In this document: positions 1 to 64,000 of the stretch, piece after piece
How positions within the stretch are numbered: position 1 is the stretch's first letter
Layout of the letters: every line of letters begins with the position of its first letter
Source: Bacteroidota bacterium
GTDB taxonomy: Bacteria; Bacteroidota; Bacteroidia; 2-12-FULL-35-15
Length of the DNA stretch: 64,000 nt
Direction: 5' to 3'
Assembly: GCA_025963715.1 (NCBI GenBank)
Contig: JAOQAG010000007.1
Span: 1 to 64,000 of the forward strand
Position numbers and translations under genes: made by a program
The notes under the pieces: generated by a model
What the model saw: only the letters and a program-made list of their open reading frames with translations
Database searches by the model: none
Told to the model about the DNA's origin: nothing

Positions 1-72
1 CGCGGCGGATTGCGGGATCGGCTAATTAAATACTGCAAACATTTACGGGATCCCGCAATCCGCCGCGGCGGA
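1..72. repeat. GC-rich inverted repeat with nested palindrome
   Basis: Bases 1-19 and 49-67 are perfect 19-bp inverted arms around an AT-rich loop. The right arm runs into the 14-bp palindrome TCCGCCGCGGCGGA (59-72), which also occurs at 57457-57470, and then into 'gggatgacag', a tail typical of dispersed REP-like sequences. The left edge may be cut by the window. It lies downstream of the efflux operon end and could fold in RNA, but there is no T-run, so I do not call it a terminator. Confidence 0.7.
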
Positions 73-133
73 CGGGATGACAGTTCTGGAGAATATTTAT
101 GTTTTCATATCAACATTGTTCTACAACACAATC

Positions 134-1450
134 TTATTTCACCAGCTCACCCGTTAATTTTTTCAAGGTCACTTCCGCTTCTTTTACGTTGTAGCGTGCA
201 TTTACCAAACGTGTGACCGCATCTTCATAACTTTGCTGACTTTCGATGATCTCGATGGAGCTACCCAAACCAATGCGCAAACGCTCGGTGGTGATCTTCA
301 AACTTTCTTCCGCCAGCTTTATATTTTCTTCTTCCAGATCAAGAATTTGTTTATTTCCCAGCCATTTTAAATAAGCAACATTAGTCGTGGAATACATGTT
401 CAGCTTTAAGCTTTCCACATTTAAAATACTGTTCTGCAATTGATATTGCGCTACGGTTATTTGATTGTGCGTGTTCCAGCCGTTGTACAAATTCCAGGAA
501 AATGTAAAGCCCAGGTTGTAACCAAGATTTTGATTCAATAAGGTAAAACCAGCAGAATTTTCGTTTCTTCCGAAAAGATAATTGGCGTTAAGCGCCAGCT
601 TTGGCAAGGCTTGCGAACGCACTTCTTTTATGTATTGATTATAAACCGAAATGTTTTTTTGCGCAAACAAAACCGAGCTGTTTGTTTTTTCGATGCTCTG
701 TTTTATTTCGTCCACCGATTTAATGGTTTCGAATGTAAAGTCGGTATCTACGGCAATGCTGCTGAACGGATCTACTTTTAATAACGTCAGCAAATTACTT
801 TTGTATTCGCTCAGGCTGTTTTGCTCTGTCAGTAATTGAGAGCGCAGCGCATTCATATCCAGCTTTGCCTGCAGCAGATCCACATTGGAGCCCGAACCGA
901 TCGTTAATTTTTTATCCGCAATTTTTATGCGCTCTTCCGAAACGGCTTTGGCTGCATTGATTCCGCGGATCAGCTGCTGCTGTTTTACAACCTGGAAATA
1001 CGAAAGTGCAACCTGCTGCATGGTATTTTCAATCTGGATCTTCAATGCATATTGTCCCTGTTCTTCCAGCTGTTGCAGTCGTTCCTTGGTTGCAAACATC
1101 TTTAACCCGTCGAAAACCGTCCATGTTAAATACACGCCGGAGCTTACAGCATTGGATGTAACACCGTCTTTGTTAACACTGGCCGCACCGGTCGAAAATT
1201 CCTGGTGCGTGCTGTTACTCGCAATACTCCCGCTGGCAAGCGCATCCACGCGCGGTAAAAATCCGGCAGCACCATAAGTGTTTTGCTTATCGGCAATGCT
1301 CACATTGTTTTTTGCGATCTGGATATCGTAATTGTTTTTCAGCGCAATCTCAATCGCCTGTTGATACGTGAGGATGCTGTCCTTCTGCGCAAAGCCCACA
1401 AAAGGAAGCACAAGCAGAAGAATGCAAATATGCTTAGTTAGGTGTTTCAT
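134..1450 (-). CDS. TolC-family outer membrane efflux protein
   Basis: Outer-membrane channel of an RND tripartite pump; 438 residues, the usual TolC/OprM-family length. I start at the ATG at 1450 because it gives a clean signal peptide (MKHLTKH, then a leucine-rich stretch ending in GFAQ near residue 22); an earlier in-frame ATG at 1495 would add a lysine-rich, non-signal leader. Two similar halves are visible, each with 'NNYDIQIAKNN'/'Y..A...Y.VKEAEVTL'-type helical repeats, as expected for OEP domains. It is the last gene of the operon marR-adaptor-RND-tolC, and its start overlaps the end of the RND gene by 17 bases, pointing to translational coupling. The family is clear; the exported substrate is unknown. 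Confidence 0.9.
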   Translation of the reverse strand: MKHLTKHICILLLVLPFVGFAQKDSILTYQQAIEIALKNNYDIQIAKNNVSIADKQNTYGAAGFLPRVDALASGSIASNSTHQEFSTGAASVNKDGVTSNAVSSGVYLTWTVFDGLKMFATKERLQQLEEQGQYALKIQIENTMQQVALSYFQVVKQQQLIRGINAAKAVSEERIKIADKKLTIGSGSNVDLLQAKLDMNALRSQLLTEQNSLSEYKSNLLTLLKVDPFSSIAVDTDFTFETIKSVDEIKQSIEKTNSSVLFAQKNISVYNQYIKEVRSQALPKLALNANYLFGRNENSAGFTLLNQNLGYNLGFTFSWNLYNGWNTHNQITVAQYQLQNSILNVESLKLNMYSTTNVAYLKWLGNKQILDLEEENIKLAEESLKITTERLRIGLGSSIEIIESQQSYEDAVTRLVNARYNVKEAEVTLKKLTGELVK

Positions 1451-4400
1451 CTTTTTTTTCTTCCTGTTTATTTTCTTGAATTTCGTTGCTTGCATTCAGC
1501 TGTTCTCCATCGGTTGTTTCCACGATCAGTTCGCCCAGCTCGTTGCGTTTTTTAGTATGTTTTATATTTCTTGATAAATAAGAATACATTGCCGGGATCA
1601 CAAATAAGGTCAGCGCCAGTGAAAATAAAATTCCGCCCACAACCACAATTCCCATTCCCATACGGCTTTTAGCCCCAGCACCCAATGCCATTGCAATTGG
1701 CAACGCACCCAGTGCGGTAGCAATACTTGTCATCAGGATCGGGCGCAAACGTGCAGCAGCTCCTTTCCGGATCGCTTCCATTTTACTCAATCCCTGTTCC
1801 CGCAACTGGTTGGAGAATTCCACGATCAGGATCCCGTTCTTCGTCACCAATCCGATCAGCATGATGATCCCGATCTCCGAGAAAATATTTAATGTTTGAT
1901 TAAAATACCAGAGTGAAAGAAGCGCACCGGCTATCGCCAGCGGAACGGTGAACATTACAATGAACGGATCTACAAAACTTTCGAATTGTGCAGCAAGGAT
2001 CAGGTAGATCAGTAAAAGTGCAAGCCCGAATGCAAATCCAATGTTAGAACTGCTTTCTGCATAATCGCGGGAAGCACCTGTTAACGCAGTTGTAAAGGTT
2101 TCGTCCAGTGTGCGTTTCGCGATCAGGTTCATTTCATTGATCCCGTCTGCAATTGTTTTTCCCGGTGCCAGCCCTGCCGAAACGGTAGCCGCTTCATACC
2201 GGTTGTAATGATACAACTGAGGCGGTAAGCTGTTTTCCTGGATCTTCACGAGATTGTCCATCTGGATCAAAGCACCTGTTGAGCTGCGCACATACAAGGA
2301 AGAAACATCTTTGGGATCGCCGCGGTACTGGATATCCAGCTGGCCCATTACCTGGTATTGTTTATCGTTCATTACAAAATAACTGAAACGGTTGCCGCTC
2401 AATGCAAGCTGCAGCGTTTGTGCAATGTCCTGTACGGATACGCCCAGTGATTTTGCTTTATCGCGAAGAATGTTAATATCCAGCTCGGGCTTGTTGAATT
2501 TTAAGTTACAATCCACACCCTGGAACACAGGATCTTTATAACATTCATCCAGGAATTTCGGTAAGGCCACTTTTAATTTGTCAAAGCCCGTGGCCTGGAT
2601 CACAAACTGAACAGGTAATCCGCCTTTAGGCCCGCCACCGGCCGAAATGGTTTGTTCCTGTGAAATAAATATTTTTCCTTCCGGGAATTTTTTCGAAAGT
2701 TTTGTTGCATAATCTGTCCAGTATTGCTGCGATTTTTTACGGTCTTCCGCATCCGTCAGCATTAAGCGGGCAGAGCCGGAATTTACCGATCCCGATCCGA
2801 ACGATGGGGATGTGATCGTCATCAGCATGCGCTTGTCTTTGATGCTATCGCCGTATACTTTGCCAATATGATCCATAAAGCGATCCATGTATTCGTACGA
2901 TGCGCCCTCGGGTGCGGTTACGTTCATACGCATCCAGTTCCTGTCGTCAAGCGGCGCCAGCTCATTTGGAATATACGGGATCACGAGTACTATTACGCCT
3001 ATAGAGCCAGCCATGATCACGAGCGCCCACCAGCGTTTGTTTAAAAATTTACCAAGGGAGTTAAAATAATTTTCTTCCAGTCGTTGAAAGAATGGTTCCG
3101 TTCTTTCGTAAAAGCGTGTTTTTTTGTGATTTTTTTTCACTAAATACGCATTCAGCATCGGTGTTAACGTAAGTGACACAAAGGCCGAAATCAGTACCGC
3201 TCCGGCGATCACTACACCAAACTCGCGGAACAATTGGCCTACAAACCCCTGTAAAAAGATCACCGGCATAAATACTGCTGCAAGTGTAATGGAAGTGGAA
3301 ACAACGGCAAAGAAAATCTCTTTCGATCCTTTGTGTGCCGCTTCTATCGGGTCCATCCCATCCTCTATTTTCTTAAATATATTTTCCGTTACCACAATCC
3401 CGTCATCCACCACCAGCCCCGTGGCCAGTACAATTGCCAGCAAGGTAAGTACGTTGATGGAATAGCCCATGATGTACATGATGAAGAAAGCGCCGATCAA
3501 CGCCACCGGCATATCTATCAGCGGACGGAAAGCAATGACCCAATCGCGGAAGAACAGGTAAATGATGATTACCACCAATATGATCGCAATGATGAGTGTT
3601 TCCTGTACTTCGGAAATCGCCTTGCGCACAAATTGTGTATTGTCCAGCGCGATGTCCATTTTGTAATCTTTGGGGATCTCTTTTTTCAGCTGATCCATGC
3701 GCTTGTAAAACTCATTGGCAATATCAATGTAGTTGGCGCCCGGCTGCGGTACAATTCCCAAACCGATCATGGCCACACCGTTAATTTTCAGCGTTGTTTC
3801 CACAATCTCGGCGCCTAATTCCGCGCGTCCCACATCGCGGAAACGCACCAGTTGCGTACCATTGGTTTTCAGGATCAGGTTATTAAAATCGTCCACATTA
3901 TTTAACCGTCCTTTTGTTTGAACCGTTAATTCATTACTGCTCCCCACCACTTTACCGGATGGCGCTTCAATGTTTTCTTTGGTAACGGCATTCTGCACAT
4001 CAATCGGCGTTAAGCCATACGATGATAATTTTGCAGGATCCATCCACAAACGCATTGCGTATTTTTTTTGTCCCCATACCTGGATGGTGCTCACACCCGG
4101 AATGGTTTGCAGGCGTTCCACCAGTACATTTTCTGCATAATCATCCACATCCAAAATGTTGCGGGTGTTACTTTGCAGCGTCATGCTGATGATGGCATCG
4201 CTGTTGGCATCTGCTTTAGTAACAGTAGGTGCTGCATCAATATCCTGCGGAAGCTGGCGTTGTGCCTGTGCTACTTTATCACGCACATCGTTGGCTGCCG
4301 TTTCTAAATCGGAACCCAAATTAAATTCCACGGTAATGCTGCTGGAACCTTGCGCGCTGGTGGAAGAAATGGTACGGATCCCGTCGATCCCGTTAATGGA

Positions 4401-4607
4401 TTTTTCGAGCGGTTCGGTGATCTGTGATTCGATTACCTCGGAGCTGGCACCGGTATAACTGGTGCGGACTGTGATCACCGGCGGATCGATGGCCGGAAAC
4501 TCACGTACACCCAGGTATTTGTAACCGATGATCCCGAACAACAGGATAATGAGGTTCATGACAATGGCGAGAACCGGCCTGTTTATACTGGTAGATGAAA
4601 TATTCAT
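1434..4607 (-). CDS. RND (HAE1/AcrB-type) efflux transporter
   Basis: Inner-membrane proton-driven pump of the hydrophobe/amphiphile efflux family; 1057 residues, full length. The N-terminus has the usual first membrane helix and 'GVREFPAIDPP' loop; the proton-relay aspartates are D401-D402 in 'GLVVDDGIVV' of TM4, and the TM10 lysine is in 'LVTKNGILIVEF'. The 'LILAAQFESFVDPF' and 'GAGAKSRMGMGIVVVGG' family signatures are present. It sits 2 bases after the membrane-fusion gene and overlaps tolC by 17 bases. Sequence character (single gene, HAE1) fits drug, detergent or fatty-acid export; which one cannot be told. The C-terminal tail is acidic and polar. Confidence 0.95.
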   Translation of the reverse strand: MNISSTSINRPVLAIVMNLIILLFGIIGYKYLGVREFPAIDPPVITVRTSYTGASSEVIESQITEPLEKSINGIDGIRTISSTSAQGSSSITVEFNLGSDLETAANDVRDKVAQAQRQLPQDIDAAPTVTKADANSDAIISMTLQSNTRNILDVDDYAENVLVERLQTIPGVSTIQVWGQKKYAMRLWMDPAKLSSYGLTPIDVQNAVTKENIEAPSGKVVGSSNELTVQTKGRLNNVDDFNNLILKTNGTQLVRFRDVGRAELGAEIVETTLKINGVAMIGLGIVPQPGANYIDIANEFYKRMDQLKKEIPKDYKMDIALDNTQFVRKAISEVQETLIIAIILVVIIIYLFFRDWVIAFRPLIDMPVALIGAFFIMYIMGYSINVLTLLAIVLATGLVVDDGIVVTENIFKKIEDGMDPIEAAHKGSKEIFFAVVSTSITLAAVFMPVIFLQGFVGQLFREFGVVIAGAVLISAFVSLTLTPMLNAYLVKKNHKKTRFYERTEPFFQRLEENYFNSLGKFLNKRWWALVIMAGSIGVIVLVIPYIPNELAPLDDRNWMRMNVTAPEGASYEYMDRFMDHIGKVYGDSIKDKRMLMTITSPSFGSGSVNSGSARLMLTDAEDRKKSQQYWTDYATKLSKKFPEGKIFISQEQTISAGGGPKGGLPVQFVIQATGFDKLKVALPKFLDECYKDPVFQGVDCNLKFNKPELDINILRDKAKSLGVSVQDIAQTLQLALSGNRFSYFVMNDKQYQVMGQLDIQYRGDPKDVSSLYVRSSTGALIQMDNLVKIQENSLPPQLYHYNRYEAATVSAGLAPGKTIADGINEMNLIAKRTLDETFTTALTGASRDYAESSSNIGFAFGLALLLIYLILAAQFESFVDPFIVMFTVPLAIAGALLSLWYFNQTLNIFSEIGIIMLIGLVTKNGILIVEFSNQLREQGLSKMEAIRKGAAARLRPILMTSIATALGALPIAMALGAGAKSRMGMGIVVVGGILFSLALTLFVIPAMYSYLSRNIKHTKKRNELGELIVETTDGEQLNASNEIQENKQEEKKDETPN

Positions 4608-4609
4608 AT

Positions 4610-5683
4610 TTATTTATTTTTTTTAGGGGACTGGATTTTCACCTGCATTCCCGTTTTCAGCGTCATGATACCAGATGTAACCACCGTATCACCGGCATTT
4701 AAGCCTGTTAATACTTCTACTGTTGTGTCGGTGCGGATCCCGATGGTGATCGGGGTCAAATTGGCTTTTCCGTCTTTCACAACAAATGTGCTTTGTCCAC
4801 GCAGATTTGGAATTACCGCCATGGTTGGCACCACCACCGATTTTTCGGTTTTTAATACCGTAGAGATCTGTGCAAAGGAACCCGGAAAGATTTTGCGGTC
4901 GTGGTTATTGATCAATGCACGCACTTTTAATGCGCGGGTATTGGCATCTATCTTCGGATCAAATGCATACACCAGTCCTTTGTGCTTTTCGCCTGTTCCT
5001 TCAATGCTCACGATCACAGTATCGTTCAGGTGGATCTTGGATGAATATTTTTCAGGCACGCTGAAATCCACTTTTACCGGATCGATCTGTTGCATGGAAG
5101 CGATAATATCGGTAGGGCCAACGTAGCTTCCTTCGCTTACATTTTTTAAGCCTACAGTACCGTCGAACGGTGCGCGGATCTCTGTTTTTGCGATCAGCGC
5201 TCTTGTATAATCCATGTCGGCAGTAATGGTTTGCAGCTCATTTGCAGCCACATCGTAATCTTCCTGGCTCACACCTTTTATGGCCAGCAATTCTTTTAAG
5301 CGTCCTTCTTTTTGTTTGGAAAGATCATAATTCAGGGACGATTTTTTGAGCTGCGCCTGCAAGTCGGCATCGTTGATCTTTACCAGCAATTGTCCTTTTT
5401 GTACAATGCTTCCTTCTTTAAAAAGAATGGAAATGATCTTGCCTGCCGTTTCCGGGTGCAGGTCCACTTCCTCATTGGCCAGGATGGTTCCGGAGGAATA
5501 CAGGCTGTTTTCCAGGATCTGCGAATTAGTGACATATACCGTAACAAGCGCTGGCGGCATTTTTTGCGCCCCGCCTGCTGCAGGCTTGGCGCTTGCACCA
5601 TCATCCTTTTTCAGGAAAACTATTTTAATGACAGCAAGCAATGCTATCGCAACAATGATAACTACGATCGTTCCTTTTTTCAT
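4610..5683 (-). CDS. RND efflux periplasmic adaptor (MFP)
   Basis: Periplasmic adaptor linking pump and outer-membrane channel; 357 residues. An N-terminal membrane anchor (residues 4-24, followed by KKDD) replaces a lipobox. Next come the biotinyl-lipoyl halves ('GKIISILFKEGSIVQKGQLL' and 'RAPFDGTVGLKNVSEGSYV'), an alpha-hairpin between them, a beta-barrel ('DTVIVSIEGTGEKHKGLV') and the membrane-proximal domain ending in 'LKTGMQVKI'. The start codon overlaps the stop of the MarR-type gene by 4 bases (ATGA), so regulator and pump are co-transcribed. Family assignment is firm. Confidence 0.93.
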   Translation of the reverse strand: MKKGTIVVIIVAIALLAVIKIVFLKKDDGASAKPAAGGAQKMPPALVTVYVTNSQILENSLYSSGTILANEEVDLHPETAGKIISILFKEGSIVQKGQLLVKINDADLQAQLKKSSLNYDLSKQKEGRLKELLAIKGVSQEDYDVAANELQTITADMDYTRALIAKTEIRAPFDGTVGLKNVSEGSYVGPTDIIASMQQIDPVKVDFSVPEKYSSKIHLNDTVIVSIEGTGEKHKGLVYAFDPKIDANTRALKVRALINNHDRKIFPGSFAQISTVLKTEKSVVVPTMAVIPNLRGQSTFVVKDGKANLTPITIGIRTDTTVEVLTGLNAGDTVVTSGIMTLKTGMQVKIQSPKKNK

Positions 5684-6168
5684 TTTTTTTCTTTGTTCGC
5701 TTTTTTATAATTGACAAAAATTTTATGTGCAGGCAATCCCTCCACATTTTCATATAACAAGGCAATATTTTTATAGAATTCTTTTCGCTGATCCTTTGGA
5801 ATGCCTTTAAATGCAATTGTATTCAGACCTTCAATTTCGGAATAGATCTGCGGCATTACCTTTTTTGCTTTTGGTGTGAGCTCCACAAAATATTCCCTTC
5901 TATCATTGGGGTTCAGTACTTTTTTTACATACTTTTTTTCCATCAGGTAATCCAGGATGCGCACCATCGATACTTTATCTATCCGGAGATTATTGCAGAT
6001 GTGTTGTTGTGTACAGGTTGGTCCGGAATTTTCGATAACAATGAGGATGGAATAATACCGCTCTACTTCCAGGTGTTCCAGCCGCTTTGTGAGCGCACCA
6101 AAATACGTTTTTGCCAAAAGAGAAAGAGAGCGGCCAAGCGGAAGCTTCTCAAAAAGGTAATCACTCAT
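5680..6168 (-). CDS. MarR-family transcriptional regulator
   Basis: Winged-helix repressor-type protein of 162 residues, first gene of the efflux operon. The DNA-binding part is visible as 'TQQHICNNLRIDKVSMVRILDYLMEK' region (HTH, about residues 57-82) followed by the wing with 'PNDRREYFVELT', the DRR motif of MarR proteins. Being the promoter-proximal gene of its own operon suggests autoregulation, with release by a pump substrate; this is inference from family behaviour. The upstream region (6187-6228) holds a Bacteroidota-like -7 box and a short dyad that could be the operator. Confidence 0.9.
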   Translation of the reverse strand: MSDYLFEKLPLGRSLSLLAKTYFGALTKRLEHLEVERYYSILIVIENSGPTCTQQHICNNLRIDKVSMVRILDYLMEKKYVKKVLNPNDRREYFVELTPKAKKVMPQIYSEIEGLNTIAFKGIPKDQRKEFYKNIALLYENVEGLPAHKIFVNYKKANKEKK

Positions 6169-6186
6169 ACTAATAATTTAACGGAA

Positions 6187-6227
6187 CAAAAATAGTTATA
6201 ATCGCGAATAGTTAATACTACGAACTA
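6187..6227 (-). promoter_or_regulatory. Putative promoter and dyad upstream of the MarR-efflux operon
   Basis: Read on the minus strand, TATTTTTG (6194-6187) matches the Bacteroidota -7 consensus TAnnTTTG about 20 bases before the start. Just upstream is a TTAGTT...AACTA dyad (arms near 6223-6228 and 6209-6213), a plausible MarR site. Both calls rest on short matches only. Confidence 0.35.
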
Positions 6228-6463
6228 ATTATTTTTAAAAAGCCTTTTCCTGTAAAGCGGTTATCTGACAAATTGAAAGCCATTAGGTTTAATGCTGCCC
6301 GGATAATTAATTTTTCCCCTCCCGAAGCCTTTCAGCGCCAAATAGTTACCAAACATAAAGCAGGGGAAGTGGAAAAAAACACACACATTGGGGAAAAGAG
6401 CAGCTGTTTAAGGAGGCACCGGCTTTTTAAAACTATAAATAAACATTCTTCGTAAATTCGATT

Positions 6464-7438
6464 ATGATCACAAAAGGATTCCGCTTATTTATTTTCTGCT
6501 GCTTTGCTTATAGTAACGTTTTCGGGCAAACGCCGGTAGATTCTGCTGCCACCAACCGTTCGCCCGAAAGCTATTTCAAATTTAATTACGATAACGATTT
6601 TTTCAGCGCTACCGATCGCTATTATACACAGGGGATCCGGGTGGAACTAAGCATGCCCATGTTCAAATACAATCCATTTTCGAAAGTGCTGCTGAAGCTT
6701 AAAACGGCTAAGAATTATTACGGGATTGCCATTGAGCATGATGGTTTTACACCCAAAAGCATCCGCCACGATACGGTGTTTGTAGGCGAACGGCCTTACG
6801 CCTGTACGGCTTTCCTTTCCAATTTTTTAATCTCTACCGATCCTGTTAAATTGCAGCGCTTAACCACGCAGCTGGATCTTGGGATCATCGGCCCGAACGC
6901 AAAAGGAGCTGAAATGCAGAAGGGAATTCATAAAGCATTGAATAACATTCAGCCATTGGGCTGGCAATACCAGGTGGCGAATGATGTGGTGATCAATTAT
7001 AACATCGAATATGAAAAAGGATTTTTAGCGCTCAAACACTTTGAATTTATAGGGCAGGCAGGCTTGCGTGCGGGAACATTATATGACGATGTGAACATGG
7101 GCGCCATGATGCGTGTTGGCTGGATGCAGCCCTATTTTGAAAACCTGGGAATGACCAAACATGCTACCACACACAAATTCCAGTGCTACGTATTTTTAAA
7201 GGAAAACGTGCGCGCGGTGCAATACAATGCCACCATGCAAGGTGGGGTTTTTGAAAAAAACAGCGTATACACCATTCGCGTAAGCGACATGCAGCGCGTG
7301 GTGGGTACAGGCGAGGTGGGGATTGTGATCGCGTATAAACGTGTGAGCATTGAGTACACTAAATTTTACATCAGCCCCGAGTTTTATGGCGGCTTGCCGC
7401 ATGGCTGGGGACATTGCGTGATTACGGTTTGTTTTTAA
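6464..7438 (+). CDS. LpxR-family outer membrane lipid A deacylase-like protein
   Basis: Predicted outer-membrane beta-barrel of the LpxR (DUF2219) family, which removes the 3'-acyloxyacyl chain of lipid A in the outer leaflet. 324 residues. A signal peptide ends near 'SNVFGQ' (residue 22). The family fingerprint 'YDNDFFSATDRYYTQG' is at residues 42-57, containing the conserved Asn/Asp pair and DRxYT; alternating aromatic strands follow, and the protein ends with a 'GLPHGWGHCVITVCF' terminal strand typical of barrels. It stands alone, transcribed away from the MarR operon. Enzymatic activity is by homology; in Bacteroidota many members are uncharacterised. Confidence 0.8.
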   Translation: MITKGFRLFIFCCFAYSNVFGQTPVDSAATNRSPESYFKFNYDNDFFSATDRYYTQGIRVELSMPMFKYNPFSKVLLKLKTAKNYYGIAIEHDGFTPKSIRHDTVFVGERPYACTAFLSNFLISTDPVKLQRLTTQLDLGIIGPNAKGAEMQKGIHKALNNIQPLGWQYQVANDVVINYNIEYEKGFLALKHFEFIGQAGLRAGTLYDDVNMGAMMRVGWMQPYFENLGMTKHATTHKFQCYVFLKENVRAVQYNATMQGGVFEKNSVYTIRVSDMQRVVGTGEVGIVIAYKRVSIEYTKFYISPEFYGGLPHGWGHCVITVCF

Positions 7439-7441
7439 AAT

Positions 7442-7476
7442 AAGTTCAAAGTTTAAAGTTCAAAAGTTTAAAGTTT
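7442..7476. repeat. AAAGTTTAAAGTTC word repeat
   Basis: A quasi-periodic run of 'aaagtt(t/c)aaagtt' units directly after the LpxR-like gene. The same word recurs at 10918-10938, 40019-40052 and 59900-59950, always in intergenic DNA or at a gene's very end. Confidence 0.7.
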
Positions 7477-7487
7477 GCCGGGTACAA

Positions 7488-7548
7488 GTAGGCGCTAGGC
7501 TCTGCCTAGTGACAAACTGAATGTCACTAGGCAGAGCCTAGCGCCTAC
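7488..7548. terminator. Perfect 27-bp inverted repeat between convergent genes
   Basis: Arms 7488-7514 and 7522-7548 are exactly complementary over 27 bp with a 7-base loop (aactgaa). It lies between the convergent LpxR-like gene and the metallopeptidase-like gene and could stop transcription from both sides, although the flanking T-runs are weak. Arm length and perfection are greater than a normal terminator, so it may instead be a copy of a palindromic repeat family. Confidence 0.6.
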
Positions 7549-7584
7549 AGATCCTGAAAATCAGTTTAAATCTTGCTGTGTTTG

Positions 7585-8415
7585 TCATTGCTTTTTAATT
7601 AAAGCACCCAAATTACTTTCCCAGTAATTGTTACTGGTATTACTAAAAGCATTTAATTCTCCGACGATCATTTTTATTTTTTTACGAAGGATTTTATCTT
7701 TTGAATAATATTCGAAAATATATTTTCTTCCTTCATCACTCATAATTAAGGCAACCAGCTCGGATCTGTCTTCCTCCTGGGCGGTTGTTGAATATAAATT
7801 CAGAAAGCCTTTTTTGGGATGGGTTACCGAATACCAATCAATCGATTGATGATGGTATGCATATTCTCCTCCGCTTTTATATCTGAAAAATAAGCGATTG
7901 CATTTTGCCCAATCATTCCGTTTGTAGCTCATGTCTTTCCAGATCGCATATTCTGTACAGTGATTAAGCTCATGATGCATGACATGGATTAGGTATTCAG
8001 TAGGAAAATCTCCATCCTGCCCGTCTATTGACAAAAATAAAAAATTGGAATAAGGATCCGGAACGGCAGCCCTGTATTGATTATTAATGCGAAGTTTTTT
8101 CCCTAAAATGATCGTTTTAATTCCTACCAGCTGGAAATAGCCTTTTGGATATTTGGCGTATTCCCGGGAAAGTACTGTTAAATAGTTTATCGTCTCAACA
8201 GAATCGTTACATGTTTCATAGTTGACAAGCGACCAGGTATCCTTCACTATTTTGTCATAAACAATTTCAACAGAAAGGTTGTTTTCAATTTTAGAGATCG
8301 TATCTGCAATAGCGCTAGCCTTACCAGTTGAGTAGCTCGTTAGTATAAGTGTCGGAATAATACAAAGTATAATTATTTTTTTCAAAATCAATGTCTGTTT
8401 GTATTGCAGCAACAT
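7585..8415 (-). CDS. Secreted zincin-like protein with HExxH motif
   Basis: 276 residues. A lysine-initiated hydrophobic segment (about residues 12-28) looks like a signal peptide with no lipobox. Residues 148-152 are HELNH inside 'LIHVMHHELNHCTEY', the HExxH zinc-binding and catalytic motif of gluzincin/metzincin peptidases; a downstream 'EEDRSELVALIM' could give the third ligand, as in the Bacteroidota putative zinc metallopeptidase families. I infer an extracytoplasmic, possibly surface, metalloprotease, but the protein is otherwise unfamiliar and could be a non-catalytic relative. It is the last of four same-strand genes for secreted proteins, 81 bases after the previous one. Confidence 0.55.
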   Translation of the reverse strand: MLLQYKQTLILKKIIILCIIPTLILTSYSTGKASAIADTISKIENNLSVEIVYDKIVKDTWSLVNYETCNDSVETINYLTVLSREYAKYPKGYFQLVGIKTIILGKKLRINNQYRAAVPDPYSNFLFLSIDGQDGDFPTEYLIHVMHHELNHCTEYAIWKDMSYKRNDWAKCNRLFFRYKSGGEYAYHHQSIDWYSVTHPKKGFLNLYSTTAQEEDRSELVALIMSDEGRKYIFEYYSKDKILRKKIKMIVGELNAFSNTSNNYWESNLGALIKKQ

Positions 8416-8496
8416 GTTCTTGGTTTTATTGCGGGCTTAGGTTCGGTTTGCATTCTGCCAGATGTAAAATCCATGTGCGCAATTGTTTTTTATTTA

Positions 8497-9054
8497 TCAA
8501 TACACACTGCTCTTTATAATGTTGGTTGGTTTAATAACCTCTCCGGTAATTTTATTTATTAAAATAAATTCTGCATTTTGTCCACTGTGCTCTTTGTTTT
8601 CTGTCCAACGGGTAATGTCCCAATAATTTCCGGTTATATCGCAGGTTTCCGTTACTTCCATATCGGGCATTTTAAACCCTTTTGTTTCTGCGATCTTAAC
8701 TGCTTTAAAATAAGAAATGGGATATTTTGTATCATAATTAACGATGCTGTCTGTTTTTCCGGATGATGAATAGTATTTCCAGGTTCCAACATAAATGTCA
8801 TTGCCATTTGTCATCAGGCCATCTTCCTTTAACTGTCCGTTTTCGTAATATTCTTTCCAGGAGTCGAGTTTGGTTAATTTATTCTGATAACAAGCGATGT
8901 ATTTTTCCCCGGAAATATATTTCCCAAGGATGATTGAGTATTGCGCACTGTCATAATATTTACGGTCTCCATTTGTCCGCAACGTGTTTTGCCCAAATGA
9001 GGAAATCGTTCCTAAAATAAAAAGTGGCACTATTAATTTAGCCAGGGATCTCAT
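8497..9054 (-). CDS. Secreted MORN-variant repeat protein
   Basis: 185 residues with a signal peptide ending at 'GTISSFGQ'. The middle has the variant MORN pattern 'WKEYYENGQLKEDG' followed by 'VGTWKYYSSSGK', the two-strand repeat common in Bacteroidota secreted proteins of unknown function. The C-terminal third ('FKAVKIAETKGFKMPD', 'WDITRWTENK', 'INKITGEVI') resembles a PepSY-like alpha/beta unit, which is a tentative reading. The start overlaps the stop of the upstream gene by 4 bases, so the two are translated together. Function unknown. Confidence 0.6.
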   Translation of the reverse strand: MRSLAKLIVPLFILGTISSFGQNTLRTNGDRKYYDSAQYSIILGKYISGEKYIACYQNKLTKLDSWKEYYENGQLKEDGLMTNGNDIYVGTWKYYSSSGKTDSIVNYDTKYPISYFKAVKIAETKGFKMPDMEVTETCDITGNYWDITRWTENKEHSGQNAEFILINKITGEVIKPTNIIKSSVY

Positions 9055-9572
9055 TTTATAATATTTATCAGTTTTCCGTCCGTATCATATTTGAACGTTT
9101 CTTCAACACCTTTTCTCTGATAGGTAATCGCATATAACTTCCCGTTTCCATAAAAGTATTTATCAATGTGCAGCGACTCACTTTTATAATCAAATTCCTG
9201 GGAACAAAGTCCGCCATTTATAAAATATTCGTCATGCTGAATCACAACCGAATCAAGATAAAAATAAATATCCAACGGTTTATTTTGCCGGTCTTTGATT
9301 ACTACCGTCCCGTTTTTTATTTTAATTGTTTGAGGAACAAATTGTCTTTTAACATAAATGCCATCCGGGTAACGCGGTGGTGCTCCAGGTTTTGCAGGTT
9401 GATGAAACGAGAATTCAGGAGTAGAATAGGAGGTGTCTAATTTATAGCGTAACGACCGGATCTCTATATACGTGTCGCTGATCCTGTTAATTTCTATAGA
9501 ATCATTTTGAGATTTCAAAACCATTGGGATGAAAAAAAAGAAGAGCGGTATTGTTATAATTATTTTTCTCAT
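9051..9572 (-). CDS. Secreted protein of unknown function
   Basis: 173 residues when started at the ATG at 9572, which begins a good signal peptide (MRKIIITIPLFFFFIP... to about residue 20). A longer reading from 9614 would place 14 odd residues before it and overlap the upstream gene. The body is beta-rich with 'GNGKLYAITYQRKG' and 'FKYDTDGKLINII' at the C-terminus, similar to the toxin-antitoxin/MORN-type beta repeats of its downstream neighbour. It sits between two other small secreted genes in an operon-like run. I do not recognise a family. Confidence 0.55.
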   Translation of the reverse strand: MRKIIITIPLFFFFIPMVLKSQNDSIEINRISDTYIEIRSLRYKLDTSYSTPEFSFHQPAKPGAPPRYPDGIYVKRQFVPQTIKIKNGTVVIKDRQNKPLDIYFYLDSVVIQHDEYFINGGLCSQEFDYKSESLHIDKYFYGNGKLYAITYQRKGVEETFKYDTDGKLINIIK

Positions 9573-9598
9573 AATACGTAATTTTAACCCCGTAACGT

Positions 9599-9946
9599 TT
9601 AATATTGGCCGCAATCAACAATTTTTGCATCCGGACAATCTTTGGAAAGCTGTTTTTTCAGTTTTAGTAAAATTTCTTCTGTTTCACATTTTTCAGTTAT
9701 AAGAACCCATGGCCTGTCTGGTGCAATAACACCAGCTAAATGAATATTGGGATATTTTTTCATTAAACGCATTTGCTCTGCTTCCAATGCTTTTTGTGAT
9801 GCATTTTTATCATTGGGATCAATTGGAAATTCCTTAACGATCAGCTTCCCCGGTTTTTGATTATTGGTTTGTGTGGTTTCATTGTGTTTTGATGCTGTAC
9901 AGGAAATAAGTACACTTAAAACACCCGCAATAAAATAGTTCTTCAT
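9599..9946 (-). CDS. Small lipoprotein
   Basis: 115 residues. The N-terminus MKNYFIAGVLSVLISCTAS has a lipobox (LISC, Cys16), so it should be lipid-anchored. After a polar linker rich in N, T and Q comes an alpha/beta part ('LMKKYPNIHLAGVIAPDRPW', 'ILLKLKKQLSKDCPDAKIVDCGQY') with two cysteines near the end. First gene of the four-gene run toward 7585. Function unknown. Confidence 0.55.
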   Translation of the reverse strand: MKNYFIAGVLSVLISCTASKHNETTQTNNQKPGKLIVKEFPIDPNDKNASQKALEAEQMRLMKKYPNIHLAGVIAPDRPWVLITEKCETEEILLKLKKQLSKDCPDAKIVDCGQY

Positions 9947-10051
9947 TGTAAATTATTTTTATCTCCAAATTATGATGCTTGCTTTTCTCACATTTACGTG
10001 GTGGGAGCCTGCACTATTCAAAAGTAGCTTATTTTTCATCACACACCGCCT

Positions 10052-10092
10052 TACACAGATTTGTAATATTCGTTCCTGTTCGTTATCTGTAA
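10052..10092 (+). repeat. Word repeat 'cagattYgtaatattcgttcctgttcgttat'
   Basis: One copy of the 'D' word, described in the findings: cacagat-t-gtaatattcgttcctgttcgttatctgta. Other copies are at 10948-10980, 40205-40244, 41424-41485 and 53152-53210, all in the same orientation. It lies in the gap between the divergent lipoprotein and PAP2 genes. Confidence 0.7.
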
Positions 10093-10144
10093 TTTTGTTT
10101 TCTGCATAAAATGTGGATATTTGTAATGTTTTATAATTATTTAC

Positions 10145-10735
10145 ATGAAAGAGCTGTCGTTCGAAAAATCCCTTTTCCTGTACTTTAACGGAAAGCATTC
10201 TCCGTTTTTTGATTGGCTGATGTCGATGGCAAGCAATCAATTTATTTCCATTCCATTTTACCTTATTTTTATTTTTATCCTCGTTCGTACGTTAAAATAT
10301 CTGAACACCTCTTACATTGTTACCAACACTATTTTAGTTCTTTCCTGTATCTCATTAATGATCGTTGTTTCGCGCCTTGTGTTACCAACCGTGTTTGAAC
10401 ACCTGGTCAGCAGGATCAAACCGTGTTATGATTCGGAAGTATCATCGCTCATGCATTTGGTAGGCGGCAAATCCGGGCACCATTATGGTTTTTATACCTT
10501 CCGTGCCTGTGCCGCTTTCGCGATCTCTACTTTCCTGTTTCTTATTTTTGATGAAAGTTTTAAATGGGTAAAAATTTTATTACTGAGCTGGGCTGTATTC
10601 GTGGCATACAGTCGCATTTATTTAGGAGCGCATTATCCTGCAGATGTCATTGTTTCTGTACTTTCCGGAGCATTGCTCGGCTACCTGATCTACCGCATGT
10701 ATTTTTACATCAAGGATTCCGTACTGGTAATTTAG
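10145..10735 (+). CDS. PAP2-family membrane phosphatase
   Basis: 196 residues with about five membrane helices. The three PAP2 signature parts are visible: R90-IKP (first motif, shortened), 'GKSGHHYGF' at 108-116 (SGH second motif) and 'SRIYLGAHYPADV' at 156-168 (SR...H...D third motif, H163 and D167). Such enzymes hydrolyse lipid pyrophosphates or phosphatidate at the periplasmic face; in Bacteroidota, homologues serve as undecaprenyl-pyrophosphate or lipid A phosphatases. The exact substrate cannot be read here. Single gene, transcribed divergently from the lipoprotein run. Confidence 0.85.
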   Translation: MKELSFEKSLFLYFNGKHSPFFDWLMSMASNQFISIPFYLIFIFILVRTLKYLNTSYIVTNTILVLSCISLMIVVSRLVLPTVFEHLVSRIKPCYDSEVSSLMHLVGGKSGHHYGFYTFRACAAFAISTFLFLIFDESFKWVKILLLSWAVFVAYSRIYLGAHYPADVIVSVLSGALLGYLIYRMYFYIKDSVLVI

Positions 10736-11061
10736 TGCTTACTGGAAATATTATAAAATACAACTTCTATTTGGCAGATCCGGGTCAAGCCAGGATGACA
10801 ATGTGAAGCGGGATTTTGTTTTCGAAATAACAAACACAGCATAATTTAGCCTTTAATTTTTCTTTTGTTTTCTTTTGTTTTCTTTTGTGGTTCAAAAAAA
10901 TACAGCATCTGCGCACAGCAAACTTTGAACTTTGAACTAATTTTCACACAGATTCGTCGTTTCGTTCCAGTTCGTTATCCTTACACAGCAAAACTTTCGA
11001 AATTGCACTTCCGATTTCGAACTTGTTTTCTTATATTTGATATACACTTAAAACTATTAAC
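10736..11061. repeat. Intergenic repeat mosaic
   Basis: No gene seen. The gap holds a REP-like remnant 'gatccgggtcaagccaggatgac' (10779-10800), a 'cttttgttttcttttgtggttcaaaa' run (10857-10898) matching one arm of the long inverted repeats at 23562 and 28101, the AAAGTT word (10918-10938) and a D word (10948-10980). The promoter of the T9SS cargo gene must lie in the last ~70 bases. Confidence 0.65.
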
Positions 11062-12459
11062 ATGATGAAAAAATTACTCCCTTTCGTTTTTTTATCGGCA
11101 TCTTGTTTTTCTGCGATCGCACAGCACGAGGCAGACAGATGGTATTTTGGAACCTATGCCGGTTTGGATTTTAGCAGCGGAACTCCCGTTGTGGTTAGCA
11201 GTACCATGAGTACGGCCGAAGGTTGCTCCACCATTTCAAATGCGGCCGGACAATTACTTTTTTATACCGACGGCGTTTCCGTATGGGACAGCACGCATAC
11301 TGTAATGCCTAATGGCAATGGCTTATTGGGTGATGTTTCCTCTTCGCAATCAGCACTGATCGTTCCATCGCCGATGGGAAATTTACAGTATTATATTTTT
11401 ACAACAGCGGCCGACGGTGGCTCTGCGGGCTTTAATTATTCCATTGTGGACATGACGCTGGGTACTCACGGCGATGTAGTTTCCACCAGTAAAAATGTAT
11501 TTTTAACGGATAGCACCACCGAAAAAATTGCGGCTATAAAAGATGATGCAAACGGTTATTGGGTGGTAATGCACAAATGGGGCGACAATGCATTTTATTC
11601 CTATCATCTCACCACTACAGGCGTGCAACCACCTGTGATCACACATACCGGAACGGTACACAGTACTTCTACTTTTCAAAATACGTACGGGCAAATGAAA
11701 TTTAACATGTGCGGCGATCAGCTGGCATTGGCGCTCGGTTACCAGGATATTGTAGATGTTTTTGATTTCGACCGCAGTACCGGTGTGGTTTCAAACCCTT
11801 TATCCATCAGCATGGGTGGCCATGTGTACGGTGTAGAATTTTCACCCAGCTCGGAACTTTTATATGTTACCTGTTATGATGTTTCTGCAAAATTATCACA
11901 ATTCAATATTTCGCTCGCAACAATGCCGTTGATCCTGGCATCGAAAACACCCTTGAGTGTAACCGATGATCTGTATGGTTTACAAATGGGACCTGATGGT
12001 AAAATATATCTTGCCCGTTCGTTCGGCACCAGTTTTCTGGGCGTAATCAATTCGCCGGATGTAGCTGGCAGCAGCTGTAATTATGTGGAAGACGGGCTCA
12101 ACCTTGATCCGGATTTTATGGGTGTAAACGCAGCATTAACCCTACCTGGCTTTATGCAAACGTATTTAAAAATAGCAACCGGCACCAGTTGTCCTTTACC
12201 AACGGGAATCACAGAGCAATCAGCTGAAAACATACAACCGGTTTTCCCGAATCCTTCTGCTACCGGATTCACGCTCGATCTTTCCAATGCAGCAGCACCG
12301 GCACTGATCAGCATTTATGATTATACCGGTAAACTGATTGAAGCGAAGGCTGATGTAACATCGGTATTTACATTCGGAAAAGAATACAGCAAAGGAATTT
12401 ATTTTGTAAAAGTGGAAAGCGGTAAACGTGTACAAAATTACAAAGTCATAAAAATGTAA
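11062..12459 (+). CDS. T9SS-sorted secreted beta-propeller-like protein
   Basis: 465 residues. Signal peptide to 'CFSAIAQ' (about residue 20), then the 'WYFGTYAGLDF' opening seen in many Bacteroidota surface proteins, then WD40/propeller-like repeats ('VYGVEFSPSSELLYVTCYD', 'LYGLQMGPDGKIYLA'). The last ~75 residues are a type A T9SS sorting domain: 'VFPNPSATGFTLDL', 'LISIYDYTGKLI', 'YSKGIYFVKVESG', ending 'KVIKM'. It should be secreted through the type IX system and cell-surface attached or released. Binding partner or function unknown. A start one codon later (11065) is equally possible. Confidence 0.8.
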   Translation: MMKKLLPFVFLSASCFSAIAQHEADRWYFGTYAGLDFSSGTPVVVSSTMSTAEGCSTISNAAGQLLFYTDGVSVWDSTHTVMPNGNGLLGDVSSSQSALIVPSPMGNLQYYIFTTAADGGSAGFNYSIVDMTLGTHGDVVSTSKNVFLTDSTTEKIAAIKDDANGYWVVMHKWGDNAFYSYHLTTTGVQPPVITHTGTVHSTSTFQNTYGQMKFNMCGDQLALALGYQDIVDVFDFDRSTGVVSNPLSISMGGHVYGVEFSPSSELLYVTCYDVSAKLSQFNISLATMPLILASKTPLSVTDDLYGLQMGPDGKIYLARSFGTSFLGVINSPDVAGSSCNYVEDGLNLDPDFMGVNAALTLPGFMQTYLKIATGTSCPLPTGITEQSAENIQPVFPNPSATGFTLDLSNAAAPALISIYDYTGKLIEAKADVTSVFTFGKEYSKGIYFVKVESGKRVQNYKVIKM

Positions 12460-12496
12460 ATTTCTATTTTTTGTTTTGTTGCGCTTGCGCGATAAA

Positions 12497-12538
12497 AAAC
12501 TAAAAAACCGCTACGATTTGTGGCGGTTTTTTAGTTTA
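12497..12538. terminator. Rho-independent terminator, both strands
   Basis: Hairpin AAAAAACCGC...GCGGTTTTTT with arms extended by 'aaact'/'agttt'. The A and T tracts on either side allow it to work on both strands; it follows the T9SS cargo gene. Confidence 0.85.
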
Positions 12539-12596
12539 TATATAGAAAACAGTTTTTAGAATGTTTTCAGGCGGGGCGCTACGCCCAACAACAAAA

Positions 12597-12718
12597 GGTT
12601 CACAGAGCCTTTGCGTTCTTTGCGCCTTTGCGAGAAAAAATTTCGGCACACCCGGTTCTGCAAACTCTGCGTCTCTGCGGGAAATAAACATACAGCGTTT
12701 TTTATGTCCCTGCGAGAA
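12597..12718. repeat. 'ctttgcg/ctctgcg' word repeats
   Basis: A stretch built from 7-8 base words: 'cctttgcgttctttgcgcctttgcgagaa' then 'ctctgcgtctctgcgggaa' and 'tccctgcgagaa'. Such words recur in intergenic DNA of many unrelated bacteria. The open frames crossing it are low-complexity and I do not regard them as genes. Confidence 0.65.
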
Positions 12719-12720
12719 AC

Positions 12721-13569
12721 CTATTCGTGTGATTTCAAATTTGCCACCCGCAATTTATTTTTTTCATCCAGCGATAATCCGTGCTTGTATTCATACAATG
12801 CATTTTCCCAGTCGCCATATACGGCATTTGGCAGTACCACAAATTTTTCTCCCCATTCTGCCGCCGATTGATCAACAGCAGCTTTGCGGTCCGCAATGGA
12901 TTTTTCTTCAAATAACGAAGCAAAATCATTCAGGTTATCGCCCAGCAATAAAATAATGGTATGTGTTTTTGCCACTTCTTTTCTGCGTTCTTCCTTGCTG
13001 CTTTCTTTTCCTTTAAATAAAAAATGATTTTTATCCAACTGTGGGAATCCCAGTTTTTTCATATTATCCACAGTAGCATCCACTTCCGAAGTACCCCTGT
13101 TGGAGATATAATAAATATCTATTTTGTGCGCATCAGCATAGTTGAAAAAATCAAGACTTCCCGGTACGGCATCCGCTTTTTCCATTTTGCACCATTCGTC
13201 CCAGTCTTTTGGAGCAAATGTTTTGTTGTTTTTATATTCCCATCCGTATTGCGCTCCGTTATCCAAAGCTGTTTCGTCCAGGTCGGTAATCACAGCCAGC
13301 GGCAAATTTCCTTTTTTTGCACGAATGGAATTATCCACCCGCAGCTGTGCAAAATGGTAAGCCTGCAAACAAAGCGCACGGTATTCGGCCGATTGCTGCT
13401 GGAATAACACGGCCATCACATCCTGTTCATCGTTTAATTTTTGTGATTGTTTTACCGTATCAGCAACGGCTGTGTTTTTGTCATCCGGATCTTGTTTCGG
13501 GGTACAGCCGGTAAAACCAGCAAGTAAGCTCACACAAAGTGCGGAGCCCAATAAGATGAAATTTTTCAT
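12721..13569 (-). CDS. e(P4)-family 5'-nucleotidase / class C acid phosphatase lipoprotein
   Basis: HAD-superfamily acid phosphatase of the lipoprotein e(P4) type, which dephosphorylates nucleotides at the outer membrane in homologues. 282 residues from the ATG at 13569, chosen because it opens a lipoprotein signal with lipobox 'AGFTGC' (Cys22); the longer frame start adds 14 unlikely residues. HAD motif I is 'ITDLDETALDN' (nucleophile D96, D98), motif II is 'IYYISNRG', and the last acidic motif is 'LLGDNLNDF'. It likely salvages nucleosides or NMN outside the cytoplasm. Monocistronic. Confidence 0.88.
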   Translation of the reverse strand: MKNFILLGSALCVSLLAGFTGCTPKQDPDDKNTAVADTVKQSQKLNDEQDVMAVLFQQQSAEYRALCLQAYHFAQLRVDNSIRAKKGNLPLAVITDLDETALDNGAQYGWEYKNNKTFAPKDWDEWCKMEKADAVPGSLDFFNYADAHKIDIYYISNRGTSEVDATVDNMKKLGFPQLDKNHFLFKGKESSKEERRKEVAKTHTIILLLGDNLNDFASLFEEKSIADRKAAVDQSAAEWGEKFVVLPNAVYGDWENALYEYKHGLSLDEKNKLRVANLKSHE

Positions 13570-13654
13570 TTGTTGTGTTTTTAGAAATTCGAAATTAATT
13601 AAAAAACACAAACGGATTATTATTAAAAGATTAACATGTTCCTAAGATAAATTT

Positions 13655-13796
13655 AAATGAGTGTCCGGAAAGTTTATGCCAAAGTTATTTTAATTAAAAA
13701 AAATTTAATTAACGCGTCATTGCGAAGGCTTTTCGCCCTCGCAATGACGTTTTTAAAGTAATTCCTTTTATGGTACAAAGTTCCGGGTACTCATTT
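13655..13796. mobile_element. MITE-like element, copy 1 (complete)
   Basis: 142 bp, non-coding. The ends are imperfect inverted repeats of about 26 bp: aaatgagtgtccggaaagtt... on the left and the complement of ...ttccgggtactcattt on the right. The element is flanked on both sides by AAATTT (13649-13654 and 13797-13802), a probable 6-bp target duplication, although that word is itself palindromic. The centre is a hairpin 'gtcattgcgaaggc-tttt-cgccctcgcaatgac', the widespread 'GTCATTGCGAGG' REP core. Copy 2 is at 35338-35542. Confidence 0.75.
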
Positions 13797-13807
13797 AAAT
13801 TTAATGC

Positions 13808-14023
13808 TCAATAACAAATCTTGCAGGCAATGCGTTTATATACATCGGTGGCTTCTTTGAGTGTGACTTCTAAAACCTGGTGTTTGCAAATTTTTATACC
13901 GCGGCAGGTTTTACTGCTGTGGTATGCTTTCGATCCCTTGCTGTCGCAGATATACACATTGGCAACAGGAGTGCGTGCGTGGAATGAAAAAAGAAGAAGG
14001 ATGCAGGTAATAAATAATTTCAT
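13808..14023 (-). CDS. Small secreted cysteine-rich protein
   Basis: 71 residues: a signal peptide (MKLFITCILLLFSFHA) then 'VYICDSKGSKAYHSSKTC' and a terminal 'ACKICY'. The pattern C...YH...C..I..C...TL.EA......CK.C is a small presumed zinc- or disulfide-bearing domain that I have seen recurrently in Bacteroidota secreted miniproteins; its role is unknown. Lies right next to MITE copy 1, whose flank ends 6 bases past the stop codon. Confidence 0.6.
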   Translation of the reverse strand: MKLFITCILLLFSFHARTPVANVYICDSKGSKAYHSSKTCRGIKICKHQVLEVTLKEATDVYKRIACKICY

Positions 14024-14066
14024 GTTTTTTATTTTTTTTATGAGATCCGGGCGATCTGTTTTTTAA

Positions 14067-14609
14067 AGATTTTAATTTTCTTATAAATGCAGAGGTATAA
14101 ATGAAACATTTAAAAACTGCTGTATCCCTTTTACAACAAGCTTTTACAATGAATTGAAAACATTTTATTTTTTTAACCCGTTTTGCACGAATATTTAAAA
14201 GTGCCCGTTCCTTTTACTCTTTTTTGCTCAAAAAAACACTTAAAAAAAGAAAAAATTCAGCCTGTAACCCTTGCTAACCGGGACATAAATTCAAATCTGA
14301 CGAAAAATAAAAATGAATAAAAAAATCGTCAGCATTCTTTTAAAATTTCTTTTGAAAATATTCTATGAACCAATGTTTATAGTACAAGCAGCGATTCGCC
14401 AGAACTTCGAATTTCTAAGAATTTGTTGCCGTAAACCAACCGGTTTTATGCTATATTCGCCCGGATGATACAGCTCTGGCTTTGAAGAGCAATCTCTGAT
14501 TGCATAGATAGGAATTTGCATCCGTTTTTCAATGGACACTTTTTAAGCTCTGGGACATTTTTTTAAAAAAGGAATGACAAATCGTCTAAAAATCAATGCA
14601 GGTAATAGT
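14067..14609. other. AT-rich intergenic region without recognised gene
   Basis: I find no convincing reading frame, RNA gene or strong hairpin in this 540-base gap. It should contain the promoter of the small cysteine-rich gene at its left edge and the 3' end of the TPR gene's transcript at its right edge. Confidence 0.5.
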
Positions 14610-16115
14610 TTACACCGCTTTTTTCTTTCTCCGTTTTTTCTTCAGATATGAATTCATCCAGATCTGGATGGGAATTAATTCGTGCGTATAATAATTCCAG
14701 GCATTGGTCCCGTCCTTTAACGACAGGCGATTCAGGTACTTTGCTAATTTCACGGAAGGCACCGGATTAAATCCTGTGTATGAAAACTCATTTAATGTTT
14801 TGTAGATCAGCTGGTCGCGGGCAGAAATAAATTTGCTGCGGCCTACCATTTTTCGCAGCGCTTCAATGGAAGGATGCGCCGTATCGGTTTCTCCCAGCTC
14901 TATCAGGCACATAAACCGCAGGTAACGGATGCCAATGTCCCAGCGGCCTTTGTCTTTTGTGATGGAAAGCGTTTGGTTACAAATATCTAAGGCCTTCCGG
15001 TAATCTTTTAACTGGAATAAGGTACAGGCTTTTAAAAACAAATATTTATGATGTCGGTATTCGCCGGTGTTCATCAATGGAAATGTAAGCAGGTTTTTGA
15101 TGATCTCGTTTGCTCCTTTATAATTGCCTGCATAAAAAGTGGCATAAAACTCCTGCTGTTTTGAGAACATGTAATTGATCCCGTTCTTCGAATAATATTG
15201 TTGTGCTTTTTGCGTGCTTGCGATCGCACCCTGAAAATCATTTTTGTAGATCTCGCAAAGGCTGATGTTATCATAAATAAAGCCCATGCGTTCCTTGCGG
15301 TATAATGTTGGATGACTGTTTAGATGAGCGATCACTTCGTTGCAAACATCAATGGTTGCAATGTGTTGCCCGGTTGCAATCAGGTAATCCAACTCCAGCA
15401 GCTTTGTCATGTATTTGATCAGAGCAGAATCGGTACGTTTTATAAAATCATTCAACTCAAGAATTGCCGATTTTGTCATTTCACGCATTCGCTGGGGTTT
15501 TATTCTACGGATCACATCCTGGTTGGTTACCAGGTTAAAATAATGCTCATTCGTTTTTAAAACCGCCTGATGTGCGAAGGAGTAATCTACAATTTCTTTT
15601 TCAATTTCTTTTATTTGTGCAACACCTTTCCGCAGCATCAGCATGTATTTTTTAAAGCTCAGCGCTTCCACCAAAATATCGTACTGTTCGTATTCCCTTG
15701 CATCCTTGATCACTTCGTTCAATACATGAAAAAGCACGCCAATGTCTGCACGGTTCTTTTTCCGGTAGATCACCCGGAACTGCAGCATTTTATTCCGGAC
15801 GCGGATGATCTGCTTATCTGCCGGATCAAACAAGTGTTCTTTTTGCAAAAGACTTTCCGAACACAATACAGATAAGATCCAATTGAACAAACGCGATTTT
15901 GCTTTTGCAGCAGCACCCGGTTTAAGCTGTTGGTAAAGCAATACAGACAATTCTGCATTTGTTTTCGTTTTTCCGTTACCGGATAAAATGGAAGCGAAAA
16001 GTTTTGAAAGTAAAAGCTCCTCACTTTCTCCCTTACCCGTTTTTCTGAAGGAAGCCTGGATCGCTTTTATCTCATCATCGTGTAAACTTTTTATTAAAGA
16101 GAATAGTTCGGTCAT
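14610..16115 (-). CDS. Large cytosolic helical (TPR-like) protein, function unknown
   Basis: 501 residues, no signal peptide or membrane segment. The N-terminus (MTELFSLIKSLHDDEIKAI) and the helix pairs 'IYDNISLCEIYKNDFQGAIAS', 'FYAGNYKGANEIIKNLL' and 'LKACTLFQLKDYRKALDIC' read as degenerate TPR/SHR helices. The C-terminus ends in a strongly basic tail (KKKRRKKKAV), which could bind nucleic acid or ribosomes. Such proteins are common in Bacteroidota but I know of no assigned role. Single gene, divergent from the small secreted protein at 16231. Confidence 0.55.
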   Translation of the reverse strand: MTELFSLIKSLHDDEIKAIQASFRKTGKGESEELLLSKLFASILSGNGKTKTNAELSVLLYQQLKPGAAAKAKSRLFNWILSVLCSESLLQKEHLFDPADKQIIRVRNKMLQFRVIYRKKNRADIGVLFHVLNEVIKDAREYEQYDILVEALSFKKYMLMLRKGVAQIKEIEKEIVDYSFAHQAVLKTNEHYFNLVTNQDVIRRIKPQRMREMTKSAILELNDFIKRTDSALIKYMTKLLELDYLIATGQHIATIDVCNEVIAHLNSHPTLYRKERMGFIYDNISLCEIYKNDFQGAIASTQKAQQYYSKNGINYMFSKQQEFYATFYAGNYKGANEIIKNLLTFPLMNTGEYRHHKYLFLKACTLFQLKDYRKALDICNQTLSITKDKGRWDIGIRYLRFMCLIELGETDTAHPSIEALRKMVGRSKFISARDQLIYKTLNEFSYTGFNPVPSVKLAKYLNRLSLKDGTNAWNYYTHELIPIQIWMNSYLKKKRRKKKAV

Positions 16116-16230
16116 CGCTTTATTTTGACTGCAATTTAGAGAATATTAATTGTCCTGGAGCTATAAAAATGTCCAGTGAATTCCTTGCCAGCTGGGGTTG
16201 TTTTGCCCGAAACTCTAAAACAAAATCAGT

Positions 16231-16530
16231 ATGAAAACAATCAGAATCAGGCTGGTAAAAGGACTATTTGCAATCGTTCTTTTTACCGGGACAACAGTGG
16301 CATTATCAACAATGGGAGTACAAACTGTTAGCCAGGCACAGGCAGCAGTATCACAACAGCAGGTAAACACCTACCTGGTGAACATGGGTTACACCGTTAT
16401 TACGCTTGCACCTAACCCAGCTACAAAGTACGACTGGATTGCGCACACTCAAAAAGGCGGCTTTGATTACACCACTTACATTCATTGCGATGCTAACAAC
16501 ATTATCTCTCACGAAGATATTCTGTTCTAA
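16231..16530 (+). CDS. Small secreted protein, function unknown
   Basis: 99 residues. A long signal peptide (MKTIRIRLVKGLFAIVL... with cleavage near 'SQAQA', residue 37) precedes a 60-residue domain: 'VNTYLVNMGYTVITLAP', 'DWIAHTQKGGFDYTTYIHCD', 'NNIISHEDILF'. That alternation suggests an alpha-beta-beta fold like small PepSY/BLIP-like modules, which is only a guess. It is followed directly by a strong terminator, so it is a monocistronic, probably highly expressed transcript. Confidence 0.6.
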   Translation: MKTIRIRLVKGLFAIVLFTGTTVALSTMGVQTVSQAQAAVSQQQVNTYLVNMGYTVITLAPNPATKYDWIAHTQKGGFDYTTYIHCDANNIISHEDILF

Positions 16531-16541
16531 GTTAGTGGAAT

Positions 16542-16582
16542 AAACGCAGTTCTTCGAATTCATCGGGGGACTGCGTTTTTTT
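16542..16582 (+). terminator. Rho-independent terminator
   Basis: Hairpin AAACGCAGT...ACTGCGTTT with seven T's after the right arm, 11 bases beyond the stop of the small secreted protein. Confidence 0.85.
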
Positions 16583-16653
16583 GTAGGTGGATGAGGGATT
16601 TAAGAGCGGCATAAACTTTTATATTCCCATTTTGAAACAAAAAACAAATTGCC

Positions 16654-17154
16654 ATGAAATTAGTGATACTATTTATTTTAACAATTACTGCAGGAGCTGT
16701 GGCGTTTTTTAAAACAGATAAACCGTTTACCGTAACCAGCAGCGCATTTGTAGAAAGCGCTTATATTCCTCAAAAATATACCTGTAAAGGCGAAAGCGTC
16801 AGTCCGGCGTTATTGCTGAACGATTTGCCTGAAAATACCAAAAGCGTTGCGATTATCATGGATGATCCGGATACAAAAAAAGGAACATTTGTACACTGGG
16901 TAGTGTGGAATTTGCCACCTGTGGAAAGCATTACCGAAAATACAACTTCGGGCATGCATGGTAAAAATGGAAAAGGCGAAAATAAATACATTGGCCCTTG
17001 TCCACCGGATGGTGTGCACCGCTATTTTTTTAAAGTATATGCATTGGATCAGATGCTGACTTTGCCCGAAGGCAGTGATAAAAAAGCGCTGGAAAAAGCA
17101 ATGAAAAAGCACATCATCGCGCAAGCACAATTAATGGGATTGTACAAAAAGTGA
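16654..17154 (+). CDS. YbhB/YbcL-type PEBP-family protein
   Basis: 166 residues of the phosphatidylethanolamine-binding (Raf kinase inhibitor-like) family. An N-terminal hydrophobic stretch (residues 1-19) is probably a signal or anchor. Family hallmarks follow: 'YTCKGESVSPALLLNDLP', 'AIIMDDPDTKKGTFVHWVVWNLP' (the DPD...HW ligand pocket) and 'YIGPCPPDGVHRYFFKVYALD' (the GPxPPxG...H motif). The bacterial role is not settled; anion or small-lipid binding in the envelope is likely. Converges with the ABC permease operon, with only 7 bases between the stops. Confidence 0.88.
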   Translation: MKLVILFILTITAGAVAFFKTDKPFTVTSSAFVESAYIPQKYTCKGESVSPALLLNDLPENTKSVAIIMDDPDTKKGTFVHWVVWNLPPVESITENTTSGMHGKNGKGENKYIGPCPPDGVHRYFFKVYALDQMLTLPEGSDKKALEKAMKKHIIAQAQLMGLYKK

Positions 17155-17161
17155 TAAACCG

Positions 17162-18283
17162 CTAGTTTGTTTTTTTATAATTGAGGACGGCCCAACCGTT
17201 TATTCCCGCAGCAAACAGGGTAATTATAATAAAATGAGTGCGGATATCCTTAAAACCGCTTCCTTTCAAAACGATCATCCGCATTACATCAATAAAATAA
17301 GTGACGGGGTTACAACGTGCAATTGTTTTGGCCCATTCCGGCATGCTGTCAATGGAAGTGAAAAGCCCGCTCATAAGCATAAAGATCATGACAAAGAAAA
17401 ATGCAATGGACATGGCCTGTTGTTGTGTTTCCGAATAGGTGGAGATGAGCAAACCAAATCCCAGCAAGGCGATCAGGTAAATGGAAAGAAAACCGTAGAG
17501 CAGCAGAATATTCCCAAGCGGGATAATGCCGTATATGAAGCGTGCAATCACAAACAATCCAAACGTAAATACAAAAATGCCGATGAGCCAGAACGGGATC
17601 AGTTTTCCTAAAATAAAATGGATCTTCCGGATGGGTGTTACATTGATCTGCTCGATGGTACCCACTTCTTTTTCCTTTACAATATTGAGCGCACACATGT
17701 AGCTCCCGATCATGGTAATGAGCACAGCAAGAATTCCCGGCACCATAAAAAATTTATAATTCATGAATGGATTGAACCAGTTGGAAGACGTTATTTCAAT
17801 TACAGGCGCCGGATTGTAGCGTTCGGGGCGGATCCATTGCAGGCGCAGATCCGAGTTATAATCCATTAAAATATTATTGAGATAAGCGCTGCCTAAACTT
17901 GCTTTTACTCCATTGATGGCATTTACGGCAATAAATACCTGCTGCTGATTTTCGCGCACCAGATTTTTTTCAAAGCCTGTGGGGATCTCTAAGATCAGAT
18001 CCGCTTTGTCGTTTTCAATTAATTTATCCGCATTAGCGTAAGAAGTTTCATAACCGGCAAGTTTAAAATATCCGGACGAACCGATCTTTGAGATCAGCTG
18101 TTGCGAATACATGGAGTGATCGTGATCGACAATGGCGACTGAAATATTTTTTATTTCGTAATCGGCGGCAAGCGGTAATATGATCAGCTGCACGATTGGC
18201 AATACAAACAACAACGGAAGCAAAGCTTTGTTCCTGAAGATCTGTTTGAACTCTTTCTGTAATAAAAATCTGATCGTTCTCAT
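17162..18283 (-). CDS. ABC-2 type permease (YbhR/YhhJ-like)
   Basis: 373 residues. One N-terminal helix, a ~150-residue extracytoplasmic domain, then five helices at the C-terminus (from 'FMVPGILAVLITMIGSYMCAL' onward) with the family motif 'NIVKEKEVGTIEQINVTPIRK'. This is the ABC-2 exporter permease topology. Last gene of the tetR-controlled operon; its start overlaps the previous permease by 4 bases. With its neighbour it forms the membrane channel of a HlyD-coupled exporter comparable to E. coli YbhGFSR (drug/cation export). The substrate is not known. Confidence 0.88.
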   Translation of the reverse strand: MRTIRFLLQKEFKQIFRNKALLPLLFVLPIVQLIILPLAADYEIKNISVAIVDHDHSMYSQQLISKIGSSGYFKLAGYETSYANADKLIENDKADLILEIPTGFEKNLVRENQQQVFIAVNAINGVKASLGSAYLNNILMDYNSDLRLQWIRPERYNPAPVIEITSSNWFNPFMNYKFFMVPGILAVLITMIGSYMCALNIVKEKEVGTIEQINVTPIRKIHFILGKLIPFWLIGIFVFTFGLFVIARFIYGIIPLGNILLLYGFLSIYLIALLGFGLLISTYSETQQQAMSIAFFFVMIFMLMSGLFTSIDSMPEWAKTIARCNPVTYFIDVMRMIVLKGSGFKDIRTHFIIITLFAAGINGWAVLNYKKTN

Positions 18284-19386
18284 TCCAGCCGGGTTTTAAA
18301 TTTTCTCAAACTCACTACGAGTAAAAAAACAGTCATGCCGAACAGGATCAGCGTTTCTTTCCAGATCGCTGAAAATCCTAATCCTTTGATCATGATCGAT
18401 TTTACAATGATGTAATACCATTTTGCCGGAACAATGTTGGAAATGATCCGCAATGGCAGCGGCATGTTTTCGATCGGAAACATAAATCCGGCGAAAAGCA
18501 TTGTCGGCAGCAGCATGCCCATCATGGATAACAGCATGGCGGTTTGTTGCGAATCGGTGCTGGTGGAGATCAGCAAACCCAGCGACAGTGCGGTGATGAT
18601 CAGCAGCGTGCTTTCGGCAAATAATAAAAATACACTTCCGTTGATGGGCAAGTCGAGCAGATAAACACTCAGCAATAAAATAATAGTAACGTTGATCAAT
18701 GAAATGATCAGGTAGGGAACAGCTTTGGAAAGAATTACTAAAATCGGTTTAAACGGCGATACCAGCAACACTTCCATGGTTCCTTTCTCCTTTTCTTTTA
18801 CAATGGAAACGGATGTCATCATTACACAAACCAGCATAAGTACCAGCGCCATTACACCCGGAACAAAATTGTGCGCACCTTTTAATTCGGGATTGTACAA
18901 CATGCGTACTTCGGGCGCTACCTGGTAAGGAACGGCATTATTAGCCATTAGCGTTTTTTGATAATCCAATACAATCGCGGTTACAAAATTAGTAAGTGTG
19001 TTTGCCGTGTTCGGATCGGATGCGTCGGCAATGATTTGTATCTGCGCTTTATTTAAATGCTGTAAATCATTGTTAAAATTAGCAGGGAATACCACGGCAA
19101 GTTTTACTTTACCTTCCTTAAAAGCGGCTTCGAGCTGCTGATGATCAAGGATTGATTTTTCCACTTCAAAATAAGTGCTCGCTTCAATTTTTGTAATGAT
19201 CTGTTGCGATGCTGCATCTTTTGCATAATCCGCCACCACAATCTTTGTGTTTTTTATTTCATTAGTGAGTGCAAAACCAAACAATACAATTTGCACCACC
19301 GGCAAGCCAAACAGCATGAGCAGTGTTTTTCTATCACGGAAAACGTGATAGAACTCCTTTTTGACGAAAGCTAAAAACTGTTTCAT
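18280..19386 (-). CDS. ABC-2 type permease (YbhS-like)
   Basis: 368 residues with the same architecture as its downstream partner: TM1 ('LMLFGLPVVQIVLFGFALTNE'), a large periplasmic domain and C-terminal helices beginning 'FVPGVMALVLMLVCVMMTSV', with coupling motif 'SIVKEKEKGTMEVLLVSPFKP'. The two permeases probably form a heterodimer. The gap to the upstream ATPase gene is unusually wide (about 470 bases) because a four-helix-bundle cassette sits there. Confidence 0.88.
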   Translation of the reverse strand: MKQFLAFVKKEFYHVFRDRKTLLMLFGLPVVQIVLFGFALTNEIKNTKIVVADYAKDAASQQIITKIEASTYFEVEKSILDHQQLEAAFKEGKVKLAVVFPANFNNDLQHLNKAQIQIIADASDPNTANTLTNFVTAIVLDYQKTLMANNAVPYQVAPEVRMLYNPELKGAHNFVPGVMALVLMLVCVMMTSVSIVKEKEKGTMEVLLVSPFKPILVILSKAVPYLIISLINVTIILLLSVYLLDLPINGSVFLLFAESTLLIITALSLGLLISTSTDSQQTAMLLSMMGMLLPTMLFAGFMFPIENMPLPLRIISNIVPAKWYYIIVKSIMIKGLGFSAIWKETLILFGMTVFLLVVSLRKFKTRLE

Positions 19387-19403
19387 TTATTTAACCAATA
19401 ATG

Positions 19404-19868
19404 ATTAATTGACAATTGATAATGGAGAATTGACAATACTGTGTGTTGTTTGGCTCATCTTCCTAATGTTGTTTTTGTTGTTTTAACAATGCTTACCAGT
19501 AAACGTAATATTTCAGAACAATCTTTATTGATAGAATCAAATTCATTTTTACTGATATAATCTGTGTCTTTTAAAAGCATTAACCAATATTCTGTTTCAT
19601 TTGCTTCTTTTAAACCAATATTCATTTTATTAAGAAAATCGGCTTTTGATTGCGCGTGTTCTGCCTCTTTAACCAAAGCTCCAACTGCCGTTCCGCTTCT
19701 TAATAATTGTTTTGATAAAACGTATTCTTTTTTTTCTTCCGATAAAAATTTATATAATTTAATGATCCGTATAGCAAAAGCGTATGATTTTACTGCAATT
19801 ATATTCTCCATGTATTATTTTAATTTTTTACAACATTATCAATTTTCAATTGTCCATTATCAATTATC
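19404..19868. repeat. Inverted word repeats bracketing a gene cassette
   Basis: Left block 19404-19437 and right block 19831-19868 are made of the same words ('taattgataatgga', 'caattga') in opposite orientation. They enclose exactly one gene, the four-helix-bundle protein, and split the ABC operon between ATPase and permease. The right block covers the last codons and the TGA stop of the ATPase gene. Confidence 0.65.
19455..19811 (-). CDS. Four-helix bundle protein (S23/IVS family)
   Basis: 118 residues, all helical, of the four-helix-bundle family first seen as the protein encoded by 23S rRNA intervening sequences and related to the Avd accessory protein of diversity-generating retroelements. 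Signature parts: 'SYAFAIRIIKLYKFLSEEKK', 'LLRSGTAVGALVKEAEHAQS', 'DFLNKMNIGLKEANETEYWL'. It has no functional link to the exporter around it and lies between inverted repeats, so I read it as an inserted cassette. The molecular role of stand-alone members is not known; RNA/DNA binding is suspected from the Avd structure. Confidence 0.85.
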   Translation of the reverse strand: MENIIAVKSYAFAIRIIKLYKFLSEEKKEYVLSKQLLRSGTAVGALVKEAEHAQSKADFLNKMNIGLKEANETEYWLMLLKDTDYISKNEFDSINKDCSEILRLLVSIVKTTKTTLGR

Positions 19869-20603
19869 TGAGCGTTTCGCTCCTCTCGCCAGCTCATAAA
19901 AAACTTCGTCCATCGAATTTGCACTAAATTGCTTTTTTAAATTAGCGGGCGAATCCAGCACTTTAATACTGCCGTCCACCATCATCGAAACGCGGTTGCA
20001 ATATTCCGCTTCGTCCATGTAATGCGTGGTTACAAAAATGGTAATTCCTTTGTCGGATGCATCGTAGATCAAATCCCAGAACTGGCGGCGTGTTACCGGA
20101 TCAACACCGCCGGTAGGCTCGTCCAGGAAAACAATTTTTGGCTCGTGTAAGATCGCAACTGAAAAAGCCAGTTTTTGTTTCCAGCCCAATGGCAATTCCC
20201 CGACTAATTTTTTACTCTCCTTCTGCAAACCTAATTTGGTAACAAGCTGTTCACTTTTCTCTCTTAATTGACTATTGGTCAAGCCATAGATGCCTCCAAA
20301 AAAATTAATATTTTCCAACACAGTTAGGTCTTCATACAACGAAAACTTTTGACTCATGTAACCAATGTTGCGTTTTATTTTTTCTGTTTGTTTGTATACA
20401 TCAAAGCCTGCAATGCTTGCAGCACCTGATGTAGGAATGGACAATCCGCAGAGCATGCGCATAGCCGTTGTTTTTCCGGCACCGTTTGCACCCAGGAAAC
20501 CGAAAATTTCTCCCGCAGCCACTTCGAACGAGATCTCGTTCACTGCAACAAAATCGCCAAAGCGTTTGCTTAGTTTTTCTGTTTTAATAACCGGTGCGTC
20601 CAT
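19860..20603 (-). CDS. ABC transporter ATPase (YbhF C-half-like)
   Basis: 247 residues, one nucleotide-binding domain. Walker A GANGAGKT (38-45), Walker B 'IVFLDEP' (D161, E162) and the H-loop histidine H194 in 'VTTHYMDEAE' are intact. The signature, normally LSGGQ, is LPLGWKQ (137-143), as in the second half of YbhF. It starts 1 base after the other ATPase gene; in E. coli both are fused as YbhF. With the partner it should make one complete and one degenerate ATP site. Its last codons lie in a repeat block. Confidence 0.92.
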   Translation of the reverse strand: MDAPVIKTEKLSKRFGDFVAVNEISFEVAAGEIFGFLGANGAGKTTAMRMLCGLSIPTSGAASIAGFDVYKQTEKIKRNIGYMSQKFSLYEDLTVLENINFFGGIYGLTNSQLREKSEQLVTKLGLQKESKKLVGELPLGWKQKLAFSVAILHEPKIVFLDEPTGGVDPVTRRQFWDLIYDASDKGITIFVTTHYMDEAEYCNRVSMMVDGSIKVLDSPANLKKQFSANSMDEVFYELARGAKRSDN

Positions 20604-20604
20604 G

Positions 20605-21522
20605 TTACGACTTTAATAATTTTATAAAACAATCTTCGATCGTGGGTGTGATCTGTTGCAATTCAATGTGTTTGTGTCCGTGTTCTTCTAGGTAATTCAG
20701 CAATTCCGGCTGATGATCTTTTTCATCGTCCTTAAAGGAAAGATGCACATGTTCGCCGAAAGCAAAACAGGAACCGGTAAATTCAAATGCCTGCAGATCT
20801 TTTAGCAGCTGATGCATTTTTTCTGATTTAACGGCATACAATTTTCCCGGGTATGCTTCCACAATTTTTTCTGGCGTATCTATCGATAAAATTTTTCCCG
20901 ACTGGATCAGCGCAATCCGATCACAAAGAGTGGCTTCATCCATGTAAGGCGTGGACACCAAAATGGTAATATTTTGTTGCTTCAATCGTTTCAGCATTTC
21001 CCAGAATTCCTTCCGGGAAACGGCATCCACGCCGGTTGTAGGCTCATCTAAAAATAATACAGTTGGCTTGTGGATCAATGCGCAGCACAGCGCCAGCTTT
21101 TGTTTCATGCCGCCCGAAAGCTTCCCGGCACGGCGCGTTTTAAACGGTTCTATCTGTACATAAATATCTTTGATCAGCTCGTAATTTTCTTCAATGGATG
21201 TATCAAAAATGGTTGCGAAAAAATTTAAATTTTCTTCCACTGTCAGATCCTGGTAAAGCGAAAATTTACCCGGCATGTAACCCACGCGGCTGCGGATGGT
21301 TTTGTAATCTTTCACAATGTCCAGGCCGTCAACACTTGCCGTTCCTTCATCGGGAAGGAGCAAGGTGGTAAGCATCCGGAAAATGCTGGTTTTTCCTGCA
21401 CCATCCGGGCCTATTAAACCAAACAATTCGCCTTTGCCAACAGAAAAGGAAACGTTGTCAACTGCCAGCACTTTCTTTTTGTTGTACGTTTTACTTATGT
21501 TATTTAGCGTTACGCTGTCCAT
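20605..21522 (-). CDS. ABC transporter ATPase (YbhF N-half-like)
   Basis: 305 residues: an NBD (1-230) and a ~75-residue C-terminal extension ending in 'TIEDCFIKLL'. Walker A GPDGAGKT (38-45), signature LSGGMKQ (135-141) and Walker B with D159-E160 are standard, but the H-loop histidine is replaced by proline (P192 in 'STPYMDEA'). This pattern matches the N-terminal half of YbhF-type fused ATPases. It is complementary to the next gene, whose signature is degenerate but whose H-loop is intact. Preceded by a truncated MITE copy. Confidence 0.92.
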   Translation of the reverse strand: MDSVTLNNISKTYNKKKVLAVDNVSFSVGKGELFGLIGPDGAGKTSIFRMLTTLLLPDEGTASVDGLDIVKDYKTIRSRVGYMPGKFSLYQDLTVEENLNFFATIFDTSIEENYELIKDIYVQIEPFKTRRAGKLSGGMKQKLALCCALIHKPTVLFLDEPTTGVDAVSRKEFWEMLKRLKQQNITILVSTPYMDEATLCDRIALIQSGKILSIDTPEKIVEAYPGKLYAVKSEKMHQLLKDLQAFEFTGSCFAFGEHVHLSFKDDEKDHQPELLNYLEEHGHKHIELQQITPTIEDCFIKLLKS

Positions 21523-21542
21523 TGTTTTAAAAACTTTTAATT

Positions 21543-21710
21543 AGTTCGTCATTGCGAGCGGTAGCGAAGCAATCTCACACCAGCGCATAAAACTGGAATG
21601 AGATTGTTTCGGGCGAAAAGCCCTGTGCCACCGCTAAAGCTATGGCGACACGCGGTCGCAATGACGTTCTTAGAGTAATTTCATAGTATAAAAGTGGTAC
21701 ATACTCATTT
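21543..21710. mobile_element. MITE-like element, copy 3 (left end missing)
   Basis: Contains the core 'cgtcattgcgag...gcaatgacg', an interior with 'aagcaatctca' and 'gagattgtttcgggcgaaaag', and a right end 'tggtac...atactcattt' that lacks the 'aaagttccgg' part of the other copies. No left terminal repeat is present; it stops at 'tttaattag', about 20 bases before the ATPase start codon. Its last two T's form part of the HlyD gene's stop codon (TAA on the minus strand at 21711-21709). Confidence 0.65.
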
Positions 21711-22599
21711 AAAATTTTACTTCCGCGTACATCCCGATTTTCAAAGTACCATCATTTTTCACCAGCACTTTTATTGCATATACCATGTCGGCGCGTTCAT
21801 CTTTTGTCTGGATCGTTTTGGGTGTAAACTCCGCCTTATCACTTATCCAGGTGATCGTTCCTGCTGTTTCTTTGTATTTTCCGTTTCCATCGTCTGTCAA
21901 TACTTTCACTTGTTGATTCAGTTTTATTGTCGGTAATTGATTGCCGGTAATGTATGCACGTAAAATCAAGCTGGAGAGATCTGCGATCTTATAAAGCGGT
22001 TTTCCGGTTACGGCCATTTCATTTGCTTCTGCATATTTTGTCAGCACCGTTCCGTTGATCGGGTTAATGATGTGCGATTTCGCAAGCTGGTCATTCAGTT
22101 GCTCTATCTGGATCTGCAGCGGAGTTGTACCCTGCGTAATGCCTTCTGTTGAAATATTCAGTGCCGACTGCTGCGCTTCAATTTGTTTTTTGATCACTTC
22201 AATTTGCGCATTAATATCATCCAGTTGTTTTGCGGTAGCGGCATCCGCCTTTACTAAATTGTTGATGCGCACCTGGTCTTTTTGTGCTGCTTTTAATTGC
22301 TCCTGTAGCGCAGCTGTTTGCGCCGCAATGTTTGGCTTGGTGCTCAATGTGGCGTGGATCTGCGCTTCCAGCTGTTTTTTCTTCAGGTATAATTGCAGCG
22401 TATCAATATACCCGATGGATTGCCCCGCCTGCAGCGTTTGTCCTTCGCGGATCTCAAATTGTTTTAATGTTCCGGATGCTTCCGCAGAAATAATGGTTTC
22501 TTCGGTTTCAAAAGAGCCGGAAGCATCAAAATCTTTTTTGCTGTTGTTGCAGGAAGCGAAAATTAAGATCGCTGCAAAGCTGACGAATGTTTTTTTCAT
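21709..22599 (-). CDS. HlyD-family efflux adaptor lipoprotein (YbhG-like)
   Basis: 296 residues from the ATG at 22599, chosen because it opens a lipoprotein signal with lipobox 'IFASC' (Cys at about residue 16); the upstream start adds 11 residues before it. Half-lipoyl motif 'GTLKQFEIREGQTLQAGQ', a long coiled-coil hairpin (about 65-150) and second half 'INPINGTVLTKYAEANEMAV', then the barrel. It is the periplasmic adaptor of the ABC exporter and the first structural gene after tetR, with the shared operator palindrome 26 bases before its start. The C-terminus ends inside a MITE remnant. Confidence 0.9.
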   Translation of the reverse strand: MKKTFVSFAAILIFASCNNSKKDFDASGSFETEETIISAEASGTLKQFEIREGQTLQAGQSIGYIDTLQLYLKKKQLEAQIHATLSTKPNIAAQTAALQEQLKAAQKDQVRINNLVKADAATAKQLDDINAQIEVIKKQIEAQQSALNISTEGITQGTTPLQIQIEQLNDQLAKSHIINPINGTVLTKYAEANEMAVTGKPLYKIADLSSLILRAYITGNQLPTIKLNQQVKVLTDDGNGKYKETAGTITWISDKAEFTPKTIQTKDERADMVYAIKVLVKNDGTLKIGMYAEVKF

Positions 22600-22624
22600 G
22601 ATGTTGCAAAATTTTATATTTATT

Positions 22625-22640
22625 TTACCCAAACGGGTAA
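22625..22640. promoter_or_regulatory. Operator palindrome of the TetR-regulated exporter (site 1)
   Basis: TTACCCAAACGGGTAA, a 6-4-6 palindrome, ends 26 bases before the HlyD start codon. The identical 16-mer occurs upstream of tetR (23497-23512) and I found it nowhere else in the window. Length and position fit a TetR-family operator. Confidence 0.8.
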
Positions 22641-22670
22641 CGAATGCGTAAAAAATGTTTACTGAGTCAT

Positions 22671-22834
22671 TAGTTCACTGGTTCATTGGTGTGCTGCCTC
22701 GCGCTGCGTGTTATTAAAAGCGGAAACAACAATAAATACTTAGAACAAACTTCGCTACTAAATAAACCAATGAGCAAGTAAACCAATGAACCAATACCTG
22801 GAACGGGTTAGCACACCAATGAACCAGTGAACTA
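22671..22834. repeat. Perfect 25-bp inverted repeat between tetR and the exporter operon
   Basis: Arms 22671-22695 (tagttcactggttcattggt...) and 22810-22834 are exactly complementary over 25 bp, separated by 114 bases that carry more 'aaaccaatgagcaag' words. The 'ggttcattggtgtgct' word also occurs at 41171-41196 and, in reverse, at 49716-49755. It would place a hairpin in the tetR 3' region; its function is unknown. Confidence 0.7.
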
Positions 22835-22842
22835 ATAAACTA

Positions 22843-23451
22843 TTAAACCCTTATTGCGTCCTTAATGAATTTTTTAATGTGTTCTTTTCGTTCCAGCATG
22901 ATCTGTTTAAATTCTGCATTATCCGAGCCAAGAACCACCTGTATCAGCGGGCGGCCAATGAACGGAAAAATGATCATGGAGATCATATTCATGAACAGCA
23001 TGTGCCCGTCTATTTGTTTGATCGTGCCATTGTCGGCTTCTTTTTTTACCGAAGCCGAAAAATTAGCAAATGCATCTTTTATATCTTTTTTAAAATGTTT
23101 TGCAATAAACTGGTCGGGATTTTTATTCAGCTCGTTCAGCACAAAGCGTGGCAGGGCAGGGTTTTTCATCAGCATTCCCATGTACTGGTCCACAATCAGG
23201 TCGATCTTTTGATCCAGCGGAATTTCCAGTTCCAAAATAGAAAGAATCCGGGAGATCATCCGGTTTAGTGCAGCGCTGAAGATCGCTTCAAATAATTTAT
23301 CCTTGGTTTTAAAATAATAATGCAGCAGTCCTTTATTGATCCCGGCTTGTTCGGCAATCTCCTGCATGCGCGCGCCATCGTATCCTTTTTCATGAAATAC
23401 ATCTTCTGCTGCCTCCAGGATCTTTTGCTCGGTGGTGGTATCGTTTGCCAT
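22843..23451 (-). CDS. TetR-family transcriptional regulator
   Basis: 202 residues. N-terminal HTH: 'TEQKILEAAEDVFHEKGYDG' then 'MQEIAEQAGINKGLLHYYFK', the classical TetR helix-turn-helix. The C-terminal domain is helical with 'FIGRPLIQVVLG', like the YbiH/CecR and AcrR-related groups. It is transcribed in the same direction as, and ahead of, the HlyD-ABC exporter. Identical palindromes before tetR and before hlyD suggest it represses both itself and the exporter until a ligand binds. Confidence 0.92.
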   Translation of the reverse strand: MANDTTTEQKILEAAEDVFHEKGYDGARMQEIAEQAGINKGLLHYYFKTKDKLFEAIFSAALNRMISRILSILELEIPLDQKIDLIVDQYMGMLMKNPALPRFVLNELNKNPDQFIAKHFKKDIKDAFANFSASVKKEADNGTIKQIDGHMLFMNMISMIIFPFIGRPLIQVVLGSDNAEFKQIMLERKEHIKKFIKDAIRV

Positions 23452-23496
23452 TAATTTGTGCGGTTAATTTAATTATCCGGTACAAATATATGTAAT

Positions 23497-23512
23497 TTAC
23501 CCAAACGGGTAA
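23497..23512. promoter_or_regulatory. Operator palindrome (site 2) upstream of tetR
   Basis: Second exact copy of TTACCCAAACGGGTAA, 45 bases before the tetR start. See site 1 at 22625. Confidence 0.8.
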
Positions 23513-23561
23513 ATAAAAACACGCAAAAATTTATAGGGGCAGCCGCAACTACCCGCTTATT

Positions 23562-23761
23562 TTCTACCACATAAGGCACAAAGAAACACATAAGGCGAAG
23601 CGCGAAAAGGTTCACCACAAAAGGAACAAAAGAAAACAAAAGGCGGATTTAATAACCAACGTGTATTTACATACAGTTTAACAATCTGGTCTTTTGTTTT
23701 CTTTTGTGGTTCAAAAAGGGGAACACATGTCGTATCTCATACTTTGCCTTATGTGGTAGAA
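23562..23761. repeat. Long inverted repeat, 200 bp (copy B1)
   Basis: Outer arms 23562-23578 and 23745-23761 are a perfect 17-bp inverted pair (ttctaccacataaggca / complement). Inside lies a second pair, 'ccacaaaag..aaaagaaaacaaaag' (23614-23641) against 'cttttgttttcttttgtgg' (23691-23709). A related element is at 28101-28372. Nothing coding was seen. It fills the gap between tetR's promoter region and the TonB-domain gene. Confidence 0.75.
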
Positions 23762-23840
23762 ATTTGGTAATTGTGAATGGAGAGCAGTAATCTCATTCGT
23801 GTTTATGCGAGATTGTTTCGAAACAAAAAAACGGTGCGTT

Positions 23841-25184
23841 TTATTCAATCGTAAACCGTACCGGTAAATTAAATTGAGTGCGCACCCGTTTGCCGTCTTT
23901 TTTGCCGGGTTTCCAGCGCGGCATCGATTTTACCACATTTATGGCCGCTTGTTCGCAATCGTCGCCAATACTGTCCTGCGCTCTTACATGAGATACCGTG
24001 CCGTCTTTCTCCACCACAAATGTAAGATGGACCAGTCCGCTTGTTCCATTTTCCTTTGCCTTTTCGGGATACACCAGGTTCTTTTTTATGTAATCGTCCA
24101 ATCCTAAAAATTCCGGCATTTGTTCGCCAATGTTTGCGTTCAGCGGTTCAATGCTGTCTGCCGGTATTTTAGCGTTAGTAACAACAGTATTTACACTGTC
24201 CATCATTTCACGCAAATTGTTATTCATTGTATTGTAATTATGCATCTCAAATTGTGACGTAGAATAGTCATTGCTGGAAGGCGTGTTCCAGAAACAAATT
24301 TTAACCAGTATGATCACTACAAAAATAATGACCCGTAACGAGTTTGCGCCTGTTCCTCCTGTGCTTGTGCGTGTATTCGAATACGCTTTATGGTTGCGCC
24401 TGATCAGGTCATAATGATCCCGGTCGCAAAAGCGGATCTTCATCTGCATGTGGCTCATGCGCGATACCAGCTTTTTATCGTACGTTGCCTGCTTGTGGTA
24501 ATAATACATCAGGTTGGTAACACTGCTCGAAAACTGATCGATCACATCATTAAAATCCGCAGGCAGCGCATTTAAAAAATCCGCAACTTTATGATCGCCT
24601 AAAAAACTAAAAATCTCGCCTTTTATTGATTCTGTGGCGGACCTGTCGTTGTTGTTATTTTTGATCGTGATAACGATCTCGTTGTTAAAATTAGCCAGCG
24701 CCACAATGCTTCTGTGCACTTCTTCGTAATTGATGCTTTTCCGTTCTTCCTGCAGCTGGTTGATGAAAAGCACCGATTCTTTTGCATAAATAAAATTCCG
24801 TTTGCTGATACTTTTTTTCAGCTGAAGAATAAAACGCGGTTCCATCATAAGCTGAAATTTTTCACGCAGTTCTTCCGGCGCTTTTACTTTAAGGAACCCG
24901 GCGAGCGTATAATACAGCTCATCATTTTCCAAAAAAGCCAGCAGGTTTTTATTATTAAAAATAAATTCGTGCAGGTCCAGTTCGGGATCATTCAACAATA
25001 CGTCAAATGTTTTAATGATCTCGTCCTTGGTGTATGATTTTTCTTTTACGGAAATAGTGGTACCGCCGCTCAGGTTAAGATCAGCCAGCAGCTGTTTTCT
25101 CAAACGGATCAGGTTGGTTTCATTGATCTTAAAATCCGGATCAGCAATTCCTTTTATAATGTGTAATGGCGATTGATACGACAT
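23841..25184 (-). CDS. Membrane protein with cytosolic domain and TonB C-terminal domain, partner of Hsp70
   Basis: 447 residues. Residues 1-280 are hydrophilic and helical with no domain I recognise ('KINETNLIRLRKQLLADLNL' near the start, 'IFSFLGDHKVADFLNALPAD' at 190-210). One membrane helix at 283-299 would place the N-part in the cytosol. A linker follows, then a TonB/TonB_C domain at 356-447: 'EQMPEFLGLDDYIKKNLVYP', 'GTSGLVHLTFVVEKDGTVSH', 'MPRWKPGKKDGKRVRTQFNL'. It lacks an ExbB/ExbD context, so classical energy transduction is uncertain. The start lies 1 base after the Hsp70 stop, so the two are almost certainly made together. Confidence 0.75.
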   Translation of the reverse strand: MSYQSPLHIIKGIADPDFKINETNLIRLRKQLLADLNLSGGTTISVKEKSYTKDEIIKTFDVLLNDPELDLHEFIFNNKNLLAFLENDELYYTLAGFLKVKAPEELREKFQLMMEPRFILQLKKSISKRNFIYAKESVLFINQLQEERKSINYEEVHRSIVALANFNNEIVITIKNNNNDRSATESIKGEIFSFLGDHKVADFLNALPADFNDVIDQFSSSVTNLMYYYHKQATYDKKLVSRMSHMQMKIRFCDRDHYDLIRRNHKAYSNTRTSTGGTGANSLRVIIFVVIILVKICFWNTPSSNDYSTSQFEMHNYNTMNNNLREMMDSVNTVVTNAKIPADSIEPLNANIGEQMPEFLGLDDYIKKNLVYPEKAKENGTSGLVHLTFVVEKDGTVSHVRAQDSIGDDCEQAAINVVKSMPRWKPGKKDGKRVRTQFNLPVRFTIE

Positions 25185-25185
25185 G

Positions 25186-27681
25186 CTATCCTAAACCGGT
25201 TCCGGAAATTTTATTTTGTTCGACCAGCTGATTTGCCAATCCGAATAACTGCAGCAATACTCCCTTTAATTCATCGTAATTTTGGCGGTCCAGTGCTTTT
25301 TCACCTCTTTCAATAGCTTTTTTCGCCGCCTTGTAATCTTTGTATTGTCCTTCGCCTTTGGCGGCATATACTGCAAAATAATACGTCATTAACGAAGGCG
25401 TATTGATGATGATCTTCTGGATCAGCCGGTGCTGGCTTTTTTCCAAACCATCGATCTGGTAATAACTGTTGGATGCAAACGCAGTGATCTCCCGTTCTTT
25501 CAGCGCTTCAAATTCAGCAGCATATTGTTTTGGAATATCATCATAATATTCCAGCCAGTTGATCAGCGTGTTTCTCCAGGAATAATAAATTTCCTTTATT
25601 TCCACCAGTTTGTAATTGGTGCCCGAGCTGTAAATTTCCTGCGCCAGTTTTCTTTTCTGTTCATCCACCTGGTATTTCAAATCGCTCAGATCATTATCCC
25701 GTAACGCCATTGCCTTCGAGTACAAGTCCGCCAGCCGCTCCGATTTTTCATTCAGCACCGCTGCCTGCTCATAATCCTCCGCATTTTCTGCTTTCGAAAT
25801 TTCGCGCCCGATAATATTTTTGATCTCTTTTATTTCATCGCGCAATTTGGCAAGACTTACGTGTTTTTCGGACGGGCTGAACACATCTCCGAACTGCTGA
25901 CTGTACAACAATAAATTTACGCTCACACTTACATCGCGGCTCTCGCTCATTTCAATTTTAATTTCCACATCGCTTCCTTTGATCAGGTCGCCCTGCAATT
26001 GGTATGCGGAAATATCAATCACCCCAATCGCTTTGTTGGTGTTGGGATGCGACTGGCTATTACCTTCCAGTAAATTAATGATCAAATGATCGTCTGTATT
26101 TTTTTTGATCGTTTTGCTTACCTCTTTGTAAATGGTTTTTACCAATGGTAAAATACTGTTGCGCTCAAAAACCACCTGGCATTTGGTGGTGTTATTGTCC
26201 AGGTCGTCAATTTCTATGGAAATATCTTCCGGCAACGGCTGCCCGAAAACATTGAACAATCCATGCGTTACCAGGATCTTCGGATAATTTGTCTGGATCT
26301 CGTTTTGTTGCTTGTCAACAATTTTAAACGTAAACTCATTGATCGCATTTTTCCGCAGCGTAATAAATTCGCCGAATTTTGGTATCAGCGGTTTTAATCC
26401 CGTGTCAAAACCCCCGTCATCACGCGTGATCCGGTAAAAGCAATTGGTCGGACAGTTTTTTACCTGTGCGCTTACATACTCTTCCGTATCCTTCGTTGTT
26501 TTGTTGTATGACATCTGCACTTCTATCTGTGCAGTGCTTCCGCTTGTTTTTTCTTCCGGCGTTTCCACCACTGTACACGATTTATTTCCTGCATAAAAAG
26601 CTGCGCCTACCGCCACCGCTGTGGTTGGATCAATGCTGCTGTTCACAACCAGGCCTGTACGTTGCGCTACGCTTTCGCGAACGTACGGAATGTATGTGCT
26701 GCCGCCAATCAGGATGATCTGTTTTAATTCCGAAAAGCTCAGTTGATTTCTTGATACAACCGTTTCGATCATCTCCACCGTTGCATCAATCTGTGTTTTA
26801 ACGCAGCTGTTAAATTCATCGCGGGTAAGCGGAATGTAATATTCTTTTTCCTGCCCGTTCCCTTCAAAATCATAGCTCAGCTCAATCTCCGTGGAAACGT
26901 TATTGCTCAGTTCTTTTTTTGCATCTTCCGCTTTCAGCAGCAAAATATAATACAGCTTTTCGTATTTTCCATTGTGTTTGTTTAGCTCTTCCGCCAGGTC
27001 GGTTTTTTGCGTTTCCGCGATGAGCTTCGGCAATAAAATATTCATCACAATCGAATGATCAAAATCCAAACCGCCTAAATAATTATCGCCCTGGTGATCG
27101 GTTACGCGCATTTCGCCATTGTTGATGCCAATCAGCGCCACATCAAATGTTCCGCCGCCCAGGTCATACACCAGCCATTTCCCGTCCGTTTCCGAATCAA
27201 TTTGCTTGTTAAAAAATGCAAGCGATGCCGCAATGGGTTCCTGCAACAATACCACTTCTTTAAATCCCGCTTCGTAGCCCGCTTTTTTAGTTGCATTGCT
27301 CTGCACGGTATCAAAGCTTGCCGGGATCGTGATCACCACACTTTCGGGTTTTTCCTGCGAATGAATAAAATTTTTCAGCTCCGAAAGGATCAGCGAAGAA
27401 AGCTGGATCGGTGTAAAAAAATCGTTTTTCTGCGGCGAATAATACGTTTCCGATGTTCCCATTTTCCGTTTAAAACCCGCAAACACATTCAGCGGATCTT
27501 TCAGCAGCCATTCCCTTGCTTTATCGCCGATAATGATGCGATCGTTGCGGAAAGCCACACAGCTCGGCAGTGTATCCCTGAACCCTACCGGATTTTTAAA
27601 TACTTCCACACCGGTAGAAGTATATTTTGCAATCAGGGAATTAGTAGTGCCCAGATCTATCGCAAAATTGATTGTTTTCAT
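25186..27681 (-). CDS. Hsp70-family chaperone with long C-terminal helical extension
   Basis: 831 residues, against about 640 for DnaK. The actin-like ATPase is complete: phosphate-1 'IDLGTTN' (8-14), 'VYDLGGGTFD' (171-180) and adenosine motif 'ILIGGSTYIPYVRE' near 330. Residues ~385-560 replace the usual substrate-binding domain with a divergent beta region; residues ~625-831 are coiled coil ('EIKNIIGREISKAENAEDYEQ') and an unusual helical tail ('YYDDIPKQYAAEFEALKERE'). It is the middle gene of a three-gene operon and not next to dnaJ or grpE. A specialised Hsp70, perhaps of an assembly or stress pathway tied to the membrane partner, is my inference. Confidence 0.85.
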   Translation of the reverse strand: MKTINFAIDLGTTNSLIAKYTSTGVEVFKNPVGFRDTLPSCVAFRNDRIIIGDKAREWLLKDPLNVFAGFKRKMGTSETYYSPQKNDFFTPIQLSSLILSELKNFIHSQEKPESVVITIPASFDTVQSNATKKAGYEAGFKEVVLLQEPIAASLAFFNKQIDSETDGKWLVYDLGGGTFDVALIGINNGEMRVTDHQGDNYLGGLDFDHSIVMNILLPKLIAETQKTDLAEELNKHNGKYEKLYYILLLKAEDAKKELSNNVSTEIELSYDFEGNGQEKEYYIPLTRDEFNSCVKTQIDATVEMIETVVSRNQLSFSELKQIILIGGSTYIPYVRESVAQRTGLVVNSSIDPTTAVAVGAAFYAGNKSCTVVETPEEKTSGSTAQIEVQMSYNKTTKDTEEYVSAQVKNCPTNCFYRITRDDGGFDTGLKPLIPKFGEFITLRKNAINEFTFKIVDKQQNEIQTNYPKILVTHGLFNVFGQPLPEDISIEIDDLDNNTTKCQVVFERNSILPLVKTIYKEVSKTIKKNTDDHLIINLLEGNSQSHPNTNKAIGVIDISAYQLQGDLIKGSDVEIKIEMSESRDVSVSVNLLLYSQQFGDVFSPSEKHVSLAKLRDEIKEIKNIIGREISKAENAEDYEQAAVLNEKSERLADLYSKAMALRDNDLSDLKYQVDEQKRKLAQEIYSSGTNYKLVEIKEIYYSWRNTLINWLEYYDDIPKQYAAEFEALKEREITAFASNSYYQIDGLEKSQHRLIQKIIINTPSLMTYYFAVYAAKGEGQYKDYKAAKKAIERGEKALDRQNYDELKGVLLQLFGLANQLVEQNKISGTGLG

Positions 27682-27691
27682 TTGTAAAAAA

Positions 27692-27982
27692 TTATTTTGA
27701 TTCTACGATAACGATTGCACGCTGTACGATTTTCGAATCCTGGATAATGATTGGTTTGATCACTTTGGTGATCACTAAATTTTTTGTGCTTTCGCCGATG
27801 ATCGTAGCGTCTACATCCGTACGCGTATCCTTGTAATCCTCATTCACCGGTGAAGAATAGCTGTAGCCCATTTCCGAAAGCGCTTGTTTGATACGGTTAA
27901 AGCTGCGTGCATTCTCGTCGGAAGCACTTAGTTTGCTTTCCAGCGTATTCAACTGGTTAATGATCTCAATAATGGGTTGCAT
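27692..27982 (-). CDS. Small protein heading the Hsp70 operon
   Basis: 96 residues, soluble. The N-terminal half is a likely coiled coil ('IIEIINQLNTLESKLSASDE'), the C-terminal half beta-rich ('DATIIGESTKNLVITKVIKP', 'QRAIVIVESK'). Its size and helix-then-strand layout faintly resemble a minimal GrpE, the Hsp70 nucleotide exchange factor, but no GrpE motif is visible. It ends 10 bases before the Hsp70 gene. Unrecognised; a co-chaperone or adaptor role is inferred only from position. Confidence 0.6.
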   Translation of the reverse strand: MQPIIEIINQLNTLESKLSASDENARSFNRIKQALSEMGYSYSSPVNEDYKDTRTDVDATIIGESTKNLVITKVIKPIIIQDSKIVQRAIVIVESK

Positions 27983-28100
27983 GCGGAGGAGTGGTTACGT
28001 TTTTTAATGCTTCGGTTTTATCGATCGTAAATTTACTGATTCAGCAGCAATAAAACAACGGAAGAAATTCGCAGGACGTCACAATTTTTTCCACCGCATT

Positions 28101-28372
28101 TTCTACCACATAAGGCACAAAGAAGCACATAAGGCTAAGCCCGAAAAAGGTTTACCACAAAAGAAAACAAAAGAAAGCAAAAGACGGGGTTGTTAAGCTG
28201 TATGCAAAACACCTGCTGAAATGAGATTGCTTCATTCTCCGCAATGACGCATTGCACATTGGCATGTTACACCTGCTTCTTTTGATTCTTTTGTTTTCTT
28301 TTGTGGTTCAAAAGCACACGTTGGCATGTCACAGCTTGCCTTATGTGTTTCTTTGTGCCTTATGTAGTTTAA
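28101..28372. repeat. Long inverted repeat, ~270 bp (copy B2)
   Basis: Arms 28101-28140 and 28334-28372 pair over about 38 bp with a few mismatches (ttctaccacataaggcacaa / complement), as in copy B1. An inner 'accacaaaagaaaacaaaag' pairs with 'cttttgttttcttttgtggt'. In the loop is a 'gagattgcttcattctccgcaatgacg' fragment of the GTCATTGCGAG family. Non-coding, located between the TPR phosphatase stop and the Hsp70 operon promoter. Confidence 0.75.
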
Positions 28373-28479
28373 TTTTTTTTCACTTTCTCTCGTTGGACGC
28401 TGCAGCACGCTACACCCAACATTGAGAAATTTTTATTTTATGATTTTCCGTCTACGAACAACGAACTCCCAACAACACA

Positions 28480-30771
28480 CTACACCCGCACACCCATAAT
28501 GGTAATATCGTCCGTTTGTTCCAGCCCGCCTTTCCAGCCGTTCAGTACTTCCGATAATTTTTCTTTTTGTTCCTCCATGGGTAAATGAGAAATAGAAATC
28601 AGCAATTCTTTTAACTGTTTGTACAGGAATTTTTTCCCTTTGCTTCCTCCAAACTGGTCGGGCATTCCGTCGGTGAACGTGTACACCACATCGCCTTTTT
28701 GCAGCTTCACCGTATGTTGTGTAAACGGCGTATTGTCTTTATCGTGCTTGCCTACCGGCATTTTATCGGAAACAAATTCAAGGATCTTATTTTCCCGCGC
28801 GATCCAGATCGGGTTATTGGCAGCGGCATACGTAAAGCGGTTATTTTTCAGATCAAAACTGATCAGGCTGCAATCCATGCCGTCTTTTCCGCCATCATTG
28901 CTGCCGTCTTTTTTTAAGCGCTCAATAATGGTGTTCCTCGTTTCATTTAAAATAGCGGAAGGTTCCGTTTGTTTTTCAACCGCTTTTTCCAGCGATGAAA
29001 TATTCAGGATGCTCATAATGGCACCCGGAACGCCATGCCCGGTTGAATCTGCAGTGATGCAGGCAAAATTCCCGTTTGCTAATTTAGCCGCCCAGTAAAA
29101 ATCGCCGCTCACCACATCTTTCGGCTGGAAAAAAACAAAATACGAAGGAAGATGTTCATCCAGCAATGTTTTGCTTGCCAGGAAACTCCGCTGGATCCGT
29201 TCCGCATAATTAATACTATCCGTGATCTCTTTGTGTTTTTCTTCGATCAATTGTTTTTGTTCTTCCACAACCGATTTTTGTTTCCGCGTTTCTTTTTCCT
29301 GTTGCTCGATGATTATTTTTTGCCGTTGCGTTATTTTAAAACGGTTGTACATAAATCCGGCAAAAACCAATACCAGTGCTAATCCGCCAAACAAAGCATA
29401 TTGCTGGTTCCGCTTCGCTTTAATTTCGGCTTGCTGCTGACTGATCTGCGCCTGACGCACTTCTTTTTCTTTTGCATTCACCACACTATCGGCAGCAGCT
29501 TTTTTCTCATAATTGTATTGCAATTCCCTTTTAATGCTGGCTTTTTGCACCTGCGTGTTGTTAATGCTATCGCGCATGGTAATGGAAAGCTTGTATACCT
29601 GCAAGGCAAGCGCAGGTTTGTTTTGCATTTCGTAGATCTGATCCAGGATGGTGGCCGCATTTAATATATTTTGTGGAAATCCAATCTCTTTACCGATCGT
29701 GAGGGAACGCTGCGCGAAACTTTCTGCAGTTGCATAATTTTTTTTATTCAAATATACTTTACCGATGTTGCAAAGCGAGTTGGCAATCCCTTTTTTGTAA
29801 CCGATCTCCTCCTGCAGTTTCAGGCTTTTTGTAAAACAATCGAGTGCCTCATCCGGTTTATTTTGATAATCGTTGTAAATGGTTCCTGTGTTAAAAAGCG
29901 AATTTGCCCTTTCTTTTTTATCGTTGTTATCTTCCGCAACTTTTAAACCCCGGCTAAAATAATCCAGCGCTTTTGAAATGTTTCCCTGCTTTTTATAAAT
30001 GCCGCCAATGTTGTTAAGCGCAATAGCAATCCCGGTTTTGTCTTTGTTATTTTCATAGATCTTCAGGCTTTTGCTGTAAAACGTAAGCGCCTGTGCGTAA
30101 TCATCCAAACTGCTGTAGATCGATCCGATGTTGTTAAGCGAATAAGCGATCACTTTGGTGTGATTGCATGCTTCCGCGATTTTCAAACTATTGCTGTAAT
30201 AATCCAACGCTTTCGGAATATTTCCCTGGAAATTATACAGCGAACCGATGCTGAAATACGTTTCGGAAAGCCCTTGTTTGTTATTGATTTCTTCCTGTAC
30301 TTTTTTACATTGCAAAAAATAATCCAGTGCTTTTGCAGTATTATTCTGCGCCTGGTATACCACGCCAGTATTAAAAATGGTGCTCGACAATCCTTTTTTA
30401 TCACCGATCTCTTCCTGGATCTTCCTGCTTTTGCCGTAGTATTCCACGGCTTTGTCATATTCGCCTTTTCGCCGGTACAGGTAACCTTGCTGGCAAATAG
30501 CAGCAGCTAAATTTTTTAAATAAAATGATTTTAATTTTCTCGGATCGCTTTGTAATTTTTGCTCGCACAATTTTTGCAATTGATCGCTGTATTGCGCGAT
30601 CTCACCCTCTTCCGTGGCGTCATCCGCAATAATGTCACTTAAAATACTGCAGCGGCTGGTGTCATTCCCTGCTTTTTTTAATGCAATTTTTAGTGAATCA
30701 AGATGCTGGCCGATTGTAACAGTATGCAGCAAAAAAAATGTGAAGAGGAGAGAGAAGTGTTTTTTAATCAT
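28480..30771 (-). CDS. TPR-SpoIIE sensor phosphatase
   Basis: 763 residues. Signal peptide (1-21), seven or so consecutive TPRs at about 90-365 with 40-residue spacing ('SIGSLYNFQGNIPKALDYYS', 'NNIGGIYKKQGNISKALDYF'), a membrane helix at 458-476, a cytosolic coiled coil (478-520) and a SpoIIE/PP2C phosphatase domain (520-763) with 'GDFYWAAKLANGNFACITAD' and 'DSTGHGVPGA'. This periplasmic-TPR plus cytosolic-phosphatase design is widespread in Bacteroidota and probably acts on an anti-sigma-factor antagonist or similar Ser/Thr phosphoprotein. No partner gene is adjacent. Divergent from the TonB receptor locus. Confidence 0.88.
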   Translation of the reverse strand: MIKKHFSLLFTFFLLHTVTIGQHLDSLKIALKKAGNDTSRCSILSDIIADDATEEGEIAQYSDQLQKLCEQKLQSDPRKLKSFYLKNLAAAICQQGYLYRRKGEYDKAVEYYGKSRKIQEEIGDKKGLSSTIFNTGVVYQAQNNTAKALDYFLQCKKVQEEINNKQGLSETYFSIGSLYNFQGNIPKALDYYSNSLKIAEACNHTKVIAYSLNNIGSIYSSLDDYAQALTFYSKSLKIYENNKDKTGIAIALNNIGGIYKKQGNISKALDYFSRGLKVAEDNNDKKERANSLFNTGTIYNDYQNKPDEALDCFTKSLKLQEEIGYKKGIANSLCNIGKVYLNKKNYATAESFAQRSLTIGKEIGFPQNILNAATILDQIYEMQNKPALALQVYKLSITMRDSINNTQVQKASIKRELQYNYEKKAAADSVVNAKEKEVRQAQISQQQAEIKAKRNQQYALFGGLALVLVFAGFMYNRFKITQRQKIIIEQQEKETRKQKSVVEEQKQLIEEKHKEITDSINYAERIQRSFLASKTLLDEHLPSYFVFFQPKDVVSGDFYWAAKLANGNFACITADSTGHGVPGAIMSILNISSLEKAVEKQTEPSAILNETRNTIIERLKKDGSNDGGKDGMDCSLISFDLKNNRFTYAAANNPIWIARENKILEFVSDKMPVGKHDKDNTPFTQHTVKLQKGDVVYTFTDGMPDQFGGSKGKKFLYKQLKELLISISHLPMEEQKEKLSEVLNGWKGGLEQTDDITIMGVRV

Positions 30772-31009
30772 CGGTTAGAAATGATTTTCATTTAGTTTAT
30801 GAATGTTATTCGGAATCGTGTTTTGTTTTAATTTTTCATGTGTTGTAAACGTACTAATTCGTTGGGAATAAAACAATTGGAATACGCAAAGTCTCTCAAA
30901 ACCAATCAGCATAACCCAAAACATCAGAGCAGTCATAAAACTTATTTATATAAAAAGTGTAGGAAAATAGTAGAATAATTATAAATTAGCATAAATAAGC
31001 TCTAAAGTT

Positions 31010-33058
31010 ATGTGCCCCATGATAACAAAACGAGAAAAAATAAATGCAGGTTTCCAATCTGGAAAAGCAATAGTAAACGAACAAAATAAATGTTCAGATT
31101 CTGTAGACGGAAATAAAAAAAACGGTCCGCGAAATTTTATTTCAACAGCGTTGTTTTTTAGCCTGGCTGTGTTTTCACAACATTCCATGGCTCAAACCGT
31201 AGACACATCATTATCTACCGGTGCGCTGAAAAAACTAAGCCTCGAAGATCTCATGAACATCGAGATCACTTCTGTATCAAAACATCCTGAAAAATTAAAC
31301 AATGCAGCTTCGGCCATACAGGTGATTACCCAGGAAGACATTCGCAGCTCCGGCGCAAAAACGCTGCCCGAAGCCCTACGCCTCGCACCAAATTTACAGG
31401 TAGCACAAGTTAATGCAAGCCAATGGGCAATAAGCGCGCGTGGATTTGACAATGTACTTTCCAATAAATTATTGGTGCTGATCGATGGCCGTACGGTGTA
31501 CACACCGCTTTATGCAGGTGTGTTTTGGGATGTACAAAATATTTTACTGGAAGATGTTGATCGTATAGAAGTAATTAGCGGCCCGGGAGGAACACTCTGG
31601 GGCGCAAACGCGGTGAACGGAGTAATTAATATAATTATGAAAAGCTCCAAAGATACGAAAGGCCTTTATGCCGAAGGATCAATAGGGACAATACTTCCGG
31701 GTTCTGCAAGTTTGCGTTACGGCGGGAAGATCACGGATAAGCTTACGTACCGGGCGTATGTCACAGGATTTAAAATGGGTAGCACCAATCTTTTAGCAGA
31801 TAGTACAAATGCAAAAGATGAATGGACAGCGGTGCAGGGTGGTTTTCGTTTTGACTGGGATCCTTCGGAAAAAGACAAAGTAAGCCTGCAATCGGATATT
31901 TATGACGACAGGCCCAATCCGGATGGCGGCACTTCCAAACCCGTTATAGCAAGAGGGGATAATGTGGTGGCACGCTGGAATCATACTATTTCAGACAAAG
32001 CAGATTTCCAGCTCCAGTCGTATTATGATTATACCTGGCGCGATTTCCGAAACGGGTTTACCGAAAACCTGAATACGTATGATATCGACTGGCAAAATCG
32101 TTATAAGCTGGGTAAACGGAATATAGTAACCTATGGCTTGGGTGCCCGCCTGATGGATCATAAAGTGAATAACCTGGAATTGTTTGAATTTTTACCGGAG
32201 CATAAAATGCTTCATCTGTTCAGCGGATTCGTTCAGGACGAGCTGATGCTGATCAAAGACCGCCTGCGTTTTACACTTGGATCAAAGATCGAACATAACA
32301 GTTATACCGGTTTTGAATTTTCGCCGAACGGGCGCTTAACCTGGACACCATCAGAACATCACACTATCTGGACGGCTGTTTCACGCGCAGTGAGAACACC
32401 GGCACGCATCGACCGCGATTTTGTTATTTCCCTTGCTCCAAACCTTCCGCTGATAACGGGCAGCGATCTGATTTCGGAAACCGTGATCGCGTATGAACTT
32501 GGATGGAGAGTACAACCGGGTAAAAACCTGTCGTTTTCCTTGTCCACGTATTATAATGTATATGATAATATACGAAGTGCCGAGCCCGGCCCGCCGCCAT
32601 TTGGCATCCCGATCATCTTTGCAAATGGTGTTAAAGGCGAAACTTACGGTGCAGAGCTGGCGGTTACTTACCAGTTAACCAGCTGGTGGCATTTGCGCGG
32701 CGGATATACTTACCTCGAAAAACATTTGTGGGTAAAACCTACCAGTAAAGATTCAAATAAAGGAACTGCCGAAAGTGATGATCCTCAGAATCAGTTCCTT
32801 ATTCAGTCCACGATGAAGCTTCCAGGTAAAATTGAACTTGGAACCGTACTGCGTTATGTTGATAAATTACCGGCGCCGTATGTTCCGGATTATTTTGGGC
32901 TGGATGTACGGATCGGATGGAAGCCGTTTAAATTTTTGGAGCTGGATGTAACCGGACAAAATTTATTGTATGATTATCATTCGGAATTTACACCTTCGTC
33001 GCCAACTCCGCGTTTGATATCACGCAGCGTATACGGGAAAGTTATTTTTCGATTTTAA
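31010..33058 (+). CDS. TonB-dependent receptor of the YfiR/kinase locus
   Basis: 682 residues. A signal-like segment ('FISTALFFSLAVFSQHSMAQ') lies unusually deep (about 43-62) because the only ATGs are far upstream, so the start is uncertain. The plug domain begins 'LSLEDLMNIEITSVSK' and includes 'LIDGRTVYTPLYAGVFWDVQ' and 'IEVISGPGGTLWGANAVNGV'; barrel strands follow to a terminal aromatic (VIFRF). No carboxypeptidase-like N-domain, so it is not SusC-type. First gene of a three-gene operon with a YfiR-like protein and a histidine kinase; it may take up or sense the signal these two relay. Confidence 0.9.
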   Translation: MCPMITKREKINAGFQSGKAIVNEQNKCSDSVDGNKKNGPRNFISTALFFSLAVFSQHSMAQTVDTSLSTGALKKLSLEDLMNIEITSVSKHPEKLNNAASAIQVITQEDIRSSGAKTLPEALRLAPNLQVAQVNASQWAISARGFDNVLSNKLLVLIDGRTVYTPLYAGVFWDVQNILLEDVDRIEVISGPGGTLWGANAVNGVINIIMKSSKDTKGLYAEGSIGTILPGSASLRYGGKITDKLTYRAYVTGFKMGSTNLLADSTNAKDEWTAVQGGFRFDWDPSEKDKVSLQSDIYDDRPNPDGGTSKPVIARGDNVVARWNHTISDKADFQLQSYYDYTWRDFRNGFTENLNTYDIDWQNRYKLGKRNIVTYGLGARLMDHKVNNLELFEFLPEHKMLHLFSGFVQDELMLIKDRLRFTLGSKIEHNSYTGFEFSPNGRLTWTPSEHHTIWTAVSRAVRTPARIDRDFVISLAPNLPLITGSDLISETVIAYELGWRVQPGKNLSFSLSTYYNVYDNIRSAEPGPPPFGIPIIFANGVKGETYGAELAVTYQLTSWWHLRGGYTYLEKHLWVKPTSKDSNKGTAESDDPQNQFLIQSTMKLPGKIELGTVLRYVDKLPAPYVPDYFGLDVRIGWKPFKFLELDVTGQNLLYDYHSEFTPSSPTPRLISRSVYGKVIFRF

Positions 33059-33083
33059 AAACAGTAGTGCAAACTATCAATAA

Positions 33084-33650
33084 GTGAAATTCAGCCTGAA
33101 GATCCTGACAAGAAAAATAATTCTTATAACCGCTCTGTTATTGGTGGGTGATGCTGGCTTGTGGGCTCAGCAGCCTTCTTCACGGGAATCGCAGGTAAAA
33201 GCTGTTTTTCTTTTCAACTTCACCCAATTTATAGAATGGCCCGCTAAAACGTTTCCCGACGCCGAATCTCCTTTGATCATTGGTATTTTAGGAGATGATC
33301 CCTTTGGCAATTACCTGGAGCAGGCTACAACCAACGAAAAAATTAACAGCCATCCCCTCATCATTCAGCATTATAAAACGGTGGATGAAATTAAAAAATG
33401 CCACATTCTTTTCGTTAATATTTCAAATAAAGAACAACTGGACCTGGTATTTAAATCGCTGGAAGGCAAGAGTATCCTTACCGTGGGCGATAGCCGTAAT
33501 TTTATTCGGCAGGGTGGTATGATCCGGTTTTTTACGGACAACGATAAAATAAAATTTCAAATCAATGTAGAAGTGGCAAAAGCAGCGGGCTTAACAATTA
33601 GCTCTAAACTGTTGCGGCTGGCGGAGATTGTAACATCTAAAAATAATTAA
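33084..33650 (+). CDS. YfiR-family periplasmic protein
   Basis: 188 residues, GTG start at 33084 (the first in-frame candidate giving a signal peptide, to about 'GLWAQ'). The YfiR (DUF4154) domain is clear: 'ESQVKAVFLFNFTQFIEWP', 'LIIGILGDDPFG', 'KCHILFVNIS', 'GGMIRFFTDNDKIKFQINVE' and 'SSKLLRLAEIV' at the end. In Pseudomonas YfiR is a periplasmic inhibitor of the YfiN diguanylate cyclase. Here the downstream target is probably the histidine kinase instead. Lies 25 bases after the receptor and 2 bases before the kinase. Confidence 0.9.
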   Translation: MKFSLKILTRKIILITALLLVGDAGLWAQQPSSRESQVKAVFLFNFTQFIEWPAKTFPDAESPLIIGILGDDPFGNYLEQATTNEKINSHPLIIQHYKTVDEIKKCHILFVNISNKEQLDLVFKSLEGKSILTVGDSRNFIRQGGMIRFFTDNDKIKFQINVEVAKAAGLTISSKLLRLAEIVTSKNN

Positions 33651-33652
33651 GC

Positions 33653-35107
33653 ATGAAACTCAGGGACGTACCTATTCAACGAAAGCTGATGTCGGTTATC
33701 TTGTACACCAGTGGAGCAGTGCTGCTGTTAACCTGCACGGCATTCTTTGCCTATGAGGTGCTTACGTTCAGGCAAAATACAACAAACCAGCTTTCAACGC
33801 TTGGTAAAATTATTGCAACAAACAGTACTGCTGCATTGGCATTTGATGCTCCCGACGATGCCAATGAAGTACTGGCAGCACTCAAAGCCGAACCGCACAT
33901 TGTAGCTGCAGGTCTTTATGATGAAAAAGGAAAATTATTTGCACAATACCCGGCCAATATTCCGGTTACTGATTTTCCAACAAATCCTCAAAAAGATGGT
34001 TCTGATGTTGAGCATTCTTATTTAATTGATTTTCAACCGGTAATGCAGGAGAACCGGCATTTGGGTACGCTCTATCTGAAGTCCGATATGAATGCAATGT
34101 ACGAGCGGCTCCGGCTTTACAGCGGGATCGTTATTTTAGTGATCATTGTTTCTTTGTTATTGGCATACCTGCTTTCCAGGCGCTTGCAAAAACGAATTTC
34201 AAAACCAATTCTTGCTTTAGCAGAAATAGCAAAAGCCGTTTCCGATCGTAACGATTATTCCGTACGTGCTACAAAATTGGGTGAAGACGAACTCGGTTTG
34301 CTTACCGATGCATTTAACCGGATGCTTACACAAATTCAGGAACAAAACCTGGAGATCATAACGCTGAATCAAAACCTGGAGCATAAGATCCTGGAACGAA
34401 CCAATGAATTGGAAACAGCCAATAAAGAGCTTGAATCTTTTTCTTATTCCGTGTCACACGATTTGAGAGCGCCTTTACGTGCAATAGACGGTTACACGAA
34501 GATCCTGGAAGAAGATCAGCTCAGGAATGTAGATGATGAAGGAAAAAGAATGATCGGGGCCATTTTAAAGAACACTAAAAAAATGGGAGATCTTATTGAC
34601 GATCTCCTGGCGTTTGCACGATTAGGCAAAAAAGAGATCAATGGTTTGGACATCAATATGAATTCATTGGTAAAAACAGTAGTGGATGATTTCCTTTTAG
34701 TTGAAACAGAAGAGAAAATAAACATTAGCATTCAGGATCTTCCACCGGCTCAGGGCGACCAGGCATTGGTAAAACAGGTATGGATAAATTTAATTTCCAA
34801 TGCCATTAAGTATTCAAAAAAGGAATCAAAAATTTCGATTGAAATAGGTTCGTATCCCAAAGAAAACAAAATAGTATATTATGTAAAAGATAATGGAGTA
34901 GGCTTTGACATGAGGTATTACAATAAGCTTTTCGGTGTTTTTCAACGCCTGCATTCGCAGGAAGAATTTGAAGGGACCGGTGTGGGCCTGGCAATTATCA
35001 ACAGAATTATTCAAAAACACTATGGAGAAGTATGGGCCGAATCTGTATTAAATGAAGGCGCCACTTTTTATTTTAGCCTCGAGCCAATTCAAAAAGAGGA
35101 TCTGTAA
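33653..35107 (+). CDS. Histidine kinase with YfiN-like (CHASE8) sensor
   Basis: 484 residues. TM1 (about 15-35), a periplasmic CHASE8-type sensor ('ATNSTAALAFDAPDDANEVL', as in YfiN), TM2 (about 160-180), HAMP, a coiled coil, HisKA with phospho-acceptor in 'SYSVSHDLRAPLRAIDGYTK' and HATPase_c with 'NLISNAIKYS', 'DNGVGFD' and 'GTGVGLAI'. There is no receiver domain or adjacent response regulator. The combination receptor-YfiR-CHASE8 suggests that the periplasmic inhibitor holds the kinase off until the outer-membrane receptor is engaged, a kinase version of the YfiBNR circuit. That link is inference from gene order. Confidence 0.92.
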   Translation: MKLRDVPIQRKLMSVILYTSGAVLLLTCTAFFAYEVLTFRQNTTNQLSTLGKIIATNSTAALAFDAPDDANEVLAALKAEPHIVAAGLYDEKGKLFAQYPANIPVTDFPTNPQKDGSDVEHSYLIDFQPVMQENRHLGTLYLKSDMNAMYERLRLYSGIVILVIIVSLLLAYLLSRRLQKRISKPILALAEIAKAVSDRNDYSVRATKLGEDELGLLTDAFNRMLTQIQEQNLEIITLNQNLEHKILERTNELETANKELESFSYSVSHDLRAPLRAIDGYTKILEEDQLRNVDDEGKRMIGAILKNTKKMGDLIDDLLAFARLGKKEINGLDINMNSLVKTVVDDFLLVETEEKINISIQDLPPAQGDQALVKQVWINLISNAIKYSKKESKISIEIGSYPKENKIVYYVKDNGVGFDMRYYNKLFGVFQRLHSQEEFEGTGVGLAIINRIIQKHYGEVWAESVLNEGATFYFSLEPIQKEDL

Positions 35108-35126
35108 GATTTGCGAAGGGTTTATT

Positions 35127-35249
35127 TCACAACAATGCCCTGCAAATAGGCCACTCCCGTGGCGTTTCTTTTTTTGTCAGCCAGCGGATCAAAATTGTTA
35201 AGCCCAGTGCAGCGGACACTGCAAATAAAATAATAGCGGAATAAATCAT
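35127..35249 (-). pseudogene. Possible broken small membrane-protein gene
   Basis: An ATG at 35249 opens 40 codons: MIYSAIILFAVSAALGLTIL (a membrane helix), then 'IRWLTKKETPRE' and a short tail to TGA. In the neighbouring frame the same DNA continues 'GVAYLQGIVVK', so one extra base near 'cggga' would read KETPRGVAYLQG, a pattern I associate with small Bacteroidota membrane proteins. Either a frameshifted remnant or a coincidence. No ribosome-binding signal stands out. Confidence 0.3.
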
Positions 35250-35337
35250 ATCTATAGTTTGTTTGTTTTGGTTATACCCATTAGAGTGGGTGAAACCGAA
35301 ATTGGTTACAAACGATAGCTGCTGAAGTATTTATTTT

Positions 35338-35542
35338 AAATGACTATCGGAAAGTTTATACCAAGTCTATTTTATTTTTTATTGAAAAAGGTTTAATTAA
35401 TGCGTCATTGCGAGGGCTTTTCGCCCGAAGCAATCTCATTCTAGTTCATCCGCTGGCGTGAGATTGCTTCGGGCGAAAAGCCCTCGCAATGACGCTCTTA
35501 AAATAATTTCTTTTCATGGTACAAGGTTCCGGATGCTCATTT
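35338..35542. mobile_element. MITE-like element, copy 2 (complete)
   Basis: 205 bp, non-coding, the largest copy. Left end 'aaatgactatcggaaagttt...', right end '...caaggttccggatgctcattt'; the two are imperfect inverted repeats and align with copy 1 ends. It is flanked by TATTTT at 35332-35337 and 35543-35548, a clean 6-bp target duplication. The interior is one long hairpin: 'gtcattgcgagggcttttcg' and 'cccgaagcaatctca' pair with their complements around a short loop at about 35441-35456. Copy 1 lacks most of this stem. Confidence 0.8.
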
Positions 35543-35609
35543 TATTTTATTAAAAAATAAAGAGGCTGCCAGGCATATAATCTTAACAAAAAATGATGTT
35601 AACAGCAAA

Positions 35610-36539
35610 CTATACAACTTCCAGTACTATTTTGCCGTTGACACCCTGTTGTATAAGGCGTTGAGTTGCATCAGCCACGCTTGTCCAAGGCAGTACAGTG
35701 TCTATAGGTGCATGAATTTTATCTTGCTGCACGAGGCTGACAAGTCGTTTAAAGAATGGAGTACTGTTGAGGATAGGTTCACGGCCCAACCAGATGCATT
35801 GTATGCTGCAAAACGGCCATCCCGGAGTTCTTACATCAAAAGTGGTTGGGAGGCGGGAGGAGTTGCCATAGTTTATACAGAGGCCGTTTTTAGAAAGAGT
35901 TGTTAGCGCAATCGCCAGGCTGTCACCACCAACAGAGTCCCAAATCACGTCGTAAGTCCCTGCTAATTTAGCTTCAGCAACGCTTGCAAATATTCCAAAG
36001 GGCGTTACACCATCCTTCTGTAATTGTTGTAAAATAGTTGGTCTCCTGCTTACAGCAAATACTTTAGCGCCCGATAATGCAGCAAGTTGGCAGGCAAAAC
36101 GTCCAACCCCACCGGAAGCACCTGTTATCAATATACGACGGTCAAGCAATCCACCGGACGCATCCAGGCAGGCCAGGGCTGTGAAGCCAGCTATTGGCAG
36201 AGTGGTAGCTTGTGCATTGCTTACTCCTTCCGGAATTTCTGCCATTAACCCGGTTGGTGCAACAAGGTATTCCGACCAGGAGCCTCGCGCTACATAGCCA
36301 AATACCCGTGTCCCTTCTTTTGGTGTACTTCCGTCTGCAGATGCTTTCTCGATAACTCCTGCGAAGTCCCAACCAGGAACATAGCGGTCGGTTGCATCAA
36401 GTGCTGTACGGGTCTCGCCTTGATTTAGAGAGAAAGCTTTAACCTTTATTAACGCCTCGGTTGGCGAAGGAATGGGCATGGGAACCTCGCTTAAAGCAAG
36501 GTGTGGTGTGGTGTGAGGTTGAGTCACAACGGCGCGCAT
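35610..36539 (-). CDS. MDR/zinc-type NADPH:quinone oxidoreductase-like enzyme
   Basis: 309 residues from the ATG at 36539; a start at 36572 is a reasonable alternative and one at 36644 is unlikely. Medium-chain reductase family: N-terminal GroES-like domain ('EALIKVKAFSLNQGETRTAL', 'PGWDFAGVIE'), Rossmann domain with 'RILITGASGGVGRFACQLAA' and 'YDVIWDSVGGDSLAIAL'. No structural- or catalytic-zinc cysteines are seen, so a quinone or enone reductase using NADPH is most likely. It follows a Crp/Fnr-type regulator on the same strand, with about 75-110 bases between them. Confidence 0.85.
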   Translation of the reverse strand: MRAVVTQPHTTPHLALSEVPMPIPSPTEALIKVKAFSLNQGETRTALDATDRYVPGWDFAGVIEKASADGSTPKEGTRVFGYVARGSWSEYLVAPTGLMAEIPEGVSNAQATTLPIAGFTALACLDASGGLLDRRILITGASGGVGRFACQLAALSGAKVFAVSRRPTILQQLQKDGVTPFGIFASVAEAKLAGTYDVIWDSVGGDSLAIALTTLSKNGLCINYGNSSRLPTTFDVRTPGWPFCSIQCIWLGREPILNSTPFFKRLVSLVQQDKIHAPIDTVLPWTSVADATQRLIQQGVNGKIVLEVV

Positions 36540-36647
36540 GTACCGTTGTTCTCTTTTTGTTAGTTCTTTCATTGATTGAATAAGTTTAATTTGCTTCAAA
36601 GGTACCCTCAACCTTAAGCGATAAACGATGATTTCAATCAACAAAAT

Positions 36648-37220
36648 TTAGCGAATGGGATTTCTTAATCTGCTTAACGTTTCTTTCGTCATTCCAAGAT
36701 AATTTGCAAGTATATGGTGTGGAATTCTTAAGAACATATTTGGAAGGGTCGCCATCAGTCTGTCATAACGGTCTTTTGGCGTTTCGTAAAAGGATGAAAT
36801 CAGTCTTTCCGAGTAGTGGCAGGCCGCTTGTTCAGCAAGACGCCTACCTATTTTTTGCCAGGTAAAGCTGCTGTCAAAAAGGGCCATCATTTTAGCGGCA
36901 TCGGCACAGATAACAACTGATGGCTCAACAGCAATAATGTCTACAGCGGATGGTTTTTGTGTTAATATGCTATAATAGTTGGTAATAAACTCGTGTTCTA
37001 TGGAAAATTCAAATGTCCTTTCTTCTCCATTTAAATCTTTAACCGATCTAAAGCACCCCTCAAGAATAAACCCGACGGTGTTACAAATTTTGCCTGTCGA
37101 CTGAAATTGCTCTTTTCTTTTAAAGTGTCTAAGGCAAAGGATTGAACACAAATCTTCCCATTGCTGCTGACTAAGCTTCTCGAAATTGTCTAAATACTCT
37201 TTTAAAGGTAAATAATCCAT
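36648..37220 (-). CDS. Crp/Fnr-family transcriptional regulator
   Basis: 190 residues. The cyclic-nucleotide-binding fold is visible ('CNTVGFILEGCFRSVKDLNG', 'FITNYYSILTQKPS'), and the C-terminal HTH is short: 'ISSFYETPKDRYDRLMATLP' then 'IPHHILANYLGMTKETLSRL' at the end. This compact form, without the RxS cAMP-binding signature, is abundant in Bacteroidota and usually controls a neighbouring gene. It probably regulates the downstream oxidoreductase. Confidence 0.9.
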   Translation of the reverse strand: MDYLPLKEYLDNFEKLSQQQWEDLCSILCLRHFKRKEQFQSTGKICNTVGFILEGCFRSVKDLNGEERTFEFSIEHEFITNYYSILTQKPSAVDIIAVEPSVVICADAAKMMALFDSSFTWQKIGRRLAEQAACHYSERLISSFYETPKDRYDRLMATLPNMFLRIPHHILANYLGMTKETLSRLRNPIR

Positions 37221-37540
37221 TTATTAAAAATTATGTAGCCATACTAAGTTTTGTGATGGCAAATATAAAAATGCTTAATCTCATAAAGACTAATAAAAGC
37301 ACGCATTTGTAAAACGAAAATTCATTTGTAGTTGGCCAAAACTAAAGATTATTAGAGACAATTCTATATTAGGGATAAGAATAATTTAATAAATCGGCAT
37401 TCAAATCTGGCAACTAATAGTAAGATGATGTATATCTTAAGATGGCCTATTCTTTCAGCGATTAAAATTTTGCCATTGTCCGATATTAGGTTCGAGGCGG
37501 ATGTAAATAATCCAACAGAGTCCCTTAACAAACATAATCC
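37221..37540. other. AT-rich intergenic region without recognised gene
   Basis: Nothing convincing was found between the Crp/Fnr start and the hairpins next to tRNA-Cys. A + strand frame over part of it runs into the antisense of the tRNA and is spurious. Confidence 0.45.
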
Positions 37541-37543
37541 CTT

Positions 37544-37581
37544 CTTCTGCCAAAAGGCAGAAGCGGTCTTTTTTATTTTTC
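37544..37581 (+). terminator. Hairpin with T-run facing the + strand
   Basis: CTTCTGCC-aaaa-GGCAGAAG followed by 'cggtcttttttattttt'. This is a well-formed terminator for + strand transcription, yet no + strand gene precedes it within 2 kb. Confidence 0.6.
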
Positions 37582-37611
37582 CGCGCTTTCAAGACAAATG
37601 TCTTGAGCGCT

Positions 37612-37650
37612 TCAAAATAAAAAATCCCCTCTTTGTTTTCACAAAGAAGA
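37612..37650 (-). terminator. Terminator of tRNA-Cys
   Basis: Read on the minus strand: CTTTGT-gaaa-ACAAAG extended by 'ctctt'/'aggggga'-like flanks, then 'ttttttatttt', starting about 10 bases after the tRNA. A further hairpin (37583-37610, arms with CAAGACA) follows. Confidence 0.75.
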
Positions 37651-37659
37651 GATCTTTTG

Positions 37660-37730
37660 AGGTCCCGAGCGGATTTGAACCGCTGTAGGAGCTTTTGCAG
37701 AGCTCTGCCTAACCGCTCGGCCACAGGACC
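37660..37730 (-). tRNA. tRNA-Cys (GCA)
   Basis: 71 nt. Acceptor stem GGTCCTG.../...GGGACC with discriminator T at 37660, typical for Cys. The anticodon loop CTGCAAA between GAGCT and AGCTC gives anticodon GCA. The T-arm contains GGTTCAAATCC; the D-arm contains 'GGCCGAGCGGTTAGGC'. CCA is not encoded. Followed by a terminator on the same strand. Confidence 0.95.
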
Positions 37731-37779
37731 ATTTTTTAAAGAATAGGCTGCAAAAATACAAAAATTCAACTGACTAATC

Positions 37780-37959
37780 CTAATTTTTTACCGCTTTCAC
37801 CGAATAATCACTTAAACAGTTCGGACACAAACAATTATCGTATGTTTTTCGCAGCTCATTTAATGTTTCCGGTGCAATTACTAATCCCTCGCACCAGCAA
37901 CCCCGCTGCTCATTACAGCATTCAAAAGCGGTATTGCATTTCGAACATTTTTTGGTCAT
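37780..37959 (-). CDS. CWC-family cysteine-rich zinc-ribbon protein
   Basis: 59 residues, ATG at 37959, TAG at 37780. MTKKCSKCNTAFECC... has the arrangement CxxC...CC...CWC...CLCPNCL, i.e. nine cysteines in 45 residues, with the central 'GCWCEGL' that names the cysteine-rich CWC family. Presumably binds zinc in the cytosol; its role is unknown. It lies 21 bases upstream of the folB stop region on the same strand and may be co-transcribed in the tRNA direction. Confidence 0.8.
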   Translation of the reverse strand: MTKKCSKCNTAFECCNEQRGCWCEGLVIAPETLNELRKTYDNCLCPNCLSDYSVKAVKN

Positions 37960-37980
37960 TTTGCTTAAAAATTAACCGTT

Positions 37981-38331
37981 TTATCCTGTGATCACCACGC
38001 TCACTTTGTCCACATGGCCATGCATCGGCGGGTTAATCTTGCTCACTTTTACCGATAATACTTTGATCGCCGCAAATTCCTTTTTCAGGGTATCCACAAT
38101 GCGTTGTCCCACATGTTCGATCAGCTTGGAGCGGATCGCCATTTCGGCTTTTACAATGTTGTAAACGATCACATAATCAATGGTTTTGGTAAGATCATCC
38201 GTTTTTGCCGCTTCCGTAAAATCCGTTTCCATCGTTACATCCACCACATAATTACACCCTATCCGGCCTTCTTCTTCCAGGCAGCCGTGATGAGCGTAAA
38301 TGTTTATTCCTTCAACAAGTATTGTATTCAT
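37981..38331 (-). CDS. folB: Dihydroneopterin aldolase
   Basis: Cleaves 7,8-dihydroneopterin to 6-hydroxymethyl-dihydropterin and glycolaldehyde in folate synthesis. 116 residues from the ATG at 38331 (MNTILVEGINIYAHHGCLEE), the normal FolB length; a longer frame start would translate repeat sequence. Motifs: 'YAHHGCLEEEGRIG', 'TIDYVIVYNIVKAEM', 'LIEHVGQRIVDTL' and C-terminal 'INPPMHGHVDKVSVVI' are the substrate-binding and octamer-contact regions. It ends 21 bases before the CWC gene start. Confidence 0.93.
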   Translation of the reverse strand: MNTILVEGINIYAHHGCLEEEGRIGCNYVVDVTMETDFTEAAKTDDLTKTIDYVIVYNIVKAEMAIRSKLIEHVGQRIVDTLKKEFAAIKVLSVKVSKINPPMHGHVDKVSVVITG

Positions 38332-38348
38332 ATCGGATGTTTGCTTTT

Positions 38349-38393
38349 GGATGTTGGATCTTGGATGTGTTGCCCGTCCAAAATCCAACATCT
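38349..38393. repeat. Small inverted word repeat
   Basis: 'ggatgttggat' (38349-38359) pairs with 'atccaacatc' (38383-38392), with 'cttggatgtgttg' in the loop. It lies between gltX and folB. Confidence 0.5.
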
Positions 38394-38440
38394 AATATCA
38401 TTTTATCTGCTCACAGCTTTGTCTTGAGACTTGATACTAA

Positions 38441-39970
38441 CTACTTGATACTATCTACTGCTTTTTCCAGTCTTGCAATCACTTCGTCTTTACCCAGTAA
38501 TTCCACCATTTCAAACAGCATCGGGCCACCGCCCACACCGCTCAAACACACGCGGAACAATTGCATCACCTGGCCTGCACCAATGCCCTGCGCTTCCGCT
38601 GTAGCTTTAAATGTAGCCTCGGTTTCCGCAGCAGTAAACGTGCCGAGGTTTTTATACGCTTCGGTCACCGCCTTAATAAAACCGGCAGATTGCTCGTTCC
38701 AGCGTTTTTTAATTACCTCCGGATCATAAGCCGTTGGTGCAATAAAAAAGTAGCTGGCATCTTTCCAGAATTCCGAAACAAAATGCGCTTTTTCTTTTAC
38801 CAGGTGGCATACATTTTCCACAAATGCAGGATCGGCGGTAATATTATGTTCTTTTAAAATGGGTGTGAACAATACGGCTAGTTCAGCATCCGTTTTTTTA
38901 CGCAAATATTGCTGGTTGAACCATTTTGTTTTTTCGGGGTCAAATTTAGCGCCCGATTTATTTACGCGCTCAAATGAAAAGGCTTCGACCAGTTCGTCCA
39001 GCGAAAAAATTTCCTGCGTGGTGCCCGGGTTCCAGCCCAGCATACTCAGCATGTTGATGAATGCTTCCGGGAAAAAACCGGTTTCGCGGTAACCTGCATA
39101 TTTTTCGCCCGTGCGTTCATCGTACCAATCCAACGGGAACATTGGGATGCCGGATTTATCGCGTTTGGATAATTTTCCGTTCCCATCCGGTTTCAGGATC
39201 AATGGCAAATGCGCCAGCAATGGCATTTTATCTTCCATGCCCAAATAACGGTAGATCAGTACATGCGATGGAGCGGATGGCAGCCATTCTTCCCCGCGCA
39301 CCGCATGCGACACTTCCATTTCAATATCGTCCACAATGTGTGCTAAGTGATAGGTTGGCATTCCGTCGGATTTCAGCAATACTTTATCATCCACCTGTGC
39401 GGAATTTACCACTACCCAGCCGCGGATAATATCGTGAAAACGGATCTCTTCGTTGCGCGGCACTTTTAAGCGTACCACATACGGCGTTCCTGCATCCATG
39501 AGCTTTTTCACTTCATCTTCCGATAAAGTAGTGGAATTACGCATGGTTTGGCGCGTTACCGCATTGTATTGCGATGCCACTTTTGCCGCTTCCAGTCGTT
39601 TGCGCATTTCGTCCACTTCTTCTGTCGTATCAAATGCGTAATATGCATGTCCGCTGTCGATCAGCTTTTGCGCGTATTTTGCGTAAATTCCCAGCTCTTT
39701 GCGCTCGCTCTGGCGATAGGGTGCATGCGGTCCGTCGCCAAATCCCACACCTTCATTCGGCTCAATGCCGCACCATTTTAATGCATTGATAATGTATTCT
39801 TCCGCGCCGTTCACATAGCGTGTCTGGTCGGTATCCTCGATCCTTAAAATAAAATCGCCTTTGTGCTTTTTAGCGAATAAATAGCTAAATAAAGCGGTAC
39901 GTACGCCGCCCATGTGTAAACCACCCGTTGGACTGGGTGCAAAACGTAATCTTACTCTTCTGTTTTCCAT
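38441..39970 (-). CDS. gltX: Glutamate--tRNA ligase
   Basis: Class I aminoacyl-tRNA synthetase that charges tRNA-Glu. 509 residues from the ATG at 39970 (MENRRVRLRFAPSPTG), the usual GltX start; the 39991 start would add seven atypical residues. Signatures: 'RFAPSPTGGLHMGGVRTALF' (HIGH equivalent HMGG) and 'KLSKRD' (KMSKS equivalent) around residue 280; anticodon-binding helices at the C-terminus. A single copy in the window. Whether it also charges tRNA-Gln cannot be judged from here. Confidence 0.95.
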   Translation of the reverse strand: MENRRVRLRFAPSPTGGLHMGGVRTALFSYLFAKKHKGDFILRIEDTDQTRYVNGAEEYIINALKWCGIEPNEGVGFGDGPHAPYRQSERKELGIYAKYAQKLIDSGHAYYAFDTTEEVDEMRKRLEAAKVASQYNAVTRQTMRNSTTLSEDEVKKLMDAGTPYVVRLKVPRNEEIRFHDIIRGWVVVNSAQVDDKVLLKSDGMPTYHLAHIVDDIEMEVSHAVRGEEWLPSAPSHVLIYRYLGMEDKMPLLAHLPLILKPDGNGKLSKRDKSGIPMFPLDWYDERTGEKYAGYRETGFFPEAFINMLSMLGWNPGTTQEIFSLDELVEAFSFERVNKSGAKFDPEKTKWFNQQYLRKKTDAELAVLFTPILKEHNITADPAFVENVCHLVKEKAHFVSEFWKDASYFFIAPTAYDPEVIKKRWNEQSAGFIKAVTEAYKNLGTFTAAETEATFKATAEAQGIGAGQVMQLFRVCLSGVGGGPMLFEMVELLGKDEVIARLEKAVDSIK

Positions 39971-40018
39971 GATCTTAAAAATGAGCTGCAAAGATAATTA
40001 ATTACGGATAAAAATCAG

Positions 40019-40245
40019 TTCAAAGTTTAAAGTTCAAAATTCAAAGTTTGCTATTCGCAGATGCTTTGTTTATGCCAAATGCGGAACATGCCCTAACCCC
40101 TCTCTCCATTGAAGTTCTCCACATAAGAGGGGAATTTAATACTGCTTGCATTTTTAATTGGTACACAGATTAGTATATTAGTACAAATTGGTATTTAGTA
40201 GATCATACAGATCCGTAATATTCGCTCCTGTTCGTTATCCGTAAA
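40019..40245. repeat. Intergenic word mosaic (F-G-C-D)
   Basis: In order: the AAAGTT word (40019-40052), 'ccctaacccctctc...gaggggaatt' (40088-40131), the word 'acagattagtatattagtacaaattggtatttagta' (40164-40201) and the D word (40205-40244). The same order is seen at 41166-41485 and 61134-61260. No gene seen. Confidence 0.7.
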
Positions 40246-40281
40246 TAATTACCTTTACCATCATTTTTCAAATTGAATACC

Positions 40282-41163
40282 ATGCAATTACTTACACCAC
40301 AAAATTTTAAGGATTACGAACTGATCGATGTTGGCGGATTTGAAAAACTCGAGCGCTTTGGCCAATACATTACCATCCGCCCCGAGCCGCAAGCTGTATG
40401 GGATAAAACACTAAGCAATACGGAATGGGAAAAACGGGCGCATGTTAAATTTATGCCGCGTTCCAGCTCTTCCGGCGAATGGAAAAAATTGAAACAAATG
40501 CCGGATCAGTGGCAAATGAAATATGATATTAATAATTCCACTGCCGCGATAAAATTCCGTTTGGGATTAACTTCTTTCAAGCATGTGGGAATTTTTCCGG
40601 AGCAGGCTTCCAATTGGGATTTTATTTTTGAATCCGTAAAAAAATTAGCTGCAACGGGTATTGCACAACCCAAAGTATTGAATTTATTTGCCTACACCGG
40701 CGGTGCGTCATTGGCTGCAAAAGCTGCTGGCGCTGATATTACACATGTGGATTCCATTAAGCAGGTAGTAACCTGGAGCAAGGAGAACATGGAAATTTCT
40801 GATCTTAATAACATCCGCTGGGTGGTGGAAGATGCGCTGAAATTTGTAAAGCGCGAAGAAAAACGCGGCAATAAATACAATGGAATTATTTTAGATCCTC
40901 CCGCTTTCGGGCACGGCCCTAACGGCGAAAAATGGAAGCTGGAAGACAACATCAATGAAATGATCACCGGCGTTTTAAATTTGCTGGACGACAAACACTT
41001 CCTGATCCTGAATGCCTATTCACTGGGTTTTTCTTCCCTGATCATTGAAAATTTACTGAAACACAAAGCCAAAGAAAATTTAAATATAGGTGAATTGTAC
41101 CTGCAGGCAACCGAAGGAAATAAACTGCCGTTAGGTGTGTTTGGCAGATGGAGGAATTTTTAA
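40282..41163 (+). CDS. RlmI-like class I SAM methyltransferase
   Basis: 293 residues from the ATG at 40282; an upstream TTG at 40273 is unlikely. The Rossmann methyltransferase core is in the second half: 'VLNLFAYTGGASLAAKAAGA' (SAM-binding motif I), 'THVDSIKQVVTWSKENMEIS', 'RWVVEDALKFVKREEKRG' and 'YNGIILDPPAFGHGPNG', where DPPxFG is the catalytic motif of the 23S rRNA cytosine-C5 (RlmI/YccW) group. The N-terminal ~110 residues differ from RlmI's PUA-containing form. Probably an RNA methyltransferase; exact target unknown. Confidence 0.85.
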   Translation: MQLLTPQNFKDYELIDVGGFEKLERFGQYITIRPEPQAVWDKTLSNTEWEKRAHVKFMPRSSSSGEWKKLKQMPDQWQMKYDINNSTAAIKFRLGLTSFKHVGIFPEQASNWDFIFESVKKLAATGIAQPKVLNLFAYTGGASLAAKAAGADITHVDSIKQVVTWSKENMEISDLNNIRWVVEDALKFVKREEKRGNKYNGIILDPPAFGHGPNGEKWKLEDNINEMITGVLNLLDDKHFLILNAYSLGFSSLIIENLLKHKAKENLNIGELYLQATEGNKLPLGVFGRWRNF

Positions 41164-41165
41164 AT

Positions 41166-41485
41166 AATCACTGGTTCATTAATTCATTGGTGTGCTGGCT
41201 TGTGCTGTGTAATGCAGAACACACCCCTAACCCCTCTCAAGAGGGGATTTGATGCTACAGAGATTTTAAATTTTAGTATTAAAGAAAATTATAGAATAAA
41301 AATATCCTACATTATCAGTGCAGGATGCATTCCCCTCTTGAGAGGGGTTAGGGGTGTGTTAAACAGAGCACTACACAGATTAGTATATTAGTCCCGCACG
41401 TGCGGGATTGGTATTTAGTAGATACACAGATTCGTAATATTCGTTCCTGTTCCTGCCCGAATCGTTCAGGCGGGCGTTATCTGTA
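41166..41485. repeat. Intergenic word mosaic with a perfect 30-bp inverted repeat
   Basis: Holds the 'ggttcattggtgtgct'-type word (41166-41200); a perfect 30-bp inverted pair (41218-41247 and 41331-41360: aacacacccctaacccctct / complement); the 'C' word (41373-41423) with an extra 16-bp palindrome TCCCGCACGTGCGGGA at 41392-41407; and the D word (41424-41485) with an extra palindrome CCTGCCCGAATCGTTCAGG... at 41452-41474. It separates two convergent genes and its end overlaps the HlyD gene's stop codon region. Confidence 0.75.
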
Positions 41486-42769
41486 AATAATCTTCCGCAG
41501 CTGATAAAAGATCCTGTCAAACACGCTCAGCTCTTCCGTAATAATATCCGCCGTTCCCTGCATTTCTTCCTTGTAATCCAGTTGCTTGTGATACGAAGTC
41601 GTTAAACGGTCCGGCAGCTCCACTTCCACAGCATACACTTCTTTTTGCGGCATTTCCGAAATGTGTTTAATTTTTCCTTTTAAAATTCCGTATTCCTGGT
41701 ACGCATAATTATCCAGCCGGATATTTACCGTTTGTCCCGTTTTTAACTTCCCGGAATTTTGCACCGGCAAAAATAATTTCGCGATGATCTCCAGCTTTTT
41801 TGCCGGAACAATACTCAGCACTTCATCGCCTGTTTTTATATTCTGGTTCACCGACCAGTAATTGAAAAGTGAAACCGTTCCGTCTAACGGCGCTTTCAGT
41901 AAATACGCCTGTTCCCAGATGCTGATCCCGGAAAGTAAATTCTGAATGGATTGCCGGAGCTCGCTTTTTATTTTTTCATTTTCCTGGTAAGAAAGGATCT
42001 GCAACTGCAATTTATTTTTCTCCAGGTTATTAATGTTCAGCTTATTATTAATGCCCGTAATTTTCAGGGTTTCATAATTGCGTTTCGACACAAGATAATC
42101 GCGTTTTTTATCTTCAAATTCCTTGGTGCTGATGGAGCTGCTTTGCAACAGCGTATTGTAGCGGTTAAAATCTTTTTCTACGAGCGCAAATTCATCCTTG
42201 TAAGTAGCTTCCTGTGTTTCGTATTTAAATTGTAGCTGCTCATATTCCAGTAATTCCTTATCAAGAATGCCGATCTCTTTTTGTTGCGGATCTATCTCCG
42301 ACTGGATCTTAAAATCCGAATAACTTTTCAGAAACGCAATGTAAGAATACGTGATATCGCCCAGCTGAAAGGACGTGTAAGGCAAATCACCGGGGGCCTT
42401 TTTCGAACGCAAATTCAGCTGCAGCGAATCCAGCATTTTTTTTAATTGCAATACATCGTGGTAATCAGCAGCACTTTCAATCACCATTAACACATCTTCT
42501 TTTTTCACAGCCTGTCCGTTCTTTACATTCAGCAGCACAATTTTCCCGGTAGATTTTGCCACAAGCGTTGCCGGTGGATTGTTAGTAGTAATAACCATTT
42601 TGGCAGAAAGTGTATCCGGGTAACGGATAAAAACAGAAGCAGCAAGCGCCAGCACCATTACCAAAAAAATGAGGGAAATACCCCGGCGCACGATCCATTT
42701 CGGAACGGCAGTAAGCAGCTCATTTACTTCTTCCGTTTTGATCTCTATTTCTTTTTCAAAATGCAACAT
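41477..42769 (-). CDS. HlyD-family adaptor of a peptidase-containing ABC exporter
   Basis: 430 residues from the ATG at 42769 (MLHFEKEIEIKTEEVNELLT); an upstream GTG is less likely. One N-terminal membrane helix (about 30-52), lipoyl half 'VAKSTGKIVLLNVKNGQAVK', a long coiled coil (about 150-270), second half 'LKAPLDGTVSLFNYWSVNQN' and a barrel ending 'QGTADIITEELSVFDRIFY'. This is the ComB/LcnD/HlyD-like adaptor that pairs with bacteriocin-type ABC exporters. It is the last gene of the RiPP cluster, about 120 repeat-rich bases after the exporter gene. Confidence 0.9.
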   Translation of the reverse strand: MLHFEKEIEIKTEEVNELLTAVPKWIVRRGISLIFLVMVLALAASVFIRYPDTLSAKMVITTNNPPATLVAKSTGKIVLLNVKNGQAVKKEDVLMVIESAADYHDVLQLKKMLDSLQLNLRSKKAPGDLPYTSFQLGDITYSYIAFLKSYSDFKIQSEIDPQQKEIGILDKELLEYEQLQFKYETQEATYKDEFALVEKDFNRYNTLLQSSSISTKEFEDKKRDYLVSKRNYETLKITGINNKLNINNLEKNKLQLQILSYQENEKIKSELRQSIQNLLSGISIWEQAYLLKAPLDGTVSLFNYWSVNQNIKTGDEVLSIVPAKKLEIIAKLFLPVQNSGKLKTGQTVNIRLDNYAYQEYGILKGKIKHISEMPQKEVYAVEVELPDRLTTSYHKQLDYKEEMQGTADIITEELSVFDRIFYQLRKIIYR

Positions 42770-42777
42770 AACACACA

Positions 42778-42892
42778 CAGATTAGTAGTTAGCAGATAAC
42801 AATTCCTTAGTGTTCTCAGTGCCTTAGTGGTAAAAAAATACACAGCAACCACACAGATTGGTATATTAGTAAAAATTAGTATTTAGTAGCGC
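42778..42892. repeat. C-word repeat copies between exporter and adaptor genes
   Basis: 'acacacagattagtagttagcaga' (42774-42797) and 'cacagattggtatattagtaaaaattagtatttagta' (42853-42889), degenerate copies of the C word. They interrupt the otherwise tight RiPP operon. Confidence 0.6.
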
Positions 42893-45096
42893 TAATTCCC
42901 CAGCTCCAGCTGATTCTTTACCAGCTCATAATAATTTCCTTTTAATGCAGTTAGTTCCGGGTGATTTCCCAGCTCCACAATTTTCCCTTTATCAAGCACA
43001 ATGATCTGGTCTGCATTTTTTACCGTACTTAATCGGTGCGCGATCACCACCACCGTTTTTCCCTTAAAAAATTCATTCAGATTATTCATGATCACTTTTT
43101 CATTATTCGCATCCAGCGCACTTGTTGCTTCATCAAAAAATAAATACTCCGGATTTTTATACACCGCCCTGGCGATCAGGATCCGCTGCTTTTGCCCGGA
43201 ACTTAGCCCAACGCCTTCCATTCCTATTTTTGTATTATAGCGTAACGGCAGCGATTCAATATGTTCTTTTATATTGGCAATTCTTACCGCATTGCGCAAG
43301 CGTTCCGCATCAATGTGATCATCGCCCACAGCAATGTTATTCGCGATCGTGTCCGAAAAAATATACCCTTCCTGCATCACCACACCGCACACACTTCGCC
43401 ATGCTTTTGCCGAAATGCCGTTTAAATTTTGCTGGCCTATTTTGATGTCGCCCGAGGCAGGCTCATAAAATTTCAACAATAATTTCATCAGCGTGGTTTT
43501 TCCGCTTCCGCTGGAACCCACAATGGCAGTGATCTTATTGGCAGGAATGTCCATCTCCAGATCTTTTAAAACCATTTCGCCATACGTGCCCGTATATTTA
43601 AAAGAAATATTTTTTAATTCAATGGAATTAGTGTCAGCATCCACATCGTTAAACCGATGCAGCAATTCAGCACCATTTTTTTCTTCGTCCTCCTTGTTGT
43701 GGATCTCCGACAACCGTTCCAGGCTCAGCCGTGCATCCTGCAGGTTTTGTGTAAAGCCTACCAACTGCATGATCGGGCTGTTCAGTTGCCCGATGATGTA
43801 ACTGATGGAAAGCATCATCCCCAGTGTAATTTGTCCATCGATCACCAGCTTGGCCGAAAGGAATGTGATCAGAATATTTTTTAATTCGTTGATCAGTCCC
43901 GAACCCGCATTCTGCGTTTGTTCCAGTGCCAGTCCTTTTATATTTATTTTGAAAAGCCGCACCTGTATATTTTCCCATTGCCAGCGTTTTTGCCGTTCCG
44001 CATTGTTCAGTTTTATTTCCTGCATGCCTGTGATCAGCTCCATTACTTTACTCTGATTTTGTGCATGCTGGTTAAAGCGTTTGAAATCAAGATCTGCCCT
44101 GCGTTTCAGAAAAAATAAGATCCATAAAAAGTAGAACAGGCTTCCGGTAAAAAAAACAGAAAAAATAGTGAGGCTGTAAAATGCAAGTACAAAACTAAAC
44201 ACCAGCAGGTTCATGAACGAAAACAATACATTGAGCGATGTGGAGGTGAGAAAATTTTCGATCCGCTGATGATCGTTGATGCGCTGCATGATATCGCCCG
44301 TCATTTTTACATCAAAAAATGAAATGGGAAGTTTCATCAGCTTCACAAAAAAATCCGAGACCAGCGAAATGTTGATCCGGCTGCTGATGTGCATTAAAAT
44401 CCAGCTACGGATAATCTCAATACTGGTGCGTCCAAGAAACAGCATCAGCTGCGCAAACAGGATCAGGTAAATAAAATGCAGGTCGCTGTTTTGTACGCCC
44501 ACATCCACAATGCTTTGTGTTAAAAACGGAAAGATCAGCTGCAACACGCTTCCGGCCAGCAAACCAAAAATTAATTGCAGCAGTAATTTTTTGTAGCGGA
44601 ACAAATACCGGAATAAGAACGAAAATCCTTTTTTGGTTGTTTTATCGCCATCGTCAGCGGAAGCGGCACCGGTATAAAAATCCGGCGAAGGTTCCAGCAA
44701 AAGTAAAATCCCTTCCTTCGCATCGCTTTGCCAGGATTTTAAAAAATCATTTTTTGCATACGTCAATAATCCGTGACCCGGATCGGCAATGTAAATTTTA
44801 TCCTTTTTTATTTTGTAAATAACCACAAAATGACTTTGGTTCCAGTGCGCAATGCAGGGCAGGCTGGCATCTTCCACCAGTTTGTCATACGTGATCTTCA
44901 CACCCAGTGTGCGAAATCCCATTTTTTCGGCAGCATCGCTGATTCCCAGCAAACTGCTGCCTTCACGTGTGGTGCCGGAAAGCGAGCGCAATTCCTGCAA
45001 CGTAACATTTTTCCCATAATATTTTGCCACCATGCGCAGGCAGGTCGGGCCGCAATCCATAGCATCGGGTTGTTTGTAAAATGGGAATGCGCTCAC
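42892..45096 (-). CDS. Peptidase C39-containing ABC exporter (PCAT)
   Basis: 734 residues: an N-terminal C39 cysteine protease (catalytic Q9, C15 in 'AMDCGPTC', H89 in 'SHFVVIY', D105 in 'IADPGHGL'), six membrane helices (about 165-440) and a C-terminal ATPase with Walker A 'GSSGSGKTTLMKLL', signature 'LSSGQKQRILIARA' and Walker B 'YLFFDEATSALDA'. PCATs cut a leader after a double glycine and export the core peptide. The precursor in this cluster has such a GG site, so this is its likely maturation and export machine. Confidence 0.95.
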   Translation of the reverse strand: MSAFPFYKQPDAMDCGPTCLRMVAKYYGKNVTLQELRSLSGTTREGSSLLGISDAAEKMGFRTLGVKITYDKLVEDASLPCIAHWNQSHFVVIYKIKKDKIYIADPGHGLLTYAKNDFLKSWQSDAKEGILLLLEPSPDFYTGAASADDGDKTTKKGFSFLFRYLFRYKKLLLQLIFGLLAGSVLQLIFPFLTQSIVDVGVQNSDLHFIYLILFAQLMLFLGRTSIEIIRSWILMHISSRINISLVSDFFVKLMKLPISFFDVKMTGDIMQRINDHQRIENFLTSTSLNVLFSFMNLLVFSFVLAFYSLTIFSVFFTGSLFYFLWILFFLKRRADLDFKRFNQHAQNQSKVMELITGMQEIKLNNAERQKRWQWENIQVRLFKINIKGLALEQTQNAGSGLINELKNILITFLSAKLVIDGQITLGMMLSISYIIGQLNSPIMQLVGFTQNLQDARLSLERLSEIHNKEDEEKNGAELLHRFNDVDADTNSIELKNISFKYTGTYGEMVLKDLEMDIPANKITAIVGSSGSGKTTLMKLLLKFYEPASGDIKIGQQNLNGISAKAWRSVCGVVMQEGYIFSDTIANNIAVGDDHIDAERLRNAVRIANIKEHIESLPLRYNTKIGMEGVGLSSGQKQRILIARAVYKNPEYLFFDEATSALDANNEKVIMNNLNEFFKGKTVVVIAHRLSTVKNADQIIVLDKGKIVELGNHPELTALKGNYYELVKNQLELGN

Positions 45097-45127
45097 GTAT
45101 TTTATATATATAATTCTAAACCGGCGC

Positions 45128-46882
45128 TCAGTACCCGTTTGTAAAAACTAATTTTACCCGGTTATTCTTTTCGTGTTCCTGTTTATTTTTTGGAGTAGGA
45201 TATAACAGCTCCAACTTTCCCATACCTTTCGTTTTCAGCTGTGTTTTTGATACTTTTTTTTCTAGCAAATATTTTTCTACTACCAGGGCAATTGCATCAG
45301 AAGAGCGCAATTCATTTTTTTTCTCTAAGCCCGTAATTCCTGCATCGGCATATCCATAAATGCAAAGTGTAAAAGCTTTATTTTTAATTAAAAAATCAGC
45401 AATTGAATCCAGGAAATAATACGAAGCCGCCATAACAGAGTAACTGCAATAACGGATTGTATTATTTGTACTATCTATCATATAGGCAAGAATATTTGCT
45501 CCACTATAATCATATTTACCATTAACTTTAAAAAATTGTGTCTCACTTTTTGATAGTATAATACTGGTAGAAATTTTTTTAATGTCAGTGCTTACGGCAT
45601 TTTTCTCAGCGATTAGCAGGTTGGTGTTTTTCTGCGATTCGACTTTGTCAGCACCTTCACAACCCGCATGGATCATAATAACCTGTTCCTGTTTCAGATC
45701 ATTTCGCAACACTAATTTGTAATCTCCTTCTTTTAAATACAAAGGAATAACAGCACTTGCATTTTTTAATTCGATCGCATCCGTTGGAATATTCAGATTT
45801 ACATTTTCATTCCTTTCATATGCCATTACCAGCAAAGGATAAGCAATGTGAATGTTTTTTTTATTTAAAAAAAATTCCTGTCTTCCATTTGTAGCAAGCC
45901 ACGCAGGCCTGTTGTTTTTAAAAACACTTCGCGGGTGATATACATACACATCACACGCTGTGGTTTTATCAAATGGAACAAATGACGTTGTACTGTCTTT
46001 TTTATTTACAAACACAGCATCTTTATCCGCATGTAAAAACGAATAAGATGTATGTTCACAATCGCGGTTGGAGCCTTCCGTTAAAAATACCTGGTCAACC
46101 GTGAGCGGATCAATACGGGTAATAAGCTTTAACCACGCTGCCATCATGGATAACGAATCAGCAGCAACCGTTTCATCATTGTGTTCAAAGCCGCAATAAA
46201 TAAAAACTTTTGCAGTGGGATCCTTGTCAACTGTTTTTTCTTTGATGTGCAACGCCTGGTAATAATCACGCTTTTTTAATTCCTGTTCATTCGTAGCTTC
46301 ATACGCAACAAACGTATACCCAATTTCCGATGCCAGCTTTAACATATTGGCAAATTGCGGCTCTGTAGTATAATATCCGTCGTCGAATGTTGGCTTTTGT
46401 TTTTGATTGAGGCTGCTGTCGCTTGTGAGCGCTTCCACAGCAAAATAATGGTAACCTTCGTCATACAATTCTTTTAACAAGCTTGCCGCAAAAATGCGGT
46501 GCATGGGCTGGTCATGGTTTTCATTGATGATAACGAATTGATTGTTTTTTGCTTTTTCAAGGATGTATTTCTTCGCGTCAAGCGGATCATAATCCATTGC
46601 CGTTTTGTAATTATTTACCGAATCAAAAAATGAAAAATGCGGGGAACCCGCCTGATCAAATTTTGAAAGTGAATTTTTATAAGCGCCAATGCATTGCAAT
46701 TCGTAAACAGAAAATAATAATTTAGTACGCAGCAATTGGCCCTCGTTAAAAGGATTGGGTTTTGGAAAATCTTTTTCAATCACTTTCGATGTTCTCCTGT
46801 ACACTTTGTTTTTAAAATCCGTTTGTGAAAAAACTCCACCCGTTAAAAACAAAAGCACCACCATTAGTTTAATTTTATGCAT
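45128..46882 (-). CDS. Secreted esterase-like (ChaN/EreA-type) protein with OmpA-like C-terminus
   Basis: 584 residues with a signal peptide (to 'GGVFSQ', residue 20). Residues ~105-280 have 'FVIINENHDQPMHRIFAASL' (E121, H123, H128) and 'GYHYFAVEAL' (E150), reminiscent of the conserved E/H residues of the ChaN, TraB and erythromycin-esterase-like families; the fold call is tentative. The last ~120 residues have OmpA-like peptidoglycan-binding traits ('LCIYGYADAGITGLEKKNEL...', 'LKTKGMGKLELLYPTP...NNRVKLVF'). Its start overlaps the SPASM gene by 8 bases, so it is part of the RiPP operon. Hydrolase, immunity or peptide-anchoring roles are possible but not shown. Confidence 0.6.
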   Translation of the reverse strand: MHKIKLMVVLLFLTGGVFSQTDFKNKVYRRTSKVIEKDFPKPNPFNEGQLLRTKLLFSVYELQCIGAYKNSLSKFDQAGSPHFSFFDSVNNYKTAMDYDPLDAKKYILEKAKNNQFVIINENHDQPMHRIFAASLLKELYDEGYHYFAVEALTSDSSLNQKQKPTFDDGYYTTEPQFANMLKLASEIGYTFVAYEATNEQELKKRDYYQALHIKEKTVDKDPTAKVFIYCGFEHNDETVAADSLSMMAAWLKLITRIDPLTVDQVFLTEGSNRDCEHTSYSFLHADKDAVFVNKKDSTTSFVPFDKTTACDVYVYHPRSVFKNNRPAWLATNGRQEFFLNKKNIHIAYPLLVMAYERNENVNLNIPTDAIELKNASAVIPLYLKEGDYKLVLRNDLKQEQVIMIHAGCEGADKVESQKNTNLLIAEKNAVSTDIKKISTSIILSKSETQFFKVNGKYDYSGANILAYMIDSTNNTIRYCSYSVMAASYYFLDSIADFLIKNKAFTLCIYGYADAGITGLEKKNELRSSDAIALVVEKYLLEKKVSKTQLKTKGMGKLELLYPTPKNKQEHEKNNRVKLVFTNGY

Positions 46883-47972
46883 TCGTTTCTAAATTACGGT
46901 TCAGCTGGTAATGCTCAATAGCAGCTTTTTTTAAAGGGTTTTTGCTCCAGCTTTCCCATTTATTTGTGTAAGGATCATACCCGCATTTTAAAGGTTTGCT
47001 GTACATGTTTTCCGGATCTTCGCGGTAAGCGCGGCAATCCGTGCAGATGTAACGGAACTCACAGCCTTTGCACACATCGATCTGATCTTTTGTAACCGTC
47101 CAGATGTATTTAAAAGCATTATTCTCCAGCACTTTTTCCAACGTTGTATCCTTCACATTCCCATAATGCTGCTGCATGCTCGGACAGTTTTTTATATTGC
47201 CATTCACATCCACGCCGATCTTACGGTTCAAACAATTATTAAATGAATATGATTCGCCGAACGTATTTATATTCAGCGCAAAATAATCCGGGCTGATCTT
47301 TCCGCAATGTGTCTGATCGGTGATCATCCCGGAATAAAAATGAAAAGGCAAACGCTCTGCTGTTCTTTTCCAGTACGCGATCTTTTTTTCCGGCACACCG
47401 TAAAAATCAATTTGCGCAACCGGCGCAGACTGGTAAATTTTATCGATCGTTGTTTTAGTTACCGACGGATTATAAGGCAACACCAAATGAATGGAGGAAA
47501 CCGACAAGCCATCAGCAGTGCATAAAATAGCATGAACGGCATCCATTGTAAATGTTCCGAAAAATCGCAATTGCCAGTAATTACAATTCAAATCAGCCAG
47601 TTGCCGGAACAGGCCAGCATAATCATAATCGCTGTTAGCATCAAAATCAATAATGCAATTGGTGATCGTGGAAGGAAAGTCAAAATCAAGCTTCAGCTTC
47701 GGAAATAATTTTTGTTCCTCTTTCGAACAATAAAAAATAAATTCATTTTTCTCCAAAAAATCAAAATACTCATCGATCATCGCATCATGCCGGTTTCCGA
47801 ATTTTTCTTTCACTTCTGCAACCGTATGTTTTTTAAAATGGGTCAGGATATAATACAGCGCATCCGGAATGTACCGGAAACGCCCGCGGTGAACGTCGCA
47901 GATAATGCTTTTTTTCACACCCTTTACGGGGATGCAGCTTGCAAATAAATTAAACACAGTTGAATCCGGCAT
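46875..47972 (-). CDS. SPASM-domain peptide maturase (grasp-with-spasm)
   Basis: 365 residues. The C-terminal SPASM domain is clear: 'CLNRKIGVDVNGNIKNCPSM', 'CKGCEFRYICTDCRAY' and 'KPLKCGYDPYT' give the auxiliary iron-sulfur cysteines. The N-terminal half has a PqqD-like/helical start ('KEKFGNRHDAMIDEYFDFLE') and a radical-SAM-like barrel, but I see no CxxxCxxC triad. It sits after the ATP-grasp gene and a small gene, as in the grasp-with-spasm systems of Bacteroidota. It may help to bind the precursor or do chemistry without SAM. Confidence 0.85.
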   Translation of the reverse strand: MPDSTVFNLFASCIPVKGVKKSIICDVHRGRFRYIPDALYYILTHFKKHTVAEVKEKFGNRHDAMIDEYFDFLEKNEFIFYCSKEEQKLFPKLKLDFDFPSTITNCIIDFDANSDYDYAGLFRQLADLNCNYWQLRFFGTFTMDAVHAILCTADGLSVSSIHLVLPYNPSVTKTTIDKIYQSAPVAQIDFYGVPEKKIAYWKRTAERLPFHFYSGMITDQTHCGKISPDYFALNINTFGESYSFNNCLNRKIGVDVNGNIKNCPSMQQHYGNVKDTTLEKVLENNAFKYIWTVTKDQIDVCKGCEFRYICTDCRAYREDPENMYSKPLKCGYDPYTNKWESWSKNPLKKAAIEHYQLNRNLETNA

Positions 47973-48161
47973 TTAAAATAATTTAGAGATCGGTTTATAA
48001 AAAGCAGCAACCAGCTGTTGATCGCTCACAATTCCTTTTTTTGAATGCAGCTTTAATGTTTTTGTTTTCTGATCGAACAACGGCAGTTTCTCAACAAATA
48101 AAAATTGCAACGGAAACCCGGTTGCTTTTCGTTTTGAGAACAATCTTTTTTTATTTTTCAT
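47973..48161 (-). CDS. Small basic protein of the RiPP cluster
   Basis: 62 residues, lysine-rich, no signal peptide or double glycine: MKNKKRLFSKRKATGFPLQF... It overlaps the ATP-grasp stop by 4 bases (ATGA) and abuts the SPASM gene with no gap, so it is surely co-translated. I do not recognise it; a leader-binding helper or an incomplete second precursor are both possible, and the lack of a GG site speaks against a precursor. Confidence 0.55.
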   Translation of the reverse strand: MKNKKRLFSKRKATGFPLQFLFVEKLPLFDQKTKTLKLHSKKGIVSDQQLVAAFYKPISKLF

Positions 48162-49162
48162 ACAGCGTTGCTTAAAACAATGGCAATTTCTTTTTCCAAA
48201 TTATAATTGCAGGGATACGATACCATCCCGAATTGCCCTACCGGATTTACTTCCAGGAAAACAAACTCACCGGCTGTATTGTAGATCAGGTCGATCGATC
48301 CGGTGTCCAGCTGTGCTTTTTCCATAAAGCGTTTTAATTTTCTTTTCAGGGCAGCAGGCAATGCAAATGGTACCCTGTAATTTTGTTTTTCTTTATTATA
48401 TCTTCTAAAATCCACTTTTGTTTTTTCATCATTTTGCGAAAAGATCGCCATCGAAAAAAATTTCCCTTTCAGATAAAAAACACGCAATTCAAATTTTTTA
48501 TCAATCTTATTTTGTAATAAAGTAGGAGGGAAGTTTTCCGGAAAGTCCTTCACATCGGCTGCCGTTACTACATTTGTATAGCTTACAAATACCGTATCCA
48601 GTTCATTCGGTTTTCTGCTGATGTGCGTAAACGAATTGCCGATCGCTTTGATAATGATCCCGCCCGGATTTTTTTTATAAAAATCGATCAATGTTTTTTT
48701 TGCCGTACAAACCAGCGTTTCAGGTATCACAATTCCCGATTCCTTCGCCATCGAAAGATGCATCAGTTTGTTATTTTCCTTCGTGTAAAACCCGCCCAGC
48801 TTGTTTTCCCTGTTCTCAAAAATAAAATACAGCAGTTCTTTCAGTGTTTTAATTTCGTTCCCGATATTTTCAATCACCGTGTTTTGCAGCGGTCGCTCTT
48901 TTATATATTTCCTGTAATCGTATGCAAGCGGCACCGTAAGCGCGCCGCGCCTGTACCAGTAACCCGTCAGGTCATCCGTGTTCATCACATCACCGCCATT
49001 CACAGTAAATTCAACACCCGGAATGATCCCGTTAAAACGGATCTCCTTTATCTGCACGAGGTCGCCCGCATTGATCCGCAGATATTTTTGCTTCAAAAAA
49101 CGCAGCCAGTTAATTACTTCCGTAGTACTATGTTCCAGCGCTTCGCTGATGATAAGGATCAT
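48158..49162 (-). CDS. ATP-grasp peptide maturase (grasp-with-spasm)
   Basis: 334 residues. ATP-grasp ligase of the MvdD/PsnB-like class that forms ester or amide side-chain crosslinks in graspetides. The N-terminal domain starts MILIISEALEHSTTEVINWL; the ATP-grasp part includes 'GIIIKAIGNSFTHISRKPNE', 'LLQNKIDKKFELRVFYLKGK' and the metal-binding end 'GSIDLIYNTAGEFVFLEVNP' with 'VGQFGMVSYPC'. It follows the precursor gene by 46 bases, with a hairpin between them. The family is clear; which core residues it links is not. Confidence 0.9.
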   Translation of the reverse strand: MILIISEALEHSTTEVINWLRFLKQKYLRINAGDLVQIKEIRFNGIIPGVEFTVNGGDVMNTDDLTGYWYRRGALTVPLAYDYRKYIKERPLQNTVIENIGNEIKTLKELLYFIFENRENKLGGFYTKENNKLMHLSMAKESGIVIPETLVCTAKKTLIDFYKKNPGGIIIKAIGNSFTHISRKPNELDTVFVSYTNVVTAADVKDFPENFPPTLLQNKIDKKFELRVFYLKGKFFSMAIFSQNDEKTKVDFRRYNKEKQNYRVPFALPAALKRKLKRFMEKAQLDTGSIDLIYNTAGEFVFLEVNPVGQFGMVSYPCNYNLEKEIAIVLSNAV

Positions 49163-49175
49163 AAGGTCAGAATAT

Positions 49176-49203
49176 AAAGGGGCTTATTACAAGCCCCTCT
49201 TTT
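49176..49203 (-). terminator. Attenuating terminator between precursor and ATP-grasp genes
   Basis: On the minus strand GGGGCTT-gtaat-AAGCCCC followed by TTTATATT. Placed just after the precursor gene, it probably ends most transcripts and so raises precursor over enzyme levels. Confidence 0.75.
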
Positions 49204-49208
49204 AACAA

Positions 49209-49382
49209 TTATTTAACGCCGTATTGGTCAGTACCGTTTACAACATGGTCTGTTGTCCAGAGATTGTGGCCCGTGTAGGTATCCTGGCCTTCTGTTTGGC
49301 CAACGATCCATCCGCCGGTTACCACATTCATTTCTTCTTTTGTTAAGCTTGAGCTGATTTTCTCAAATGTCAAATTTTTCAT
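49209..49382 (-). CDS. RiPP precursor peptide with double-glycine leader
   Basis: 57 residues from the ATG at 49382 (MKNLTFEKISSSLTKEEMNV); a start at 49427 would add 15 unlike residues. Leader 1-24 ends 'NVVTGG', the cut site for C39 exporters. The 33-residue core begins WIVGQTEGQDTYTG and is rich in Thr and Asp/Glu, the donor and acceptor residues for ester crosslinks made by ATP-grasp enzymes. It heads the gwsA-type cluster, followed by an attenuator. The core composition fits a graspetide; ring pattern unknown. Confidence 0.88.
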   Translation of the reverse strand: MKNLTFEKISSSLTKEEMNVVTGGWIVGQTEGQDTYTGHNLWTTDHVVNGTDQYGVK

Positions 49383-49504
49383 GTTTATTTTTTTTGATAT
49401 GAATACAACACACTGCACACGCGGCAATGCGGTTTAGGGTGTTCTCCCTGCAAACACAAATTAGCTAGCATGCAATGTGTTCGCGCTGCAATATTAAATG
49501 CGCT

Positions 49505-49525
49505 CGCGGACAAATTTTGTCCGCG
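49505..49525. promoter_or_regulatory. Strong dyad upstream of the RiPP precursor
   Basis: CGCGGACAAA-t-TTTGTCCGCG, 10-bp perfect arms around one base, about 125 bases before the precursor start codon. The symmetry and AT centre suggest a regulator site, but it may be another GC-capped palindrome of the repeat set. Confidence 0.5.
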
Positions 49526-49589
49526 GCCAAAATAAATTGAAAATATTTTTTAAAAACGATAAAAAACAACATGCTGGAAAAAATATACA

Positions 49590-49755
49590 CAGCACCCATG
49601 CAGCTATCTTTCTGACCTAAACCAACACAGGAAACCACACAGCTATCTTTTTAATCCTAACAGATTTTAAAAATCTACGTTCCCATCCATAACGTACACA
49701 TGAATAAACACAGCACACCAATGAACCAATGAACGAATAAACCAATGAACTAACG
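49590..49755. repeat. Word repeats upstream of the RiPP locus
   Basis: Two copies of 'cagctatcttt' (49608-49618, 49640-49650), with 'ttttaaaaatctacgttcc' (49664-49683), and 'caccaatgaaccaatgaacg...accaatgaact' (49719-49755). The last word runs up to the OmpA gene's stop codon at 49750. No gene seen between 49428 and 49749. Confidence 0.6.
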
Positions 49756-50715
49756 TATCACCACCGCAAACTCCACCCTCCTGTTTTTCTTTCTTCCTTC
49801 CGCCGTATCATTCGACGCAACCGGGCTTTTACTTCCAAAACCTTTGTAGAAGATCCGTTGCTTATCTACGTTTTTTGAAATGATATAATCCGCTACTGCC
49901 TTTGCCCGCGTCTCCGACAGCTTTTGATTCAGAATCTCGTTCCCTTCATTATCCGTATGCCCGCGGATCTCGATCTTCATACTCTTATTTGCTTTTAATT
50001 GAGCAACCAGCTTATCCAATTCCATAAACGAACTGTTTAACAGCACCGCCTTGTTGCTTTCAAACAACACATTATTTAAAACGATCGCTTTTTTCTTCGG
50101 CCAGTAATTATAAAAATAGATCGTAAACCCTTTCGGAAATTTAATGGGCAGCGGGTTAAATTCGCCAAAGCTATTATCGATCATCAGGTAATACGTTTCG
50201 CCTGCTTTTACCGGCAATGCAGCACAATAAGCAACACCCGGCCCCGGCCCAATGATTGTTTTACTTTCATATTCCGACAATCCCGTGATCCCGCTTTTTG
50301 ACGGATGATAGGAGTAACATGCCCTGTCCGGCAGCACCTTTTTCATCCGGATCTGGTCAATGCAGGTTTTATCCGGACATTTAAAAACAATAAAATCATA
50401 ATCATCTGCGCTGTCGATAGGCACAATGTCAAACGAAAGGAGCGTATCCCGGTCCACCGAAAATTTAAACCAGGCAGAGTTCGTTTCCTTAATATCCTTA
50501 TCAAACCGGAAATCGATCACCGTACCATTCCCTAAAGAAACATTGGTAGGCCCAACGATCGAGTCCTCTACCTCTATCGCAGTAGCAAAATCTGCATTTG
50601 GTAATTTTTTCATCGCTGGAGGTTGCGCCCGGCACACATCCACACACATCAGCAGCATGCACATGTTAGCTGCCTTTTTCCAATCGTAAATCCTTCCTTT
50701 AATTTTTAAAAACAT
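49750..50715 (-). CDS. OmpA-family envelope protein
   Basis: 321 residues. Signal-like region to about 'VCRAQ' (residue 31). Residues ~40-205 are a beta-rich domain ('VSLGNGTVIDFRFDKDIKET', 'YESKTIIGPGPGVAYCAALP') of the kind found before OmpA domains in Bacteroidota. The C-terminal ~110 residues are a standard OmpA peptidoglycan-binding domain: 'LNNVLFESNKAVLLNSSFME', 'IEIRGHTDNEGNEILNQKLS' and 'YKGFGSKSPVASNDTAEGRK' ending 'NRRVEF'. Its start overlaps the small HTH gene by 17 bases. Confidence 0.85.
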   Translation of the reverse strand: MFLKIKGRIYDWKKAANMCMLLMCVDVCRAQPPAMKKLPNADFATAIEVEDSIVGPTNVSLGNGTVIDFRFDKDIKETNSAWFKFSVDRDTLLSFDIVPIDSADDYDFIVFKCPDKTCIDQIRMKKVLPDRACYSYHPSKSGITGLSEYESKTIIGPGPGVAYCAALPVKAGETYYLMIDNSFGEFNPLPIKFPKGFTIYFYNYWPKKKAIVLNNVLFESNKAVLLNSSFMELDKLVAQLKANKSMKIEIRGHTDNEGNEILNQKLSETRAKAVADYIISKNVDKQRIFYKGFGSKSPVASNDTAEGRKKNRRVEFAVVIR

Positions 50716-50899
50716 ATGAATTTATTTTGCGGTCAAATTCAATTTTGCTGTTCCTCGATTTCAACCGGTCGATCAGCCTTCTCACCGTCCGTTCCGAAAC
50801 ACCCAATTTTTCCGCAAGCTCTTTCGGCCTGCCCGTGGTTGCATTTGCAACAAGCTTTTTCAGCAACTCTATTTTCTCCCCGTATTCATCAAGTTTCAT
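50699..50899 (-). CDS. Small HTH regulator
   Basis: 66 residues. 'GRPKELAEKLGVSERTVRRL' is a clear helix-turn-helix of the DeoR/WYL-start type, with no effector domain. The full protein is therefore a bare DNA-binding unit. It precedes the OmpA gene with a 17-base overlap and may control it, or act with the precursor cluster downstream. Confidence 0.65.
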   Translation of the reverse strand: MKLDEYGEKIELLKKLVANATTGRPKELAEKLGVSERTVRRLIDRLKSRNSKIEFDRKINSYVFKN

Positions 50900-51192
50900 A
50901 GCCGCAGTTTTTAAAGAAAACCCTTTGTGCTATTTTTTATAAACATCCTCCCCCTTCATCTGAATTTTTTAAATGCGTTTCAGATGAGTATACTTTGTGT
51001 GAAAAGAAAGCAGGCAATGATTTATTTACTTTGCAGATCGCTTTCTTTTTTTGTGAAAAACCGGATATGTATTAAAAATTAATACAAATCTAATCCTTTT
51101 TTACTATTTGCAAAATAAAATGTTACAGAAATGGGCTATAATATATAACGGCCATAAAATTTTAACTTTTGAAGCCGTCTTACCTTTGGTAT

Positions 51193-51585
51193 ATGGCGAT
51201 CCATATAGGCAAAAAGATAAAAGAGGAGTTATACAAACAAGGTATTTCCGTGAGCGCTTTCGCGAGAAAGATCAATCGTAGCCGTAATGTAATCTACGAT
51301 ATCTTTGAACGGCAAAGCGTAGATACGGCTTTGTTAAATAAAATAGGGCTGGTGCTCCGGATCGACTTTTTTTCTCTTTATTCGGAACAAAAAGAATACA
51401 AAAAAGACCCGATGCTTGCCGCACACGTAAATGACGATAGCGAATCTTACAAAACAGTGTCGGAACAGCTGAAATTAGTGGAACAGCAGAATGCTTCCCT
51501 TAAAACCGAAAACGAACACCTTCACAAGATCATCGGCCTCCTGGAAGAAAAATACAAGGTAAAACCCAAACGAAAAAGTAAATAA
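51193..51585 (+). CDS. XRE-type HTH protein with coiled coil
   Basis: 130 residues from the ATG at 51193 (a TTG at 51169 is unlikely). Residues 1-60 form a helix-turn-helix ('KQGISVSAFARKINRSRNVI', 'LLNKIGLVLRIDFFSLY'); 75-125 are coiled coil ('QLKLVEQQNASLKTENEHLH'), and the end is basic. A dimeric DNA-binding protein with the same layout as many Bacteroidota orphan regulators. Followed by a strong terminator, divergent from the small HTH gene. Confidence 0.75.
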   Translation: MAIHIGKKIKEELYKQGISVSAFARKINRSRNVIYDIFERQSVDTALLNKIGLVLRIDFFSLYSEQKEYKKDPMLAAHVNDDSESYKTVSEQLKLVEQQNASLKTENEHLHKIIGLLEEKYKVKPKRKSK

Positions 51586-51609
51586 AAAGTTTACCATTCA
51601 ACACAAAAT

Positions 51610-51642
51610 AAAAAAACCGTCACACGACGGTTTTTTTATTTT
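51610..51642. terminator. Rho-independent terminator, both strands
   Basis: AAAAAAACCGTC-acac-GACGGTTTTTTT, arms of 12, directly after the XRE-type gene. Confidence 0.88.
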
Positions 51643-51661
51643 ACAAATATCATTTTAAAGA

Positions 51662-51872
51662 ATTGTCACTCTGATTTAGAGGATGTCACTCTGAGCTTGT
51701 CGAAGAGTTTTTAATCTGGTATCACACACCGTAATCATAAAACATCTGATCCGCACACAGCTATCTTTTTTGATCCTGACCGATCCTAAAAAATCTGCGT
51801 TCCAATAACATAGAATATTGATCACATTCTGCAAACATTCATGAGATCCCGGGTCGGCGCCCGGGATGACAC
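51662..51872. repeat. REP-like words
   Basis: 'gtcactctgagcttgtcgaagag' (51686-51708), 'cagctatctttttt' with 'aaaaaatctgcgttcc' (51757-51803), and 'gagatcccgggtcggcgcccgggatgaca' (51842-51870), an almost perfect hairpin. All three are words found in many unrelated bacterial genomes. The gap to the cytochrome-like gene holds no coding sequence that I accept. Confidence 0.7.
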
Positions 51873-51941
51873 CTCCGAAGGAAGATTGTATCCCAATGAA
51901 CATTTCACACAGCACATCACACCCAACAAAATCCTAAATCC

Positions 51942-52436
51942 TTATTCTGTAATCCTTAATTTATTAATAGCTTTCAACGGGCCCGGACAATGCTCCGTAT
52001 GGCAGCTCACACACGCATTCACTACCGCATTGTAATTTTGCGTCAGCTCGTGTTTATCCTTCGGCGAATTATAAAGCGCATGCAGATTGTTCAGATAATT
52101 ATCCGCAAAGGCATCAAACGACGCTTTTTTGGTATCCGAATCCGTTGGTTTTGCCGTATGGATCTTCATAAAAGCCTCCGGGAAAGTATCCGGTAATTTG
52201 CCTTCCCTGATCATCGCTTTCATATTCTCCGACGAATGCATCATGTCGCGCATCAGCAAAGCAAGCTCGCTGTCGCCATTCGGGTTCATTGGTTTTTTAC
52301 ACGATGCCGTACTGTCATTTTTAGCCTGATCTGCCGCCTGTTTGTCGTTCGAACAATCCACCAGCAGCAAAACAAAAAACAACAATCCAACGATCGTTAA
52401 AAATTTAGTCTTTAATGATAACACCATGCGCTTCAA
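51942..52436 (-). CDS. Cytochrome-c-like lipoprotein
   Basis: 164 residues. Lipobox 'LLLVDC' near residue 28, so probably lipid-anchored. Body helical; one heme-binding motif C-V-S-C-H near residue 142 ('NACVSCHTEHCPGPLKAINK'), as in class II (cytochrome c') type four-helix proteins where CxxCH is near the C-terminus. Electron transfer or gas sensing cannot be told. The start at 52436 overlaps the DUF4920 gene by 32 bases; the next ATG at 52427 is possible. Confidence 0.7.
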   Translation of the reverse strand: MKRMVLSLKTKFLTIVGLLFFVLLLVDCSNDKQAADQAKNDSTASCKKPMNPNGDSELALLMRDMMHSSENMKAMIREGKLPDTFPEAFMKIHTAKPTDSDTKKASFDAFADNYLNNLHALYNSPKDKHELTQNYNAVVNACVSCHTEHCPGPLKAINKLRITE

Positions 52437-52899
52437 ATGATAAACTTACTTCAGGTTGGGTAATTTTTGCGATCTCTTCTTTGCTTTTTCCGCCATCTTC
52501 TGCATAATGCTTCAATTGCGCTACCGATGTGGTATCAGTAAAAACGACACCCTCGATCGTTGCCACTTTTCCCGGCGCATTTTTGGGAACAAAAAATCCA
52601 TAATCCTTAAAACGGATCTGCATCGTTTTATCGCCACCAATGTTCATGGTCATCCAGCAACCTTTTTTCTGGCAAACTTCTTCCACCTTACCGGTTAATT
52701 TAATTTTCAAAGAATCTTTACCGTTGATCTTCGACATCAGCTGATCAGCAGGAACAGCGCCATCCAGCGTAATCGTATCGCCAAAATATTTCAGCGTTGT
52801 ATCCGCAACGGCAACATCTGTTTTAACATCCTTTTTAGGTTCTCCGCAAGCGCTCAGTAAAGCAGCACCGATCACGGCAGCAAATAATAATTTTTTCAT
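52405..52899 (-). CDS. DUF4920 lipoprotein
   Basis: 164 residues, lipobox 'LLSAC' (Cys18). The core 'YFGDTITLDGAVPADQLMSK', 'KLTGKVEEVCQKKGCWMTMN' and 'IRFKDYGFFVPKNAPGK' is the DUF4920 fold of Bacteroidota, with the conserved C...GCWM pair suited to metal or disulfide chemistry. Function not established in the family. Co-transcribed with the cytochrome-like lipoprotein, which suggests an envelope redox or metal role, an inference. Confidence 0.85.
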   Translation of the reverse strand: MKKLLFAAVIGAALLSACGEPKKDVKTDVAVADTTLKYFGDTITLDGAVPADQLMSKINGKDSLKIKLTGKVEEVCQKKGCWMTMNIGGDKTMQIRFKDYGFFVPKNAPGKVATIEGVVFTDTTSVAQLKHYAEDGGKSKEEIAKITQPEVSLSFEAHGVIIKD

Positions 52900-53044
52900 T
52901 GTTTTAGTTTTTTATCGTTTGCAAAGGTAAGAAAAAAGGCAATAGGCGGTTGGCAGTAGACAATAGGAAAAAGGCAGTAGACAATTGGCAAAAAAAGCAG
53001 TAGACAATTAGCAATAAAGAAAAAGGAAAAAGAAATAAAAAACT

Positions 53045-53215
53045 AATTACACAGCAAACACAGCTATCTTTTTTAATCCGCTCCATCCGCCTTATCCGCG
53101 TTCCATCACACACAGATTGGTATATTCGTACAAATTGGTATTTAGTAGATGCCAGATTCGTAATTTCGTTCCTGTTCCTGCCCGAATCGTTCAGGCGGGC
53201 GTTATCCGTACCAAT
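53045..53215. repeat. Intergenic word mosaic (E-C-D)
   Basis: 'cagctatcttttttaatcc...tccgcgttcc' (53061-53104), the C word (53110-53150) and the D word (53152-53210) with the inserted palindrome CCTGCCCGAATCGTTCAGG... at 53177-53199, exactly as at 41452-41474. Ends about 10 bases before the TlpA gene's stop. The rest of the gap (52900-53044) is low-complexity. Confidence 0.7.
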
Positions 53216-53220
53216 TTCGA

Positions 53221-54459
53221 TCATTCTTTAAGCAGCATCTCAACAAATTGTGTCGTTTCCTCCACATATTTTTTATACGCCTCACCCGTAGCCGGGCCGT
53301 AAAACCCTGTATAGATCTTGCGCACCATTCCTTTTTTATCAATGTAAATAGTCGTTGGAAATGCCATTACCTTGTTCAGCATCGGTAAAGCCTGCGAAGC
53401 CTGATCTGCGCCTGTTTTCATCGTAATTAAAAATTCATAGTTTGCGCCAAAGCGTGTTTTCAGCCGCTGCACATTGTTTACCGCTTTCGCGAAATCATCC
53501 GTACGTTCAAATGCCAGCCCCACAATTTCCAATCCCTGCTTTTTATACGTGTCATAAAATCCTGCTAAAAATTTTGTTTCATCCATACAGTTCGGGCACC
53601 ACGATCCCATGATCTGGATCATCACCACTTTATTTTTGAATTTATCATCACTCAGCGAAACATATTTTCCTTCCAGATTTTTAAAATTAAAATCCACTTT
53701 TGTAAAACCCGGTTTTAAAAACGTAAGCGAATCAGGATTGCGCAATTCAAAATTATCGTTGTGTACCGCTTCCCATGGCTCTTCTCCGTGTATGCCCGAA
53801 TAAAACCGGCCGTTCACAATACTGTCGCCTTGCACTTTTCCTGTAAACATAAAAGCATGTGCACCGTCGAAACACGCCAGGTAAAAAGTGTTATTATCTT
53901 TTACCTTCCCCGATAAATACCTGTAATCGCCGGTTTCCGTAGAAAATGTTCCGCTTACATTTATCAGGTCCTTCGTCTTAAATACACCAATTGCTTTGTA
54001 TTCGTCCGGCGTTCCTTTACTAAAGGTTGCTTCCCATTTCCCACGATCGAGTGTTTCTGTCGGAACAAATGTTTCCGGTTTGCCTTTCGACTCGTCCGGA
54101 GCTTTTGCGAATGCTTCAAAAGCGATCACATTTTTATTTTTCCGCGCATGATTGATCCATACACCTTTCATTTTTCCGGCAGTTATTCGCTGGCAGCGGA
54201 ATTCGGAATCAAATACCGGCATTTTTATAAAAACAGAATCACCGGCAAAGCTAAGTTCGTCCACTTTAATCTGTTCCTGTGCATTTAAGATCATCAGCGA
54301 AAGTTTTCCCTTTGCGTTTTGTACTTCAAAATCAAAAGGTAATTGCGTGCTGTCATTTAATTTTAAAACACCGCTCCAGGTTCCGGGAGTTAAAAATGTT
54401 TGCGCAAACGAAGGCGTCATCAGCACACAAAAAGCAAAAAGTAAAAACCTGTTTTTCAT
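53221..54459 (-). CDS. TlpA-family thiol-disulfide protein
   Basis: 412 residues, signal peptide to 'MTPSFAQ' (residue 20). A beta-rich N-terminal domain (about 25-255) is followed by a thioredoxin/TlpA domain with active site 'WCPNC' in 'IMGSWCPNCMDE', then 'GLEIVGLAFE' and the cis-proline region 'KVMAFPTTIYIDKKGMVRK'. It should reduce or isomerise periplasmic disulfides. The N-terminal domain matches those of many Bacteroidota AhpC/TlpA proteins. The start overlaps the upstream T9SS cargo gene by 4 bases (ATGA). Confidence 0.88.
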   Translation of the reverse strand: MKNRFLLFAFCVLMTPSFAQTFLTPGTWSGVLKLNDSTQLPFDFEVQNAKGKLSLMILNAQEQIKVDELSFAGDSVFIKMPVFDSEFRCQRITAGKMKGVWINHARKNKNVIAFEAFAKAPDESKGKPETFVPTETLDRGKWEATFSKGTPDEYKAIGVFKTKDLINVSGTFSTETGDYRYLSGKVKDNNTFYLACFDGAHAFMFTGKVQGDSIVNGRFYSGIHGEEPWEAVHNDNFELRNPDSLTFLKPGFTKVDFNFKNLEGKYVSLSDDKFKNKVVMIQIMGSWCPNCMDETKFLAGFYDTYKKQGLEIVGLAFERTDDFAKAVNNVQRLKTRFGANYEFLITMKTGADQASQALPMLNKVMAFPTTIYIDKKGMVRKIYTGFYGPATGEAYKKYVEETTQFVEMLLKE

Positions 54460-55358
54460 TTTTCAATTATTAATTTATCAGTGATCAAAAGATCATCTGC
54501 AGCAATTTTATAAAAATAGATGCCAGTTCCCAGGTTGGAAATATCCAGACACAGCTCTGTTTTATCAGCATCCACAGCCGTTTGAAATACACAAGCGCCA
54601 AGCGTATTATAAAGGTACAACATCCATTTTTTGCCCGGTGGCAATTCATACTTAAAAATAAAATTCCCGTTCCCCGGGTTCGGATAAACACTGCAGGAAA
54701 TATTTTGCGGTGTAGTTTCCGGAATGCCACTCTGCAAACAGTTTCCCGTCGATGAAGAATAAACCGGAACACTGTCCTTCATAAAACAATCGATCTTATA
54801 CACATACGCAAATGTGCCGCCATACGTAGGTTCCAGCAAACCGCCGTTGCATCCGATCCCTTCGATCCAGTAAAAATTCAAATGCAACAACAGCCGCCGG
54901 TGATATGCCCCGTCTATCGCAACCGAATCCACATCCAGGATCTCTTCATTGTGCACCGGTTCCGTTACATTGTATTCGCTGTATACATCGTGCACCGTAT
55001 CGCCAATGTTCGCCCCAAAATCATACAACAACCGTTCACTTGTCAGATCTTTCGGAACAAAAAATACTTTCCGGCCCGGATCCTGCCGGTATGCACCTTT
55101 GTAGCTTATGCCGATGCTGTCGCACAAAAAAATCTTTTTGTATACGCCACTGCCGATCATTGTATCCGTTTGATGCGCATCCAACCGGTAGCTGTATCCA
55201 TAATGAAAGCTACCAAATACATCATACACACCAATTGTCCACACTGCATTCGAATCCGGAAACGGTTGAAACAACTGTGCTTTCCCCACACCAATAAAAA
55301 ATAAAAGCGAAGCAATTAACATTGCTCCGCTTCTATATTTTTGTTTTTTGAAATCCAT
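54456..55358 (-). CDS. T9SS-sorted secreted protein
   Basis: 300 residues; signal peptide to about 'GKAQ' (residue 28). The central ~190 residues look like a compact beta domain with several aromatic strands and cysteines ('IEGIGCNGGLLEPTYGGTFA') and are unlike families I know. The last ~75 residues are a type A T9SS domain: 'CSVYPNPGNGNFIFKYELP', 'WMLYLYNTLGACVFQ', 'LGTGIYFYKIAADDLLITDK'. It is translationally coupled to the TlpA gene, so perhaps the thioredoxin helps fold its disulfides. Shares the sorting system with the protein at 11062. Confidence 0.8.
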   Translation of the reverse strand: MDFKKQKYRSGAMLIASLLFFIGVGKAQLFQPFPDSNAVWTIGVYDVFGSFHYGYSYRLDAHQTDTMIGSGVYKKIFLCDSIGISYKGAYRQDPGRKVFFVPKDLTSERLLYDFGANIGDTVHDVYSEYNVTEPVHNEEILDVDSVAIDGAYHRRLLLHLNFYWIEGIGCNGGLLEPTYGGTFAYVYKIDCFMKDSVPVYSSSTGNCLQSGIPETTPQNISCSVYPNPGNGNFIFKYELPPGKKWMLYLYNTLGACVFQTAVDADKTELCLDISNLGTGIYFYKIAADDLLITDKLIIEK

Positions 55359-55457
55359 TTTTCAAAGGATTAATTGGTTTTCCTCACACACAAATCATTC
55401 TTTATTATTTACATTTTATTCCACGCCTCTCACCAATAATTTTTTTACGCTTCTCAC

Positions 55458-55501
55458 CTGTAACCCCCTCTCTTGGGGAGAGGGGATAAAGGGGTGAGGT
55501 G
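55458..55501. repeat. G-type word 'taaccccctctcttggggag'
   Basis: A short inverted 'ctctcttggggagagg' motif of the 'cccctctcaagagggg' word family, placed directly after the ALDH stop codon. Confidence 0.5.
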
Positions 55502-55502
55502 T

Positions 55503-57059
55503 CTAAATCGTAAAATTAATTCCCTGCGCCAACGGCAAGCTCGTTCCGTAATTGATCGTGTTTGTTTGTCTGCGCATATACGCTTTCCACGCATCCGACC
55601 CCGATTCACGTCCGCCGCCTGTTTCTTTTTCACCACCGAAAGCACCGCCAATTTCAGCACCCGAAGTTCCGATGTTCACGTTTGCAATTCCGCAATCCGA
55701 TCCGGCTTGTGATAAAAACAATTCCATTTCACGCATATTCGTTGTAAAGATCGATGACGATAATCCTTGAGGAACGCCATTTTGCATCGCGATCGCTTCG
55801 TCAATCGTTTTATATTTCATTACATACAGGATCGGCGCAAACGTTTCTTCCTGCACAATGTGATATTCGTTTTTCGCTTCAATCACGCATGGTTTTACAT
55901 AACATCCGCTCTCGTAACCTTCGCCCGACAATACGCCGCCTTCCACAATTATTTTTGCACCTTCCTGTTTCGCTTTTTCAATCGCATTCAAATAATCTTT
56001 CGTTGCATTTTCGTCGATCAGCGGCCCCACGTGATTGTTCGAATCCAACGGATTACCAATCTTCAACTGGCTGTATGCCTCTTTGATCACGCTGATCGTT
56101 TTGTCATACACACTTTCGTGGATGATCAAACGACGGGTAGAAGTACACCGCTGACCGGCTGTTCCAACCGCGCCAAACACCGCGCCCACAAGTACCATGC
56201 TTAAATCCGCATGCTGAGAAACAATGATCGCATTGTTACCGCCCAATTCCAAAATAGTATTTCCAAAACGTTCCGCAACCGTTTTCGATACGTGTCTGCC
56301 GATCCGTGTAGAACCGGTGAACGATACCAGGGGAATACGTTTATCGTTATTAATTAAATCACCGGATTCATTCCCGATCACCACGCAGCTCACACCTTCC
56401 GGAACGTTATTTTTTCTCAATACTTCGCCAATTATATTCTGACAAGCGATCGCACACAACGGAGTTTTCGAGCTTGGTTTCCAGATACAAACATCTCCAC
56501 AAACCCATGCCAATGCAGCATTCCAACTCCATACCGCAACAGGGAAATTAAATGCCGAAATAATTCCAACCACGCCAAACGGGTGCCATTGCTCATACAT
56601 GCGGTGCATCGGGCGCTCGCTGTGCATGGTCAAACCATACAGCTGGCGCGATAAACCCACGGCAAAATCACAAATATCGATCATCTCCTGAACCTCGCCC
56701 AGGCCTTCCTGTAAGCTTTTTCCCATTTCGTAAGAAACCAATTTTCCCAATGAATCCTTATTTTTACGGATCTCATCACCAATCTGGCGAACGATCTCAC
56801 CGCGTTTCGGAGCTGGCATTAAGCGCCATACTTTAAAAGCCTCATCCGCCGTGTCCATCACATTCGCATAATCTTCCGCAGTGGCAGCGTTAATACTACC
56901 GATCAACTGGCCGTCAACCGGCGAATACGAATCAATTTTTTTACCTTTTGTAACAATATGTTTTAACCCGGTAGAAGCACCGTAATTTGTTTCCTTAATA
57001 CCTAATTTTTTTAACACCTCGCTGATTCCGAATGTGTTTTCTGTTGCTGTTGTCGACAT
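55503..57059 (-). CDS. ALDH7-type aldehyde dehydrogenase
   Basis: 518 residues from the ATG at 57059 (MSTTATENTFGISEVLKKLG); the upstream 57110 start would add 17 atypical residues. NAD(P)-dependent aldehyde dehydrogenase: 'GNTILELGGNNAIIV' with the general-base Glu, and the catalytic Cys in 'GTAGQRCTSTRRL'. 'GSTRIGRHVSKTVAERFG' and 'EIGGAFGGEKETGGGRESGS' match the alpha-aminoadipic semialdehyde / piperideine-6-carboxylate dehydrogenase group (ALDH7), which acts in lysine degradation. No other lysine genes are nearby, so the substrate is inferred. Confidence 0.88.
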   Translation of the reverse strand: MSTTATENTFGISEVLKKLGIKETNYGASTGLKHIVTKGKKIDSYSPVDGQLIGSINAATAEDYANVMDTADEAFKVWRLMPAPKRGEIVRQIGDEIRKNKDSLGKLVSYEMGKSLQEGLGEVQEMIDICDFAVGLSRQLYGLTMHSERPMHRMYEQWHPFGVVGIISAFNFPVAVWSWNAALAWVCGDVCIWKPSSKTPLCAIACQNIIGEVLRKNNVPEGVSCVVIGNESGDLINNDKRIPLVSFTGSTRIGRHVSKTVAERFGNTILELGGNNAIIVSQHADLSMVLVGAVFGAVGTAGQRCTSTRRLIIHESVYDKTISVIKEAYSQLKIGNPLDSNNHVGPLIDENATKDYLNAIEKAKQEGAKIIVEGGVLSGEGYESGCYVKPCVIEAKNEYHIVQEETFAPILYVMKYKTIDEAIAMQNGVPQGLSSSIFTTNMREMELFLSQAGSDCGIANVNIGTSGAEIGGAFGGEKETGGGRESGSDAWKAYMRRQTNTINYGTSLPLAQGINFTI

Positions 57060-57177
57060 AGTTTTTTTATTTAAAAGTTGGGAGTACAAAATTAAGCAAT
57101 TTGAACACATAAATGCTATTAAAAAACGGTTTTAATCCGTTCGTTTTTGCAATAATCCGGGAAAGAAAATGAAATTT

Positions 57178-57210
57178 AAATGAGTATCGGAAAGTTTATA
57201 CCAAATGGTT
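57178..57210. mobile_element. MITE-like element, copy 4 (left end only)
   Basis: 'aaatgagtatcggaaagtttatacca' matches the left end of copies 1 and 2 with one to three changes. A weak match to a right end ('gaatactcatt', 57307-57317) is not convincing. Upstream of the ALDH gene, so it could affect its promoter. Confidence 0.55.
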
Positions 57211-57513
57211 ATTTCATTAGAAATGCAGATCCGCTTAATCTCTAAAACAATGATCTTATATGCATGTTTCTCAAAACATACTGCAACCGATTTGTAAAGA
57301 ATAATAGAATACTCATTCTGCGGGCTCTTTCGGCCTGTGCAGTAATAGTGGGAATGAGCGACCAGATATTAAAACAACGAAGCGATCAAGCGCATCCGCG
57401 GAATTAACCGCGGTTTTCCTGCAGCGCCAGCGAAAGGAAAAATTACCTTACAGGCAGTCCGCCGCGGCGGATTGTTACTTTTTGCCTTCAAAAAGTAACA
57501 GAATCTTTTGAAT
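57211..57513. repeat. Palindrome-rich gap
   Basis: 'ccgcggaattaaccgcgg' (57397-57414), TCCGCCGCGGCGGA (57457-57470) and GTTACTTTTTG-cctt-CAAAAAGTAAC (57473-57498, perfect 11-bp arms). The last sits just after the stop codon of the 57514 gene on its strand and may act as a terminator. No gene. Confidence 0.65.
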
Positions 57514-58290
57514 TTATTTTTGCGATGCCGCCGGTTTCGGATGTACCACAGCATCCAGCTTTGCAGCGATGTAAGCGGCGATAGGAGAAAATGTAAGCGA
57601 AACAATTTTTTTAGGATCGTTTATTTTTGAACTGAACCTCGCCGTTGCTGCTCCTGCAGAGATCAGCTTCGAATTTTCATCAATGATCGTGTAATGAACC
57701 GTTACTTCGCGCTGAAAACTATCGCTCGAAAGATCATACGAGCCTTCCACCGTTTTGATATCCAGCTCATTCACAAAAACAAAATAATGCGTGTTGTATT
57801 TTTTGTTCAAAAACGGGATCAGCTCCTTGTTGTTCAGTTTTACATTCGTAAATTTTTTATCGCTGCTTTGCTCCACCGCAATCTGTCCGTTTTTAATCCC
57901 CGATTGTTTTTTATTTTCCACCGTTGGTGCCGTTGGACGATCCACCATATCAAACGATACCGTCGTAGATTTATAAACGAATTCCAGGTCTTTCGATGTT
58001 TTTACCGAATCCGTATAGAACGTGAGTACCGGCGAATCAACACCCTGCAGTTTCAGCTTTAGCTGACTGTCCAGCTGATGACGGAAAAATTCACGCATCT
58101 GGTCAAAGCTCCATTTTGTTTGCTGGTTGATCTTCTGATCGATCTCACTCATATACAATTTCGGCTCAAACGGAACCACCATCACATTTCCCGACAATTC
58201 TTTTTTTCCCGCATTGCGCGTGCCTTCCTGTGCGTTTGTCAGCAAAGGAAACAGAAGTATTAAGAATAAAATTTTAATTCTGAAAATCAT
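57514..58290 (-). CDS. Secreted protein of unknown function
   Basis: 258 residues, signal peptide to about 'LLTNAQ' (residue 20). The domain has 'GNVMVVPFEPKLYMSEIDQK' near the start and 'NTHYFVFVNELDIKTVEGSY', 'REVTVHYTIIDENSKLISAG' in the middle: the arrangement of the DUF/curli-like CsgG or DUF6175 type periplasmic lipoproteins, though no family name is certain. Long alternating beta strands fit a periplasmic soluble protein. Single gene, upstream (in transcription terms) of ALDH by distance only. Confidence 0.6.
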   Translation of the reverse strand: MIFRIKILFLILLFPLLTNAQEGTRNAGKKELSGNVMVVPFEPKLYMSEIDQKINQQTKWSFDQMREFFRHQLDSQLKLKLQGVDSPVLTFYTDSVKTSKDLEFVYKSTTVSFDMVDRPTAPTVENKKQSGIKNGQIAVEQSSDKKFTNVKLNNKELIPFLNKKYNTHYFVFVNELDIKTVEGSYDLSSDSFQREVTVHYTIIDENSKLISAGAATARFSSKINDPKKIVSLTFSPIAAYIAAKLDAVVHPKPAASQK

Positions 58291-58354
58291 TTAGTATAGT
58301 TATAGAGTAATTAGTCTTTAGTCGTTAGTACGTGATGCACACAAATAGCATTTA

Positions 58355-58470
58355 GTAAATCCGCTTTTAAATCCGTCCTATCTGCGTCATCCGCGTTCCG
58401 TCACATACAGCTCACACCCGGATTGGTATATTTAGTCCCGCACGTGCGGGATTGGTATTTAGTAGATGCA
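58355..58470. repeat. Intergenic word mosaic (E-C)
   Basis: 'aaatccgtcctatctgcgtcatccgcgttcc' (58369-58399) and the C word (58418-58465), here with the palindrome TCCCGCACGTGCGGGA (58436-58451) in the same place as in the copy at 41392. Ends at the rseP stop codon (58471). Confidence 0.7.
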
Positions 58471-59796
58471 CTATTTACTGGTAAACAATCGTACAACATC
58501 GTTCCCGTTCGCGAACAACAACAATGCCAGCAGCAGGATCATTCCTGCATACTGCGCATATTCCATAAACTTCTCGTTTGGTTTGCGGCGCGTGATCACC
58601 TCATACAACAGGAACATTACGTGCCCGCCATCCAGCGCAGGGATCGGTAAAATATTCATGATCGCCAGTACAATGCTCAAAAATGCAGTAAAGGCCCAAA
58701 AGCTTTCCCAATCCCAGGTAGTGCTGTAAGCCTTGCCAATTGTCATAAAACCACCGATCTGTTTTGTAGCGCCTTTTACCGTAAAGATCACTTTCATCTG
58801 GCGGATATAACTGTCAAATGTTTCGTAAGCCTTGTGAACCCCGGCAGGGAAAGAAGCCAGGAAACCATAATGCGTGGTATCCGTCTGTAAAAAATCCGTG
58901 TAATCTTCCGGAACAAATCCGATCGTACCATCTTTTTGCACCGGAGTCCTTCTCAGGATCGTATCATTTCCTCTCACAATAACAATATTCGCAACCGTAT
59001 AAGGATTTGCCGTTAAAATAGTTACCACATCGTTAAAGTAGGGAGTAGGTATACGATTGACCGAAATGATCTTATCTCCTTTTTTAAATTCCTTTTTTTC
59101 TGCCGGTGAATCTGCGATCAGCGAATCCACAAAACAAGGAAAACGCGGTGCGATCAGCGGTGTTTTATTATTTTTAATGATCTGGCTTAAATTATCATCC
59201 GAGATCGGAATATTAACTTTTTGTCCCTCGCGCTCCACCTGCATTGTTTTGGCTTCTGAGAGCAGGATCATTCCATTCACTTTATCAAAATTAACCAATG
59301 GTTTACCCCCGATGGAAATCACTTTATCGCCGTTTTTCAAACCCATGTCCAGCGCAAGCGAATCGCAGGCAATGCCGTATTTTACATTCTTTGCAGGCAA
59401 ATGCACTTCGCCCCAGGTAAACAATACCATCGCGTAGATCAGCATTCCCAGGATCACATTCACCGTTACACCGCCCAGCATAATGATCAATCGCTGCCAT
59501 GCCGGTTTCGAACGGAATTCCCAATCCTGCGGCGGCAATTTCATTTGTTCCTTGTCCATGCTCTCATCGATCATCCCTGCAATTTTTACATAACCACCCA
59601 GCGGTAGCCAGCCAATCCCGTATTCCGTATCGCCTTTTTTAAATTTGAAAAGCGAGAAATACGGATCAAAAAACAAATAGAATTTCTCCACCTTTGTTTT
59701 AAATAATTTAGCCGGGATAAAATGTCCCATCTCATGCAATACGATCAGTATCGATAAGCTTAATATAAACTGCGCAACCTGTGTTAAAACTTCCAT
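58471..59796 (-). CDS. rseP: RseP-family site-2 protease
   Basis: 441 residues. Intramembrane zinc metalloprotease: 'IVLHEMGHFIPAK' (HExxH, about residues 19-29) in the first helix and 'PALDGGHVMFLLYE' (LDG motif) near the C-terminus. Between them are two PDZ-like regions ('DMGLKNGDKVISIGGKPL', 'KKGDKIISVNRIP'). It cuts anti-sigma factors or leftover signal peptides in the membrane. It lies downstream of dxr on the same strand, the common order in this phylum. The name is given by family likeness. Confidence 0.9.
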   Translation of the reverse strand: MEVLTQVAQFILSLSILIVLHEMGHFIPAKLFKTKVEKFYLFFDPYFSLFKFKKGDTEYGIGWLPLGGYVKIAGMIDESMDKEQMKLPPQDWEFRSKPAWQRLIIMLGGVTVNVILGMLIYAMVLFTWGEVHLPAKNVKYGIACDSLALDMGLKNGDKVISIGGKPLVNFDKVNGMILLSEAKTMQVEREGQKVNIPISDDNLSQIIKNNKTPLIAPRFPCFVDSLIADSPAEKKEFKKGDKIISVNRIPTPYFNDVVTILTANPYTVANIVIVRGNDTILRRTPVQKDGTIGFVPEDYTDFLQTDTTHYGFLASFPAGVHKAYETFDSYIRQMKVIFTVKGATKQIGGFMTIGKAYSTTWDWESFWAFTAFLSIVLAIMNILPIPALDGGHVMFLLYEVITRRKPNEKFMEYAQYAGMILLLALLLFANGNDVVRLFTSK

Positions 59797-59889
59797 TTAT
59801 GAATAACGAATTTTTTACTATTTATTAATTATAATTTTGTTTGCTCCAACATCATTTCACATACAGCAAACTCTAAACGCCCAACTTCA

Positions 59890-59950
59890 AACCCAAAACT
59901 AAATGTACAGCTAACTTTAAACTTTAAACTTTAAACTTTAAACTTTGAAC
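59890..59950. repeat. AAAGTT word array overlapping the dxr stop
   Basis: 'actttaaactttaaactttaaactttaaactttgaac' (59909-59945) is the F word. It crosses the dxr stop codon at 59924, so the enzyme's last residues (LKFKV) are repeat-coded. Confidence 0.75.
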
Positions 59951-61102
59951 CACTTCCTCAGCGATCCTTCGTGTTTCCTTATCCGTCTCCACATAATCGG
60001 TATACCCCGGTTTCCCAATAAAATCAACCGTTTGTAAACATTTTTCCACCACATCACTCATCTGCAAAAATCCGATTTTATCTTTCAAAAAAGCATCCAC
60101 TGCAATTTCATTAGCGGCATTCAGCACGCAAGGCGAATTCCCGCCCTTATCCATCGCTTCAAAAGCAAGTGCAAGATTACGAAATGTTTTTGTATCCGCC
60201 TTTTCAAAAGTCAGCTGCGGATAATTCATAAAATTAAAACGCGGAAAATCCGATTTCATCCTGTCCGGAAATCCCAATGCATACTGGATCGGTAATTTCA
60301 TATCCGGCAGTCCCATCTGCGCTTTCATGCTGCCGTCGGTAAACTGCACAAGGCTGTGCACAATACTTTGCGGATGTACGATCACATCAATCTGCTCTGG
60401 TTTTAAATTAAAAAGCCATTTCGCTTCGATCACTTCCAACCCTTTGTTCATTAATGAAGCCGAGTCGATCGTGATCTTTGCGCCCATTTCCCAATTCGGA
60501 TGTTTCAGCGCCTGTTCCTTTTTTACCGTTGCCAAAAATGCAGCATCTTTCCCACGGAACGGTCCACCCGAAGCCGTTAAATAAATTTTCTCGATTGGAT
60601 TTTGCCATTCGCCCGCCAGGCATTGAAAAATAGCCGAATGTTCCGAATCAACCGGGTACAGGTTTACGCCGTGCTGTTTGGCCAGCGCAGTTACCAGGTC
60701 ACCGGCAACCACCAGCGTTTCCTTATTGGCCAGCGCAATTTGTTTTTCCGCTTTGATCGCTGCAATCGTCGATTCCAGCCCAGCATAGCCTACAATTGCC
60801 GCCAGCACCATGTCCACGCTGTCCATCTGCACCACTTCCGAAATGGCCTTATTCCCTGCAAAAACCTTTATATCATGCGGTTGCAGCGCATCCTTCACAT
60901 ACGCATATTTGCTTTCATCCGCAATTACCACCGTATTCGGATTAAATTCCATCGCCTGCTTTATCAGCAGATCCGCATTTCCATTTCCCGTAAGCACCTC
61001 TACCGTAAAAGCATCCGCATTCGCCCGGATCACATCCAGCGCCTGTGTACCAATAGAACCGGTACTTCCAAGAATAGCAATGTTTTTTTTCTCTTTACTC
61101 AA
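59924..61102 (-). CDS. dxr: 1-deoxy-D-xylulose-5-phosphate reductoisomerase
   Basis: Second enzyme of the MEP pathway; makes MEP from DXP with NADPH. 392 residues. 'ILGSTGSIGTQALDVI' (NADPH fold, near residue 12), 'LANKETLVVAG', 'TASGGPFRG', 'TIDSASLMNKGLEVIEAKWL' (metal and substrate site) and 'AANEIAVDAFLKDKIGF' are the family marks. The last residues (QSLKFKV) come from a dispersed repeat rather than conserved sequence. Located before rseP, about 130 bases apart. Confidence 0.95.
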   Translation of the reverse strand: MSKEKKNIAILGSTGSIGTQALDVIRANADAFTVEVLTGNGNADLLIKQAMEFNPNTVVIADESKYAYVKDALQPHDIKVFAGNKAISEVVQMDSVDMVLAAIVGYAGLESTIAAIKAEKQIALANKETLVVAGDLVTALAKQHGVNLYPVDSEHSAIFQCLAGEWQNPIEKIYLTASGGPFRGKDAAFLATVKKEQALKHPNWEMGAKITIDSASLMNKGLEVIEAKWLFNLKPEQIDVIVHPQSIVHSLVQFTDGSMKAQMGLPDMKLPIQYALGFPDRMKSDFPRFNFMNYPQLTFEKADTKTFRNLALAFEAMDKGGNSPCVLNAANEIAVDAFLKDKIGFLQMSDVVEKCLQTVDFIGKPGYTDYVETDKETRRIAEEVVQSLKFKV

Positions 61103-61133
61103 TGGATTTCTTTATTGTTGGTGATCTGTATTT

Positions 61134-61262
61134 TACACACCCCTAACCCCTCTCAAGAGGAGAATTGATCCTGCATGCATTATAATTGGTACACAGATTC
61201 GTTATTCGTTCAATTCGTTATTCGTTGGCCCACCCAGATTCGTTATTCGAAAAATTCGCAAT
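61134..61262. repeat. Intergenic word mosaic (G-D)
   Basis: 'acacacccctaacccctctcaagaggagaattgatcctgcatgcat' region (61134-61180), 'ttataattggtacacagatt' (61180-61199) and repeated 'cagattcgttattcg' units (61192-61254). The order equals that of the mosaic at 40088. Gap between dxr and the M23 gene. Confidence 0.7.
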
Positions 61263-61269
61263 TCGCTGC

Positions 61270-62142
61270 TTAAAACACAATATAATCCTGCGGATTGATC
61301 GCCGTTCCGTTATACCAAAGCTCAAAATGCAAATGCGGCCCCGTTGTTTGTTCACCCGAATTACCAATGATCGCGATCGCTTCTCCTGCCTTCACATAAT
61401 CTCCCACCTTTTTCAGCAAAACCGAATTGTGCTTGTATACCGAAATTAAATTATTGCTGTGCTGCACCGTAATGGTATAGCCTGTTTCCGACGACCACGT
61501 CGCTAAGATCACCGTTCCGTCAAGCGTTGCTTTTACCGATTCGTTTTCCGGTCCCACCACATCCACGCCGTAATGCTGGTCCTTGCTTTTAAACTGCTCC
61601 GACACAATTCCTTTCAAAGGCGTAAAAAAGAAAAAGTTACTGATCCCGCTCTTTTTCGTGTTTTCCGTACTGTATTCCAAACTGTATTTATCCTGCGATT
61701 CAATATCCTTTTTCAGCGCCTCTTCCGCAGCAGAAGCATTCATATTCAGTTTGTTGTAATCCTTGTTTTTATCCGGGCGGTTTTGTGTACTGTCCGTTTT
61801 TACATTGCCTTTCAGCACATTTCCAACATTTTCGGTAAACGCATTTTGCTGCACCAGCGCCTGTTCCAGCGAATCCGTTTTCAGCGCCAGCTTTATCAGG
61901 TCGCGGCGCATGCTCACATCCGCATAACCCGGAATGTATTCGCGCACCGGCGTAAACGCGATGAGCGACGTTACCAGCATCGTCATCACAATGGTAACAC
62001 TCGCAAGCAAAATAAAAAATCCAAGAGGAGTAAGGCGTAAGGAAAAGTTTTCTTCAAACGTATCGTCATTCATTACAACCAAACGGTAGCGGTGACGAAT
62101 CCGATCAATGAATTTTCTTTTATTTTCTTTTTCCGATGCCAT
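61270..62142 (-). CDS. M23-family cell-wall endopeptidase
   Basis: 290 residues. A short cytosolic tail, one membrane helix (about 40-65), a coiled-coil/linker region and a LytM/M23 domain at ~170-290: 'QHYGVDVVGPENESVKATLD' (zinc His and Asp), 'GYTITVQHSNNLISVYKH' and 'GPHLHFELWYNGTAINPQDY' (HxH). All zinc residues appear intact, so it is probably active, unlike EnvC-type activators. It should cut peptidoglycan crosslinks in the periplasm. Divergent from the SprE-type gene. Confidence 0.92.
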   Translation of the reverse strand: MASEKENKRKFIDRIRHRYRLVVMNDDTFEENFSLRLTPLGFFILLASVTIVMTMLVTSLIAFTPVREYIPGYADVSMRRDLIKLALKTDSLEQALVQQNAFTENVGNVLKGNVKTDSTQNRPDKNKDYNKLNMNASAAEEALKKDIESQDKYSLEYSTENTKKSGISNFFFFTPLKGIVSEQFKSKDQHYGVDVVGPENESVKATLDGTVILATWSSETGYTITVQHSNNLISVYKHNSVLLKKVGDYVKAGEAIAIIGNSGEQTTGPHLHFELWYNGTAINPQDYIVF

Positions 62143-62437
62143 TTTTAAAGATTCGGTTCAAAAAACAGCTTCACAAAGCATAAAACCGTGATAAGCTGCA
62201 AATATCGCATTTATTTTTGCAAAAATGTGATAAAAAATAGCGCTCCCCAACAAAGGAATAATTAGCTTTATGCTGTAATTATTAAAAAAAATAAAATATT
62301 TTTGCGTTTCGGGAGTTACTAAAAAGCAATTTCCGCTTTTTGCAATCCGTAGATGATTGGATCGGGGGAAAACAGGCAACGGATTTGCGTATCCAACGAC
62401 TTATATATTAGAAGGAGCATTTGTTTTGAGAAGAATA

Positions 62438-64000
62438 ATGAAAAAGAAGAATATCGGTTTTTTAAAATATATCCCGTTTGTACTGCTCATGCTGTTATTA
62501 TCAGCTTGTGCTACAAATAAAAACACCCTGCTGCGCCGCGGCTGGCACAATATGAATGCCCGCTACAATGGTTATTTCTATTCAAGGGAAAATTTTAAAG
62601 ATGTTACCAAAAAAGTAGAGAAAAGTAACAAGGACGATTTTACCAAGATCGTTCCCATGTTCATTTACCCCGACAATACCACCGCCAAAAACTATTATTC
62701 TGATTACGATAAAACCATCAAAAAATCGTCCGTCGTTATTCAGCGTCATGCCATTACTACCAAAAAAACAAAAGAAGAGATTCCCAATGCCTGCCGATGG
62801 ATCGACGAAAACTATGTACTGATCGGGAAAGCGCATTTTTACAAACGCGATTTTTTCTCCGCCCTCGAAGCATTCGAATACGTTTCTAAAAAATACCCGA
62901 AACCCGAAGCCAAATACACCGGCATGCTTTGGATGGTGCGCACCAACAACGAGATCGGAAGCTATTCCCAGTCCGAACCCATCATTGATCAGCTCCGTAC
63001 TGCAAAGGATTTTCCGCAGGAGCGCGCTTTTCAGCAGGAATTAGCTGCCGTAACCGCCGATTATTACATCAAAACCGCCGATTACGGCCCGGCCATTAAA
63101 AGCCTTACCAAAGCGCTCACACTTACAAAAAACCGGAAGGTAAAAGCGCGCTTTACCTTTGTGCTGGCGCAATTGTATGAAAAGGAAGGCGACAATAAAA
63201 AAGCATCCATGTATTACGGAATGGTGCCAAAGCTGCATCCGCAAAGTTATGATATGGAGTTTAATGCCAGGATCAACCGCGCACGTTTATACGATGTGGA
63301 ATCCCCTGATATTGCCGCCATTAAAAAGGAGCTCAGTAAAATGCTCCGCGATGATAAAAATAACGAGTACCAGGATCAGATCTATTACGTGCTGGCCGAT
63401 ATCGCTTACCGCGAAAAGCAGGTTCCCGATGCGCTTGTGCTCTTAGGTAAATCCGTTCGCACCAGCACCATAAATACCACTCAAAAAGCACTTTCGTATT
63501 TAAAGCGCGCCGATATTTATTTTGAACAAGTGAATTACCCGGCAGCAGAAGCCAATTACGACAGTACAATGAGCATTCTGCCGAAAGAATATCCCGATTA
63601 TAAAATTATCTCTGAAAAGAAAAAAAGCCTTACCGCGCTGGTAAACAACCTGAAAACCATTGCTATGGAAGACAGCTTGCAGCGCCTGGCGGCAATGAGC
63701 GAAAGTGAGCGTAATAAAAGCATCGATAAGCTGATGGCGCAAATTGAAGAGAACGAGAAAAAAGCGGAAGAACAAAGACAACAGGAACAAAGCAACGTGC
63801 AGTTGCTCGGGCAGGGAACTCCTACCACCACAAGTACCACCAATACTGGGTTGTGGTATTTTTACAATCCGGCAACCATCAGTTTCGGTATCGCCGATTT
63901 TACAAAAAAATGGGGAAACCGCAAACTTGAGGATAACTGGAGAAGAGCGCAGAAAGACCAGGTATTGGCCGCAGCAACCACCGATGATAACGATACGCCA
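62438..64000 (+). CDS. SprE/PorW-type T9SS gliding lipoprotein (partial)
   Basis: At least 521 residues; the frame is still open at the window end. The ATG at 62438 opens a lipoprotein signal with lipobox 'LLSAC' (Cys at about residue 22), then 'NTLLRRGWHNMNARYNGYFY' as in SprE/PorW, then helical TPR-like repeats ('AVTADYYIKTADYGPAIKSL', 'FVLAQLYEKEGDNKKASMYY') and a charged coiled coil before a 'WYFYNPATISFGIADFTKKW' segment. In Flavobacterium and Porphyromonas this protein is needed for type IX secretion. It fits with the two T9SS cargo genes in the window. Confidence 0.82.
   Translation, partial: MKKKNIGFLKYIPFVLLMLLLSACATNKNTLLRRGWHNMNARYNGYFYSRENFKDVTKKVEKSNKDDFTKIVPMFIYPDNTTAKNYYSDYDKTIKKSSVVIQRHAITTKKTKEEIPNACRWIDENYVLIGKAHFYKRDFFSALEAFEYVSKKYPKPEAKYTGMLWMVRTNNEIGSYSQSEPIIDQLRTAKDFPQERAFQQELAAVTADYYIKTADYGPAIKSLTKALTLTKNRKVKARFTFVLAQLYEKEGDNKKASMYYGMVPKLHPQSYDMEFNARINRARLYDVESPDIAAIKKELSKMLRDDKNNEYQDQIYYVLADIAYREKQVPDALVLLGKSVRTSTINTTQKALSYLKRADIYFEQVNYPAAEANYDSTMSILPKEYPDYKIISEKKKSLTALVNNLKTIAMEDSLQRLAAMSESERNKSIDKLMAQIEENEKKAEEQRQQEQSNVQLLGQGTPTTTSTTNTGLWYFYNPATISFGIADFTKKWGNRKLEDNWRRAQKDQVLAAATTDDNDTP

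Follow-up and report, generated by a model that had tools for sequence, protein, structure and literature searches.

A three-gene operon in a 64,000-nucleotide stretch of Bacteroidota DNA (here called the window) probably encodes a membrane-tethered chaperone machine, in which an Hsp70 and its own nucleotide exchange factor would work at the inner membrane and a membrane protein without an HPD motif would stand in for the J-protein. Judged from its sequence, the Hsp70 (gene 2) represents a further bacterial class beyond DnaK, HscA, and HscC, and we found no account of such a class in the open-license literature searched. The features of the operon are as follows.

27692-27982, minus strand: gene 1, 96 aa; stalkless GrpE-head protein, predicted nucleotide exchange factor
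25186-27681, minus strand: gene 2, 831 aa; Hsp70 outside the DnaK, HscA, and HscC classes
26581-27681, minus strand: nucleotide-binding domain (NBD) of gene 2, approximately residues 1 to 367; ATPase residues kept, J-docking residues replaced
25189-26586, minus strand: C-terminal half of gene 2, from about residue 366; an extra region at the place of the linker, then a weakly SBD-beta-like part, followed by a stretch that is probably helical and by a GTGLG tail
23841-25184, minus strand: gene 3, whole ORF, 447 aa
24327-25184, minus strand: conserved cytosolic domain of gene 3, residues 1 to 286; helical with one beta-hairpin (AlphaFold2)
24288-24341, minus strand: single transmembrane helix of gene 3, residues 282 to 299 (hydropathy)
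23847-24080, minus strand: periplasmic TonB_C domain of gene 3, residues 369 to 446 (Pfam); found in 1 of 62 members, the window's own

The locus and its genome

The ORF coordinates bear out the three genes as they were originally read, with gaps of 10 bases and 1 base between them. The operon is flanked by related copies of a hairpin-forming repeat (window positions 23559-23755 and 28098-28368); the 271-nt copy folds with a z-score of -9.6. Since the repeat has 133 matches in the same genome (both strands counted, some overlapping), it belongs to a dispersed family. Upstream in the window lies a gene for a TPR-SpoIIE phosphatase (28480-30771); it belongs to a large paralogous family, and the genome has 14 such matches in all, this one included. 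Besides gene 2, the genome carries one DnaK-like gene (on contig C18 of this genome, G000), which groups with E. coli DnaK in the NBD tree described below, as well as one GrpE gene and five J-domain genes.

Gene 2 represents a separate class of Hsp70

Gene 2 has an actin-fold NBD with the ATPase residues, which qualifies it as a member of the Hsp70 superfamily (Pfam PF00012, E = 2.1e-67, best stretch residues 7 to 368). A first scan of contigs with gene 2 as the sole query returned no relative. The census of the class has 71 members and leaves out Hsp70 ORFs scoring 500 bits or less or of 700 aa or shorter. The ATPase residues D8, T11, K70, E171, T199, and D201 are present in all 71. Five further residues, R167, N170, T173, E217, and Q378, are shared by all 28 Bacteroidota DnaKs compared and also by the HscA and HscC of E. 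coli; the corresponding counts in the gene 2 class are 0, 1, 0, 0, and 0 of 71, and the position of Q378 is occupied by Y or F in 70 members, with one gap. We take N170, T173, and E217 to be J-docking positions. The four residues R167, N170, T173, and Q378 are thus all retained in DnaK, HscA, and HscC but not in the gene 2 class. A passage in a 2021 review describes D35 of the HPD motif as contacting R167 and Q378 (PMC8215388).

The linker differs as well. A VLLLD linker directly follows the NBD in 28 of 28 DnaKs, the reference set for this comparison, whereas within residues 351 to 440 of the gene 2 class the motif occurs exactly in 2 of 71 members and loosely in 3 of 71; all of these matches fall at residues 401 to 403, inside the extra region and away from the place of the linker, so that the class has no VLLLD-type linker directly after the NBD. 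By contrast, the loop that carries the GrpE signature, counted as alignment columns 285 to 298, is mostly kept: DnaK has 14 residues there, HscA 4, and HscC 8, and in the gene 2 class the loop has at least 12 residues in 60 of 71 members and 8 or 10 in the other 11. Going by these alignments, the class has lost the J-docking residues and the linker and has kept the ATPase residues, and gene 2 appears to be without the surface through which an ordinary Hsp70 is activated. A J contact could still be compensated, as the loss of the canonical residues leaves room for this.

A tree of NBDs was built from 53 rows, including 30 of the 71 class members (the window's own and 29 chosen at random) and 14 of the 28 Bacteroidota DnaKs. 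The gene 2 class (30 rows) was recovered with support of 97/95, and gene 2 was placed outside the clade of DnaK, HscA, and HscC. The class together with a more distant type (6 rows, see below) was split from DnaK, HscA, and HscC with support of 100/100, a placement to be read with the caveat that HscA and HscC are each represented by one long-branched row and that the program warned of long branches meeting.

The C-terminal half of gene 2 matched no Pfam family at E values up to 0.1. When 20 C-terminal halves of the class were compared, no Pfam family matched more than one of the 20, and a PDB search gave no convincing match. Part of this half is weakly similar to the DnaK SBD-beta (hhalign P = 0.0028, probability 11%; reversed control, 0.22). 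The tail GTGIG ends 26 of 77 Hsp70s of the two types, and others have similar tails.

Gene 1 is predicted to adopt the fold of the GrpE head

The AlphaFold2 model of gene 1, based on a 72-row alignment, has a pLDDT of 92.3 and consists of two helices followed by six strands. A Foldseek search of the PDB with this model placed GrpE or GrpEL1 at ranks 1 to 13 (best E = 3.3e-3, probability 1.00), with no row reaching an E value of 0.001. VIA-align 2 superimposed the model on six GrpE entries with Z scores of 8.3 to 9.3 over 90 to 94 of the 96 residues, and on a seventh with a Z score of 5.7 over 73 residues; the best non-GrpE entry, an unrelated protein, had a Z score of 2.8. A profile of gene 1 aligned with 21 GrpE sequences in the expected register, that of the fold alignment, with a pairwise P of 0.0016 and a probability of 16% (reversed profile, 0.22). 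By its model, then, gene 1 is a GrpE head, with the two helices and the beta-wing, in agreement with the original prediction, which had guessed that the small protein is an exchange factor.

Gene 1 aligns with E. coli GrpE from residue 89 of the latter onward and therefore lacks the long N-terminal coiled-coil stalk. Members of the family are 95 to 148 aa long, with a median of 107 (72 members). Pfam does not see the relationship: PF01025 gave no match to the window's gene 1 at E values up to 1 and is not among the 25 families shown, out of 28, for the 72 gene 1 members (E up to 0.1), and no Pfam family reached its own cutoff with the window's gene 1. For gene 1 and the window's gene 3 domain, searches of Pfam, NCBIfam, PHROGs, and PADLOC stayed at chance level. 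Across the two families, any one Pfam or NCBIfam model matched a few members at most, and a PDB sequence search with the two profiles gave nothing convincing. The GrpE fold alone is not proof of exchange activity; we infer from the model that gene 1 exchanges nucleotide on gene 2. The gene 1 alignment (A8) keeps 71 of 76 rows, plus P0001; L119, L120, L142, L161, and L166 were dropped. At one locus (L075:4433-6049), gene 1 looks split, with its C-terminal piece at 5840-6049 and a 257-aa ORF on the other strand between the pieces, as if by insertion.

The three genes are linked and co-occur

A search of the genome collection with the gene 1 profile gave 137 relatives, and the best 80 of the 137 were kept as loci. 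Most (75/80) are labeled Bacteroidota, including Saprospiraceae, Chitinophagaceae, Cytophagales, and Flavobacteriaceae; the other five come from bins labeled Planctomycetota (L116, L123, and L126), Chitinispirillum (L115), and Clostridium (L106), for which a binning error is possible. The cultured environmental isolates that have the operon include Taibaiella lutea and Niastella vici. This set overlaps an earlier set of relatives (L147 is L063, and L087 is L081), so the two are not independent. An Hsp70 ORF of the gene 2 class is present in 76 of the 80 loci fetched by the gene 1 profile, and the module is therefore a unit beyond chance. Gene 1 immediately precedes the Hsp70: over 72 measured pairs the median gap is 9 nt, and in 65 of the 72 it is within 60 nt. 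Two loci (L110:5965-6351 and L156:5956-6330) have gene 1 but lack an Hsp70 in the stretch, and in a third (L102:5995-8324) genes 1 and 3 are adjacent and the Hsp70 is absent from the stretch.

The gene 3 cytosolic domain was found in 58 of the 80 loci, each of up to about 12 kb, with a broader profile, and in 57 with the first profile. Its side and strand relative to the Hsp70 vary: it may lie downstream on the same strand (18 genes are adjacent), downstream on the other strand (18 adjacent), or upstream. The order on which the original prediction was built recurs, on the same strand, in at least 16 of the 80 loci. A changed order within a kept neighborhood argues for a functional tie rather than for one inherited operon. 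Gene 3 went undetected in 22 of 80 loci; among 20 listed loci that have the Hsp70 and no gene 3, some end a few hundred bases from the Hsp70 and others extend 2 to 3.5 kb beyond it. At L160:8872-11253 (Chryseobacterium) and L162:5145-5987 (Flavobacterium), genes on the opposite strand, next to the Hsp70 or gene 1, were judged by eye to resemble highly diverged gene 3 proteins missed by the profile. Five loci (L127, L146, L150, L121, and L154) have two gene 3 paralogs side by side, adjoining one Hsp70.

The Hsp70 class is sporadically distributed, since its holders are few among genomes of the same class and the same genus. Twenty-five of 395 same-class genomes (own included) match the Hsp70 at an E value of 1e-50 or better; classed by score, 21 of these have the window's type, and four (G107, G119, G140, and G371) have the distant type only. 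Within 36 genomes of the same genus, own included, the window's genome has this type and one (G006) the distant type; in the other 34, matches went no further than DnaK- or MreB-like sequences or short fragments. For co-occurrence, 40 genomes were chosen: 19 of the 21 holders, 20 without a match, and G107, which has the distant type and no gene 3 and was left out of the comparison; the 40 leave out two genomes of this type (G389 and G405) and three of the distant type (G119, G140, and G371). Gene 3 was found in 15 of the 19 genomes with the Hsp70 class and in none of the 20 without it (Fisher P = 1.5e-7, a guide only, as the genomes were picked as holders or nonholders, are related, and partly supplied the profiles). 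Gene 1 was found in 16 of the 19 and none of the 20, leaving three holders without a detectable gene 1. In five genomes (G036, G118, G236, G332, and G352), gene 3 lies on another contig or more than 1 Mb from the Hsp70, so that its co-occurrence with the Hsp70 is not mere linkage.

Gene 3 is a probable membrane-tethered partner without an HPD motif

Hydropathy agrees with the long cytosolic part and membrane helix originally read in gene 3: there is one hydrophobic segment, at residues 282 to 299, and none near the N-terminus. In the family, 60 of 62 proteins have a predicted membrane helix on the C-terminal side of residue 180; in 41 of 62 there is a single one, with more than 80 residues after it. 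Residues 1 to 286 were modeled by AlphaFold2 with a pLDDT of 91.1. The model begins with helices at residues 8 to 13 and 22 to 39, a beta-hairpin at 43 to 52, and helices at 53 to 65 and 69 to 77, followed by further helices. Two family alignments were used: A7 keeps 59 of 61 rows, plus P0003, L069, and L075, with the near-copies L119 and L142 dropped; A9 keeps 53 of 62, plus the window's own, with nine long, partial, or near-copy rows dropped.

The helix order in the first 77 residues resembles that of a J-domain, and gene 3 might on this account be a degenerate J-domain protein still using the J-site, with helices I to IV, the beta-hairpin in place of the HPD loop, and Hsp70 residues that have covaried. 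E. coli offers an analog, in that a part of the 2021 review reports the tail-anchored J-proteins DjlB and DjlC to be encoded close to HscC (PMC8215388). Against this, hhalign comparison of gene 3 with 26 J-domains gave a P of 0.27, inside the range of the controls (0.18 to 0.64), and comparisons with segments of DnaJ, HscB, DjlB, and DjlC gave P values of 0.15 to 0.5, the DjlC segment being other than its J-domain. The window's gene 3 has no HPD motif; the tripeptide occurs within the first 90 residues of 3 of 54 rows, at positions 62, 62, and 70, and not between helices 2 and 3, where a J-domain has it. A fold search with the whole domain found common helical arrangements only (best Z score, 9.8), with no family standing out and no J-domain among the matches listed, residues 1 to 118 being barely covered. 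A plain J-protein is not supported by the profile comparisons, and we consider a degenerate one unlikely, though the best placed of the alternatives.

A distant type has a different set of neighboring genes

Three loci with the distant type of Hsp70 (L033:6926-14664, L083:1110-8855, and L086) share one gene order: an "NPYR" protein comes first, next a protein bearing a membrane segment, and then the Hsp70, which is followed by a kinase-AAA+ protein, a TerB-like protein, and finally a small membrane protein. L085 adds a second Hsp70-like gene to this order. Pfam, run for this type on L083, gave strong matches to the kinase and AAA families, DUF6804 at 1.3e-36, and TerB at 0.09, below the cutoff. 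In the Hsp70s of this type, R167 is replaced by E and N170 by Q in 6 of 6. The C-terminal part of the membrane-segment protein, the segment being assigned by eye, may correspond to gene 1; the likeness is weak, with E values of 4e-4 for the window's protein (L084 and L085) and of 1e-5 to 2e-4 for the gene 1 family profile (L084, L085, and L086). These loci suggest that a layout of an Hsp70, an exchange factor-like protein, and a third protein is older than the window's type, and that the anchor is on the exchange factor-like protein in the distant type and on gene 3 in the window's type.

The genes encoded with the distant type raise the question of whether gene 2 is instead a regulatory or signaling ATPase, a conformational switch in a stress or conflict pathway and not a chaperone. 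In addition to the kinase-AAA+, TerB-like, and DUF6804 proteins of this sister type, a TerB gene lies downstream in L072, and a passage on conflict systems describes HSP70 and GrpE together with DnaJ fusions in some of them (PMC7159879). In L034 (5805-8342), gene 1 has a divergently oriented neighbor that encodes a PP2C phosphatase weakly matching Sel1; this could be taken in the same sense. Beside the window's type, however, no enzyme family recurs in the 27 stretches whose neighbors were clustered. PADLOC found no model of a known anti-phage defense system, its one match, to LeoA, being weak (E = 6.9e-5) and spanning 87 residues (606 to 692) of gene 2, and SBD-like sequence is weakly recognizable in gene 2. 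We regard a signaling role as distinctly improbable.

The periplasmic part of gene 3 is variable

The window's gene 3 ends in a TonB_C domain (PF03544, E = 2.6e-18), and the original prediction had inferred from it a coupling of the chaperone across the inner membrane to an outer membrane or periplasmic partner. The domain is present in 1 of 62 gene 3 proteins, the window's only, and must therefore be seen as a local domain swap and not as the principle of the system; as its core it was rejected. In other members the C-terminal part is a different one, or the protein stops just past the helix, so coupling to outer membrane receptors is not common to the family. A motif resembling N-x-S-x-Y-D-x-V-L-F recurs in some of the tails, with an exact match in 4 of 62 proteins and a loose one in 10 of 62. 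The conserved unit is not the one stressed earlier; of the original prediction, the exchange factor guess was upheld by the model, and TonB coupling did not prove general.

The membrane helix of TonB carries an S..H motif. A chaperone coupled through a TonB domain to outer membrane receptors or a periplasmic partner, with force or signals crossing the membrane, is very unlikely: TonB_C does follow a single membrane helix in the window's protein, but that helix has no His, the operon has no ExbD genes, and the domain is missing from L127 and L147, which have the same gene order. Nor is this an ordinary ExbBD locus, as the genome's ExbD matches (ExbD being the component searched) are on contig C19 and at C25:75275-76606, the nearest about 47 kb away. 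ExbD and TonB_C matches occur together at G000:C25:75275-77474, on the same contig as the operon, in what resembles an ordinary TonB locus. In this one organism, TonB_C might link the machine to an outer membrane process; this would not be the function of the family.

Discussion

We propose that gene 2 is an ATP-hydrolyzing Hsp70 of a new class and that gene 1 serves as its dedicated exchange factor and resets it. The cytosolic domain of gene 3 would bind and recruit gene 2, holding it at the inner membrane, where its work would be done, and would probably replace a J-domain protein in triggering or positioning it, so that gene 2 would be activated without an HPD motif. The periplasmic C-terminal part of gene 3, here TonB_C, would be the variable part, and membrane or envelope proteins near gene 3 would be the likeliest clients. 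J-domain proteins are called obligate Hsp70 partners in one passage of the literature (PMC3486835), and the GrpE stalk is described in another as contacting the interdomain linker (PMC12987570). In the window's module, two interfaces have changed together, that of HPD with the J-groove and that of the GrpE stalk with the interdomain linker, and this is the strongest reason to accept a real mechanistic departure. A further-reaching reading, which we put forward tentatively and hold to be somewhat less probable than the machine itself, is that this Hsp70 class abandoned J-domain control and kept GrpE-type exchange, with a membrane-anchored helical domain of new fold triggering hydrolysis and with swappable periplasmic domains, TonB_C included.

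The 2021 review, in the part concerned, lists three types of prokaryotic Hsp70, DnaK, HscA, and HscC (PMC8215388), and in the open-license literature searched we found no description of the window's module. It shares with DnaK-DnaJ-GrpE an Hsp70 with a GrpE-fold factor, identical ATPase residues, and a mostly kept GrpE-signature loop; it differs in that the operon has no HPD-bearing J-protein, gene 2 has neither the J-docking residues nor the linker, the GrpE head is stalkless, and the C-terminal half of gene 2 is longer. The HscC system of E. coli is similar in having, as the review passage describes it, a divergent Hsp70 beside membrane-anchored partners (DjlB and DjlC), but HscC retains R167, N170, T173, and Q378, and its partners are J-proteins, the reverse of gene 2; the same passage describes HscC as without the GrpE signature (PMC8215388), whereas the gene 2 class mostly keeps that loop.

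Two other systems pair an Hsp70 with an exchange factor. GAP1-N2 GTPase conflict systems are described, in the section on them, as linking an HSP70 gene to its own GrpE and a third, modular protein, but with DnaJ or TPR fusions, GTPases, and FNIII proteins, and predominantly in actinobacteria and firmicutes (PMC7159879); Pfam named none of their parts among the neighbors scanned here. In Myxococcus, the GrpE-DnaK2 operon MXAN_6672-MXAN_6671 likewise encodes a second Hsp70 and, immediately before it, a dedicated exchange factor, but by the account in part of that paper the Hsp70 is of DnaK type and the GrpE has 34% similarity to E. coli GrpE (PMC11019930), whereas Pfam does not see the GrpE head of the window.

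With both sides of two known interfaces altered together, the module is a natural test case for asking what the Hsp70 cycle can and cannot do without. If the further-reaching reading is true, swappable periplasmic domains would let each lineage link the chaperone cycle to a different envelope process.
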